From contig OX579634.1 of the NCBI GenBank assembly GCA_951230915.1, forward strand, positions 49,675,570 through 49,739,569: a stretch of 64,000 nt of DNA, in the 5' to 3' direction. The translations under genes and the position numbers were made by a program. Of the stretch, positions 1 through 64,000 are shown in pieces; position 1 is the first letter of the stretch, and each line of letters begins with the position of its first letter. The stretch is from Antitrichia curtipendula. Its lineage: Eukaryota; Streptophyta; Bryopsida; Hypnales; Leucodontaceae. Below the pieces are notes generated by a model. The model saw nothing but the letters and a program-made list of their open reading frames with translations, searched no databases and was not told the DNA's origin.

Positions 1-1110
1 TCTTCAACTCTAAAGGTAAACCCACTTGATTACATCGTATAGTGCCTATGGCATAGATGTGGATAGAAGCCAGTTCCATGAATAAGCTGATGCTAGAAAA
101 AAAAGTTATCATACACAAGAAAATGCCCCTTGCCTCCAAGGCCATGTACTAGGTCCATGACCACGTTGTGGGCTAATTGGGGTTGTCCACGGACAACCAC
201 TGGTACATCTTGGACTCCCACATTAGGAATTGCTCCACCATAAATGTCAAAAGTATAAACATACTTTGATTTCGAATCCACTAGGCACCACACTTTGATG
301 CCCCATTTTTGTGTTTTTTTGGGCATATATTGTCTAGCGGGACAATATGAATCCTTACACCTAATCATCATCTCATCAATCATGAGGTACATCCCTAGTG
401 TCCAATTGCCTTTGAAGCTCTTTCTTATCATTCACTAGCCAACGAACTTGTCCCATTTTGTCATAGCCCGGTATTCTCTCTCTCACGCATAATTGGCCGG
501 ATTGGTAATATGAAGACATCTTGTGATTGCTTGATATCTAGCACAAGTAAAAACTTGGAAAATTCAAGGACAATGGAAGAAAGTACCTTTTTTTGTCTAG
601 TAGGTCTTCATGTTTGGTTGTCTCTTCAATCCCATGAATATGTACACCGCCAAGAATGCCTTCAAAGCTGCTACGATTAATGGCGTCCACATTGGTCCTC
701 CGGGTAAATTTTGGTCTTCAACCGGTGTTGTTGCATACCGGTTAGTTTCCATCACAATCTTCCTCAAAAGAGTGAACGACCAAAATAAAGAGAACAAGGC
801 CATGAATGATGGCATTCTACAAAAATGTCTATTGGGGCAAGGCATGCCAACAAATGAAAGGCAATCATGTGAATATGTAGAATTATTTTGGGCCCATGTT
901 GATTCTCTAAAAAGATGTTTTACACCATTGGGATTAGCGGGATCCTCATCATCACCACTTTCACTTTCCTCATGGAGGAGTTCGTTTTGCCCATCTAAAT
1001 CCTCACTTTCACTCCCTAGAATGTTTACCTCAGAATTGTAATCTTCATTGAAAAAACCAAAATCTTCAAATGACCACTCTAAGTTTTCGAATTCATCCTA
1101 GAGCACCCTG
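1..1110 (-). mobile_element. Decayed piggyBac-type transposase (DDE_Tnp_1_7 family), runs off the left edge
   Basis: Minus-strand translation gives piggyBac transposase pieces in order. An acidic N-terminal stretch lies at about 1050-850. The ETNRYA and AFLAVYIFMGL motifs lie in 845-597. The core, 431-93, contains IDEMM, QYMPKK, KWGIKVW and YDNFF. A further piece with SISLFMELA and GTIRCNQVGLP lies in 92-1. These are conserved landmarks of piggyBac transposases, which cut and paste DNA at TTAA sites; the Asp residues in IDEMM and YDNFF fit catalytic positions. The copy is broken: an in-frame stop follows MKTY near 600, the reading frame shifts between 597 and 431, and it shifts again near 93. 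The 3' part is outside the window. Family assignment is firm; activity is very unlikely. Confidence 0.85.
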
Positions 1111-1419
1111 TGCCTAGGTACCCCTTTTGAAGACCCAATAGGAACAAAAGTTTCATCCGGCCGTTGGGAGGCTAGGCTAGGTGCCTGCCACCTCGCCACG
1201 TGCTGGCTTGGCGGTGGGTATCCAGTCCCCTCCTGATTGCTAGCCTAACGCCCATGTGCCCAGTCAGCATGACACTCTGGGCAGGGCCAGCTTCTGCTTG
1301 TGGTCAGGCTCTCCTTCGGATTCGGGTGTCTGATGTAACGGTCACATCTTGGACTCTCCCAATTGCGAGGCTCTCTATCTTCATCTTCTCGCATAACTAG
1401 GTCTCCGCCTTCGTTTTCA

Positions 1420-3490
1420 TGCCTACGTCAAAACGTCAATATTGGGCGTTGTCTTGCTCCGGATGAGTGTAGCATCTCTGGTGGCCAATCGAACTTGTTG
1501 ATGCCAAGGTGGGAGTCATCGGAGGTGTTATTATTGGATTTGCAAAACAACTCGTCGCAACTGGACTCTCTTCCATGGCGAGGTAAGTCTTGATCTTGCG
1601 ACACGATGAACTCGTCTGTAGCATCGTCGATTTGCATTTCTCCAATGTCAATGACAAAGTTTTTGTCATCTTCAGGGTGGAGACAAACCTGCGGTAGTGG
1701 CAACATCACCGGTTGGTGGGATCAATCACCCCTGCTAATCAGAGTGCTGCGCTGAGGGTCTTTGCAATTGGCGCATGGATGCCCAAGGTTTGTGGTAGTC
1801 CCAAAATGGAAGCTTAGCTGTGCTCTCATCCCAGGCCGGTCCAAGTTATCGCGGTGGTTTGAAGTCACCGGAGTTGCCCAGTCGAAGCTGCTGAGGTCCC
1901 TATCGATTGACGCTCCCGGGAAGAAGTCAGTGAAGTAGGCATTTGTGGTCGGCGCCTCTAGGAAGAAATCGCCACAACATGTGTTTGTCTGCGATGCTGA
2001 AGCTTGGTCAGCGTTGCGTTTGGAGGGAAGTGTTGTCCACAACAACCCAGTCCATGTGAGGTCTCCATTGACAGGCGCTTGGTCGCCGTAGGGATCAATG
2101 TGCTCCGGACTCGGAGTTGGACTGGCACTCTCAATGCACTAGGAAGGGAGGGCAAGGTCGTCTTCGATATTGCCGTTCTTTGCAGCTTCAGGAGCGCGCC
2201 TCCCCGCATCGATCCGAGCACTTCGGCGTGGCGGCAGGTCATCAGAGGCAAGCTGCCAAGAACACAGGTAAGGTGGTCAAAACCTTAAGTGCATTGTTCT
2301 GCTTGATTGTACTTTTGCAGTGAATGAACAAAGCTTTCTCACGATAGTCCATGTACGCCACAGTGCACTTTGTGAGCTTTAGTACAACAACTGAGCCAAG
2401 TCGAAACAACCACGGTCTAGTTATAGTGCAAGATTGCATTTGGACAGCTTTGCTAGATGCAGTGATAGAATAGGTTTACAGTACAAGCAATAGGAAGGCA
2501 ATGCAAGAATTTAGGTATGAAGTAGAAGAATGCAATGAAAGAGGAATTGTATGACGTACCCATTTCCCCTTCTGGAAGCGCGATAGTCTCGGCATTTCGT
2601 TTTTTTCCTAGTGTACTAGTTTTGACTTGTAGGTCTGGCCAGACGTTGCATTTGATGAAGCAGGGAATGTCTTTGTGGAACTGCTGTCTTGAACGCCAGC
2701 CTAGTGCATGAGCAGCTTGCCTGTAAAAATGATGTCGATAGTTTGGTGCTTGTGGATTCCGTGGCCACTTAGATGTCCCTTTTCGGATAGGCAAAGATCT
2801 CAAGTGTGAGATTTGAAGTAGTGCCACAACTTTTTCAACTTGGAAAGGAGTAGCCCCTTTACGATCCATAAGTAACACTTGCAATTACTCTTGCAGGATG
2901 TGAACAAGTTGAATAAATACAGGGGTTGCACTCGTGACACCTTTTGAAGCTCCTCCCTGCTGCCTTGCAGCTGTGACACCACTCGAAGCTCCTTCCTCTT
3001 GATTAGGTCTTGAGACACTAGCTGAAGTTGCTACTTGTATAGAATCAATGTGACAATTGGTGCTTTGGAGAGTAGGTCCTAAATTACTATTGCCAATGCT
3101 GCTGATCTTTGAAACACTCTTGAATTCACTCTCATTGCATCCTAGAGCAAAAGACTCCTTCACTAAACCTGCCCCATCCATACCGTAAATTCAGAATTCT
3201 CCTTTCTCTGTCTAGTATGTGAAAGTTGTTGTTGCTAAGTAGTTGTGCTTGAAGAAGTAGGTCATGCTTTGTAGTTATGGACTTGTAAAGAGGTGTTGGA
3301 ACCCATGGTCCTATGTGGTTGCAAAACTAAATTGGCGGCTGTATTGAATTTTAGTAGCTCTGGTTTTGATGTGGCCGCTGATGGCTTGTTTATGTTGCCT
3401 TCAATTTTAGGAGAGATGCCTCTTCCTTTTGTCAAGGATAGAGTACATATGGGTTTTAGATTGTGCAATTTTTTTGGTAATTTGTGCAAG
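1420..3490 (-). other. Gene-like region of unknown function
   Basis: This stretch is richer in GC than its surroundings and has several minus-strand open segments (about 3489-3262, 3181-2885, 2884-2560, 2250-1722 and 1709-1428) bounded by plausible splice sites. Examples are a GTACGT donor near 2560 and a TTGGCAG acceptor near 2250. One segment contains the motifs YRHHFYRQ and CNVWPD; the segment at 1709-1428 is rich in Asp, Glu and Ser. I do not recognise a family and could not join the segments into one convincing reading frame. It lies just upstream of the piggyBac transposase remnant on the same strand, so it may be extra transposon coding sequence, a captured host gene or a decayed gene. 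Confidence 0.3.
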
Positions 3491-3929
3491 TAGAATTAGA
3501 ATTTTAGCAGTGATCTACAAACATTATGATGAATTACAAACCTAATAACAAAAAAATGTTTTGCATTGAAGAGTTGTGCATTTGTATCATGAAATCTTGA
3601 TTTTCCTTGCCATGATGTTCCTAAAGAATTTTAGATGGGGATTTTCCTAAATTGCCTTGTAAGACATAACTTAGATGTGGCAGTTACATTGTCCATGTCC
3701 CAACTACTTGAATCACAATCTGAAATAACCAGACAGTGGGTGCATTTATGTAGTTTGTAGCATGTCAATTCAGACCCGATCTTGGATCCAACCATCCCAT
3801 GTTGGGATACTCTGCCCTTTGAGGTGCCCTCACAGCTATGGGCACTTTCCTGAAATTTTGACTGTAGTGTTGGAAGGCCCACCCATGTTGCCCCAGTTGA
3901 CCAACAAACCACATTTTGCATTATAATTT

Positions 3930-5120
3930 TTCCCTCGTATATCCAAATCCAAATTTTTTTTGCTCATCAAAGATATTCCTCGGATACACCTTGTATAAAA
4001 CTTTGGGCTTCAACAAGTCAAATCTCTATTTACAGGTACCTGTCCAAAAAAGTGATGTTGCCAAAATCACTAGTCTGGTCTTTTAGGGGTTAAATACCTT
4101 TTCATTCATCCCAAGTAATTCTTGAATCTTTGAAAGATAATCTTTCTATATGACTTATTTGATGAAAGTGAGGTAAATAATATCTTTCCACAACTCTACA
4201 AGCAAAAATGTGTAAAAATCCCCCCAAAGATTAAGATATTCAAGAACTAAAAGATTAACGCTAAGGGGCATCAAAGAACTGTATATAGATCAAATAGTTA
4301 AGTGATAATGCTACAAAAGGAACATTTGTATTAACCTTGAGAGGGATAAAAAAAAACCTTGATGATGGAGGGTTGAGATTGGATAGGAATAAAGTGGGCT
4401 TATTTTTTTACTTTCAAAAATTAAAATTTTTTGCCCTTGGCGTAAATATATATTAGAGTAAAAAAGACCCATTCCAAACATTTTGCCTATTCTAGATAAG
4501 TAGAAATTTGTCCTCATGTGATCAACCTAAAACTAAACTTCATTCTTGAATAATTAAGCTTTGGGTCACAATAGGATCAATATTTTGTCAAAAATTATAA
4601 CTTCAGCTAATATCACCTTCTAATATATTTGTCTAAGTGTGGAAAAAAACAAAAAATTTATCAATTGTATTATAAGAGCAAATCAAACGTTCTACCAATA
4701 ATCTCATCAACCTTATACCTTCTTTACTTTCAATTTTTATATTATAAATCATATTATATAACTTCTATTCATTTGACAAGCATCCAAAATATAGAAGACA
4801 ATCGCATACCAATTTTCTATTGAAAATAGGAGACTTTGCATTATAAAACACCTCAACCGATAAATTTTTGTTATACAAAGTTCCATTTTGGCTTTGTGTT
4901 TGTATGAAATAAGGTGTCTCCACTCTCCAACCTTTGCTCATATTAGGGGGTGATCCTTATTTAGTTTATGCCTTCAAAGATATTTATTACCCTATATAGA
5001 ATTGGAGGCATTTCACTTATTTTAAGGTTTTGAAAATCCTCTAAAGTTGAATGAAGTCAATTTGAAACTTATTGATTAGAAAAGCTTATTTTAAATGCTT
5101 TAAATGTTTATTATATTTAT
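3930..5120. other. AT-rich intergenic DNA with a transposon end
   Basis: No coding signal is seen. The segment includes a CTTTTAGGGG-TTAA end at 4080-4093, which reads as the right terminus of a TTAA-type element; no matching left terminus was found to its left inside the window. Confidence 0.5.
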
Positions 5121-5124
5121 TTAT

Positions 5125-6002
5125 CCCCTAAAGGACTATTGTCCCTTCAAGAGACAAATTTTTGAAACTTTTCTCAAAGATAGAAAATTTGATTATCTTT
5201 GTTGGAATATAATTTGTTTTTCATTGGTGCCTGGGAACTAAAATTTTGCGTAGATAGCTCAAAAGTCAAAACAAGGGAGACTGGTCAATAGAAAAAAAAT
5301 TCAAAAATTTGAATTCAATTTAATTATTTTCATATAGATTATATTTTTGTATACACGGAAAGCTTTGATTAAATTCATTTGAATGAGTGATGTGAAAGTT
5401 AAGAACAATCTTGTTTTTCAAGCAATCTAAGCAACTTCATGAAAAAATAAATTGTAGGTTTCATTTCTGAATGCAATTTTTACAATTTTTTCAGAAAAAA
5501 AAGAGTTCTACATGGTTTAGTTTGCTTGATAGAACAATCCTACCATTGAAATTTGTACATTGTATTTCCGTCTTAGAGATATTAATAATTTACATTTTTC
5601 GTCTATCTTGTACCTACTTCTATTTAATAATAATTTTGAAATGAAAATTAAGTTTTATATTTTTTTCTCCTAGACTCTCAACTCAATTTTCCACCATAAA
5701 GATTTAAACCTCAAAACTTTGTAGTGCAAAAAATTTAAATCAAGAAGTTTCAAAGTCAAATAATCTAGTCTTGCAATGATTGAACAAAAAAACTTGGTTT
5801 CTTCACTTTGTACGCAAATATCTTGCAATCTATGCAGTTAAAAATTTTGAAATTTATTCCACAAATTTTCATACTAATTAGGTGCAAGATCATGTCGTCA
5901 TATGTGCCAAAAAAAAAAATTATCAATTTTTTTACTCTTTACAATAGAAATGGCAGTTTTTAGTGTTTTTTGGTTCAAAAAAAGGCTTTGATCTTTTGGG
6001 AG
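5125..6002 (+). mobile_element. TTAA-type MITE, family C copy
   Basis: An 878-bp non-coding element starts CCCCTAAAGGAC after TTAT (5121-5124) and ends TTTTGGGAG before TTAA (6003-6006). Its interior (about 5340-5950) is similar to the elements at 29656-30229 and 42728-44018, and in inverted orientation to 33501-34385 and 54445-55324. The ends and the TTAA-like target fit a piggyBac-derived MITE. Confidence 0.6.
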
Positions 6003-6308
6003 TTAAGCCTAGTTCTTTTTCAAGGAATTTCTTACAAATAGATAGTATAGCAAATATGCTGATGTATGTAACAATTGGATTTGTAAAATTGAATGTTTTA
6101 TATTTTTTTAGAGCATTGGATAGATACTTCAAGAGTTTATTAAGCTACTAAACGCATGTAATAAGAAATTATCCAAGAATCTATATAGAATAATGACCAA
6201 AATGACCACTACAAATTATCAAACATGTACATTAAGTTTTATTTTTTTGAATAAAGGAGAAAAAAATTAAATTAAACTCCAATGCTTTTTTGGATTGGCA
6301 TAAATTAA

Positions 6309-6946
6309 CCCCTAAAGATATCAATGTTTTCAAGCCCAAAGTTGCTTCAAAGTACGTAGCCCAAAGCAAGGCTATAATCTTCATCTATATTTTTCATTAA
6401 AAAACTCAACCATAGGATCGTTCAACTAAATTGTTAGAATACACCCTCTTAAAATTTCAAAACAAGAAACCTTACCAATCGCAAGATTGAGTTGTTTGAA
6501 TTTCAAGAAGAAGTATTTTTTAACTCTTTCTAAATGGTTAGATTTCATCTTTCAAACTTTTTACACAAAAATGTGTAGATCCTGCCACTTATTACTCTCT
6601 ATAATATGTTGAAAAAATAAGTTCGAAATACATATTAAAAATTTAAAACAATTTTTTTTTTATATTCATGCTTGAAATAAAATAATAAGTCAAAAAACTA
6701 GAGTATGATTTAAACACTAAATTGTTAAGAATTTAGTTATGGAATTGAAAAATGCCAGTTTCAATGGTTGTAATGTTATAATAGACAATATACATCCTAT
6801 ATTTTTATTTTTATTTCAAAAATATCAAAGATTGAGTTAAATAAAGGACTTCAAACTTTATTATAGAGAATTTTTTTTATGACTATCCACAAACTAAAAT
6901 TCCTCATAACTTTCATCTCATTAATCAATATGGAATGATTAAAGCT

Positions 6947-7020
<74 letters not shown>

Positions 7021-7278
7021 CCAATCTCAATTTTGTAGCTCATTAAATTTTTTTATTTTTTAAGGTGCCTAAGTTGCCGGTTGAGCAATGAAATTTACAT
7101 ATCATACAATAACTTCTTAACCATGGAGTCAAAAGTTATGAAAATTATTGTGCATTAAAACTACTCCTTGGGCACATGTTGTATGAAAATTTTAAAGAAA
7201 AAAAAGAGAAATTCCATTTATAGTAAGCTATTCAAAATTACTATGTTACCAAAAAACGGTACTTGGACCTTTAGAGGG
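6309..7278 (+). mobile_element. TTAA-type MITE, family D copy 1
   Basis: A 970-bp element starts CCCCTAAAGATATC after TTAA (6305-6308) and ends CTTTAGAGGG before TAAG, a likely mutated TTAA. From about 6720 it matches 33375-33500 plus 34386-34838, including an (AT)n tract at the same internal position, so the two are copies of one family. It has no coding potential. Confidence 0.6.
6951..7019. repeat. (AT)n microsatellite
   Basis: About 34 AT dinucleotides lie inside family D copy 1. A similar tract sits at the homologous place in the other copy, so the repeat travels with the element. Confidence 0.95.
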
Positions 7279-7282
7279 TAAG

Positions 7283-9755
7283 AGTCTGTTCATTTTGTAT
7301 CTTATATGAAGCGGAATACGAGCAACCATAAGTGACTCCCAAACCATCTACCTCTACTAAAATTACAAAAAATAAAACAAAAAATTTCTTTTAGATAAAT
7401 GAAGTTGTTAGCGGTAAATTATGGTCATAATGTGTATATGAGTGTATATATTTTCTTATAATCAACTTTTTTAGAATTTAGTTTCTAAGTTAGAATATGT
7501 AAATATTTATTTTTTAGGATGGTTAAAATAAATGTGGCATTTATGGGAGAGGTTGGTTATTTATTTTTATTTTTATGTAACAGGATGTAAGTAAAAAATT
7601 TATCACAATGTTATTGATATTATTTAGTGTTTGATTTATGGAAAATTTGGGTATTTTTAGTTTGACATGTAATATTTGGAAAGATGGAATATGTGTCATG
7701 CCTTTGGCTCTTGCAAAGTTGTATATTTCATCCCATACTGTCTGTAGTATTTGGTATAAGTGTTTAGTATTTATTTATTTTGGTTTCTATTGATGATGGG
7801 AGAGAAGCGTTCATTGCAATGTGAAAAATTCTATGAATTGTAATTTATGATTCTTGCAAGAGAGTGTTGGATGGAGGATTTCCATATTTTGTGTTTGGGA
7901 GGCATAGAATTTAAAGGCAAAGTTGTTTACTAAAGGTGCAATTATTTGGTGTGGTGCATATACAATTGTGTAAAGTAGGTACCTCCCAAACCGCTACTAA
8001 TTGCTTAATTATTGTTAATAAACTGTTTAAATTTTCATATTTCCTTATTGGCAAGTGAAAAGAGGTTCCAATGCACCAAAGAACACAACATTTAAAATAA
8101 ACCAGTCTATTCCCGTCAGCTTCCTATTTCCGACATCTTACTTTTGGCCCCATTACCACCCTGAAACTCATCTAAGTCCATCTATTTTTCTGACAAAATC
8201 AGCTCATTAATTTCAGCTTGGGTAACGTGTCTACCATTGATTGGTGGATACCCAAGTACTCATAGATACAATCTATGGCGGTAATGGGTTGTTGATCTGA
8301 CTTATATAAATTAATCCATGGGCGGATTTGTAATTTCAGGGCAGTCAAGTTCAATAATTCATAGAAATTTCAATTTTCATCAAAAAATTATAATTCCACT
8401 TGGGTTTGATTTGTGAAACATGCATACACCTTTGAAAAATAGGTGACCCCATTGAAGTTGACTCCAACATAGTCAGATCGCAAATCAGGGTGGTAATAGG
8501 CTTGTCTACCTTAGATATTGTATGCAAAAGTTATGAAGGAACAAAGTTTGGTCCTAAAAACGTTTCTTTTACATGGTACATCATTGATTTTGGAGATGTA
8601 CATAAAGTAAAGATGGTAGTTTTTGGTCAGTGGCGTGTTTTGGGGTGTCCACCATCTCTAGTTAGAAATTGTTTGGTCTGGTCCAATGGTTTATTTTCAA
8701 ATATTCTTGCATTCTATTTTGTGTAACATGTTGTTTGTGTACGTGATATCAATAATTTTTGTATTTCTTCTATTTCTTGGTTATGTTTGTTTATTTAGAG
8801 TGCTTTAAAGTGGGACTTTGTACAATGTCCAACACTTCATTTATGAATTTTTGGATCATCTGGAGATTAGGAGAACTTTGGGAGGCCCAGGTGCGCTCAA
8901 AAATGAATGAAATTTTGAGTTTTGAATTGCATTGGAATCACATTGAAGTCTACTTTATCATCATTACAAATACACTCATCTAATTGAAGATCATACAAAG
9001 AGTTTGATGTTTTCTATATACTATGGACTATCTAGTGTTGCCAACATTTCTGAAAATTACTATTTGTATTCAATGGTGCATATAAGAAATGAATCTTCAC
9101 AATTGCTTTAGAGATACTTATTTTCATACCACTTGAATTGCTTGTATGATTTTTTGCTTGTTCTTCACCCAAATGCAAACAATCTTTGATTGTTCTCTAT
9201 AAAATGGTAGTAGTGTATAAAAGGAATCCAAATTGTTGTATAGCTTTAAATTATTCATTTTTTCACTTGTTCCAATTTTGAAATGCCCTCCAATTCATTT
9301 ACAAATTTTTTAGTCAGTGTTCACTAGAAAATTCAGCAACTTTAGAAAACTCTATTGTGCTAAAAAAATGAACCAAAATTGAAACCACAAATGACGTTGA
9401 AATTGGCACTGTACACCATAGTAGCACTTGTAACCATGTATTTACTTGGTTTAGAGGACATATTGAGCAATTATTTCTTGAAAAATCACTTGCTCCAGTG
9501 AAATGTTTACGAGCATTTCCAATGTATTATCCATATCAGGATTAACAAAGATGTGTTGATTTGTTATTTATGAATTTTCCCAAAATTTATTTGATAGTTT
9601 GTTAAGTGTATTGCAATTTTTTTCCATTTTTTTTCCATTAGAAAATTTTATATGTTGTATTTGTATTTTCATTATTTGAATCTAATTGGTCCTTTGTAAG
9701 GAGTGTTCTGGTGAGAACTAGTGGTCTCTTTGAAGACAAAATGGTGTTGAATAGC
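7283..9755. other. Gene-free AT-rich stretch
   Basis: No gene, RNA or clear mobile element was recognised. Short open frames here lack ATG starts or any family motif. A weak pair of inverted 13-mers (8152 and 8484) was judged too short to call. Confidence 0.5.
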
Positions 9756-9763
9756 CATATTTG

Positions 9764-9997
9764 GGCTGGGGTGAACTGCCCCCTCGCTCGACCTGCCAAA
9801 GTCCATCCAGGGGTGCATATAAAAAAAATCCCCCTATTTTCTGCTGTGTAAAATCTATTTACTGTAGCCCTCTTAGCTAATTTGGGTCTTTGATGGCATG
9901 TATGAATTCAGAATTTGCAAAAAAATTCATACATGGAAAATAAAAAATTTCAGGGTTTTCCTAGGGGGACGAGCAAGGGGGTCAATTCACCCTGGCC
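9764..9997. mobile_element. hAT-like MITE with 8-bp target duplication
   Basis: A 234-bp element is flanked by perfect 8-bp direct repeats CATATTTG (9756-9763 and 9998-10005). Its terminal inverted repeats are about 30 bp: the left begins GGCTGGGGTGAACTGCCCCC, the right (reverse complement) begins GGCCAGGGTGAATTGACCCC. An 8-bp duplication is typical of hAT transposons. No coding capacity. Confidence 0.85.
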
Positions 9998-10036
9998 CAT
10001 ATTTGTAGTCTTTGGAATGTAAGTGGTGTTCTTTAA

Positions 10037-10680
10037 CCCCTAATGCCCAAGGCTTGTTTTGAGCATCTTGAAATTTGCTCTAAGTTGAACAAAATGCCAA
10101 CATTTTGATAAGTTGTATCAATTTTTTTTGAATTGTAACCGTACAAATCCAAACTAGACATGTTAGAGATCTCATAGGAAAAGAAAATACAACAATATCA
10201 CATATGGAGTGAAAGATTATAATGTTTGACCACAAGGGTGTTAAAACTGCAAAAGTGATGTGAAGTCTTTCAATCTTCTTTTCACAAGTCAAATCTAAAA
10301 AGTTGGTGGCCAAAAAAATATGAGGTTAAAGGACCTAACATGTATAATCCCATTCAATTTATGGCTTCTTAAAATCTCTTTTACAATTTTTTTGAATGAA
10401 TTTTGAATGTGATTTTTTCTCCAAGATATAGTGTATTTGAGGCTCATTTCCAAGAGCTCTCAACACTACGAGAAGTCAAGTTGCAATGGGTACCCTTGCA
10501 CAAAATCTTGAATAGAAAAATCACTATAATTTATTTTTAAAATCGAATTTTTGATGCTAAAATTAGACTTCAAGAAGAGCTTTCAAAAATATAAAATACT
10601 AAACATAGAAACTTGGTTAGGTTTTATTTAACTTCAAAGTTTTGCAAACACCAGATTTGGGTGCCTTAGGCATTTAGGGG
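10037..10680 (+). mobile_element. TTAA-type MITE, family A copy 1
   Basis: A 644-bp element is bounded by intact TTAA at 10033-10036 and 10681-10684. The ends are inverted repeats: left CCCCTAATGCCCAAGGC, right (reverse complement) CCCCTAAATGCCTAAGGC. The interior aligns end to end with 28128-28802. TTAA duplication plus CCC-type ends is the piggyBac signature. Confidence 0.85.
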
Positions 10681-10684
10681 TTAA

Positions 10685-11434
10685 TATTTCTTCCTCCTAA
10701 TGCATGTGCTATTCTGTTGTCTTTGACGTTGGAGTGGGCTTTGACTTTTTGTAGTGTTAGTATGGAGTACGAATTTTAAGCATGTTTATTATTAATATGA
10801 GCATGGTTTTATCTGGGTCATTATTTTAGGAGTTTTTTTTTTGCTTTTTTTTCTTGAAACACATTAACAATTTCCATTGATACGGGAAAAAAGTACACAA
10901 AACCAAAGGAACAAGTCCTCATCGGAAATATTTTGGTTTTTCTAAATCTAAAAAGCATCCAACTAACACAAGCAATATAAAGAAAACCCAAGACTAGACA
11001 CCAAAACAAGAGAGCATGAAGCACCCAAGGAAGCCAATACAATGTCAAAGAACATGGTCACCGACCTGAAGTCTACACCCCAAAAGCCTTGGAAGCAGTC
11101 GACACTTTAGTTGAAGAAAATGGGTATTTTATGTGGTTAAGAATAAAGTATATTGATTGAGGTTGTCTGCAAATGTACGTGCTGAATAGTTTTATGAAAG
11201 TATTTGGAGAAGTTTGTAGATTGTTGTGAGTTTTGTTCTAAGTATATTTTGTAGTTCTAGTGATCAAGTAGACAGTTCAATTTTTCCATGTGCATATATT
11301 GTAGATATCCTACGCAACAATTTCTACAATCCAAGTTCCATAGCAAAGTGGATGGATATTCTTGTGGTGGGATAAACGAGCCATTTGTACTATACAATAA
11401 TTGTATTACTAGTTTGCCTGTGCTAATGCCACAA

Positions 11435-11474
<40 letters not shown>

Positions 11475-12824
11475 TGATTTTTTGATTTTTTGATTTGTAA
11501 AAACTTTGGTATTCAATATTTTTTCTTCCATTAGTCAAAACATCACAAAACAAAGCCCGTGCACCCCCTCCTCACCGAGGGCTTTCTAACAATATCAACC
11601 ATGCAAGCGGCAAACACATGGTCTAGGAATTCTCACCATATCAAAAAAAAAACCTATCTTAATGGATGGACTATTGTGCATCTTTTGAACATATAGTGAA
11701 GCAGAGGTCCCAGATGACTCAATTAAACCCAATTTAAATATATTTTAAACTCCCAACCTAAACCCCAATCCCCCAATCGACCCTCCAATCCCAACCCTAA
11801 ACCTACACATCCTCTATTTGTAATTTTATATTACATATGGGATATGCAATCAATATGGGGTATTGTCAATTCTGTCTTCTACATCCTACATGTCTCTATT
11901 GTTTGTATCCATATCCATATTTGCCGTCTATATTTGTATTCATATCCATATCCCAAATTGATGGCTTGAATAAGTGGTGATCTAATAGTTTTTGTTTTTT
12001 TAGAGCTGGGGGGCACGGCAAGGCTCGAGGCATCTTTTCAGTAGATAGTGTGTCATGTAAAGTTGCCACAGTCAAAAGAAAAAATAATTTTCTAATTTTC
12101 TTAGTCATAAAAACTTTGAAATTCCATAACTTTCCCACCCTAGGTTCAAACGCCACGAAACAAAGCCCTTTTACCCTTACTCGTTGAAAGTTTTCCGACA
12201 ACATCAAGAACACGACCAAAGGCACACGGTTGAGGAGATCTCAACTTAATAAACAAACAAACAAAACAAAACAAACAATCTTACTAACTTAATGGATGGA
12301 TTGTTGGATTTTAGATTATGATTTTATGTTAAAGAGGGGTATAGCGTATTTGGTATTTTTGTGTTTATAAAGATGTCAACTGAGGCTGGTGGTGTTGAGT
12401 TCCATTTTTTTATTTATTAACTTTTGACTTTTATTGGGTTATAGGGATGATGGATAGGAATGGTTTAGGTATTTGTAATTTGATAAAGGATTTGTGTAGG
12501 TTCGTTAGTGATCATTTTTTTGGCATTATAGTGCACTAGAAAAAAACAATTTGGCTAAAAATGGCAACAAATCATGAAGTTTTTGCCAGAAAATTTCAAA
12601 TTAAAAAAAATTTAGATGAAATTGCTAGATTGCGGATGAAAACATAATTATGCACATGTGATACATGCTAATGTGATATTTTCTATCCAATATGTGGATG
12701 AATGTTGAAATTTGAAGCATTACCATAACATTTTATATTGCCACTTTGGCACTTTATAAAAATTGAAAAAAAGACCTTGGTACAGATAGGATACAAAGTG
12801 CAAGTGGCTTATAGTTTTGTTTTT
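10685..12824. other. Gene-free stretch with a short dispersed repeat
   Basis: No gene is recognised. Two diverged direct repeats of about 140 bp (11538-11675 and 12149-12307) share the words AACAAAGCCC and CTTAATGGATGGA, and may be SINE or other retroposon ends. A (TAA)n tract lies at 11434-11471. Confidence 0.5.
11434..11471. repeat. (TAA)n microsatellite
   Basis: About twelve perfect trinucleotide units. It produces an artefactual poly-Asn reading frame on the plus strand. Confidence 0.95.
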
Positions 12825-12828
12825 TTAA

Positions 12829-13394
12829 TTCCTAAACATATAGAGTCTTCTCAAAAATAGATGATTTGGAAAAAATCATTATAAAGTACTATTTGGAAGA
12901 ATATTTTGGAATTGATTTGTAAGTAAAATTTATTTTATTTATTTTAAGATTCCATCCATACAGATGGATTCACCAATGCTATCACCAATATTTTTTATAA
13001 ATTTTGAAGGAAATTTTTAAAAATTCCTTCTCTATTTGATCATAAACAAAATATTATAATTTTTTGAGTAACACTTGTTGGAATGAGATTTTCTTGACAT
13101 GGTAGTTTTTTGGAATTTTTGAGTTTTTTAAAATCCATGACCTCATTTTTGCAAATCCAATTTTGAACTAGATCAATGCAATGTTGGCTTGGTCAACCAC
13201 TTTACATACTTCTACATCTACGATTTTAGAAAAATATGTATTCTACTAACACCAAATCCAACCAATAGATAGAACAAAAACTAGATTAAGTATCTCCACA
13301 AATTAGAATGACTTTCATTCAAGCAATAATGAAAAAGAAACAAAAATATGAATTTGTTCATTGTCTAGAAATTAGACATCAGAGCATTTAAAGG
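12829..13394 (-). mobile_element. TTAA-type MITE, family B, inverted copy
   Basis: A 566-bp element lies between TTAA at 12825-12828 and TTAA at 13395-13398. It starts TTCCTAAACATATAG and ends GCATTTAAAGG. Its interior is the reverse complement of 28814-29391; shared landmarks include the GACCTCATTTTTGCA and GACTTTCAT words. Non-coding. Confidence 0.7.
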
Positions 13395-13807
13395 TTAATG
13401 TGGTCTGCTTTAGTATCTACTTATGTCAGCAAAATGTCAAATATAAATGATGATGTCCATGATTCATTTTTGTTAATGGTAAATATTAATATTGAAAATA
13501 GTTTCTATTCTTGTTTTTAACCAAGAAAATAGTTTCTACTCATGTTTTTTTAATCTTAAAGCACCTAAGGTAAAACAAATCATTGTGGTCAAAATTAGAA
13601 GTTTGACCTTTTGTTTTTGAAATTTTTCAATTTTTTTTCCTAAGTAAAGAGAAGTGTGAGAGATAGTGAGAACAATTAAAACTATATATTTTTGACAAAG
13701 TATGAAGTTGTTGTAAATTTTTGAAGTGTTCAATGTATTATGGCCCAAAAAAGTTTGTAAACTACCTTAAAATCAACAAAATCTGAATCCATCAAGCTCA
13801 TTTTGTT

Positions 13808-14024
13808 CATGTATAAGAAACTCACATTTTAGATGGCATTTTGTAATGTCTTAAAACATATTTTAGGTGACGTCCATTGCAACAAATCCATGTTTTCATG
13901 TCAACATTGATGTTATGTTGGACGTATTGTTGACATAAAAATATGATTTTGTTGCTTTGGACGTCACCTAAAATACGTTTAAAACATCACAAAACACCAC
14001 CTAAAACGCGGGTTTCTTATAGTG
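13808..14024. mobile_element. CACTA-like fold-back element
   Basis: An inverted repeat with arms of about 95 bp, separated by a short loop, could fold into a long hairpin. The outer right end reads (reverse complement) CACTATAAGAAACC, resembling the CACTAcAAGAAA ends of CACTA/EnSpm elements; the left end is CATGTATAAGAAAC. Both arms contain TTTTAGGTGACGTCC. A related solo right end lies at about 22105-22189. Confidence 0.65.
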
Positions 14025-15284
14025 CGTAAAGCAATCATAATATTTTCTAACATAAAAGGCCTAAAAAATAAATTTTTATAATAAATTCACATTGAAAAGT
14101 TAGAAGTTCCTATTGAAGTCACTAATCACTCCATTACTATCATGCATTGTGGCCCTTGTTGTGGCCAAAATCTCACATATTGAAAAAATTGTTCACTAGT
14201 GGTCATCTAACCACAATGGGCTGTTCTACTTTATGTTCCATTGGTTGTAGATATTTTATAATTTGAGCGGGTTTCTATAATCTCAATTTTTGGTTGAATT
14301 TTGAATTTAATTAATTGATATATAAAATTTTGAACCTAATCACTTAAAAAGAATGTGTTTTATATTAATGTTCATTTTCTTCAAAAATTTAAATAAAAAA
14401 ATCAAGTTGTTGTGATATATATTAGAATATTTGAAATCTTTTATATAAATGAAGGTCATAATGAGAAACATTATTTTATAATTTCAATTTCAATAAGATT
14501 TCAAAAGAAGGAAATACATATGACTTGTACATAATATTGTGTAATTTGTATTCTAATACATGTGGTTTGCAATTGCAATAATTTTAAAATTTTAAAATTT
14601 TTTCAAAATTTTTAAATGAAATAGTAACAAAACTTGTCATTTTTGGATGCATGAACCTTTAAGGATTGATATATATCAGATAAGCTTAGCATCATGATTT
14701 CATTGCTTCACTTTATTTGCATCAAAAAATGAATGGACCTTATTACCATACAATCAAATTTCAATATCATTTATACTATATGCTTTATTTTGCTAGTATT
14801 GTATATCTAATGATTTTTATTTTATTTTATTTTATTTTGTTTACAAAGATGAAATTATATCTTGCATGTCTATTATGAGTCTATAAATTTTCAAATTCTT
14901 TTAAAGTTTCAATAGTTCTATAAATTTTTGAAGAAAAAGTAAAAAAACTTTATATCAACTACAAATTATATTCCAAAAATTTAAAAACTTCACCATATTA
15001 GTATAATATAGTTGCACAAACACATCATGCCAACATAAGAGATAGCCTATCGACAGTCAACAATAAGTCTCATAATTGGCTAGAAATCTAATCACACGAA
15101 GACTGAATAGCTCATAAGTGACCAATAGAAAATATTATGGTTATAGAAAAAACACCATGTAACTTGTGACGTAAGTTATGATCACGGTAAAACCCTGCAA
15201 GTAATGATAAAAACACAAAACATCATATCACCATAAGCATTAACACTAGCAACATTCATGAGACAAGTACATCAAGTGTAGCAA
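14025..15284. other. Gene-free AT-rich stretch
   Basis: Nothing recognisable apart from short A/T homopolymers and a TTTTA-type pentamer run near 14818-14840. Confidence 0.5.
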
Positions 15285-15641
15285 GTGGTTTTACTAGTAA
15301 AAGGTGAAGAAAAGCTCTTCAAGAAGCTAGAAAACCTTGCAAATGCCACAATAGTCAAGTTTACATCATCTTTCAAAGACATATACATGCTAAGATGGAA
15401 CCTCAAGGCAAAAGTCTCCCACTCCATCTTGTGGGAGACTCAACTTAAAATAGATGAGTTACCAAAACCCCGCGTAGAAGACATGGGCACACAAGGTCTC
15501 CAATTGAGGTGCCAAAAGTGCCGCCAAGGCCCAAAATTAAGGTCCACCATACTCCAAGGCACTCCACATCATCTCCCTTTCAGGAACTCTACAACGTCAA
15601 AGACGATGAAAAATCTATATCACACTTCTCACATGACATAA
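15285..15641 (+). other. Unrecognised open frame, possibly a transposon fragment
   Basis: A 118-codon frame lies in a patch less AT-rich than its flanks. It opens without an ATG, contains Lys-rich and Arg-rich stretches and one CxxC-like pair (CQKC), and matches no family I know. With no supporting splice sites or neighbours it could equally be a decayed retroelement fragment. Function unknown. Confidence 0.15.
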
Positions 15642-16869
15642 TAAAGAACATTGTAATATATGATCATTCTTTAATTTGAAAATCAATAAGTTATGCATAA
15701 GATCAAAAATTTAAAATAAAATAAAATAAATAATTTTTCAATATTTTCAATTTGAATACAAACTACAATATTTTTCATAAATATTTATATATTTTAAAAA
15801 TTGTCAAAAATAAAAATTTCAACATATTTAGGGCATATTGAAGTATACATAATACACATATATAGTGATTTTTCAAAATTACAAAATTCGGATTTCTTCA
15901 AAGTTTAATCAAATTATTAGTGTAAAAAACTTCTAATCCAAATGAATTTTTTTCAAGGTTCTTTAGTAAGTGAATGAAAATTCTTTTTGAAATTTTTTTA
16001 TAAGAATTTCACAAATTTTGAAATTTCATTGAGTGAAATATAACTCGAAAGAGTTACATAATTCACTAAGAAAACCTCAAAAAAATCATGAATTTTTAAA
16101 ATATTCTTAAAGTCTACCACACATACTTTTCAAATTATTCTCAAATTTTTGGTGACTTTTTTTTCGGAGTCAATTATTAAACATGAAAATATTTTAAACA
16201 ATAATATTTGACTCAATAAAATTTTAAAATTTATGAAATTCTTACCAAATTTTTTTAAAAAGAATTCTCATTCGAAAAGTTGAAATTTTTTTACTTGTAT
16301 TAGAAGTCTTTGCACTAATAAATTGATTAAGTTCTTTAAAAAATTTGAAATTTTATTTATGCAAGTGTGTTACTTGTACTTCAACATGTCAAAATTCTGT
16401 TTAAAATCTCTATTCCTCAATTAGTTGCGGCAATTTTTTGAGAGCCACTGTAGACTTGATAAACCTAATTTCAATAGTTTATAGGGGCTCAAATTCAAAA
16501 AAGATCATTTTAAGGCTGAAATTCAGATCAAGAGCAATGAACTGTAAGTTCCCAAACTGAAAAAGATCTTTTCTGATCCATGAATTAAGCATTTTCTTCT
16601 ATAAAAAAATCCAGTGTCATCTCAATAAGGGAATTTCCACCACCATCCGCTGCACACTCAAGGAGCTCATTTACAGAAGAAAACCTGTTACCAAGGCGTT
16701 TGGAGGATCCCATCAAGCACCTATGGAAAAAGTATAAAACACATTACTCCTGCTCACCGAGAAAAATATTTACAGAAGCAGGTTGGAACGGCTGAGATTC
16801 TGAACTTCAGAAGCGCGTTGTGAAACGACTGGAATGAAGTGCGCAGGTCTAAACATGCCACGGTGCACA
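15642..16869. other. AT-rich intergenic DNA and 3' flank of the TRAF gene
   Basis: No coding signal. Short A- and T-rich words dominate up to about 16.4 kb. The segment from about 16.5 kb is less AT-rich and probably includes the 3' untranslated region of the minus-strand gene ending at 16870. Confidence 0.4.
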
Positions 16870-19555
16870 TCAGCGTGAGGATTGGGAAGAGGTCAAACTT
16901 TCAACACGCTTCTGTAAGTTCAGAAACTCTCGCTTTAACTGCAATACTTCTGAAGAAATATCCGCCGTTTTCTGATTTGCCCTCAGCTTCTTCACCTCCG
17001 CTTCCAATAAATTCACTTTGTTCTCTTGTTCCTTCACTGTGACATTCAAATTTCCCACATTAACGTCTGCCGATCTTTGGGCTAGTTGCACGTCCTGCAT
17101 TATCACCAGAGTACACTTAGAACAAACACCAATTAAAAAGATATACTATGCACAGGGAAAACAGAGGTAATAAGCACACTAAAGATCTAGAAGATATTAT
17201 AAAAAGGGTGACCAAGGTTTGGTACGAAGAATATCACTTCCAGTTGTGGCTTGCGAGGACAGCAATGTCAATTGCACGCCTCGCACAGCCTGAAAACCCT
17301 CTATCCATTCCTAGTGATAAACTGAATTTAATGAAGGACAATTTACCTTTTCCACAAGGAGAATACGCTGTGTATGTTCTCCAAGTGTGGCTTCATGGTT
17401 CTGCACATGTTGCAAAGTCTCCAGCAAGTGCTCTCCCATGTACTCTGTACAGTGACTTTCCAATAAACCCTGCCACCAGATCCAGATATAAGACTCGTGA
17501 ATATGCCAAGTTGCACTAGAATAGGATTTTCTAGTTCAATTGCATACGATACTCTCAGACTAGGAATCGACATTTTAAGCTCTATAGCAACAACTAAAGG
17601 ATTGGGCAAATTATGTAACCAGGTATAAGACTTCCTCATGATTTATTCTGGACAACGTTGGTGGAGAGTCTGAACCTGGGCCATAACATGAAGGCACCCA
17701 ACCGCATGATAAGGACATTTCATTTTCTTCATAGGACACACAGTTGCACAATGGTTCGCCATATCTTTGCGCTGCACAGATGACTCGCATTCGAGGTAAC
17801 ATGGAAAGAGCTTGTAACCGCATGAAGCATCATGGTCTTCCGCATGTATTGCGGAGTAAACAGCATCACATCCTTCGTTGGAACACGATACTGGCCTAAA
17901 AACACAGCTGTTTTGGTGCTTTGCAAGCTCTATCTCAGACTCAAATTTCATCTCACAATGGCATGTCTTCCTTTGATCTATCCTTTTGAACAACGCTTTG
18001 CCAAGCACCTGATAAATTCCAAAGATTAGGCAACATGAACATGATTTAGGAACGCATCCTTGACTGCTTTTAATTGTGTGCAGAATACATAGGACAACCG
18101 TCATTATCTACCGTCGCACGAGCTGAAGGAATTGTCACATAGAAACAACTGCCAAATACTGCTATCATTAGTGCGATGAACATGGTGCACACCTCGCGAC
18201 GCCCAGCCAGCCACACGCCTGTTTGATCCAGCTCACGAACAAAATCACTGACTTTATCATCCTTGGGCGAAACCATACCCGAAACACGAGAAAACATATT
18301 TCTCTTTGATTTGACGAAGTTGTCAAGCATATCCTTCACAATCTGTGTTGGATAGGAAACCTGATCAAGAAACAGATGCTCTCAGAATGGACAACGTAGA
18401 GCCAATCAAAAAAATAATTACCACAAAAGCTTGCATCTAGATCCATGACACCGTTTGAGTCTGAACAACAAGGATGGTACGCACGCATCCTAGCAAACGG
18501 TTATTCCAAAGTGCCCTTCTATTCGACAGAGCTATCGCACCTAGGCAGCGGATAGCTGTATATTTCACACGCAAATGATCCAATTTGTATCAAACAAAGA
18601 CCATCATACAGCTCTAAGGATATGATCAACATAGTCCATAACAGGGTGGTGTCTCGCAGTATTCAGTGACAAGCACAGCACTGGCAGTGTAATGACGTAC
18701 CAGGTCCAGCTTGACGCCCTGCCCGCTTGAGATACCGTTGGCATAAGCCTCGCTTTGCAAGTTCAAGTAGTCGAGCATTTCTCTTTTAACATCTGGTGCT
18801 ACAGTCGCTCGCTGGCTAAAGGTTCCTGATGTTTTCTCCACACAGGCGGCAGCTAGAGCGACCAGCAAAGACTGCGAGAGGCGATTCACCTCCTCTACAT
18901 CATAGAAGCTACATTCCAGCAGCTGTGGTGACGATGGCCCTTGCTTTGGTTCACCTGTAAAAGTCCATCTCAGTTCAGAATACAATTAAAACTTCATAAC
19001 AACTGGATATTACAGTAACGACCGCTAATTAAAGTGAACCTTGGGAACTCAGTAATTCAAACCCTTCAATCGGTAACCAGAAGCCATGTACTTTGAACAC
19101 ACACACTCTACCCACATATGTGACATTTTGTGACTCTATTATTTCAATGTCTCTTCGGTATACTTCACATGAAGCTTGCCAACCGCCTAGAATTACCCAA
19201 TCTGTTTGTCAAATAAGTTCGAAACGCACGAATGATATTCTAAACAATAGAGTACATAATTGCTATCCAATTCCACACAATCGGGTGCACAAATGAAAGG
19301 TTAGTTTATCTACTAAGGAGACAGGAGTCTAATAAACGTCTTTCTTTACTTTCTGATGCTCATAGCGAATGCTCATAACGAACAGTCAGTTACTCACAAA
19401 AAGGACGATGAAGTAAGGAAAGAGATGGCGCATTACAAATTTGACAATGAATAAGAATTTTTTCAAAAACAACTCCTAACCCTGAATTTTCACTTATCAA
19501 TAATAAGACAAGTCGACTGAAAGAGAATACCTGAATCACTTATATTGGTCGCCAT
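16870..19555 (-). CDS. TRAF-type zinc-finger protein (resembles Arabidopsis At1g09920)
   Basis: I assembled six exons (minus): 19555-19531, 18954-18701, 18360-18193, 18008-17676, 17469-17347 and 17094-16870. All junctions are GT-AG and the phases close, giving 375 residues from ATG at 19555. Residues 1-150 form a conserved N-terminal region with the pieces KREMLDYL and KSKRNMFSRVSG. Residues about 165-255 are a Cys/His-rich TRAF-type zinc-finger block (CHCEMKF, CSNEGCDAV, HCATVCPMKKMKCPYHAVGC). The last exon (302-375) is predicted coiled coil with heptad Leu. TRAF-type fingers usually mediate protein-protein contacts; the plant members are poorly characterised. The gene stands alone. The resemblance to At1g09920 rests on memory of that family, and the last exon is the least constrained. 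Confidence 0.9.
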
Positions 19556-21816
19556 GGCCTACGGGACGTCAGAATTTCACTCAGATCAGCAAACAGTAAC
19601 TCGAAATTCAAAAACTCAATCCTTCGCAAAGCGCCATTAATTACCGAGCCTTCGTTCACATATTCTCTATTTCCACCAAGAATCACCTCCTACAAAGGCC
19701 GTTCCCTTCAAAGCCCTAACCTGACAAGAGAATTCGAAACATGAGTCTAAGAATCAAGAAATAACTTCCTGGAACAGAGAAGATCCTTTCAAGTCCATTT
19801 CTGAGGTGCGATGCAACTAACAGCGGGCTCGCGATCGCCTTGTAAGAGAGGCGTCCTCCTTGATGAACTAAGAATCTCGAGTCTCACAGTAGTAAGCACA
19901 AAAACGGAATTGGCCGAATCTCATCACATAAAATTGGCTGCAGAAGGACGACGAAAGAGGGACATCGTAAAACAGGAAAGACACGGTATGGCTGAAAACA
20001 AAGGGCTCGACCGCTCGACATTCTGGTCGTGCGGTCTTTACACTATGCCTGCCAAGTGTCGGACCCACACGGTCATACCGTAAGACCGTACCCTTAAACC
20101 CTACATCCACCGCATGATGGTATGCTAGACTGCCACATGTAGAACCAACACCGACACTGCCGTGCCCATAGACATATATGTTATGAAATTTTTAATGATT
20201 TATAAGGAATATTACAAATTATAATGATACACAAAGAATCAATATGTAAGCAAATTTGAGCCAAAATCTTACCTTGTTTTGGCATTGGCTATGTTGTTTG
20301 AATAAAAATTGTAATACACAACAAATTGAGTAACATAAAATTACATCAAACATGAAAATAAAATACACAAAAATAAAATACACAAAATACACAATAAAAT
20401 ACACAAAAAAATACATTTTCAAGTTGAGCTATCTTTCACTTCACAATGGAAAATTCAAGAGTGCAAATGCAAAAGAAAGTGAAGCTATACTCAAAAGCAA
20501 ACACCATAGCCAAGCATACTCCAACAACAAACTCTCTCTTTCTTTCAAAACATCTACAAGACTTGATTTGGCAAAGAATGTCAATTAAGAGAGTCTCAAA
20601 GTTTAAAATATCCCAAATTCTAATTGAAAAATAATAATAATAATTTCTACATAAACAAGAGTTAACTTTTACGTAAACAATGAGCTAAATTTATATGGGA
20701 TTTTTATATGAGTATAAACTCCTAGTTGACTGAAGACTTCTAGTATAAACTAATCAACTAGGAGTCCTAATTAACTTTACATGGGATTTTTAAATGAAGA
20801 AATTCTTCCAACTTATACCTCAAATCCTAGACTATAAACGGAAAAATTAAACTGCCTTAACAATTAGGTATTCTTTTCTCAAGATAGTTACTTTAAAAAC
20901 CATCAAAGTCAACAAACATAATAAGTCCTACAAATATTTTTATTTGTACACATAGAGATTCATATAGGTTCTGAATGGTTGGACCAATGATTTTATCTTG
21001 TATTTGTAGTGCACTTATTACTCTAGTAATTCAGCAATTCAGCAAAATTGGGTGGCAAGAGGTTGAAGCATGATGGAGGTTCATAATCATAGTACTTGGT
21101 GTGTAAATAGTGCTCCTAGTAGTCATTCTTTTGACTAGATTTACAAGTGATATTGAAAACTACTCTTTAATGAAGCATGGATATGATGTTTAGAAATGTC
21201 ATTTTGATCCAAGGGCATTTCGATAGTAGTATGAGGAACTTATGGTTTTGAAGGTGTTGAAAAATTAATTGTGTCCATTGGCAATGACAACATAGTAAGT
21301 AAATGGAAATTCAGTTTTCAGTTTAGTCTCATATGTACACATATTCAAGATTAAGTGGCTCTAGATTTTGTATTGTCTGTGTTTATCGTGTGCAAGTAAA
21401 ATCTAAGTTTTTAGAGTGTCAAGACTGCTAGACTCAAAATGTTTTAAAGAACAACATTTAAAAAAATGCATCTATTTCACTTTTCAAATTTGAGATGTAT
21501 GTCAAGATTAGGGCAATTGGTGTTCTAATTTGACCCATGGTTCTTGTTACTTAGGTTTTTATAGCAGCTTTATTTTGGTTTGAGCAAAATCCAAAGCTCA
21601 AAGTGAGTAAAACTTTGTGGATCATGCTTTGTTCTTCAATAAATTATGTTTCCAAGATGTAAATTTAGTTGAAGAAAGAACAATGTTCAATATGACCCAT
21701 TCAAAATCTATAACTTCACATTCACAACATACCTCCACAAAATGACAAACTTTGAATCAAAATCAATGAGATCTACACTTCAATTCAATTATTTCAAGCT
21801 CACTTTTAGATCTAGA
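19556..21816. other. 5' flank of the TRAF gene, then AT-rich repeats
   Basis: 19556-20170 is less AT-rich than average and probably holds the promoter of the minus-strand TRAF gene. A tandem run of the word AAATACAC occupies about 20352-20415. No gene is recognised to 21.8 kb. Confidence 0.45.
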
Positions 21817-21982
21817 CTAGTTTAAGGTGAAGACAATTGTAATTGAGGTGACGAAGTTGTCCTGCACAAAATATAATTACACACAATGAAGTGTTTGTTA
21901 TTACACACTTAATTGTGTGCAATTACGTTTTACACATGACAACTTTGCCACCTCAATAACAATTGCCTTCAACTTAAACTAA
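21817..21982. mobile_element. Fold-back MITE (near-perfect 75-bp inverted repeat)
   Basis: The two arms (about 21820-21894 and 21905-21979) are reverse complements with few mismatches. Left begins TAGTTTAAGGTGAAG; right (reverse complement) begins TAGTTTAAGTTGAAG. The transcript would form a long hairpin. No coding capacity; superfamily not determined. Confidence 0.75.
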
Positions 21983-22104
21983 TTTGGATATGTTTTATCC
22001 TTTAGTCTCTTCTTAAATATCACTTTCAATTGGCAACCTAGTAGATGCATTCTTCTAACACATTTTTGTTGATTAATCAATTATAAATTTTACATTGGAT
22101 GTTA

Positions 22105-22189
22105 TTATTGACATAGAAACACTAAAATCGACTAAAATCCATCACCTAAAATCATAAAAACATCACATAAATAAAGGTTTCTAATAGTG
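22105..22189. mobile_element. Solo end of a CACTA-like element
   Basis: It ends GGTTTCTAATAGTG (reverse complement CACTATTAGAAACC) and contains ATCACCTAAAATC, matching the right arm of the hairpin at 13808-14024. The other arm is missing. Confidence 0.45.
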
Positions 22190-22238
22190 TTTGTTTTGTT
22201 TTGATTGTTATAGTGAAATCTCCAAAATCCTTTTTCTT

Positions 22239-22615
22239 TTGGTCACGTTCTTGGTAGCATTCGATAGCTTTGTGCGAGGATGGACTTACAGACTCAGTTT
22301 TGTGGCGTTTGGACCTTTAGTGTGAAAGTTATAGATTTTTTAGTTATTTTTTAATCTTAAATTATGCTAAATTATGTATCTTTTGGACCGTGTATCAATC
22401 AATTGCATTCTTGGTACTATTAGAAAGCTCTTTCCAAGGATGGTTGCACAAACTTTGTTTTTAAGGCATTTGAACCTACAATGTAGAAATTAAGGATTTT
22501 AAAGTTACTTTTGGATCTTAAATTATAGATCCTTTGGACCACGTGCAACTTGGTCATGTTCTTAGTACCTTTAGAAAGTTCTTTATAAGGAAGGTTGCAT
22601 AGTTTTTGTTTCATA
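22239..22615. repeat. Tandem repeat, about 2.5 units of 150-160 bp
   Basis: Units begin near 22239, 22401 and 22550. Each carries GTTCTTGGTAC-like, AGAAAGCTCTTT-like and CTTTTGGACC-like words. The copies are diverged. Confidence 0.55.
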
Positions 22616-23672
22616 GATGACATATGTTGTACACTTTAACCAAGAATCTATCTCGGAATCTATAAGGATTTGTTTAAAAAATTGGTTGGAATTAGGTGCA
22701 ATTCAATCATTTCAGCTTTTAGAAATTTATATAGGAGTGGGTTGTTTTTGCAACCTTCTTCTTCAAAGCGTTCCTACAAGAAGCTTTGTAATAGACAATA
22801 AGCGTTTTTGGAATGGATACGTGATGGCTATTGAATGGATTGTTCATAATGTAAAAGCGTAATAAGTTTTGTCAATATTGGTTCATACTTTGGCAATGGA
22901 TGGAATAAAAACCAAGGTGGATCCATTTTGAACTAAGTGGACACTAGACAAATGTCCATTGAATTTTTCAAAATGAGCATTGGCAGCCCGTCCACCTTCC
23001 TAGGGATGCTAATTAAAGAATCTAGGGTCCGTTTAAGTTTAGTAATGGTTACATTTTGGAACCTTATATATTACTTTCTGCATGCTACAGTGCTTGTTTT
23101 TGATAAAGCCATATCATTTCCAAGACTGCACTTGTGTGGTTTTTTGTAAGACCTACGATCAAGAATAAGTGCCTCCGGTAGAATTCTTTGGAAATTCATA
23201 AGTAATTCATAAATGCTCCAAAACCACTCGTGTTAGATTTCGCATTAGTTTTTCTTCAAGTGAAAAATAAGGAAAAATAGGCCAAAAATGACCTATGGTG
23301 TTTTATACTATACAATATGCCATTTTTTGTATAATATATTTATTGTTTTCATGACATCTATTGTAAGTTCAACTATTTAATATTGACAATGGTTGAATGT
23401 TAAGTTTACTATTGTTTTTGCGATTTGGTATGAGGTGGACAACTCTGTATGGCTTGCTGGCTCACTCACTCACTCATCTACAACCTGGGGAGGCTACTCA
23501 ATCTTTTTCATAAAAATGCTTACACTATTGGAATGCATGGCAAAAAGTTCAAAACTGTGCATAAAAATAGTAATCGATCGGTGGAAATTTGCTGCAATGT
23601 CAGGCTTTCACTTTGTTGCGAGGCATGTTGTATTGTACCCTAAACCGTATGCCAATCTCAGGCGCTAAAGGG
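22616..23672. other. Gene-free stretch ending in a TTAA-type terminus
   Basis: No gene recognised. GCGCTAAAGGG followed by TTAA at 23673-23676 reads like the right end of a TTAA-type element; its left end was not found. Confidence 0.4.
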
Positions 23673-24421
23673 TTAATATGCGCAGAGTTTGCTTTGTGCA
23701 TATGTTTAGATTAAACATGTTTCGAAAGTTCTAGACTTCTAGCGCAGATGATTCCTTCGGAAGAGGGCATTGATTGATAGAACGGCGCTAGCATTGAATG
23801 TACCGCGGCATGCAGCTCGCAATTTTTCTGGCACAGTTTGCTATTTTGCATGCATTGTCTTCTTCATCTGCGCTAATTTCTTGAAAGAGAGGGAACCGAT
23901 TACTGTTGTATTGCGGGCCGCTTTGCTGAATCTCTCAGCAATACTATAGTCAATTTCATGTTACGAGATGACTGAAACCTCGAATACCGGCGTATCACAA
24001 ATTTTTCGTGATTGATTAGAACTTCACGGCGCAAGGTAGCCTCTCGTTTGTCGCCTATTGTTTTGTTTTGAGGAGCCTCGCTATGTAATTCGAGAGACTT
24101 AACGCATAGGTGTTGCTGAGTGCTTGATAACAGTAGTTAAGTTAGTACCTGCGAGTTTTTTTTAGCGTGCCTACTGTGAGTTTGTTCTGCATGCGTTTGA
24201 AATCTTCAATTGGAGCATTTTTACAGTATCACGAAGCTATTCACAGAATTCTATGGAAATTTGAAATTTAGAGAGGAGGATTAGTTGTTGAAGGCGCTAA
24301 TGTTTGTTTAGATCACGAGGCCTGCGACTTCTTTTCAGTGTGTGAGTTCCCCGTATACGCCGTTGAATTTTTGGAGCGTTGTTAGTCCTCCTGAGTTTTT
24401 AGGGACTGCCTACTCACAATT

Positions 24422-24429
24422 CGGCGAAA
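24422..24429 (-). promoter_or_regulatory. Possible E2F-type site
   Basis: The minus strand reads TTTCGCCG, which fits the plant E2F consensus WTTSSCSS. It lies about 86 bp upstream of the ATG at 24515. It is only 8 bp, so chance occurrence is quite possible. Confidence 0.25.
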
Positions 24430-24514
24430 TCTAGAAACGAGGACGACTAATTGCAGGCACTAAATTATTTTGTGTGATTTCTTTCTTTATGTGAAGAAAT
24501 CAAGAAAGGTGGAG

Positions 24515-25708
24515 ATGATGTTGGAGCCGATGGTCGAAGAGAGCGAATGGATGCAGTGTACAGCATGCAACCGATGGCGCCTTCTGCCTCCTGGAATGAG
24601 CGCTGACGACTTACCAGAACAATGGTTCAGAAACCTCTACTGTGCAACCATTCTTCGAGAGTCGACTATTCCCTAATTTATTGTGGTGTTGGACGTTGGC
24701 GTGAGAATCATGCTTGTTGCCCGGGAAGACTAGATAAGATTCTGAGTTTCGTTGCATGCACTCCGCAAGGGCCTATATTTGCCTGACAGAGTGAAGTCTT
24801 GCTATAGGTTTTGTCACGCGGAGCCTTTTAACAGAAACTGCGACGTTGCTGAAGTCGCTGAAACTCTTCCCGATTCTGTCATTGCCGTTCCTAATAAGTC
24901 TTCGGCAGCATACACAGGTAATTCAGCACAAATCTAATCTTCCTTGCCACTTTTATTGAGTACTGTATCACCTTCGGTACACCAACTGGAACTGCACTCT
25001 TTGCTTTCCCTATTGTCTGTACATAGGGTGAGACTTAACCCCTGTTCATGGTCCCACTTCAAAGCCCGCTGGACAGTGAGTATGGACGGGATTCTAATCG
25101 GTATCCGTGCACCAATTCTTGGTACATGAACTGATCGCCTTATATTTGTGACTGATTTAAAAGTGATTACTTCATTTTTTTCCTGAGGTTGTCGAATTTT
25201 TTTTACAGATTATGAAATAGGAGAAGAATTAATTTGCACTTCAGAGTCGAGCTTCGAAAAATCAGTTCCCAAAAGAAAAAGAACCGCGGTTATCAGAAAC
25301 CGGCGTGAATTCAGAGTCTCTTTCATGCAGATCGCACACCAAGGCCCAGTGGACAATGGTAGGACATTTTCCCCAAAGAAAACTAAGTTCCTTCAAAGGA
25401 GCATTGAGAGCTTCTTCCCAAAGAAAACCGTGTTGATTCGAAAGAGTATCAAGGATAAATTTCTAAAGAAAAGCAAGCTCTTTCAAATGAGTATGAAGGA
25501 TTACTTTCCGCAGAATGCCAAGTTCGTTCAAAAGAGAATCAAGGATTTCTTCCCAAGAATTAAGTACTTCGAAGTCATGGAGAATCTGAGACAAAGTAGA
25601 GTGAACTGCGTCAACAGAGATGCCACGGTGGGAAATTCCAGGACAGTAATTATGAATATCACAGCAGGATTTCGTAGACCTCGTGGAAGACCAAGGAAGC
25701 TCAGATGA
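24515..25708 (+). CDS. CW zinc-finger protein with a four-unit PIP-box array and AT-hook
   Basis: Three exons, 24515-24624, 24808-24917 and 25209-25708, give 239 residues. The first junction rebuilds the W-F-C of a CW domain: W12, C15, C18, W21, W37, C39 and C48 match the zinc ligands and aromatic residues of CW fingers, which usually read histone H3 Lys4 methylation. A basic PKRKRT (94-99) looks like a nuclear signal. Residues 134-193 hold four exact 15-residue repeats carrying QRSIESFF (136), RKSIKDKF (151, degenerate), QMSMKDYF (166) and QKRIKDFF (181). Three fit the PCNA-binding consensus QxxhxxFF (h, small hydrophobic). An AT-hook, RPRGRPRKL, is at 230-238. I know no described protein with this combination. 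The inferred role is a chromatin or replication adaptor. The first donor (TG|gttcag) is weak; upstream in-frame stops support the ATG chosen. Confidence 0.82.
25388..25567 (+). repeat. Four 45-bp in-frame repeats encoding PIP-like motifs
   Basis: Four consecutive 45-nt units encode residues 134-193 of the CW protein. Spacing is exact, while third positions and non-motif residues have diverged. The Q/R-xx-I/M-xx-[FYK]-F core is the best conserved part. Confidence 0.85.
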
Positions 25709-25866
25709 GTTTCAGAGCAGGGAGGAGATTTGAGATTCATGGGATTCAAGGTAATTTTGATTTGGAATAGTGATAACGTTATGGAAATCATGCTCTCGCT
25801 GTGGCTGCGGATGTGTTGAATATTGGAAGTTCTAAACGAACAATGTGAGCATTTTCTCTCATTATT

Positions 25867-26202
25867 CTATATGAGAATAGTGTAGGTAGTTGTGGGATTC
25901 TTCCAATTCTGTCCATAGCCTCGATGACAATACCAAGGAGCACTAACATCGACCTTGGTACCAGGGACATTGATGAGGGATGACCTTTTATTCTGTGGAG
26001 TTTGGAGCACAAGTCTAATAGTATTTGACATGTGGACTGAGTCAAACGATTCCATTGCATAAAACACAGTCTCAGAGGCGTCCCCCATCAGAGTTGAAGG
26101 AGGTATATGCACAGGATTCACTGTTGTAAAGAAGACGACAACACTTTGGACCGGAGCAGCGCTTGATTGCACAAATTTATGGTCATAGGTGTACATATTC
26201 AT
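25867..26202 (-). other. Unrecognised open frame between convergent genes
   Basis: A 111-codon ATG-initiated minus frame (ATG at 26202) lies between the 3' end of the CW gene and the stop of the DJ-1-like gene (26291). It resembles no family I know and lacks obvious splice partners. It may be chance, or a 3' untranslated region of either neighbour. Confidence 0.15.
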
Positions 26203-26290
26203 GTTGAGCCAGGGAAGCAGCTCCTCCTACATTTCAATATGGTTAAGTGATTGCCCTCGAGTTGCTCAGTACATGATACAATTGATGGAG

Positions 26291-27362
26291 CTAGAGTCGA
26301 ACATCGGGCGATGGTGCGGCAGAGGCGGCGTCCAGCTGCTTCTTCACATCCGGCATCATCTTCTCTACCCACGCGCGAGCAATGGCTACAACGTCGGGGC
26401 TGGCTTTGGCAATAGATCCGCAGTTGAAGGGAGGCTGGGGATCGTACTCCATCATCAACTGCACCACCTTCGCAGTGGTTTCATCGGAGAGTAGGGCAGC
26501 TAGTTTCAAACCCATGTCAATTCCTGCCGACACTCCTGCCGCTGTGATAATCTTACCCTGCAATCCATCAATGTATTAGCATTTTCATCGATCTATCAAT
26601 ATAAGATTATTTGCCCCAGTGACAGCATAAGATTAACATGCTTTGCATTCTATTGTGGCATGGACCAAATTCGTCAGCGTACCGATTGTACAACTCGAGA
26701 GCTGACGGGGATGGCACCGAAGTTGGACAGCAAGTTTAGGATCATCCAGTGCGTGGTTGCTTCTTTTCCTTGCAGAATACCTGCGGCGCCCAAGAGCATG
26801 GATCCCGAACACACCGAGGTTGTGTACAAGCTTGTCTCATGCGCCTTCAAGCATCCAAACAAGGTACACCGATCAGTCGCGGATCTTTTAGGCAATAAAT
26901 TCAGGAATATATAGGAAGCATATATGGAATGGCGTCAGGGAACAGCAGCAAGATGAAGCTTGGCGCATGAAAAGCTCGTACCTTGCGAATCCAATCGAGG
27001 ATGGTCTTGTCAGCCATAAGAGCGTTGGTGCCATCACCTCCGGGCATGACAATAATGTCGGGGCTGGGCACTTCGTCGAAAGTGGCGGTGGCCTGGATAG
27101 AGAGCATGCCCCCGTCTGCGGTGAAAAGGCCCTTTCTATGGCTTACAAACACCACCTTCACATTCGGAAGGGCGTGCAGTGGCTCGTATGGCCCTACGAA
27201 GTCGAGTGCTGTCACATTGTCGAAAATAGGGATGGCCACCTGCAAAATGCGTGGGGAGCCCGCTGCCTCCATTTTGTCGGTGAAGTAAGCACTTCTGTTT
27301 GGGGATCGAGTACCTGCTGAGAGCGAATGTACTAGATCAGAAACACAAGAACACGAATCCAT
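26291..27362 (-). CDS. DJ-1/PfpI family protein, isocyanide-hydratase-like
   Basis: Three exons (minus), 27362-26982, 26844-26683 and 26557-26291, join in phase 0 and give 269 residues. The fold signatures are LDFVGPYE (53-60), MPGGDG (106-111) and the nucleophile-elbow Cys in SVCSGS (Cys139). The order GAAGILQGKEATTHW, RVVQSGKIITAAG, VSAGID and YDPQPPF follows the bacterial branch that includes isonitrile (cyclohexyl-isocyanide) hydratase, more than the DJ-1/YajL branch. That enzyme hydrates isonitriles to N-formamides using the Cys; the substrate here is not known. The first 30 residues are extra and translation could start at Met31 (27272). Introns show it is a resident nuclear gene. The family call is firm, the substrate class tentative. 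Confidence 0.9.
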
Positions 27363-28120
27363 CGTGAAAGAAAATAAGAAATTCTAATGTCAGAAAAAAC
27401 ACAATAGCACGACATATTTTCATTTACAGGCAATCGGATGCAGGATTGCCAAGCAGAAGGTAAACGCTGCAATGGGGTTGCAAAGCAAGTGACTGTCTAA
27501 TGCCGGGCAGGTATTGTATCATTCAAACATTAACTAAAGGACACATGTAAGTAGAATGTAATAAATCACCGACAAGGACCTAGCAGCATAAATTTATCCA
27601 CAATCAGCTCGTGCGCAAACGTCACAGACTCAAAGACAGGAGGGAGCCATGGCTGGCTCAGAATGTGCACCTTGTGCGTAGAGGAATGTGCAAGTGCAAA
27701 TGAGAATTCACTGATGAATTCCTTGTCACAATCGTTTAAATATTGGCAAGGTGGGAGATTGGCTTGGGCAGCAAGCGTCCTCAAGAAACCAAATTTGAGT
27801 TGCTAGTACAACTCGACGTACAATGATCAAACTTGCGCTCCAAGGCAGAGTCAAAGACTAATGGATACAGTGCTCCTGTTCAGATATTCAGTGTAGATAG
27901 ACTGGGCAAAATTGCAATGAAGACGTGAAGATCAGATCCAATGCGCAGGAGTGGAATCGATGATCTCATTCTGCCTTTGCAATCGTCGATGAACAACAGG
28001 TACTCGTCCTGGGTGAGAGTAAAGGTTCATGACCCGGCAGTCTGCCCGGCAGTCTGCCCGGCAGTCTGCCCGGCAAAACAGCCTGGCAAAAATATTTCCA
28101 CCTTCTGACAATATCTAAGG
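27363..28120. other. 5' flank of the DJ-1-like gene with a 12-bp minisatellite
   Basis: Moderate GC content; no further gene recognised. Four near-identical copies of GCCCGGCAGTCT (last one degenerate) lie at about 28033-28080. Confidence 0.45.
28033..28080. repeat. 12-bp minisatellite
   Basis: The unit GCCCGGCAGTCT is repeated about four times, the first and last units being variants. Confidence 0.9.
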
Positions 28121-28127
28121 GAGGCAA

Positions 28128-28675
28128 CCCCAAAATGACCCTAGACTTTCCTGAGCTTCTAGGAATTTGCTCTAAATTGAACAAAAAGCCAACATTTTGA
28201 TAAGTTATATCAATTCTTTTTGAATTGTAACCATACAAAATCAAATTAGACATGTTAGAGATCACATTAGAAAAGAAAACACAACAATATCTCTTATGGA
28301 TTGAAAGATTATAATGTTTGAACATGAGGGTGTTAAAATTGTAAAAGTGATTTGAAATCTTTCAATCCTCTTCTTACATGTCAAATCTAAAAATTTGGTC
28401 ACCAAAAAAATATGAGGTTAAAGGGCCTAACATGCATAACCCCAATCAATTTATGACTTCTCAAAATCTACTCTCCCTTTTTTTTAAATGAATTTCTAAT
28501 GTGATTTTTTTCTCAAAGATCTAGTGTATTTGAGGCTCATTCCCAAGAGCCCTCAACACTACAAAAAGTCAAAATTGCAATAGACACCCATACCCAAAAT
28601 CTTGATTAGAAAAATCATATCAATCATTTTCAAAATCAGATTTTTGAAGCTAAAACTAAATTTCTCAAATAACAT

Positions 28676-28712
<37 letters not shown>

Positions 28713-28802
28713 ATAAGCTACTAAAAATAGTAATTTGGTAAGATTTTTTTTAACTTCAAAAATTGGTCGAGAACACATTCTGTCCTCAGGGTCATTTTGG
28801 GG
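28128..28802 (+). mobile_element. TTAA-type MITE, family A copy 2
   Basis: A 675-bp element aligns end to end with 10037-10680. It starts CCCCAAAATGACCCT and ends with its inverted repeat AGGGTCATTTTGGGG before TTAA (28803-28806). The left flank is GCAA, so the target duplication is mutated or lost there. Copy-specific AT and GT microsatellites sit at about 28677-28712. Confidence 0.8.
28677..28712. repeat. (AT)n(GT)n microsatellite
   Basis: Compound dinucleotide tract inside family A copy 2; absent from copy 1. Confidence 0.9.
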
Positions 28803-28813
28803 TTAACCCTTAA

Positions 28814-29391
28814 TCCCTAAACGAAACGAACGCTCCAACGTCCATTTTCTAGACAATGAACAGATTCAACCTCTTGTTTCTGTCTCATTCTTGCTTAGAT
28901 GAAAGTCATCCTAATTTTTGGTGAGACTTTATCAAGTTGTTATCCTATCTATTGATTGGATTTAGTGTAATTAGAATACATATATTTGTTTAAATTACAA
29001 ATGTGGAAGTATGTCAAGTGGTCAACTTGCATTGACTCTAGTTCAAACCTAGATGTGCAAAAATGAGGTCAAAGATACAAAGGTCACAAAAAATTCAAAA
29101 AATCACCATATCAAGAGAACCTCATTTCAAATCCATTCCAACAAGTTTTACTCAAAAAATGATAATATTTTGCTTGTAAGTGAATTTAGAAGGAATTTTG
29201 AAATTTTTGTTTCAAAATTTATAGAAAAATCTTGGTGATAGCATTAGTGGATCTAACCGTATGGATAGAATTTAAAAATCAAAATCTACACCTTTCATTT
29301 GTATACCAATTCCAAAATATTCTTCCAAATCGTACTTTATAATGGTTTTTCCCAAATTGTCAATTCCGGAGATGAATCCAAATGTTTAGGG
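28814..29391 (+). mobile_element. TTAA-type MITE, family B copy
   Basis: A 578-bp element lies between TTAA (28810-28813) and TTAA (29392-29395), with ends TCCCTAAACG and ATGTTTAGGG. It is the reverse complement of 12829-13394 in its interior. Only seven bases separate its left TTAA-proximal boundary from the TTAA closing the family A copy. Confidence 0.7.
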
Positions 29392-29395
29392 TTAA

Positions 29396-29560
29396 ACGTC
29401 TATAAAGAATCTTCACTTGTAGGACAGAAGTGCAACTATTCATCCTCAGTATTAGGGGTGAAAAGGGGAGATCTTCTAGAGTACTTTGACTTTCAATGAG
29501 TATATTTGGCTTATTCAAAGTAGATGTTGTCACATGGTATTGAAATACATGATTTCCACA
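29396..29560 (-). repeat. Family E repeat, inverted unit
   Basis: Read on the minus strand it carries the family E words CCCCTTTTCAC, GATGAATAGTTGCACTTCTG and GATTCTTTA. The units at 30255-30600, 44080-44270 and 44600-44830 run in the opposite direction. Confidence 0.55.
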
Positions 29561-29655
29561 ACCACCAGTCCGTCCTTCAAGGATTAACCCTGGAAGGACT
29601 TTGGGGTCCCTCTGCAAATCATCATTTCTAAAACCATGGGAATAATTGGTATTAA

Positions 29656-30229
29656 CCCTAAAGCCCCGTTTGCTCCCTCGGAGGACAATTTGGGTCCGGG
29701 TAGGTTCCTATTGTCTCAATTTGAAGTGAATTTTTTTGAGATTTTTTGAGGTTGTGTAGCTTTGCAAGAGCTTTGTGGATATATAATTTTTGTTTCAATC
29801 GGATGCCGGGATGAAAAATTTATGGCACAATGAGCTAGAAATGGAGATTGGCGGGCAGCCCCCCCAAAACTACAAAAAGTCAGAATATATTTTTTTGAAT
29901 TTTTTGCCTAAAATATTATGTTTTTACCTATATGTGAAGCTTTGATTCATTCTTTTTGGACTAGAGATGAGAGAGTTATGGACAATCTTAGTTTTTTGGG
30001 CAATTTAAGCATCTTCTTGAAAAAAAACTTTTTGTTCAACTTTGAATGCTAATATCTTCCAATCCATATGGTGAAATTTGATGAAATTCTTACTACATGA
30101 TCTCAGACAAGTTAAGTACAAGATCCTATAGTTAAATTTTTATAAAAAAATTGGTTTCCTTAAGTGAATACAACAAAAGTGGTAGTTTTGAGTGGTTTTT
30201 GGCAAAAAACACCCTTGGGACTTTAGGGG
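29656..30229 (+). mobile_element. TTAA-type MITE, family C short copy
   Basis: A 574-bp element lies between TTAA (29652-29655) and TTAA (30230-30233), with ends CCCTAAAGCCCCG and (reverse complement) CCCCTAAAGTCCCAAGG. Its two flanks together resemble the uninterrupted family E unit near 30439-30482 (ATTGGCCTAAGAAACAG), which looks like the empty target site. Confidence 0.8.
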
Positions 30230-30254
30230 TTAAGAAAAACTAAATAATTCATTT

Positions 30255-30605
30255 GAAGTCAAAATATTGTTGAAGATCTCTACTTTCTAAAACTAATTCT
30301 AAAGATGAATAGTTGTATTTCTGTCCTACACAGGAGAATGCCTTGTCATTCATCAGACACTAAATGTCCACGGCATCCTTTCTTGGGTTAAAGGATAAAG
30401 GGATAACCTTGAAAATCATCCCTTCTCATTACCATGTGAATCATTGGCCTAAGAAACAGCAAAAGCACTCATTAGAAGTCAAAGAACTATGGAAGACCTT
30501 CCCTTTTCACAACAAAATTCCAAAGATGAGTAGTTGCACTTCTATCTTACTAGGTTGATTCTCTGTCATCCATCAATGCCAAATGTCTTCCTCGATGTTT
30601 AAGGG
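30255..30605 (+). repeat. Family E repeat units
   Basis: Two adjacent diverged units contain AGTTGCACTTCTATCTTAC-like, CATTACCATGTGAATCATTGG-like and GAAGACCTTCCCTTTTCAC-like words. The block ends TTTAAGGG-TTAA at 30606-30609. Confidence 0.6.
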
Positions 30606-30609
30606 TTAA

Positions 30610-32993
30610 GCATTTACATGCATCTACAGGCGAGGCAGGTTTCTTTAGTAGAGAATTTTTTCTATGTGCAAAAATAGAGTTTGAAAGTTTTGCATAATTT
30701 TTCAGATTTTTTTTCCTCAAAACATAATTACTATGAAATTTTTAGATGAAGATTTTGTTTCTCCCATATTGGTGATATAGACCTTCTTTTTGACCAAGGG
30801 CTATTTGCAATATTGAGAGTCTTGTTAGCCAATCATAATGTACCATAATTAATAACTGTCCATCTCTTCTATACAGAAAGAGAACAACCTACATTCCAAA
30901 ATGGGGCACCAGTCAAGAACATATTGTTTTTTATAGTCATATCTTCTTCATTGCAAGCCCATTCTTCAGAGAATGGGAATGGGGATGTTGTGGCTTCCCA
31001 TTGGCTTTACAATAGGAAAATATACTTCTACAAAGAAATCTTCTCCACATCCATTATTCTACTCTAGAGGTGAATAATGGTCATGAAGAAGATTTTGTTG
31101 AAGAAGAAGATTTTGCTTCGGAGCTCACGTTCATTTTACTTGCTGCGTTTCCTTTTTTTGTGTTGAAGCCTATTTTTTGCGCTTTATCAAGCGTTGCACA
31201 CAACTTGTACACCTAAATCTTATGTTTGGCACAGGATACGTATTTTGCACTCTTAAATCTTATTGTGCACTCTCCACTCTCGTTCTTTAGACAATAGAAA
31301 AGGAATGTTACACCTTCTTCACCCATAATTGCTCCACATTGGCTCCTAGTTTCTCTTACTAATTTCTCATTCTCTAAAGAAGTTTGCTTTGTGAATAAGG
31401 TGTGACTACCCCTAATCTAGAATTAGAGCTTAACCATTTACTTTAGAAGTTGGGATCTATTATTTAGTCGGATCATGAATCTCATTTTGCTCTTTGCATC
31501 CTAATGTACTAAAAATTGTACTTGTAAAAATGGAGTTGGGATTCAAAGGTTTGGATTTGGGTTGAAAAGTCACCATTTAATGAATTCAATGAACACCACC
31601 ATGCAACTTCTAAAAATGAAAAAATGGCTTATTTATTATTCTACAATTCAAAGGAATACTTTTGGATTGTCATAGAATCATGTAGGGAATTGAAAAGTCA
31701 CATTAGCATCCAAAAAAGCAAGAATTGTTCCCCCTAAGGCTTACAATGGGAAGCTACATGATTATACTTTGATTACCTATGATGTATCATTTTTTCCCCC
31801 AGTGAAGAGTAGACCAAAAATACATATAGAATACTTAATGATTATCCAGTTTATTTATTTATTTAATTTTTTAAATACTAATTTTTGTGGCCTATATAAG
31901 TTTTGTCTTTTAGCTAGTTTCTACTAGAATCTACTTCAAATGTCCAATTGTCCAATTTTTTATTTTTGTGTGCCTATTTCGATTAACTTTTGGTGCATTT
32001 TCTAATTCCACATCAATAAAAAATTAATGATATATTTGTCAAATTATTTTGGGATGTAGACAGTGGATTCTAAAAGCCACCAAAGAAGCATTTGAATATG
32101 ATCAATATAAAGAAAATTGCATCTAATTGTGACATATACTTCAAACCAACCCATATACATTCTTGCCTAAAATTTAATTTCTTATCTTCAAAGCCTAGGT
32201 GGATTTTGATAAACCTATTTTCCGAGTCTATTTTTACCTATTTTAAAAATTATTTTAAATTTTTATTCAAATAATGTCTAAAATATGCATGAAGAGAATT
32301 TGGAATGTCTTTGATTTCCAACAAGATCCAAACAAACTTAGATATTTTACAAATAGAAAACACAATCAAATTTTTGTTCACATGATAAGATAAAGTTATT
32401 TTTGTGTTATATATTTTAAGCAAATGGAAAATATTTTTATTTTATTTTAATATGTATGGAGTAATTCTTTAACCTCCTATCAATATATATTTAATTCTAT
32501 GTATATGAATTGTTTCAAAATTTTTAGCCAATTTGAAATTGATGTGATTTTTATTAACCCTTATGGTTTAACTTCAAAATTTACATAATTTCAAATCTTT
32601 ACAAATATATCTTGAACTTTTTATGACTTACAATAGAGTGATTTCATTTGTACAGTGACAAATATAAAAATAAAACTTTTATTCACTACTAAGTGTGGAA
32701 ATATGAAACTATTAAGTGGAGAATATTATAGATTGATTACATGTTCATAGGTATTGTTTTCTAAGCTATCTACATTATAATTATAATAACTTTAAGATTG
32801 AAGTATCAAGAAATGTTATTTCCTTAATGTAGTCATACAATGCTTATGAAGTTACCTATATGTCCAAAAATGTCTTTGCATAATGTCTTCAACTATATAT
32901 ACATCAAGCAACATGAAATTCATGTAAAGTAATAGAGCCTAAATTTAGTAAAAGGTTCTAAATCTTTTCAGTTTTTGTTTTGATTAACCGCTA
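30610..32993. other. Gene-free AT-rich stretch
   Basis: No gene, RNA or bounded mobile element recognised. Confidence 0.5.
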
Positions 32994-33500
32994 AATGCTT
33001 TAGACTATATTTTCACCCAAAATGCTCTAAAGTTGTTGTTTCTAGTACAAGTACCAAATTTTAGATGTACCCATAGGATCTTGTATTATACTAGTTTGAG
33101 AAGATGTGAAAAAAAATTCAGAAATTTCCACCATGTAGATGGTAAGATATTAGCATTTGAAAAGATAAAAATCCTTTTGGGGGCCCTACAAAAAACTGGG
33201 GCGGCTGCACTTCACAAAGTCACATTTGTATGAAAAATGTCCAAAATTGTGGTGCTTCTTTGGATTAATTATTGAAGGCAAGTTTGCTACATGCTTGAAA
33301 AAATTTAGATCATTTGGAATTGTACAATATATAGGAAAAATATAGTAAGTAGAAAGAATAGAGATTGATTCAAAACATCAAATTGTTAAGAATTTAGTTA
33401 TGGAATTGAAAAATGTCAATTCCAATGGTTTGAATGTTGTAATAAACAATCTACATCTTGTGATTTTATTTTTTTCAAAAAATATTGAAAATTAGGTGAA

Positions 33501-34385
33501 CCCCCAAAGTTCCAAGATCATTTTTCTATCAAAAACAACTCAAAACTACCAGTTTTGCTTTGTTCATCCAAGAAAACAAAAAAACATTTTTTTTTTAATC
33601 TAACCATAGATATTGTACTTCATTTGTATTAGCTCATTTAATAAAAATTCCATAAAGTTCAATTGTGTAGGTTGGAAGATATTAGCATTCAAAGTTGGAA
33701 AAAATTGTTTTTTTGAAATCGGACTACAATTCCAGATGACTTTGACCACCATTTGTGACAAAAAATTGCACTACATATTTTGAATTTAAACTTTTTTGTA
33801 TTGAAGAGTTGAGTTGAAAGACTAGAAAAAATATTTAAAAAAACACAAACTTGATTTTCATTCTTTAAAAAAAATATTAAATATTAAAGAAAAACTAAAT
33901 TGTTAATAGCTCTAAGATGGCATTTAAACACTATAATTCCAATGGTGGGATTTTTTTAGCAAGACAGCTTAACCTTGTCAAACAATTTTTTAATTTATTA
34001 TCAAAATTACATTCAAAAATTAATCTATAAGTTATTTTTTCAAAAAGATGCTTTGATTGCTTCCAAAATAAGATTGTTGAGAACTTTCACACAATAAATC
34101 TAAATGGAATGAATCAAATCTTTCTATATAGATAAAATTACAATACATAAAAAAAATTAAATTAATTTTTTTTTTGTGTGAGGAGGTTTTTGCCCACTAC
34201 ATTGAAAAAATAACCTTTTGTACTACAACCTTTGCTACTGGGCACCGATTGAAATAAAAATGATATTTCTAGAAAGTTAATTTGTTTTTAGAATTCAAAA
34301 AAAATTTCAAAAAATCACAATGAATATTGAGGCTGTACGAGTTTGCCAAAAATCCATTTTGTTCTCTGAGGAGATATTTATGGGG
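33501..34385 (-). mobile_element. Family C MITE nested inside family D copy 2
   Basis: An 885-bp insert has ends CCCCCAAAG and TTATGGGG, flanked by TGAA (33497-33500) and TAAA (34386-34389). The intact family D copy 1 has TTAA at the corresponding place, so both flanks look like once-mutated copies of a TTAA target. Its interior closely matches the intron element at 54445-55324 and, inverted, 5125-6002. Confidence 0.7.
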
Positions 34386-34485
34386 TAAATAAGGTCTTCA
34401 AAGTTTATTTTAAAGTAGGAAATTTATAATTGCTAAACTAAAACTCCTCATAATTTTCATTTCATTAATCAAAATGGAACTTTTC

Positions 34486-34488
<3 letters not shown>

Positions 34489-34564
<76 letters not shown>
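34489..34564. repeat. (AT)n microsatellite
   Basis: About 37 AT units, at the same internal position as the tract in family D copy 1. Confidence 0.95.
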
Positions 34565-34566
<2 letters not shown>

Positions 34567-34842
34567 TGAAAACCTATTTTAAATTTTTATTTAAAAAATA
34601 ATAATTAAAAAAAAAAAATTGAGCTATCCAAGCTACCTACCAATTATTGAAAATTATATATTATACAATAATTTTATAACCATGTAATCAAAAGTTATGA
34701 AAAAATTTGGGCCTTAAAGAAAAAAACTCATTCAATTGTTGTGTGAAAATTTCAAAGGAAAAAAATAATTTTTTTAATTGTAATGAGTTGCCCAAAATTC
34801 CTACATTGCCAAAAAAACGCAGTTTGGTTCTGCTGAGGTTAA

Positions 34843-36000
34843 TACAATTAGAAATTGATTATTCAATGGCACTCTCAATAATATAAAGGAATATAAGTGG
34901 TCATCTAGTAGTGATATATGACTCAATAAATGGGAACCTTATTTTTTTTGAATAAAATTCAAAGATTTGTCTATGGATGTCAATACAACCCGTAAGAGAA
35001 TAGGCTTTCACTCATTATGTAATGAATGTTTTTAAGAGCTTATTTGAGAGCTAAGTATGCAAAGGACATCCAAGTATATTGAAAAAATAAGTTCATCAAT
35101 TTTTTAGAAATGTGAGTAGCCCAATCACTTGGTGCTTTATCATTTATGTGCAAGGTTTGAAAACAATTCATATTGAAATGGAAATAAATGAAAAAATTGA
35201 AAAAATGAAAAAAAGAAATGATTAGATTCTTCTCAAACTATATTTTATTTTGTTTGAAAAAATCTAGATAAACATTTTTTTCTCTCATTAGATTCTCTTT
35301 TGGTTTAAACTTTCTTCAAGTCTTGACAAAATACTCTTACAAAATTTGAAAAAAATTAATTTAAAAAATAAAAAAATAAAAAATATTACATATATATATA
35401 ATATTCTTTTACCAGAATCCAATTATCTTCAAATGAAAACTAATCTATAATTGTGATTTTGACTCTATTTATATACATCAATATAATTCTACAATGTTGT
35501 TGTATAGATTTTGTATTTTATAGATGACCTTGGATATCCTTACAGGGTGGATAAATTTGTTTTTTCATCTAAGTTCTTAAAAAAAATTTCAAACTTATTT
35601 TTATTTTTATTTGTTGGTATTAAGAATTCCCTTGTTATGGTATTATTGATTAATCTGTAGAAAAAGATGCTTAATCCATTGATATCACCCAATAGTAGAT
35701 TTTGACTGCTTTTTTGTTCTTTCAAATGTAAATTTAAGCTATAAAAATGTTTTTTTTTTAAAATTTGAATTAAACTGAAGATACAAGGTTTACTAAGTTT
35801 ATTTTCTATTCCAGTTGGAAAAACGATAATATTTTATATTCACTATTTTATTATTGCAATTTGAACTTTAAACCTATAATTATGGTCTAGCTATTTTTTT
35901 ATGTCAATTTTTTAAAAATAAATCGATATTTTCAATCAAAATGATGTTTTGGTGATATGCTTTTATGTCCATGGGAGAAAACTTAGGACTTTTACTATTT
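34843..36000. other. Gene-free AT-rich stretch upstream of the ABC1 kinase gene
   Basis: No features are recognised. Composition shifts to higher GC at about 36.0 kb, where the promoter and leader of the kinase gene probably begin. Confidence 0.5.
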
Positions 36001-36269
36001 CACTACTTTACTACTTAGGTCCCGCGACAGCGCATGAAATTTGTGTGCTTGGTCTCTCGAATTGTGACCCGAACTTAAAGAAAGCTCTGCCTTTGAAGTT
36101 GCTCGATTGAAGGAGCCGTACGTTAGTAGTGAATTGCGAGGTAGGCGGCCCTTTCCCATCTTTCCTCGAGATGCAGCGCTCCTCATAGTCAAGCTATGAT
36201 TGTCGGTCGGTTTAGGCGCTTGTGTCGAGCTACTTAATTTTCTCGAGTTACAGGTTTTTGTTCCATTGA

Positions 36270-36320
36270 ATGAATTTTTTGCGAATTTTGGTGACTTTGT
36301 TGGAACAGAGGGGGCAATGA
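36270..36320 (+). promoter_or_regulatory. Upstream ORF overlapping the ABC1 kinase start
   Basis: A 16-codon upstream frame opens at ATG 36270 and its TGA (36318-36320) overlaps the main ATG (36317-36319) as ATGA. An earlier 13-codon frame starts at 36196. If the transcript begins upstream of these, they would lower or condition translation of the kinase. Confidence 0.4.
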
Positions 36321-39300
36321 GGATTGCCAGACGATTGCTGGGAGTTGCCGCTGCTGCATCTGCAATCTCCGTGACGGCGGCAACGTCGTATACCGGGACT
36401 TTGCCTTACACCTATTCCGTCGCGTGGAGTCCTCCATCTACTTCGCGATCAAGTGGCTCTAGTCCCTTACCCGATGTATTCTCTGCCGGTCAGGGATTCA
36501 TGCGGTCGTCCCGCGCAGTTTATGCAGTGAGTGCCTTAGCTTTAATGGAGTACATTCTTTGTTCAATTTTTGAAGTGCTGAGTCGGGGTTTAGGGTTTAG
36601 ATTTTAGGTTTTATTGATGGATATGACCAGGGACCAAAGCATTGTAGAGCCAGAGATCTCAATGATGCTATTATCCCAAATTTTCATGGAGTTTTGTCAA
36701 CCTTCCGGCTGAAGACAATGTCAAGCATCATGGAATTGAATTAATGTATAGGTTGCTAGAGTCTTTCTTGCTATTGCACCTCTTACTTCTTGTTATATTA
36801 ATGAAAGGAATTGTGTGGTTTCTGGCTTGATTTTGTGAAACCTAATGAGTTGGAGGGTTATGTTGCTGTCTTTGCAGTTTGCAGCAAACAGTCTGGATTA
36901 CAAGATTTCCTTGCGGGGCCATGACGAGAAATCTGATGCATACTATGATGCTCGAGATAAGGTCCAGTCACTGTCCACTTTACTGCATGGGATGCCTGCA
37001 ATTAAGATTCTAATAAACTCTTGGATGAACGCGTTACTGCCAGGAGGATTTCATGGAGTCCATTACTTGATCATGATCAAAGGAAGACCACAAGAAGTAC
37101 TATTTTGTCGTCCTGAGGTTGGTGTTATTGAAGTTTGTTTGATTGATTTTGAACTGTAGGTGCATGAGCGAGCTGCCAAGAGGCTTCTGAGACTTTGTGA
37201 AGAGAATAGAGGTTTCTATATCAAAGCTGGGCAATTTATTGCTTCAATGCAGCAAGTTCCGAAGGAGTTTGTTTCAACACTGTCCGTTCTTCAAGATAAG
37301 GTGAATTTTTTTTGTTGTCTATTCTACACAAGGCTTGAGGCAGATCGCAAAGTGATGCCGGAGGAGTTTCGAGTTTATGAGGATTCTAATTACTCTTGCC
37401 TGTGCCTTTGCTTTACAAGGCTGAATGACCTTCTTAGATATAACGAGTCGTTAAGCACCTTGTGATTGACAAATCATCCCTATACATCGAGGTACCAGTG
37501 CATTGTAGATCCTGCTCATTGCTTGCGACAAAATTAAACCATTTGGTGCAAGGAATGAGTAGAAAAGCAAATTTTATTTGTGCAAGTGTTTATACTGGAA
37601 TATTGTATGTTTAGGGACTATCAAAGGTACTTTCTTACTCCGTCTCCTTTATAGATTTTGATAGATACTGAAGATTTTCCGTTGTTTGCAGTCAATCGTC
37701 AAGTGTAGACAGCAAAAACTTCCTTTTGGATTTCGAAAAATTCACTCATCGCTATGATTTTTATTTTTTTTAGGTAAGTTTCACGTCATTCAAGGACATG
37801 GAGGTGGTCTTTCTAGAGGAGTTTGGCAAAGGTGTCAAGGAGCTGTAAGTGGAATTGTGTACTGTTGACGATACCTTGCCTAGGCAATTTGAGACCAATA
37901 TTTTGCTCAATCTGAAGTAGAAGCATGTACTTAAGGATTGCAATATGCGACTTGCTCTTCAAACATGTTCAAATATACCTGGTGTGTTAGATAATTAATT
38001 CTCATAAGGTCATGCCTTTATGTGTGATTTGTGGAGGGTCCCAGGTTCGAGACGTTTGATGAGCTGCCAATTGCAGCTGCATCGCTTGCTCAGGTGCACC
38101 GTGCTGTTCTCAACGATGGTGAAGAAGTTGCTGTTAAGGTACTTCTTTAGCTCAAAAATGAGGTTGTCTTCTTTTACTTTGCCTAACATTATTCTCCATC
38201 TTCTTTTCTTTTTTCATCTTTTTATTATTACTTTTGCTAAACCACCTTATAGATTTTTACATATTTAGGTTGTGGGTTTTGGTTTCAGATTAGCTTCACG
38301 TTAAAATCTTGATCTCTTGTTTTCTACTGCACTCATTAGGAATTGAAGGAAGTATAGCTACCCAAGATCCTGCATATCAGATCCTTTGGGTGTTAAATTG
38401 GATATGTTGGCAATACACCTTTGCCGTTAAATTCTATGCCTTCATTGCCTGAAGTTCATGAATACTTTGCACTTTGATTGATAACCAAATTAAACCTGTA
38501 CGTGTCTAAATACATTTTGTATTGTGCCAGGTGCAATATCCAGGTTTGCAGAAACAATTTGCAAATGATATTGCTACTATGGCAGTTCTTTCCAAGGCTC
38601 TCGCTTGGGTACGGATTTTCTTTTGCTCTGTTATGAGTTTGGTAGCTTGGGTGCCTTGAGTTGATAGATCTGAGAGATCCTTTTTGGGGGCACATCATTG
38701 ACGTGCATTGTAGGAAAATTTGACTGACCTCATTTTGAGAAGCTCAACTTAGTCGTGATCAAGTAGGGCGTGGGTCTCATCATGCTTGGATATCAATTGA
38801 TATCAATTTTTGTATTGCAGATATTTCCCGATTATCAATTTGAGTGGCTAGTACCAGAATTTGAAAAGAGTTTAGTGAAAGAGCTTGGTAAGTGATCTAG
38901 AGTCACCATGCAACACCATCTTTATTTCTGTTTCTGTTGCGTTTCATTTTCTTCTCATGTTTTCCTTCCAATAATTTGGGTACATTCTTGTCCATTTCTA
39001 CTGTAGTAACTACTGTAGTAATAGCGATGCAGGTCTGAGGGTTTATTTCGTCATTTTTAATTACACAAATGTGTCGACATTGACCTCTTAAATTGTTTGG
39101 TCCAGATTTCATTCAAGAAGCAGATAATGCCGACAGAACTGCTAAAAGTTTTGCCCATAGACAGGGCGTTCGTATTCCTCACATTTTCAGGGTAAATATC
39201 TTGTTATTGTTGAATATCTTAACCTTGTGTTCAGACCAGGTTTGGAACATATAACAAGCATGCCAATTCTTCTCTATTTCAGTTTCAAGAACCGGGATAT

Positions 39301-41911
39301 CTGTCGATGCTTTTTTTCTTGGTTGGATATTTGACCTCCAAAATTTCCTTTGTCAGGATCATAGTCTGGATTCTGATTTTTCTATTGCAGGAATTTTCAA
39401 CAAGCAGGGTTCTGACCATGGAATTCATGGAAGGGTGCAAAGTAAGTGCTGCTGTGAGTGTATAATATGCTGCGATATTCTGATAATAGTAAACTCACAT
39501 CTTTTTACCAATGAGCTTCGAAGGATGTTAAAACAAAAACACCATTCAGTTATAATTGCGGATTTCATGCTGCCACAGTTGATAAGGCGCCAGAAACTTT
39601 GAAAACTGGGTCAGGTTTTCATTTCTGTTTTTTATGTAGGTGTTTAAAATCTTTGCTAACAAATACAGTATTCAGATGTCCAGTTTTAAAATGGGGAATG
39701 GTCCTGAGCGTTTAAGGCGTCAATTCTAATATTCAGGACTGGAAGTATAGAGAGGTCAAACAATCAATAGCCTTCTTTTGTGTGTATAGAGATATTTGTG
39801 TTTCATTAGGTGGTCCTATTGGAGACTAATGAAGATCAAATGTGCCGATGAAAAATGGAAACGTTAAACTTCATGTAGAAATTAGCTTGGAATTGATTGT
39901 TTGATTGCGGCTGTTTGTGCAGGTTGATGATATCAAAAGTCTGGAGGAAGCGGGAGTTGATCCCAAGGAGGTAGGCTGTTGCGAATGAGTTCTATAAAAG
40001 TTCTTGTTGTGTTGGACAACTACACTTTAATGTTATGAACTTCGTGATTTGCTAATCAAGGTGTGATTCATATTGGCTTTCCATTCAAGCTTCTGGGTGT
40101 GCTCAACGGTCACTAATAGAATTCATATGACCAGGTCGCTTCTTTGTTGGTGGATATTTTTGCGGAAATGATATTTTGCCACGGATATGTGCACGGTGAT
40201 CCTCATCCTGGGAATATTTTGGTGCACCGGGATCCGTCTCGCTCAGGGAAGCACAATTTTGATATAGGTTGGTGGTTCAATATGCTGTCATGCTTATGTA
40301 GGCCTCACCTTGCAGATCCTTCTAGAATAATGTAGTTCCTTCATTGTGCATTCCAATTTTTAATTGCCGAAAGTGGATTTTGAAAATTAAGTGAGGAGGT
40401 TTGAAATGCCTTATTGTGAATACAATAGTGTAGTTTAAGGCCCATGAAAATATTGTGCATCTGATGTGATCTTAACAAGATGAATTTTTCCAGCACATGA
40501 AGCTGAATTTGATGCAATTCTTGCTGTGTGGCCTTGTTTAGTGATATTAGATCACGGACTCTACAGAGACCTTGATGAGAAATTTCGTACAAACTTTTGC
40601 CGGTTATGGCGGGCTCTCATCCTTCTTGATGGGGAGGAAATACTAGAGACTGGGAAGAATTTAGGAGCAGGGCAATATGCTCATTTTCTGCCTGTCATAT
40701 TTACTGGTCGGGCTATAGCAAGGTATGAATGTCTCCTTTTCCTATATTAGTTAGTTCCAGGGTTTGTGGTTTCAATCCTTACCCTTTTCCTCTGTTGGGC
40801 TCTAACAGTGAAAAATTGGTGACATTGATTGCACCTGCAATGAGTAACTCACACTGCTCACTGAGTTAATAATCACTCGAGAGTGTTTGTTTTGGATTTT
40901 ATGCAGCAAGTCGTCATTTGGTCAGATGATGACCCCGGAGGAGCAAAAGGTGCTGAAGCAGGAAGTGAGACGTTTCACTATGGGTGACGTCTCAGAGTGG
41001 TTGCAAGGTCTAGATCGTGAATTTCTTATCGTGCTACGGACAGAGTAAAGCCCATCCCTGTCCCTATGTTTTATTCCTTTTTGCCTTCTTATCATTTTTT
41101 CTTTTCTGATCTTGCCTTTGGTAAATGAACCAGCGTTAGAGATTTCAATCATGAGCTGTTTTGTTTGAATGATCATTGTGATCCTTTCCTTGATCTGATG
41201 AACTTTCGTGGTGTTTTTTCTCACGTATTATTTGAACAGTGGCCTAGTAAGGTCTCTGGCACACAGATTAGGAGCAACTCGTAAAACACGTCTCATGGCT
41301 TATGTCAAGAACGCTGTTACAGGCCTAGCCCTTCAACATCCTGGAGAACCAAGTATGGGCCTCTGTCTATTTTACTATAGTGGTAGAACATTTAGAGAGT
41401 TGCCTCTTTTTGCCAGATAAAGCAGAGACTTTGTCTTGTGTGATTTGTATGGGGAGATTGCAATTTCTTCTGTCTGAGTTTGTTTGACAGGTTGTCTAGT
41501 ATTGTCTGCGTTTGTTTGATTTGAATGCTCAAAGGTTAACAAAATAATGTTCGAGTCCTATGGCAGGTCTTCACGAACAGGGATTGTTGGCATTTACAAG
41601 GGCAAAACTTGACTACGCTCATCTACGGTTACGTCTAGGTAAATGGTCCCCTCTTAACACCTCTTTAGATGTGTACATTTAGATCAGACAATTCCCGTTG
41701 AAAAAAATTTGTTTGCTGGAGAGAATGGTTTTGTACTTTGGTTGCAGTACATAAATTCTCAGTGCTTGGCGGATTTCTTGCAGAGATTTTCGAACTTTTA
41801 TCTGCTGCACACAAATGGTACGGGACGCTCTCGCGTCAGGTGGCCCAACTTTATAGTAAACTGTCGTTGAGACGGGAGAAATTCCCAATCAGGATGTTAA
41901 CTACGAGTTAG
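36317..41911 (+). CDS. ABC1/UbiB-family atypical kinase, ADCK1-like
   Basis: Sixteen exons, all phase-consistent: 36317-36526, 36878-36961, 37160-37300, 37774-37844, 38045-38138, 38531-38608, 38821-38887, 39106-39191, 39391-39441, 39923-39970, 40135-40267, 40542-40722, 40907-41044, 41240-41352, 41567-41638 and 41784-41911. The product is 564 residues. UbiB signatures are KAGQ (120-123), AAASLAQVH (179-187), the invariant Lys200 in [13 protein letters not shown] (330-337, catalytic Asp332) and LDHG (Asp358, the DFG equivalent). The layout is closest to ADCK1-type proteins, typically mitochondrial and linked to lipid or coenzyme Q biology. The N-terminus ([12 protein letters not shown]) is compatible with organelle targeting or a membrane anchor. 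The sequence does not reveal the substrate. No break is visible. Confidence 0.95.
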
Positions 41912-42723
41912 GGATTTTGTGCAGGTTCAGTCTCATCTGATTCAAGTGGTTTAGAGTTGTTAATATCATTCATTTGTCACCACCCATGGAGAATTTTATG
42001 CAGGAAAAGAAATACTCGAGAGTTCCCCTGTACTCTCCCAAATTTCATAATTCAAGTCGCATTGACACCAGAATACTTGTCAAGTGGTTTAGAATTGTCA
42101 ACGCACATTCATTTTGGTGATGGATCTGTAGTAGCTGTAGCTGAAAAATAACGGTCATCTCATGAAACATGAGGCAGACATTTTGCTTGAATTGCTTTGA
42201 ATCCAAACTTCCTCATTTATGCCATGGTCGTCATTTGTCTGGATCGTATTATTTCTCGTTATTCGCTAACTCCGGGATCACTCTCATATCGCTGCTAGCT
42301 AGTCTTGGTCATTTGAATATGCCTCTCTACACGAGGATACGCACTAGATAACCTTTGAGCTGCCGGGAGACGGCAAGTGGGTTACAAGGTGTAATCAACT
42401 CTGTTCCCAGATGAAAATTCCTGTTATTGTTGCCTTCGTGGATGCATGTTGAGTGGTTACAAACAAACTATCATGCTCATGGATGAAACATGTTCAAGCA
42501 AACAGATGCATACCATCAAAGTTGTTTTCAATGATGTAAATCTCACAAAGAAGCAGCCATTGCAAAGAAAACTGAAGATATTGAGCCAACTGCCACATCC
42601 ATGAGAAAACAACATTGTTTACTGATGGAGAAGTGGATGCTGCAACTACGTGCCAATCACCATTTGGAGTATTTTGCCTTTTGGATTCATTTTCCATCCA
42701 AAAAGTAAGACTTAATCCAACCT
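41912..42723. other. 3' flank of the ABC1 kinase gene
   Basis: No second gene recognised; probably the 3' untranslated region followed by spacer. Confidence 0.4.
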
Positions 42724-42727
42724 TTAA

Positions 42728-44018
42728 CCCCTAAATGCCCGTTTGTAAGGCCCGTTTGTCCCCTCGGGGTACAATTTGGGTCCGGGTAAGTTCCTATGAC
42801 CTCAATTTGTAGTGAAATTTTGTGGGATTTTTTGTGGTTGTGTAGTTTTCTTAGAGCTTTGTGGATATATAATTTCTTTTGAAAGTGGATGCCGGATGAA
42901 AAAGTTATTTGCATTTTTTTGGAGGGGGGGCAGATTGGGCACCAAAAAATATTTGACTTTCAAGTGGGGGGCAGGAAGGGGGGCAGGAAGGGGCAAGAGT
43001 GCGGCAGCCTGGGTGGGCACCGTGTGAAGCCCCTACTCCCCATGCCTCAAGCCCCTGGTCGTACAACGAGAGGCAGCCCAAGGAAAAAATGAATGGAACA
43101 ACAACATCTGGATGTAGTAATGCAGTATGCTGTTTTTAGGAGCTGATTGGATTTTAGGGGAAGCTAAAGTCTTTGAATCAATTTTCAGTAATTTTTCAGA
43201 GGAAGAGAAATGGAATTCAAATCTAACCCAAGTCGTTTCATATTTTTTGGACCTTTGTGGAATTAGTTACGAATTTTTGAAGTTCATAGAGAAGTAGGTG
43301 GATGGATGGATGGATGGATGGAGTGCATTGGAGGAAGAGGATGTGGTGAGGTGGAGTTTTCATGCAATGGAACGCAATAGGGAACATACCGGGAACGCAG
43401 GGGAACATATTGGGTCCCTTTCTTCCCCATTGCCCACAAGACTTTGCCTCACCGGCATCTTCTAAATTCAATAGAAATTAGAGACTTTTTTTTTTTAGTT
43501 TTGTTTGGGGGATTTTGTTAAAGATAAATAAATGTTTCAATCCTCCGTTGGGATTTTAGAGTTTTGAAATTATGAGGTAGAAAAATTATTAGCAAAAAAA
43601 GATAGTGTATTGTCATTTCTCTTGACATTGTGTCATTGCAAGATTTTTTGGGATGTGTTCCACACATTTTTTTGGATCAAAATTTTGTCGACAGGTGTAT
43701 AACATTACCTTCATTATGTTAGGTTATTAATTTCAAAGTCCATAGTGCAAAAAAATTCCTCAAATGCCGGTCAAAGGCAGCTGAAGTTGTAGGGCAGACT
43801 TCAAAAAAACTTTTTTTTTTCAACTTTGAGTGCTCATATCTTCCAATCCGTACGGTCAAAGTTGATGAAATTTTACCACATGTTCTCAAACAAGTTAAGT
43901 ACAAGATCCTACGGTTAGATTTCAAAAAAAATTATTATTTTGGTTTTCATAGGTGAACGCAGCAGAAGTGGTATTTTTGAGTGTTTTTTGGCAGAAAACA
44001 CCCTCGGGGCTTTAGGGG
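42728..44018 (+). mobile_element. TTAA-type MITE, family C long copy
   Basis: It lies between TTAA (42724-42727) and TTAA (44019-44022), with ends CCCCTAAATGCCCG and (reverse complement) CCCCTAAAGCCCCG. Both outer parts match 29656-30229. The centre, about 42920-43760, is additional and includes G-rich DNA (GGGGGGCAGGAAGG) and a (GGAT)n run at 43300-43322. Confidence 0.8.
43300..43322. repeat. (GGAT)n microsatellite
   Basis: Five perfect tetranucleotide units within the family C long copy. Confidence 0.9.
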
Positions 44019-44022
44019 TTAA

Positions 44023-44270
44023 AGGATGGATTGGTGACCATAGAAATCATCCATTTAGGTATTGTATGAATCATTGGTTTTTTACAATCCAAAAATAGTC
44101 ATTTGAAGTCAAACTATTGTAGAAGACCTCCCCTTTTCACACAAAATTGAGAAGATGTATAGTTGCACTTCTATCCTACATACAAAGATTCTTTGTCATT
44201 CATCGGCCAAAAAATGGTCACAACACCTTTTATGGATTAACATTATAAAGACATAACCACCCATAATCAA
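44023..44270 (+). repeat. Family E repeat unit
   Basis: It contains GTCAAACTATTGTAGAAGACC and AGTTGCACTTCTATCCTAC, matching the units at 30255-30600. The family C long copy ends at the TTAA that begins this unit. Confidence 0.6.
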
Positions 44271-44390
44271 GGTGGTCACCAAAATACTCTAATTATTGAA
44301 CCAATAGGTGCATTCTATTTTTCTACAATGAATAGTAAAATCATCCATTAGATTACTCTACATCAAGAAAATACCCTTCACTACTTCAAT

Positions 44391-44583
44391 ATTGTTGCAA
44401 TATTGTTTCATTGGGTTAATAATATAGTATTGAAAGTATATTGTTGCATTACTGCAAATAATAATGCAACAATATTGAAGCAATGGGAGCCTTGCATTTT
44501 TATTAAAAGTATATTGTTTCAATACTGGAACAATACACTTTTAGTACTATACTGTTAATCCATTGAAGCAATACTGCAACAAT
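44391..44583. mobile_element. Fold-back element, arms about 65 bp
   Basis: Left arm 44391-44456 and right arm about 44518-44583 are imperfect reverse complements sharing ATTGTTGCA, TTCATTGG-like and TATAGTA words. The loop carries a further partial copy of the arm. Non-coding. Confidence 0.65.
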
Positions 44584-44599
44584 GGGTGGCTTTTCCCCG

Positions 44600-44830
44600 A
44601 TGTAGTCCATCGCATCCTTCCAAAGTTAACTCTAAAAGGATGGAAATCTTCCTTTTCACTACCATGTGAATCATTTGCCAAGCCCCAAGAGCACTCATTG
44701 GAGGTCAAACTACTATTCAAGGCCTTCCCTTTTCACAGAAAATTCCAAGGATAAACATCAAAACTTTTATCCTACATAGAAGGATTCTCTATCATCCACA
44801 AGACTCATATTGTCCACAACATCCTTCTAA
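44600..44830 (+). repeat. Family E repeat unit
   Basis: It contains CACTACCATGTGAATCATTTG-like and GGCCTTCCCTTTTCACAG words, as in the other E units. Confidence 0.6.
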
Positions 44831-45398
44831 TAAACATCACTTTAATTGTATTTTCGTAATTAGAATGGTTACCATTTATTGGTCTTCTATCCATAATTGA
44901 GGAGATTCCAATGAACTAAAATATGTATTATTTGGAGATCATCAATAAGCTGTGAATTGTTAAATTTTGAAGTAGAAGGGTCACAAGGGTCACAATTACG
45001 AGCCTAAACTACCCAACTATATTACTCCGTACATCTAAGATTTATCTCATAGGAGCATCTTTGACCATGAAGGAGCCTAAAAGTATACAGTTCCTTACAA
45101 GTCACGAGTGTGGAAGACAACTTGCATTGCATCTATAACTCAAATCCCTTCGTTCTGTGAGAATCAAAATGACATTCAACTCTTCAGCCGGGAAGAAATC
45201 GGTTACAATTGAAAGTGATGCCCATCAATGATTCATGACAAGATAATGAACGATAGCAAGCCTTTGGTCGCATACTCTCCTAAAAGTCATAAGACTGATT
45301 CTCCGTTAAGAATGTCTATGTACAAAGCTCTACCAAGTTAAATGACTTCGAGGATGCCCAATATTCTACTAGCTCTGCCGTGACAGTGTATACGTTTG

Positions 45399-47318
45399 TC
45401 ATTTTCCCAATACAGAAGGCTCCGTTACCACATCCGAGTCAAATCTGTCGAGAAATTTTTTCAGCGCAGGAGGAGTGGTAGGGAGAAATGACCGCAAACC
45501 GAGAGCCGTGATGGTGGACGAAGAGGAGTAGATTACAAACCACCCGCCCAGGAACCCCACCAAAGTCGCCGTCTGTGTCATTGACGTGACTTGGGCCAGA
45601 CAGAAAAGAGTGTAGTCACGAACCTCCACATGCATCACAGTCGCTTTAAGATTAAACTGCAACAGCCACAACGCTCTTAGAACCAAATAAGAAAACCCAA
45701 TGTAACATAAATCAACTTCCCACTATACTAAAGAAGACAACAGCCCTCAATAATCATTTTGCGTTGTCACACGTAATTCAGACAGAAGCTCACATCAAGC
45801 AAAGAATATAAACTCAGCATGAAAATTACAACAGGGACTGTCAGCGTAACCACTGTCAAGATGTAGCTTTTCTACAAGGGAACTCTCAACCCTAATCCAT
45901 CAAGAGAACTCTCAACGCCCTAAGTGTTTACCAAAAGTTTTCAAGTGAAGGAGACAAGACTAACATTGAATCCAAGTTTTTCAATCGTCTGCTTCTCTAT
46001 AGCTTCCTGCAGCCTTCTCTGCAAATAGAATGAACACATGCATTATGAGTTTTAAAATGATACCAAATAAGCAATACACGTTAGACATTTTAGATCGATG
46101 ATAATATGAGCATCAGATACTGATCCCTAATAACTCTACTATCCAATGTAAGTCGATCGCAGGATTGAAGGCCTTATTTTAAATGTAAGATGGAAAGTGA
46201 CCAACCTTTTCAACCCAATCATATATGGAGTTTGCCTTCGGTTTGGTGCTCCATAGAAGCAAAGCTACAGTTATTGCAAGGGAATAAGGTACATGATATC
46301 CTGTGACCACTGTCAATAAGACCAATGCAGGCATCCACAGAAATTTCAATGCAATTACAACCCTAGAATCCTTTTTCTCCTCAACTTTAATCACAGTTTG
46401 CTGCAATGTTGGAACCGCTTTTCCCACTTGAGCTGCAAAAGGCCCACAAGAAGATAAGCTCAACGACAGAAGTATGTAACAAAAGTCGAACAATGTAAAG
46501 GAAAAGTGGTAGGCGAATAAAGGGATTCCATTCCATTTGATATGTCTAGCATAGATGACAAGGGGAACAAGCCATGTCCAAAATTCGATTTCTCTCCACT
46601 ATACCAATATCGACAGTACCAGTGATGCAAAACTCTACAAGCAACAAAGTGAGAATTATTCTTACTTTGTTCACACCTAATAACCTCTGCATGTCCATTC
46701 CGTGTCGCCAAACAGCTTGTAGCAAACGTCAATCCCACGATGTTTCGCACTTGATATTTCCTACCTGCTTGACAACATTCACCACAGAGATATGAGCAAT
46801 GACTCATGGGACATGAGAAACTAAGGGATTCATCTGGAGTGCTAATATTGCTGGAAACATGGAGAGCTTTCTGCACGACATACATGACTTGTGAAGAATC
46901 TGGGAAGAAACAGTAATCCAGATCACTTACTGCTTATTTGAATAATCGGTTGCAAATATTTCAAAGTCGTTGAAGTGACACTTTCGTGCGAGCTAGTGGA
47001 AGAAAACAACCGGTAAGTACAGTAACCTCTTTGCGCCCCTTTCAATGGAAGACCCTCATGTTCTGCACATCACTCAAAATCAGGTTCATTAATCGTAATC
47101 ACGACGGAGCTCCGACGTTTAAAATCAAAATCCTCCAAATAACCGCGAGGTATTAATTGTGACAGAAACGATTGGAAGCACAAATTGCAAATTGGAATTC
47201 AAGAAGGCTTAGATTTCTTGAAAGAAATCGAAATATCAATAGAAACCATGCCTACAAAATCATGACAAGAAGGAGGAGGAGGAGAAGAAGATTCAGTAGA
47301 GATACTACTATATTCCAT
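45399..47318 (-). CDS. Membrane protein of unknown function (5' end uncertain)
   Basis: Four downstream exons are firm (minus): 47054 (or 47062)-46931, 46432-46206, 46018-45965 and 45656-45399, with consistent phases. They encode about 220 residues. A Ser/Thr-rich segment (RLFSSTSSHESVTS) is followed by a hydrophobic pair around FLWMPALVLLTVVTGY and VPYSLAITVALLLW, a basic helix (RRLQEAIEKQTIEKLGF) and a C-terminal part with TLVGFLGGWFVIY. This suggests two close membrane segments plus a third hydrophobic stretch. The start is unresolved: an ATG at 47318 could supply a first exon, but the donor is ambiguous (47.30-47.32 kb). I do not recognise the family. A telo-box-like AAAACCCTAAAA lies just upstream. 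Confidence 0.7.
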
Positions 47319-47363
47319 GGCCTGTCGAGTCCTTGGAGTGAACAGCGAAATTTACTTAGAGAG

Positions 47364-47375
47364 AAAACCCTAAAA
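47364..47375. promoter_or_regulatory. Telo-box-like motif
   Basis: AAAACCCTAAAA lies about 46 bp upstream of the candidate ATG at 47318. Telo-boxes are common in plant promoters of growth and translation genes. A second TTTAGGGTTT-like word on the minus strand occurs near 47990. Confidence 0.4.
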
Positions 47376-48119
47376 CTGATTTTAAGCCTAAATGGTCAGT
47401 TGACAACTAAACTATCTCACAAAGGTCTACCTATGGAGCTAACATTGAAGGGACCGATGCAAGTACACACAGATTTGTAAACTCCTCGTGATCCTCATAA
47501 TGCTACAAATGACCTAGTCAATTGCTGTACTTTGAAATTGAAACTCTGCACTCAAACACGAAGATAATAAAGAATTTAGGAAAGGACTTCGAGCATGCGG
47601 TTGTCAAAAATCCTAGGACGGATCAATATACCATAATACACTTTCGCTCTTTAAAACCACTGGAACTCAAGATTCACAACTATACCTCTGATACAACAGC
47701 TGGGAGAAGAAACATCGCGGCGTACAGTTCTAACTGAAGACGACAGGCGGCCTCGCACCAACCTTGACATCAGCATTCTGTCCTCCTTCTCGAAAAACGA
47801 TGCGCTCTATAACATCTCAAGGTAAGTCTCTGAAAAAGCACAACATAAACACAACGAATGAACTTCTTACATTTGAAAACTGCATAACAATCAAGCTCAG
47901 TAGAAGAATACAAAAGAGTTTTCGACGCTCAAAGAAATCGAACGAGTCGAGTGAAGGAACCATTCCATACCTTTCCGACAACTCAGAAACCCTAAATAAA
48001 CCCCAGAACCAGAAATTCGATCACCAAAACTGCGGAGAATCTCAAATGTTGACACATGAATGCAAGCTAGCCGTCGAAGAATGTCACGAAATGGAGGTGC
48101 AGAATTTGTAGTTAACAGG

Positions 48120-48440
48120 ACACTGGACGGCCTTGCTTCGACTAAACTTCGCCGAAACTGATCGCCATGTACAACGAATTCAAAAGCAAAACCGAAGTGC
48201 AGTAAAGTGAACGCAGAAATTCTGCCGCAAGAGTGAGGACGTCGGCCTCACTGCCACTAACTCGAGGACAGTGCGAAGCTCACTAAAATGGCAGCTTCGG
48301 AGCTGGCTGGCTCCATAGCCAAGCTCCAGCGCACAGCGACGCCCGCCTCCGTCCATGTCCCATCGCCATGTCCACGGGCAGCCGGGTAAGCTTGAAATCG
48401 GGCAGCGGGCAGCGGGCAGCGGAGGGAGAGTGAGATACAA
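48120..48440 (+). other. GC-rich island with a possible orphan first exon
   Basis: A conspicuous GC-rich patch. On the plus strand an ATG at 48287 opens a frame (MAASELAGSIAKLQ...) ending at a good donor, GCCGG|GTAAGC, near 48388. No downstream exon that continues it was found, and a MITE end follows at once. It could be a truncated gene, a bidirectional promoter or a chance frame. A GGGCAGC repeat lies at 48399-48420. Confidence 0.25.
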
Positions 48441-48662
48441 TCGTTCAAAAAAAACTTTTCTAACTTCAAACGTTATAATCGTGCAATCTGTGTAGTCAAA
48501 TGGTTTTAAAAATTTACCACAAATTGCTAAGGTAGTCTAGTATATATTTGTATAGATGAAAGTTTGAAAAATATTTTTATATTTTAGTTATTTTCAATCA
48601 ATGCACTAGAAAATGACTGTTTTGAACACTTTTTGTAAAAAATAGTCAAAAAGCTTTAGGGA
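48441..48662 (+). mobile_element. Right part of a family C MITE
   Basis: The sequence resembles the 3' third of the family C copies and ends CTTTAGGGA before TTAA (48663-48666). Its left part is missing or replaced by the GC-rich island. Confidence 0.5.
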
Positions 48663-48666
48663 TTAA

Positions 48667-51118
48667 ACAATGGGCTTGAACTTTTTGGTTGCATTTATTT
48701 TGATAGCAAGGTAGGGCTAATCTAAAACTGTAGTTTCTTCCTATACTACAGTGAGAAGTGAAAGCATCTTAAAATTTGATTCAAGCAAATATGACTAAAG
48801 AAAACTTAAAAATTTCATCTTTGATTTGGAAGGTTTAGCTTTAAGCTCCAAGGAAAGTCCTCTCATTCTCCAAGAGATGAAAATGTTCATTCCTAAAGAG
48901 AAACAAGAAATCCAAATTTGCGAACTCATTATTTTTATAAAATAATTTGAGGTAGATTACATGTAAATTCATCATCTTTCAATATTTGTTTGTTTTTTGA
49001 TAACACATACAACATTCTTTATTGATTCTAGTGATATAAAATTTGGTCCCATTTAAATCATTATTTTCAAACAAATTTTTTTTTTACCTCTACAATTCAT
49101 TGGTCTTTTAGGGTTTAAATGTATTCATCCAAAACAAACACATACATTCATCTTGAAGATGGGTATTAAATAAACTCATTCCAATCTATAGATGTTGAAT
49201 ACATCATTCTAAAAATAATTGCTCTAAATTCATTCCATATTAATGCATTCCAATTAATGCATTGAACCAAAAATCATTATAAATAATCAAATGAATAATT
49301 GATTCATTAATTCTGAACCATTGGATGATATTCATTGTGAAAACCAATTATAAATACATCTATCCAAGAGTTTCACCTTCCTCCACCTTTTAGATAAATA
49401 TTCATGCAAAAATCATCATGTGGTTCACATTCATCCTTTGTAGTTTACTAATCGACTTTCTTTTCCTAAAATCCCTATTCTTAGAGTTGGAGTTTTTTCA
49501 ATATCATTTGCATCGAAGTTCTTTAAAATCATTTGGATGGTAGTTCAGTTTTAGGTTCATCAATTGAATTTTGCCAACGTCAAAAAAAAATTAGAAGATT
49601 CTATTATTTGAAAACTATTATTTCTCTCTTAATTCAAAATCAAATTTGGATTGCAATACACATTGCATTGTTCAATTGGTGTAGTTTCCTCATATTTATA
49701 ACTATGTTGCAATTTTGGTGAATTATTTGGACTTTTCAACTTGGGAAGAAGATTGGAGAGTTCAATTTTTTGACAATTGCTATTTTCTATTATTTTCTTT
49801 CATTATTTATATTTTCCTAGTTGAAATCCTTTTAGACTTGTGTAGAGTTTATTGTTGAACGCTAATATTGGTGTTTTAACTTGGTAGATTATTGATTGTG
49901 AATAATTGAATTTGTCAATATGGTCCATATATTAGTTATTGGAGTCAATGATATAATTGAGTGATAGACTAAAGTATAGGTTTAAATGTTTATTTTTGTT
50001 ACAATTTGAATTGCTCTCATCTTGTAATGTTCATAATTTGTCTTCTCTACATGATTTTCCATTCTCTTGCTATAATTATATTTTATCTTGGTTGGATTCC
50101 AAGTTTTGTACAATGTATGCGCAAAAACATTTTTTTCTTGGGGTGGAAGGCAATTGTCATTTGGAGGTCTATGAGCCATTTAAATTTTGGTATAGACATG
50201 GGACTTGTAATATATGGAGCGGTTCAAAGTGGTGGCCATTGCCTTGGAGGGACTATTTTCAATTTGGCACATGGAGTTTTGGAAGCAGATTATCATGAAT
50301 TGTTGTCACATGTTATTTAAGATGCAACAACGGTTTGTATTATTTATATGACATTGAAACTATAATTATGGTTTTGAATCTCTTGAAAAATTAGTTTGAA
50401 TTTGAATTTTTGAATTTTGATTTGAAGTATGAAGACCATGATGTAGAGATATGGTGTTAGTAGGGCATCACATTAAAAAAAATTCAGTGTCTTGTTTGGT
50501 ATTATATCCTTTCACTTTATTTTATACTATTATTGGTTTGTCTCAGAGATGAATGTTTTTGGAGATTATTTTCATGTAATATTATCAAGTGACAAAAGAA
50601 TGTTTGAAAAGACAATTATTACGAGCGCAAATACATTGTCGTCTAAAATGGTTTTGTTTTAACTTTGTGCCAAGTTCAACACACTTTGTGTTAGCTTTTA
50701 CATAGATTCAACAAAAAATCATTTCACCACATGGTGGATTTCTACTAGTGTAAGTTCTCTAATTGAGTTTCCTTGGACAATTTAATTCAAACTTTTTCTT
50801 AACAAAGTTTCTTTCTCTTGTGCACTTTGTTGCGTCTCTCCAATCCTTGCTGCTAGAAAGCAATCATCTCTCACAAGTGCAAGTTAGATAAATTTTAGAA
50901 CGCAAGTTTGAATATAGGTATCAATTATACTTGTATAGAGAATATAAAATGAACTTATTTACTATTTATCTTTGTACTCAAGAATTTTGTAAGAAGCACA
51001 ATGGTTTAGAAGATGGAATTGTAAGCTAGGTACAATGTCATACTTTTATAATGTATATTGTTGGTTTGCAGTTTAGACCTAGATTCATGATGTTTGAGAA
51101 GGAAATACAAGCGAAAGG
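48667..51118. other. Gene-free AT-rich stretch
   Basis: No gene recognised. Overlapping plus frames at 49957-50320 do not resemble a family and may be decayed transposon sequence. A CTTTTAGGG end at about 49105-49113 resembles the element end at 4080-4089. Confidence 0.4.
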
Positions 51119-54100
51119 ATGAATTCAAGCTTTTGGAAGCTTGCAAGAAACTCTCCAAGGCGTACACAAGTAAGTCTTTTAATTGCTCAAATTTGTACAT
51201 TATTAGGGACTCTTTTGATTGTATTTTTCAATGTGTACTAATGCAAAAGTTTAAGTACTTATTTTAGTCTCCACAAACAACACTCTTGCTTAGAAAAATA
51301 ATTGTATTAGTTTTATATTAGTCATGATCAACAAATCTATAGATTCATAAGGAAATTAAATAAATTTAGGTTTAAATAATATTTGTAGCTTTTTCATTTA
51401 GGAGGGATAGTGTATTCTTTTTATTGATGTTCATAGTCAAATTGATTTTAATACCATTGACTTATATGTAAATGCATATCTAGAGTCTCAAATTTCTTTG
51501 CAAATAGAAGAATTTTGGTTTGAATTCACACAATAATAATTTGAGTTAATAATAGGATTGCAAATCATTCTCAACCAAGTTCTCAACAATGCCAATGAAT
51601 TCTTGAATCAATTCAAAATTCTTTGTATTTACCTTTGTATCTTGATTTGTATCTAAATGTTGATACATACAACCATCTATATCAATAATTAAGACTTTAG
51701 ATATATTAATTTTTCATGCAAGATATGGAACAATGTTGTTGAAGTTTTTTGTATGATGATTCAAATCTAATGTTATGTTAGCTCATACTGAATAGTTTTA
51801 AAGATTACACTAAAATTGAGATATTCATAATAATTTATTGCAATAAATAAAAATATATAACTAATATGTGTTGGTGCTTGTAGCTAGGTATTTTGCACCG
51901 AAATTTGTCAATACGAATTTTAGGGCATTGGATTATTTTGGTTTTGGTGATAACTCTTTCCATAGCTTTATTGCCATTGCTTCAAGTTCGAAAAGCAAGA
52001 AATACTCATCTTCGGGAATCATATGTTTTGCTTCCATTATTCACCAGGGAGTATGAACTAGAAAGTTTCCAATCATCATTAAGAAGTCGACAATTCTTAA
52101 ACACTGCTAACACAACTCGACAGCTTTTAATGCTTCCATCTGAATTGCCTAAGCCAATCATGCCATTACCTCCTTGGGACCCCAACAAAAACGCTTGGAA
52201 GGTTAAAAAACTTGGATCTGAACATCCTCTACTTTTTGTGAGCATAAATGTGGAGAACGTATCTTATTATTTGGATCTTGATTTTAGAGGTCAATTGATT
52301 TGGATAAATTGCAAATGGAACCCGGAGGAAAAACAAAGCACGTGGACAACATGGATTGAGAAATTCAAACCTGATCAATTGCGTGTAAGTGGATAATGTG
52401 TTTTGGCAACCTAATAATTTACTATTTTGTGTATATGTTTATAAAGCTAATTCAATCCACAATCTAATTTTTCATGCAATCATTTTTCTAGTTGTATTGA
52501 AAAAAACTAATTTATTGATGAGAGTAGAAAAAAAGAAATTATCTTTTTATATTGTAGAACTTTATTGTATTCAATTGAATGACTATTTATGGTAGTAGTA
52601 GTAAGATTGAATGTTCTATACAATTCTTAACCTAGTTTTCAAACTTGAAGATTGAAATGTGCACAGGGTCCACATGGGTTGCATGTCCCAACCAATGAAA
52701 TATGGTGTAATAAGAGATTGTGTGGACAATTATATACAAAAGAAAATATATCATCTTCATGTATCAAAAAGATTTGTTACTTTAGCGCTCAATATGGAAA
52801 ACATGAGAATGTTGAGGGAATTCTAAAAAGGGCCAACACTGTTCTTAGTAATAGTAGTATATCCTCCAATGATCTAAATTATAAAGTTATGAAGATGGTA
52901 TTTGGGTATTACTTACTAGAAAATTCTTTTTCAACTCTTATAACCTTTTTTTTGTGCACAACTTGAATTTTTTTAAGTTTGCTATTTAGTAATTGCATTG
53001 ATTTTTTTTATATAGCATTGACTTGGTAGTGTTCTTTACAAGCAGATGTGTGTATAAACGTCGCTCAAGAGTAACGGGAAAAAGAATGATATATAAAGAA
53101 AAACTTCAAACTGATGGTGTTTTGGGTTTGAATGGGCACCCCCTTTCTTTTCCGAGGCAATTATACGACAAGAACAAGGCTGAGAATAGTATTCTCTTAT
53201 GCTTGGCCAAAACCAATAGTTTTTTTGCTGGATATATTGTGTTTGGTTTTCCATTAAGAAAACTAGGCACAAATCTACCATGGGTACCACTTTTCAAAGA
53301 TAAAGGGTATATTAAAATTCAAGATATTCATTTTTGATTGCCCTGCAAAAAATTGACAAAATATTATTTATATAATCTATGTTGGTTTCCAATGTAATCT
53401 TTGTTTCATCTATACAAGCCTTAATAATAGATTTTAAAACATTTTGAGTACCAAAAGTATTGGCTCTTTCAAGTTTGAAATTTTTGTAGGTTCAATTATT
53501 GGATTTTATTGTAGGCGTCAAATTTTTTTCTTCCATAGATTGGATGTGTTTGAATTGTAACTTCTTTGAAAATTAAAGACAGAAACCTTTGATTATGTTG
53601 CTAACTAATATTCTTATAAACATCCCACATCTCTAATATGATGCTATAATCATGTTATTGTAGATTTTATGAAGTACCATTAATAAATATCAAGTATGGT
53701 GATGAAATGGTATTGCGTGATGATATAAAGGATGTATTTTTTGATCTCATCTTGGATGGAAGCTCACGTTTCACATATTTAATCAACGATATTTTTATTC
53801 CTTTTGTAAATGTAGTAAGTTTTTTAATCACATTCATTTATGACTTGCATATACTTTAATATAGAAGCCTTTTGACTTTGTAATTCACGTGAAAATGATT
53901 GCAAGTAGCTTTGCCATAAAAATTGGGTCTCCTAAAAGCAATTAAATGAATGGCATTTGGCATATGCAAATAAAAATTCTTACTTTGTATTAGTCTAAAT
54001 ATTTATTGATACATGTTATGTGAGGTTTGTAACAAGTTTTGATAAACTTCACCAAATAGGTGAAAAAATGGGCTAAAAAGCATGGATTTGATTTACAAAT

Positions 54101-56058
54101 TATTGAAGGAGAGGAAGGGACTTGTTGGAGTTTTTGGAAGGCCACTGTGTAAGATAGAATGTTATCCCATTTTACTAGCTCAACATTAAATATACAATTT
54201 GTCATATTACGCATAAATTTCCATCATTCAATGTATTTGGAAATACAATGTATATTCAATGATTTTTTTATTAAGACATCATTTTTTGAAAAGTGATCTA
54301 CTTGTTTTGACTTGTGGCCAATGACTTCTACAATATTCTAACAACTTTGACTAGCCATTTATTAATTTTATCATTAAGACAAAAATAATATTCAGGGTTG
54401 TCAACTTTAATGTCTCTCTCTTTTGTAGTGATGGAGTATTTAAACCCTGTAGTTTTAAGACCTTTTTTTCATCAAAAAACATTCAAAATTGCCATTTCTA
54501 ATGAAAAGAGCAAAGAATTTTAGAAATTATTTTTCTCCATATCTAACCACATGGTCTTGTACTACACTATTATAAAAATGTGAGGAACTAAAGTATGGAA
54601 GAAATTTCAAAAACTTTAAGAACGTGTATTGCAAGAAATTTGCATTTAAAATGAAAGAACAAGATTTTTTGCATCTTGTTTGACTATATTGTTTGGTTTT
54701 ATACTTCTTAACTTAAAGTTTTTGCACTATTCATTGATTTAAAATTTAAAATTTCTTATGTAGAAGAATTGAGTTGAGAGTTGAGGATTTTTTTTTAAAA
54801 GCACGCTTGATTTTCATTCTAAAAAATATAGAGTGGAAGAAGGTATAAAACCAAACAAGAAAACTAAATTGTTAATTGCTCTAAGATGGGATTGAAAATA
54901 CAATAATTCTAATAGTGAGATTGTTCTAGCAAACAATTTTTTTGAAAAATTGCAAAAATTTGCATTCAAAATTAAATTCTACAAGTTATTCTTTCAAGAA
55001 GATGCTTAGATCAACTGAAAAAATAAGATTGTCTATAACTTTCTCATCACTAGTTCAAATAAAATGAATCAAGGCTTCACATGAAGACAAAAATATAATT
55101 TTTGAGAAAAAAAAATTAAAAATTACAAAATATCATTTTTTTGTGATGCCTAGAAAGTTGTTTTTTGAACTTAGGGTGGCATAACTTTTGTTTCTATGCA
55201 CCAATTGAAAAAAAAATGACATTCCTAGAAAATTAATGTGATTTTCTATCTTCATAAAAAATTTCAAAAAATCATGTTAAAAATTGAAGTCCCACAAGCC
55301 AAGAGTTCCTTGAGGGACTTTGGGACTTTCATTGGTTACTTATAGTGTGTTTCTTGTTGGATTCATACAGGAGGGTAGTTGAGCTCATAAACACTTTCAA
55401 CAATGTCACGTTTGTGTTCCTAACCGATGGTGAAGCTACCTTCCCTATGAGGATGTCTGTTAAGCCACAAAATTTTATCATTAGCCCGGTAACCACTTTC
55501 TATTTCTACAATTTGATTAGTTATTAAAAGTTTAAATTTACTTGTAGTCTGGAATTTCAATGCAAGATTACCTAAAATCAGTACTAATTAATAATAAGGA
55601 AATTCAAAAAATAAAAATCACTATAAACTCAAAAGAATGATCAAATTCTTGAAAATTTGGTTTACAATTGAATTCAAGGGCATGCATTGAAATCCTTATT
55701 GGAGAGATGCTTATTATAGAGGTTTTGGCACAGGCAGAAGGTTTGGTGTGTCTTGCAATTCGAAGTTCTGATGACATTAATCAACCTAAAACCAACATCC
55801 TTGGAGGTCAATACTTGATGCTTAAAGACCTATTTACTTGTCATACTACAAGCTAACATTGTCGTGCACATAAAACACTTGTCAATTATAATACAATTTC
55901 TAATGTAATTCTTTGTATTAATGTTCTTTATGCAAATAGGTATGGCAATGAAAGAACATATGATTCTATTAGATGAGATGACCAATCGATTTTGGTGGAT
56001 AGAAGATGAAGATTGTAACCAAAACCGATTGAAGGAATTGATTGGTTCAAGACTTTGA
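51119..56058 (+). CDS. Nucellin/ASP1-like aspartic protease homologue with altered active sites
   Basis: Nine phase-consistent exons (51119-51169, 51884-52384, 52667-52905, 53046-53306, 53664-53814, 54060-54148, 55371-55488, 55734-55806, 55940-56058) give 533 residues. An N-terminal hydrophobic segment (WIILVLVITLSIALL) is a signal anchor or signal peptide. Landmarks of plant A1-family (nucellin/ASP1-like) proteases follow: LIWINC, GPHGLHVPTN, FGCVYK, TDGVLGLNG, WVPL, CW, VCLAI, NILGG and the terminal LLDEMTNRFWW. The catalytic motifs are changed: DTG becomes D150-F-R and the second D-S/T-G becomes D382-G-S, so the aspartates remain but the Thr/Ser-Gly positions do not. The reading frame and every splice site are intact, which argues for a retained non-catalytic or atypical function rather than simple decay. 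Confidence 0.88.
54445..55324 (-). mobile_element. Family C MITE inside intron 6 of the aspartic-protease gene
   Basis: About 880 bp with ends CCCTGTAG and GACTTTGGG. The interior closely matches the nested element at 33501-34385; both contain AAACTAAATTGTTAAT and GCTCTAAGATGG. It accounts for most of the 1.2-kb intron. The flanking target duplication is not preserved. Confidence 0.65.
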
Positions 56059-59000
56059 ATTATAAATGATACATGCAAGATAGTTCTAAATTTTTATCAA
56101 TAATATGAAGGTCTTCTTTGATTTCTGAAATGTTGTCTCAAAAACATGAAGCACAAATTTTATTTTACATTAATGTTTGGTAAGATAGGGTTTGTACTAC
56201 GTCATTAGTACTCACATCAAATTCTAATTAAAGAAACTACATTCTATGGCAATCTTTTGTCTTTTTGAATTCAATATTAACTACTACCTCTGTTTCTTAA
56301 AAAGAATTGTATTTCCTTTGTAAAATACAAAAGAAACATGGGTCTCTTTTAGAAATAGAGGGACAATATGTTTTATTGAACAGTCTTTGATTCTTAGAAA
56401 TTGAGTATTGACTTATAAGAAAACAATGATGGATTTCATCGGTGCCGTTATTTAAGCTTGATTATTGGATGGGAAAATAGTAGCACCTTATAGGACAATT
56501 GATAAATCAATTGAAAATTAGTGATTTTTTAATAACAATTTTATTTTATGATTGTTGACATTAATATTTAACCTTCAAAAGATGAGAAAATGAAATTTGG
56601 CAAAGTTGAGCCAAACAAACATGTACATTAACTGTGTCCATTTCTTTTGTAGATTTGAATTTTAAATGAATATTGTTGCCCTAATTCAATTATTTAAAAA
56701 AAATGAATGTCAAATGTTGTACTTAAGTTGGACTATTATTAGTGACAACTTCTAGTGAAAATATTATAATTATGGAAATCGAGTGAAAGTATTACTCAAA
56801 AACTTCTAGAGAATTGGTGTCTTAATATTGTTTCATGACCAACTTGTGTTATGAATAATATTTGCACTATAGATTTTTTGGGATCTCATTTAGATTATAA
56901 CAAAAGATTTTGACTTGAAGCCATATAGGCTCTACAAAATAATTTTCTAAGTTTCTACTATGGACTATACCAAATTTAGGTTTTCAAGTTGATAATTTAT
57001 TAATCATTACAACATGATGAACATGTTAGTCTTGGTATTACAAATTTGCAAGTGATTAAATATCCAAGTCTTATTGTAGAAGATGCTTCATTAAAGAGCA
57101 TTGTAGAGAAGTTTTCATTCTAAATGAAGCATGATTTGTTTGTCCTTTAGAATGGTAGATACTCTATTGGCTTGAGGTTTTCTATTTGCATACATAGATT
57201 GTTTGAAAGTTGATATATAGTAGATGTAATATGATCTTGCATATACTAAATAATAAACATATATATAAATCTTAAAATGTCCTATTCAGGTTATACAATC
57301 ACTTTGAAGACAATAATAAGCCTTCTAACAACATGATATTGGCATTGGCTAGAATGTGCATGCAAGATCTTATTATTACAATGTGAAAAATATAAAATAA
57401 ACTTGTCCGTGCTACGTTCTACTCTCATGTACTTGACTTCACCATCTTACACCACATCTTCTTTTCTTTGCTCTCCACTTATCTTTAGCACATTATCATT
57501 TGTCACTTGCACTTGGCATTAGATCAATGTTTCTATGAAAGCTATTTTCCAGTCAATGTTTCTTGGCATAAATCACATTTAAGATTCTAAGAAAATTTAT
57601 TTATTTTTTGCATTCCATTTCTATAGAAGAACATCACTCTAAATAGAAGAGATACCAAATCTTATAATTTGTGTCTATTATATTAGCCAACTTAATACTA
57701 GACTCTATTTTATTGACCACAAACATTTATAAATATGTTACCTTTACATCCTTGTGCTTTAAACCAGATATATCTGTGATGAAGACATATGAAGTAGAAA
57801 GTTCTTTCATCTATGGTGGTACTTGTGATGACTTCTCCCTTACAACATTATCATCAATCAACAATTTAGATACAATGGCTTAATGTAAAGGCTATTATTG
57901 TAAGTTAATTAATCCATGATAAAAGTCATTAATCTAACTAACTTGTTTCATTTTTTTTAAAACTACAAAAATGAAGTAAATGGCTATGCCAACTCTAATC
58001 TAAATGTGAGGGGGTACATTTGTCTATAAATAAAAACAAGGTCACTTAGACTCACAAGCATATAGCACATAACTCTAATTGCTTTGCTTTGGGACAAGGT
58101 ATGCAAGATGATTGTTGGACAAAATAAAGTTGTGATAAGGTTTAAGCAACTAAAGCATAGATAGTAAAAATGGTCAAATACCAAGGTTTGTGTCAATGAC
58201 ATACACAAATTGGTGCGCACAATTGGCTTATAAGGAACTTGCTACCATTTTGCCAAGCTCTCAAAATAGTTGAATTATTTAGATAATTGTATAAATTCAA
58301 GAACCACTTTATTCATAAAAAGTTTTGATCAAAGACAATGGGTCCTTTTTCTTCAATACTAGCAACAACTAAATTCAAGAGACAAATGGTCAATTGTATT
58401 TCATATTACACATACTTTTGTTAATTGGATTTTGAAGAAGGCAATATATTACTACCATTCCAAGCAAGTCAATATTAGCTATTGTAGTAGAAAACCTTAC
58501 TATGAGATCCATTTTTGCCTTTGGACATATGGAAACTTTTGAAGAGGTAGTAGTATTGTTGTAAAACCACAAAAAAATTCTAGATTGTGCAATAATGAAA
58601 AAATTGATAGTCTTAAGGAATAAATTCCTTAGAGATATTTAAATCATGTATCCTACTCGTTCAAAACAAATGTGATTGTCATCCAATTCCAAGTGATAAT
58701 TGTTGAAGGAGCAATCCACATACGTTCCGGACCATGTTTAATCTACCCATATCAAATTCTTTTGATTTTTCCAAGGTCTATTGTCTTTGGCAAAAAACCT
58801 AGTTTGGACTTTCACTCAACCTACATTTGACTCAAAATTTTCTTTTAGAGGATATATATATTTTTTAAACCAACTCTTCTTCTCTAAAAAATTTTCTTAT
58901 AATATTCTTTCCTGCAAAACATTTGTTTGGCTTGCTAAGAAATCTTTTCTCATTGATTAGGAATGACATCTATTGGCATATGAAAGCTAAAGGAATCATA

Positions 59001-61850
59001 AGCTATAAATTGGTAACCACACCCACATGAGTATGAGCGGAATATGAATCAATTAATGGATGGATGCTAGGTTTGGTGAAGCAACTTGCATCTGGATTAT
59101 TTGAAGAGGGAGGATTTTAAAACAACATAATAGAATTGAAAGGGCTTGGAGGAGGAATGATGCACTTATCATGTATTTATCAAAGTGCATTTATTGCATT
59201 CAACAAGTTTTGCACGTTGGTGGGATCAAATGAAATACCATTGATTCCCCTGTAAAGACTCAGAGGGTCAAACTTGATTATTTGTTGGATATGGCAAGGT
59301 TGTTGGATTCTGTAGTAGTGTTGTTCATAATGGTTGATATTTCAAACAAATCCATGAAATACACTACTATCATACATCATGATTATTCTTATAGCTTGCC
59401 ATTTGAAAAAGCTCAATTGTGTTCTTAAGGATCAAGGCACTCTTGATTGCTAACTAATAAATTATCTAAATTCATGAAGGTGCACTTCAATGGACTCACC
59501 ATCTAGAATTGATCATATAATCTCTATACCTCACAAACGTGGCACTGGTGATCACCTTACTTGAAACTCCATTTGCAAATTAGATGCAATTCATTTCCAC
59601 TATGACTACAAGTCATGACACTACCTTTGTAGAAAGCTCTTAGATCATCACATAAGAATTTTACTTATTTTAGACATGTACTTGATAAGTAATTGTTTAA
59701 ATAAAGACAACATCCCTTCAATGCTTATAGTGTTGATGCAAGCCTACCTTGTAGCTCGATCAACAACTAACATCAAATGGGACATGTTCTTTCTATTTTA
59801 GTCCACCTACTTCAAGAGAGTGTAACTACTTTCTAAAATTACTAATTAGAGTTAAAACTGAGATTTTAGTTGTCTATGCACACAATTGGCATGGAATTTC
59901 AATTATTTTGAAATAATAGCACAATAATCAAGGTAATGACTTGTGATTATGTATACAATCAAGTGAAGTTGTTGGCAATTATCATTGAGGTGCACCAAAT
60001 ATTCCTTCAAGAATTATAGAGTTGCCCAAATTTTCTTAATAAAAACATGTAGACTAACTGAGATTCAATCCAAAGGAGCTAAAGATTTAGATATGATCTT
60101 GAAAAGTGAAGTAAAAAAAAGGACTTGAAGCCAGAATTCAAAAGCATGCATCCTGGGAGGAAACACTATAAGACTGCCGTTTCATAACTACCAAGACATG
60201 AACAAACACCAAACTGTTTTTGTTTTTTTTTAGCTTTCAGTCATCATTTGGTTTTAGGATTTGTGTGTCAAAGTTGGTGTTCTAATCTTTTGATTGTGAT
60301 AATTGAAGTCAATGTATCTAAAGTGATTTGCAATTCAAAAATGATTTGAATATAATTACATCTTGAGTGGATTGAGCTTGATCCACTAAAAAAATGTTCT
60401 TCAGGTAATTAATAACAAAACCAAAAGCAAATGAAGCATGTGCATTGATGTGAACTCTTTTGGGCTTGGTCATCTTTTTGTTGATTAATGTTCACTTGAA
60501 TGACTATTTAGCACCTGTAATTGGGACTATAAGATCATTTTATGTTGTGCTGGTTTTATATCAAGGATGTTGAGAGACATCTAGGCTACATTTAAAAAGT
60601 CCAAGTGCAAAGAGCATCCAAAATCCTAATTAAAAGTATACACCATGTACATTGATCTTCACTACATTTGTCTCTAATGCAAAAATTCTTTACATTGTAA
60701 ATTGAATCTTTTTAGAATCCTTTAATGCCATGAAACGAATTGGTTAGTGTTGTAAATGCTCTAACTGTATTATTGTATGCATATGTGTATATCATATTTT
60801 GCAATTTTTGTTTGAAAATCATAATTAAATTATTATTCTAAATTATCCCCTCTATTTCTAAAAAGACTTGTGATTTATTTGTGGTTACAAAGGAAATACA
60901 AGTTCTTTTCAGAAACATAGGTAGTACATTTAAAGATACATCTTTTAGATTTGAAAATCTTGACCATCCTTTGGTCTTTAAGGAGTCAAATAGGTCCTTA
61001 CATCCAAAAAATGGATGCGCCTTGGTCGACAACATTAAGAACACATTAAATATAAGACCAATAAATGTTTCCTAATACCAAATTTCAAATTCTTAGAAAG
61101 CAAGAGAGTCCAAAAGTTTAGCTAGAGCAAAAAACTAGAAGTATAATAGATGTGTTGTCTAGACTAAAAATCACTTCATATTCAAATTCTTTATATAATA
61201 CCAAGTATTATTTAGGAAGCTTCTTAAGAAGCTTTATTAAACTAAAATCATGTTTTAGGTAACTTCTACCAAAGGAGCTTTTCAAGAAGTTTTCTACTAC
61301 CTATTGATTCCTTCCTTAAAAACTTCTTTAATACTTCTAGAAGGTTCTAGGGTATATATCCATGACAAACCATATTTATAAGTTCAAAATATTCCATTTG
61401 AATATTTGATTTAAACTAAATAAATTACACAATGATGACAAATTTTGCTTCAATTTCCTTTAAATATTTTGAAAAAATTCAATTTATTATTGCAGTTGCA
61501 TCTCTAAGTACACAATATTATGTATATTTCACTCACATTACATTCACATTTTTAATGAATACAAAAAAAAACTCCCTCATTCTAACCTTTAATTTTAGTA
61601 AAAATTCATATTATTCTAATGTATATTATAACTGGTGTAATCTTATTTATATGTCATTCTTTAAAAAATCGCAAATTTATTTTGTTCCACCAATGATTAT
61701 AAAAAAAGCTAAATCTATAGGAAAAAAGTTTTTTTCAAATACAAAAAATATTTTTCAAATTCAATCAACTATGAAAAGCCTACATTTAACTTGAGAATGG
61801 TAATTTGACTAGAAGATCATTTTCAAAGATTGTCATTGTAACAAACTGTC
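56059..61850. other. Gene-free AT-rich stretch
   Basis: No gene, RNA or bounded element recognised in nearly 6 kb. Parts of 57-60 kb read like decayed coding DNA, but no reverse transcriptase, integrase or protease motif was found. Confidence 0.45.
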
Positions 61851-61869
61851 ACAATAGAGTTATTCGTAA

Positions 61870-61975
61870 AGTAAACTTGAGTTTAGAGGTAAAATTGGGG
61901 TTTGAACCCCTGCTTTATGTAAAAAACCAGGTGAAAAGGTAAAAAGCTCGCGCAATCAACACTAGCAAAACAAAA
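61870..61975 (-). mobile_element. Possible tRNA-derived SINE fragment
   Basis: On the minus strand an exact B-box-like GGTTCAAACCC (about 61892-61902) follows, some 60 bp upstream, a weak A-box-like segment (TGATTGCGCGAGC). This spacing resembles a pol III promoter of a SINE. It is not a complete tRNA gene: no cloverleaf or acceptor stem was found. Confidence 0.3.
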
Positions 61976-62516
61976 CTTGGGAATAAACTTTCTTTCGCAT
62001 CGAAATGGTGCCTACAAAAGTTTGGACCTAAGTTTACCTGTCAAAGAAGTTGTACATTGACAATTTGTGAGAATAGGGGGTGGAGAGGTTGTTTTTATAA
62101 TGAAATCCACTGTTCTTTATGAACTCTCAAAGGATATGGGTTTATTTTAAGATTGAGCTCCTCCAAGCTCTTACAAGTTACTTACAACTCCAACCATTTA
62201 CATATCCCATATGGGTTGCTTTACCTCCTTTCACCAATTTGTATAAGAGCTTGTTTAAAACTGGGTACCAAACTAGGGATGACTTTACGAATAACTCTAA
62301 TGAGCTCAATATTTATTTAATTAATTTTCCGCACCCCCCATCAGTTCAGTAACATAATTTAAATTATTTTTTTCAGCATCCCGCCCCCCACAAATCATTT
62401 CAAAAATTAAATTAAATTTTTTTATCAGTGTCCCCCTCCCCTCCCCCTCTTTGTACTTCTCTTACCACAGTTTTTCTTCCCAATGCCTATGGGACAATGT
62501 GTTTTAAAAAAAAAAT

Positions 62517-62650
62517 TTATCCAGTACGTGTATGCATATGTATTCCAGTATGTATTTCAGTATTTGTATCCCAATGTGTATCCTAGTAAATATCCCAGTA
62601 TTCATATCTTGAAGCGTATCCCAATACGTATAGATATCCATCTTTGTATC
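62517..62650. repeat. Degenerate 12-bp minisatellite
   Basis: About eleven diverged units related to TATCCCAGTATG. Confidence 0.7.
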
Positions 62651-63140
62651 TCTGGAGTGTTTTTGGAGTGCTTTTGGAAATAACAGTTGGGAGGTGGGGT
62701 TTGTAATTTTATTTTTAAAAAAATCAATGGCTCTTGTTTTTGAGTAGGGAGGGGGGTTGTTAATTAATGCACAACCTCATGGCTCACTCTTTTCAGCTCA
62801 TTGTTCATTGTGTAGTGTCAAAAATAAAATAATTATTTGAAAAATTCTTACTATTTTCCATTACTACTTGTACCTTGTGAAGAAATTTCATATCAATTGG
62901 ATTGTTTTTGTTAAATTTACCAATTTATTTTTCTTCAAACTTATTATTTACTAAATCAAAGCACTTCAATATAGTTACATTTTTTTTGAGTTTGATATTC
63001 TCTTTTTACAAACATTATGATCTTTTAGATGCACAGTTAATTGAAACTCATATATTTCTAATTAAAAACTTCTAAAAATCTCCTTACAGATCATTACTTG
63101 TAATCTTATGTCTAGGTTTATACTTAAAAAACTCACTTAA

Positions 63141-63935
63141 CCCCTAAATGCCTAAGCCTTTTGAAGTGTATTTTTCCTATGGAAAATGAAGATGAATTTA
63201 TAGTTATTTTCAATAAAATAAATTGTTTTTTTTTCCAAAATCTAACCGTATTAATTAATCTAATCTTGCTTATTAGTAAGCTCACCAATTTTGAATGCAA
63301 AATTGCATAAGAGTTGTAAGATCATAACAAGAGAAATGTATGTTTTCTATTTTTAATATGTTGCCCCTCTCCACAATGTTTCAGAAATTTGCACACAAGA
63401 GTTTTTTGGGATTGAAGGTGACATGAACAACTACAAATAATGCTAGCACACTAAAATGCACTTTCAAAAAACTTAATTTCAAATGAAAAGCTATCAAATT
63501 CATTACACAATCCACTTTGCAATTGTTGTAATGCAATTTTTTTATAAATAGAAGATTGCAAATAACTCCAAATTAACATTTGCATGTTTACATTTTCAAC
63601 GGTGAAAATCATTAAAACACTTTATTCTTTCCGCTAGGACCATTTTCAAAGCAAATGGATATATATAATTTTGTAGATCTCAAATCAAGTGAATTGGCAA
63701 ACTTTGCTCAAAGCCCGGAATTGAGTAAAATTTGCAAACTTTACTCTTCATTAATGGTACATATATGCCTTTGAGGACCTCTCAATAATCAAATATTTAA
63801 CTTTTTCAACAAAAAATGAAAGATTCCAATAGTTAACCTTAAAAATTGCTTTAAATTTTTTTTTAATGATCAATTAAATTTAACTACCCACACCAAAATA
63901 GGCCTTCAATAAAAAAATAAGAATGCTTTTAAGGG
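63141..63935 (+). mobile_element. Probable TTAA-type MITE
   Basis: It starts CCCCTAAATGCCTAAG after TTAA (63137-63140). A possible right end, GCTTTTAAGGG, precedes TTCA at 63936-63939, giving about 795 bp. The left end is clear; the right end is a guess. Confidence 0.5.
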
Positions 63936-64000
63936 TTCACATCAAGGGGCAATTGAATCAAGTCAAAAAACAATGAGAAGGTCCGCATGTATATGCCAAA

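What the first reader, a model, noticed from the sequence alone, without database searches (positions are those of the whole stretch)
24515..25708. CW histone reader fused to a tandem PIP-box array and AT-hook
The spliced 239-residue product joins a complete CW zinc finger (Cys 15, 18, 39, 48), four PIP-like motifs at exact 15-residue spacing (136, 151, 166, 181), a basic nuclear-signal-like segment and an AT-hook. Three of the motifs match QxxhxxFF (h, small hydrophobic); PCNA is a trimer with three PIP pockets, so one molecule could in principle occupy a whole ring. I know of no described protein with this arrangement. It suggests a factor linking H3K4 methylation state and AT-rich DNA to PCNA at replication or repair sites.
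Basis: partly seen in the sequence, partly recalled or inferred. Interest (0 to 1): 0.88.

Follow-up and report, generated by a model that had tools for sequence, protein, structure and literature searches.

The report
Plant chromatin reader with repeated PCNA-like motifs
A small plant gene appears to join a histone-reading zinc finger to a repeated sequence that looks made to grip the DNA-replication clamp PCNA, a combination I did not find described, though nothing here shows that it binds.

Summary
Three exons splice in frame to 239 residues: a complete CW zinc finger (Pfam 45.2 bits), a basic nuclear-signal-like segment, four 15-residue units with PIP-like motifs at 136, 151, 166 and 181, and an AT-hook-like tail. 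Three motifs fit the published PIP rule; 0 of 200,000 shuffles gave three. The CW pocket residues resemble MORC3, so H3K4me2/3 reading is likely. The protein search found two relatives, both of exon 3 only. In them motifs 1 and 4 keep the rule, motif 2 fits nowhere, and motif 3 loses its Q in one. Adjacent motifs are 7 residues apart, probably too close to reach neighbouring pockets of one ring, so a two-site reading (1 and 4) fits better than whole-ring occupancy. The genome holds one broken copy that lost most of the CW exons; differences from it (11 replacement, 5 silent codons in exon 3) show no clear constraint. The fusion is seen in one locus, without transcripts. PCNA binding is inferred, not shown. 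Verdict: probably a real gene, a new combination of known parts, moderately interesting.

The parts
24515..24624 (+). Exon 1: start codon and first half of the CW zinc finger (W12, C15, C18, W21)
   Evidence: in-frame join; exon 1 alone matches zf-CW at 34.3 bits
24625..24807 (+). Intron 1, 183 bp, GT-AG, weak-looking donor ATG|GTTCAG
   Evidence: the splice rebuilds the CW motif
24808..24917 (+). Exon 2: second half of the CW zinc finger (W37 completed here, C39, C48, E55)
24918..25208 (+). Intron 2, 291 bp, GT-AG, donor CAG|GTAATT, acceptor TTTTACAG|AT
25209..25708 (+). Exon 3: basic segment, repeat array, AT-hook-like tail, stop codon
   Evidence: relatives P0001 and P0002
25268..25282 (+). 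PKRKR, nuclear-signal-like basic segment (residues 94-98)
   Evidence: KRKR kept in P0001, not covered by P0002
25373..25556 (+). Tandem array, 45-bp (15-residue) unit, about four copies
25394..25417 (+). Motif 1 QRSIESFF (136-143), canonical PIP; rule kept in 3 of 3 sequences (QRSIERFF in P0002)
25439..25462 (+). Motif 2 RKSIKDKF (151-158), degenerate; QKSIKDKF and RKSIKDSL in the relatives
25484..25507 (+). Motif 3 QMSMKDYF (166-173), fits the rule; QVSIKDYF and LMSMKDYF in the relatives
25529..25552 (+). Motif 4 QKRIKDFF (181-188), canonical PIP, identical in 3 of 3 sequences
25673..25699 (+). AT-hook-like RRPRGRPRK (229-237); RGRP in 2 of 3, RGRA in P0002
   Evidence: AT-hook consensus recalled, no Pfam AT-hook match returned

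Best explanation
A small, basic, probably disordered nuclear adaptor. Its N-terminal CW finger would read H3K4me2/3 (MORC3-like pocket). Its array would bind PCNA through motifs 1 and 4, at one or two pockets of the ring or by rebinding at one pocket, with motif 3 as a variable helper and motif 2 decayed. Its RGRP tail would hold AT-rich DNA. So it would bridge methylated promoter-type chromatin and the clamp during replication or repair, or compete with other PCNA clients there. Shown: open spliced frame, CW family, motif array, partial conservation in two relatives, a plant-type PCNA exon in the same genome. Inferred: transcription, nuclear location, disorder, every binding step and the place of action.
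For: CW family match. Pocket tryptophans W12 and W21 align with MORC3 W410/W419, and E55 with MORC3 E453 (alignment; residue roles, and the matching ASHH2 W865/W874, from passages of PMC9043364). MORC3 scores 41 bits, ASHH2 18. Three motifs fit QXXhXXaa as defined in PMC7225939 (passage). Array far above chance. Motif 4 identical, and motif 1 within the rule, in 3 of 3 sequences. A PCNA N-terminal exon in the genome, closest to Arabidopsis PCNA1/2 among single-copy solved chains; the rest of PCNA was not examined. Net charge of residues 131-190 is +14.
Against: Conservation of motifs 1+4 over the rest is only suggestive: 1 of 16 against 33 of 111 variable columns, Fisher p 0.067 (3 sequences); 0 of 16 against 18 of 126, p 0.22 (2 sequences). 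Against the broken C1 copy, exon 3 differs by 11 replacement and 5 silent codons and at 3.2% of sites, little below the 4-6% of nearby non-coding DNA: no clear sign of constraint. Searches of the PDB with the units found no PIP peptide and met PIP-like strings in unrelated folded proteins (low power, no positive control run). Repeats can keep a motif by descent. The CW half is seen in one locus only; P0001 and P0002 cover exon 3 alone. The AlphaFold model of exon 3 is uninformative (mean pLDDT 46.7). RGRP is broken in P0002.
Confidence: 0.48

Rival explanations
1. The repeat is not a PCNA ligand: it is a basic amphipathic short repeat that binds another partner (DNA, importin or another folded protein) and resembles PIP boxes because one such 15-mer was copied four times.
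For: Hydrophobic residues also recur just before each motif (FL, LI, LF, FV); PIP-like strings occur in unrelated folded PDB proteins; net charge +14.
Against: The Q, hydrophobic and two-aromatic spacing is kept in units 1 and 4 of all three sequences, and three matches are well above chance.
Confidence: 0.2
2. The array is a PCNA-dependent degron: binding to clamp-loaded PCNA leads to CRL4-Cdt2 ubiquitination, clearing the reader from chromatin in S phase.
For: Motif 4 has a basic residue (K192) at +4, one of the two degron features named in PMC7225939 (passage).
Against: No motif has the TD pair: ES, KD, KD, KD. Motifs 1, 2 and 3 have no basic residue at +4.
Confidence: 0.08
3. The gene is a fast-changing, lineage-limited gene that is losing function; the motifs are remnants.
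For: Only two relatives found in three searches of 5.8 billion proteins; motifs 2 and 3 drift; the duplicate on C1 lost 62 of 110 bases of exon 1 and all of exon 2 and carries 8- and 7-bp insertions in exon 3; 11 replacement against 5 silent codon differences between the copies.
Against: The window copy has an open frame, four zinc cysteines and GT-AG introns; units 1 and 4 vary least (3 and 1 of 15 columns) in relatives 87% and 81% identical. The search needs shared 5-residue words and similar length and the collection may hold few plant genes, so rarity there is weak evidence. The codon count mixes drift in the broken copy with change in the window copy.
Confidence: 0.14
4. Wrong gene model: the CW exons and exon 3 belong to different transcripts, so there is no fusion.
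For: No transcript data; donor 1 looks weak; unspliced exon 2 would stop at 24937.
Against: Splicing intron 1 raises the CW match from 34.3 to 45.2 bits. P0001 resembles exon 3 upstream of its first in-frame methionine (M113), and P0001 has no methionine before its second unit, so exon 3 most likely takes its start codon from an upstream exon. Donor 2 and acceptor 2 look strong and are in phase.
Confidence: 0.1

Closest known systems
ATXR5/ATXR6 (plant H3K27 monomethyltransferases)
   Same: Plant chromatin proteins that bind PCNA directly through a conserved PIP motif and act at replication (passages of PMC9409234).
   Different: They carry a SET domain (and a PHD finger, recalled), no CW domain and no array (recalled); here only zf-CW passed its Pfam cut-off.
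MORC3 / ASHH2 (SDG8) / ZCWPW1 CW readers
   Same: CW zinc finger with two pocket tryptophans reading H3K4 methylation; MORC3 is the closest solved relative.
   Different: Those proteins pair CW with ATPase, SET or PWWP domains (recalled, partly PDB names); none is described with a PIP array in the passages seen. A find in a 2026 review of plant H3K4 readers (PMC13361950) gave 0 occurrences of PCNA.
DNA polymerase eta and other proteins with several PIP boxes
   Same: Several PIP boxes in one chain; Pol eta has three (PMC4652755, start of abstract in a search listing).
   Different: Those boxes are scattered and not tandem copies of one 15-residue unit (recalled).
p15/PAF15 and p21
   Same: Small disordered PCNA ligands; p15 motif QKGIGEFF (PMC7225939 passage).
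   Different: Single PIP box, no CW reader (recalled).

Membership tests
CW zinc finger (PF07496) | Profile match above Pfam's cut-off | tested here: met
   45.2 bits against 27.5, residues 11-52
CW zinc finger (PF07496) | Four zinc cysteines and pocket tryptophans | tested here: met
   C15, C18, C39, C48; W12, W21, core W37
CW zinc finger (PF07496) | Binding of H3K4me peptides | not testable with these tools
   E55 aligns with MORC3 E453, which is only suggestive
PIP-box protein | QXXhXXaa motif (PMC7225939 passage) | tested here: met
   motifs 1, 3 and 4 fit; motif 2 does not
PIP-box protein | Motif conserved in relatives | tested here: inconclusive
   rule kept: motif 1 in 3 of 3, motif 2 in 0 of 3, motif 3 in 2 of 3, motif 4 in 3 of 3; motifs 1+4 against the rest p 0.067, or 0.22 without P0002
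PIP-box protein | Binding to PCNA | not testable with these tools
   no multi-chain prediction or assay at hand
PIP degron (CRL4-Cdt2) | TD before the aromatics and basic residue at +4 | tested here: not met
   no TD in any of four motifs; +4 basic in motif 4 only
AT-hook protein | RGRP core flanked by basic residues (recalled) | tested here: met
   RRPRGRPRK in the window and P0001, RGRA in P0002; but no Pfam AT-hook match was returned at E up to 10
ATXR5/6 | SET domain | tested here: not met
   only zf-CW passes its Pfam cut-off
MORC family | GHKL ATPase domain with the CW domain | tested here: not met
   absent from the 239-residue product

The most novel reading that the evidence does not exclude
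A plant-lineage H3K4me2/3 reader that holds PCNA through two or more tandemly evolved PIP boxes and AT-rich DNA through its tail, so that the clamp is kept at, or competed for at, active promoters during replication or repair: a direct reader-to-clamp bridge with no enzyme in the chain.
Probability: 0.35. Interest if true: 0.75.

Novelty: new variant of a known kind. Interest (0 to 1): 0.5.

Why it matters
How active histone marks are carried past the replication fork is an open question, and plants already have one PCNA-bound chromatin factor class (ATXR5/6). A non-enzymatic H3K4me reader wired to PCNA would be a simple, testable second link. The array also offers a natural case of a PIP-like motif being copied in tandem, with two copies kept and two drifting.

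Tried and rejected
Whole-ring occupancy by adjacent motifs: disfavoured by the 7-residue spacing and by motif 2. PIP degron: TD absent. Pfam DUF1639 (9.9 bits, below its cut-off of 22.2) and NCBIfam PtuA (12.7 against 500): noise. A second intact copy of exon 3 in the genome: none among the three matches listed; besides the window itself they are two overlapping readings of one broken place on C1. Whole-genome duplication as its origin: not supported; in 79 kb around the C1 copy, hits above 250 bits show the 90-92% collinear segment at window 24131-28114 and a 79% piece at 30388-31402 (an 89% piece at 31397-31555 is), while the other listed hits are 72-82% identical and not collinear. Other CW genes as array carriers: strict motifs in 0 of 7 other CW loci held, both strands, ORFs of 40 aa or more, about 1.5 kb each side; two further CW hits were not fetched, and says its counts are lower bounds. 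The earlier scan of those loci covered plus frames only. Reading residue 151 (R here, Q in the C1 copy and P0001, R in P0002) as a loss or gain: unresolved; CGA/CAA is a CpG-type transition. One search's region counts used a residue offset wrong by two; one search replaces them. PDB searches with 22-24-residue pieces had too little power to count either way. Rfam and tRNA scans found nothing. Viral contigs gave no relative of P0001. A text search for plant PCNA structures returned mostly off-topic papers and was not used. After the filing check I lowered the best explanation from 0.50 to 0.48 and raised the decaying-gene rival from 0.12 to 0.14, because the 11:5 codon count had been left out.

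Full report
The gene. The window lies in a 400-Mb genome of 303 contigs, at C2:49675570-49739569. A PCNA N-terminal exon of that genome is closest to Arabidopsis PCNA1 and PCNA2 among single-copy solved chains (210 and 207 bits, against 150 for human PCNA), so the organism is a plant; I would guess a moss, from recall only. Joining 24515-24624, 24808-24917 and 25209-25708 gives an open frame of 239 residues. The first junction is supported by the protein itself: exon 1 alone scores 34.3 bits against zf-CW, the spliced protein 45.2. The second junction has strong-looking, phase-matched sites. The relative P0001 keeps protein similarity upstream of M113, the first in-frame methionine of exon 3, and has itself no methionine before its second unit, so exon 3 most likely takes its start codon from an upstream exon. 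No transcript data were available.

The CW domain. The four zinc cysteines and three conserved tryptophans are present. The best solved relatives are MORC3 CW structures (41 bits), with Arabidopsis ASHH2 at 18 bits. In that alignment W12 and W21 fall on MORC3 W410 and W419, and E55 falls on E453, which completes the MORC3 pocket according to PMC9043364 (passages). The same passages say that MORC3 binds H3K4me2 and me3 while ASHH2 prefers me1. A MORC3-like preference is therefore my inference; the last aligned residue has only moderate alignment confidence.

The array. A 45-bp tandem repeat of 4.1 copies at 25373-25556 is found by Tandem Repeats Finder without any protein reading. By the rule in PMC7225939 (QXXhXXaa; passage), motifs 1, 3 and 4 fit and motif 2 does not. 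Three or more matches to Qxx[ILMV]xx[FY][FY] occur in 0 of 200,000 shuffles of the protein and 0 of 200,000 of its exon-3 part. Among 234 window ORFs of 60 aa or more (19,264 aa) three hold a motif: this one has three, the two others one each. In 304 ORFs (28,349 aa) of seven C1 stretches there is one motif. The copies are not independent: they arose by duplication, so the shuffles show that the array is not a chance string, not that selection keeps it.

Relatives. A search of 5.77 billion proteins with the spliced protein found P0001 (one JGI contig, 142 aa; 1 of 131 candidates), a search with P0001 found P0002 (127 aa), and a profile search found nothing more among 1,170 candidates. These searches need shared 5-residue words and similar length. 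P0001 and P0002 are 87% and 81% identical to exon 3 in alignment A1. Motif 4 is identical in 3 of 3; motif 1 is QRSIESFF, QRSIESFF, QRSIERFF; motif 2 is RKSIKDKF, QKSIKDKF, RKSIKDSL; motif 3 is QMSMKDYF, QVSIKDYF, LMSMKDYF (window, P0001, P0002). Unit 4 varies at 1 of 15 columns, unit 1 at 3, unit 2 at 4, unit 3 at 6. Motifs 1+4 against the rest: 1 of 16 and 33 of 111 variable columns, p 0.067; with P0001 alone 0 of 16 and 18 of 126, p 0.22. This leans towards constraint on motifs 1 and 4 without proving it. Neither relative covers the CW exons, so the CW-array fusion is seen in one locus only. The DNA of these contigs could not be fetched, as no metagenome scan was allowed.

The second copy. 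The own genome has one other copy of exon 3, on C1 minus strand. DNA identity is 92% over window 25122-28114, including the DJ-1/PfpI neighbour, and 90% over 24131-24562. Between these two pieces the C1 copy lacks window 24563-25121: 62 of 110 bases of exon 1, intron 1, all of exon 2 and 204 of 291 bases of intron 2. In exon 3 it has 16 substitutions in 500 aligned bases (5 silent, 11 replacement codons) and insertions of 8 and 7 bp; nearby non-coding stretches differ by 4-6%. It is a broken duplicate, and the comparison gives no clear sign of purifying selection on the window copy, though it is too small to exclude it. In the 79 kb compared, no hit above 250 bits outside the segment exceeds 82% identity.

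Geometry. Adjacent motifs leave 7 residues between the last aromatic and the next Q; motifs 1 and 3 leave 22, and 1 and 4 leave 37. Eight steps of at most 3.8 A reach about 30 A. The PCNA pore is about 35 A across (PMC7225939 passage) and the pockets lie outside it, so neighbouring pockets are more than 30 A apart (about 50 A or more from recall). Adjacent motifs are thus unlikely to fill neighbouring pockets of one ring; motifs 1 and 4, or 1 and 3, could. This argument is inference.

Mechanism. The best-supported reading is a disordered adaptor that reads H3K4me2/3 by CW, binds PCNA by motifs 1 and 4 and holds AT-rich DNA by its tail. It would work like ATXR5/6 in tying a chromatin function to the clamp (PMC9409234 passages), without being a member of that family: no SET domain was found. 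Binding to another partner, a PCNA-dependent degron, a decaying gene and a wrong gene model are the rivals; the degron fails its TD test. The AlphaFold model of exon 3, from three sequences, has mean pLDDT 46.7: it fits disorder but is no evidence for it.

Novelty. Text searches for CW domain + PIP box + PCNA and CW-type zinc finger + PCNA-interacting returned no paper; tandem PIP + PCNA returned one, on PolD4 (listing); CW domain + H3K4 + plants + AT-hook returned one, on tomato histone modifiers (listing); a 2026 review of plant H3K4 readers has no occurrence of PCNA (find). The library holds only open-licence PubMed Central papers, so this is not proof of absence. The parts are known and the combination appears new: a new variant of a known kind.

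Noticed in passing
window about 26291-27383, minus strand (extent by eye): DJ-1/PfpI gene next to the CW gene (Pfam 32.3 bits on the 26904-27383 ORF); its C1 duplicate has a 19-bp deletion in the part that is coding here.
   Followed up: partly
window 28115-30387: About 2.3 kb present here and absent from the C1 duplicate; the part at 28127-28764 resembles the same C1 places as window 10033-10676, so probably a mobile element.
   Followed up: no
L020 and L021 (C6:33405279-33405614 plus and C6:33422360-33422695 minus): Two PCNA_N matches with the same score in opposite orientation about 17 kb apart: an inverted PCNA gene pair, or an assembly effect.
   Followed up: no
L004 and L005 (C9:5088475-5093525, minus strand): Two CW exons about 5 kb apart that resemble each other, probably a tandem pair of MBD-type CW genes (type recalled).
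   Followed up: no
L001 (C4:12229685-12229819, minus strand): A CW finger inside a 774-aa open frame with helicase-like sequence, by eye.
   Followed up: no
window 600-1097, minus strand: Fragment of a DDE_Tnp_1_7 transposase (Pfam 26.8 bits).
   Followed up: no
window 17646-18107, minus strand: TRAF-type zinc finger ORF (Pfam 37.5 bits).
   Followed up: no
residue 151, window 25439-25441: R here and in P0002, Q in P0001 and in the C1 copy; residue 167 splits the same way (M against V). Unexplained by a simple tree.
   Followed up: partly
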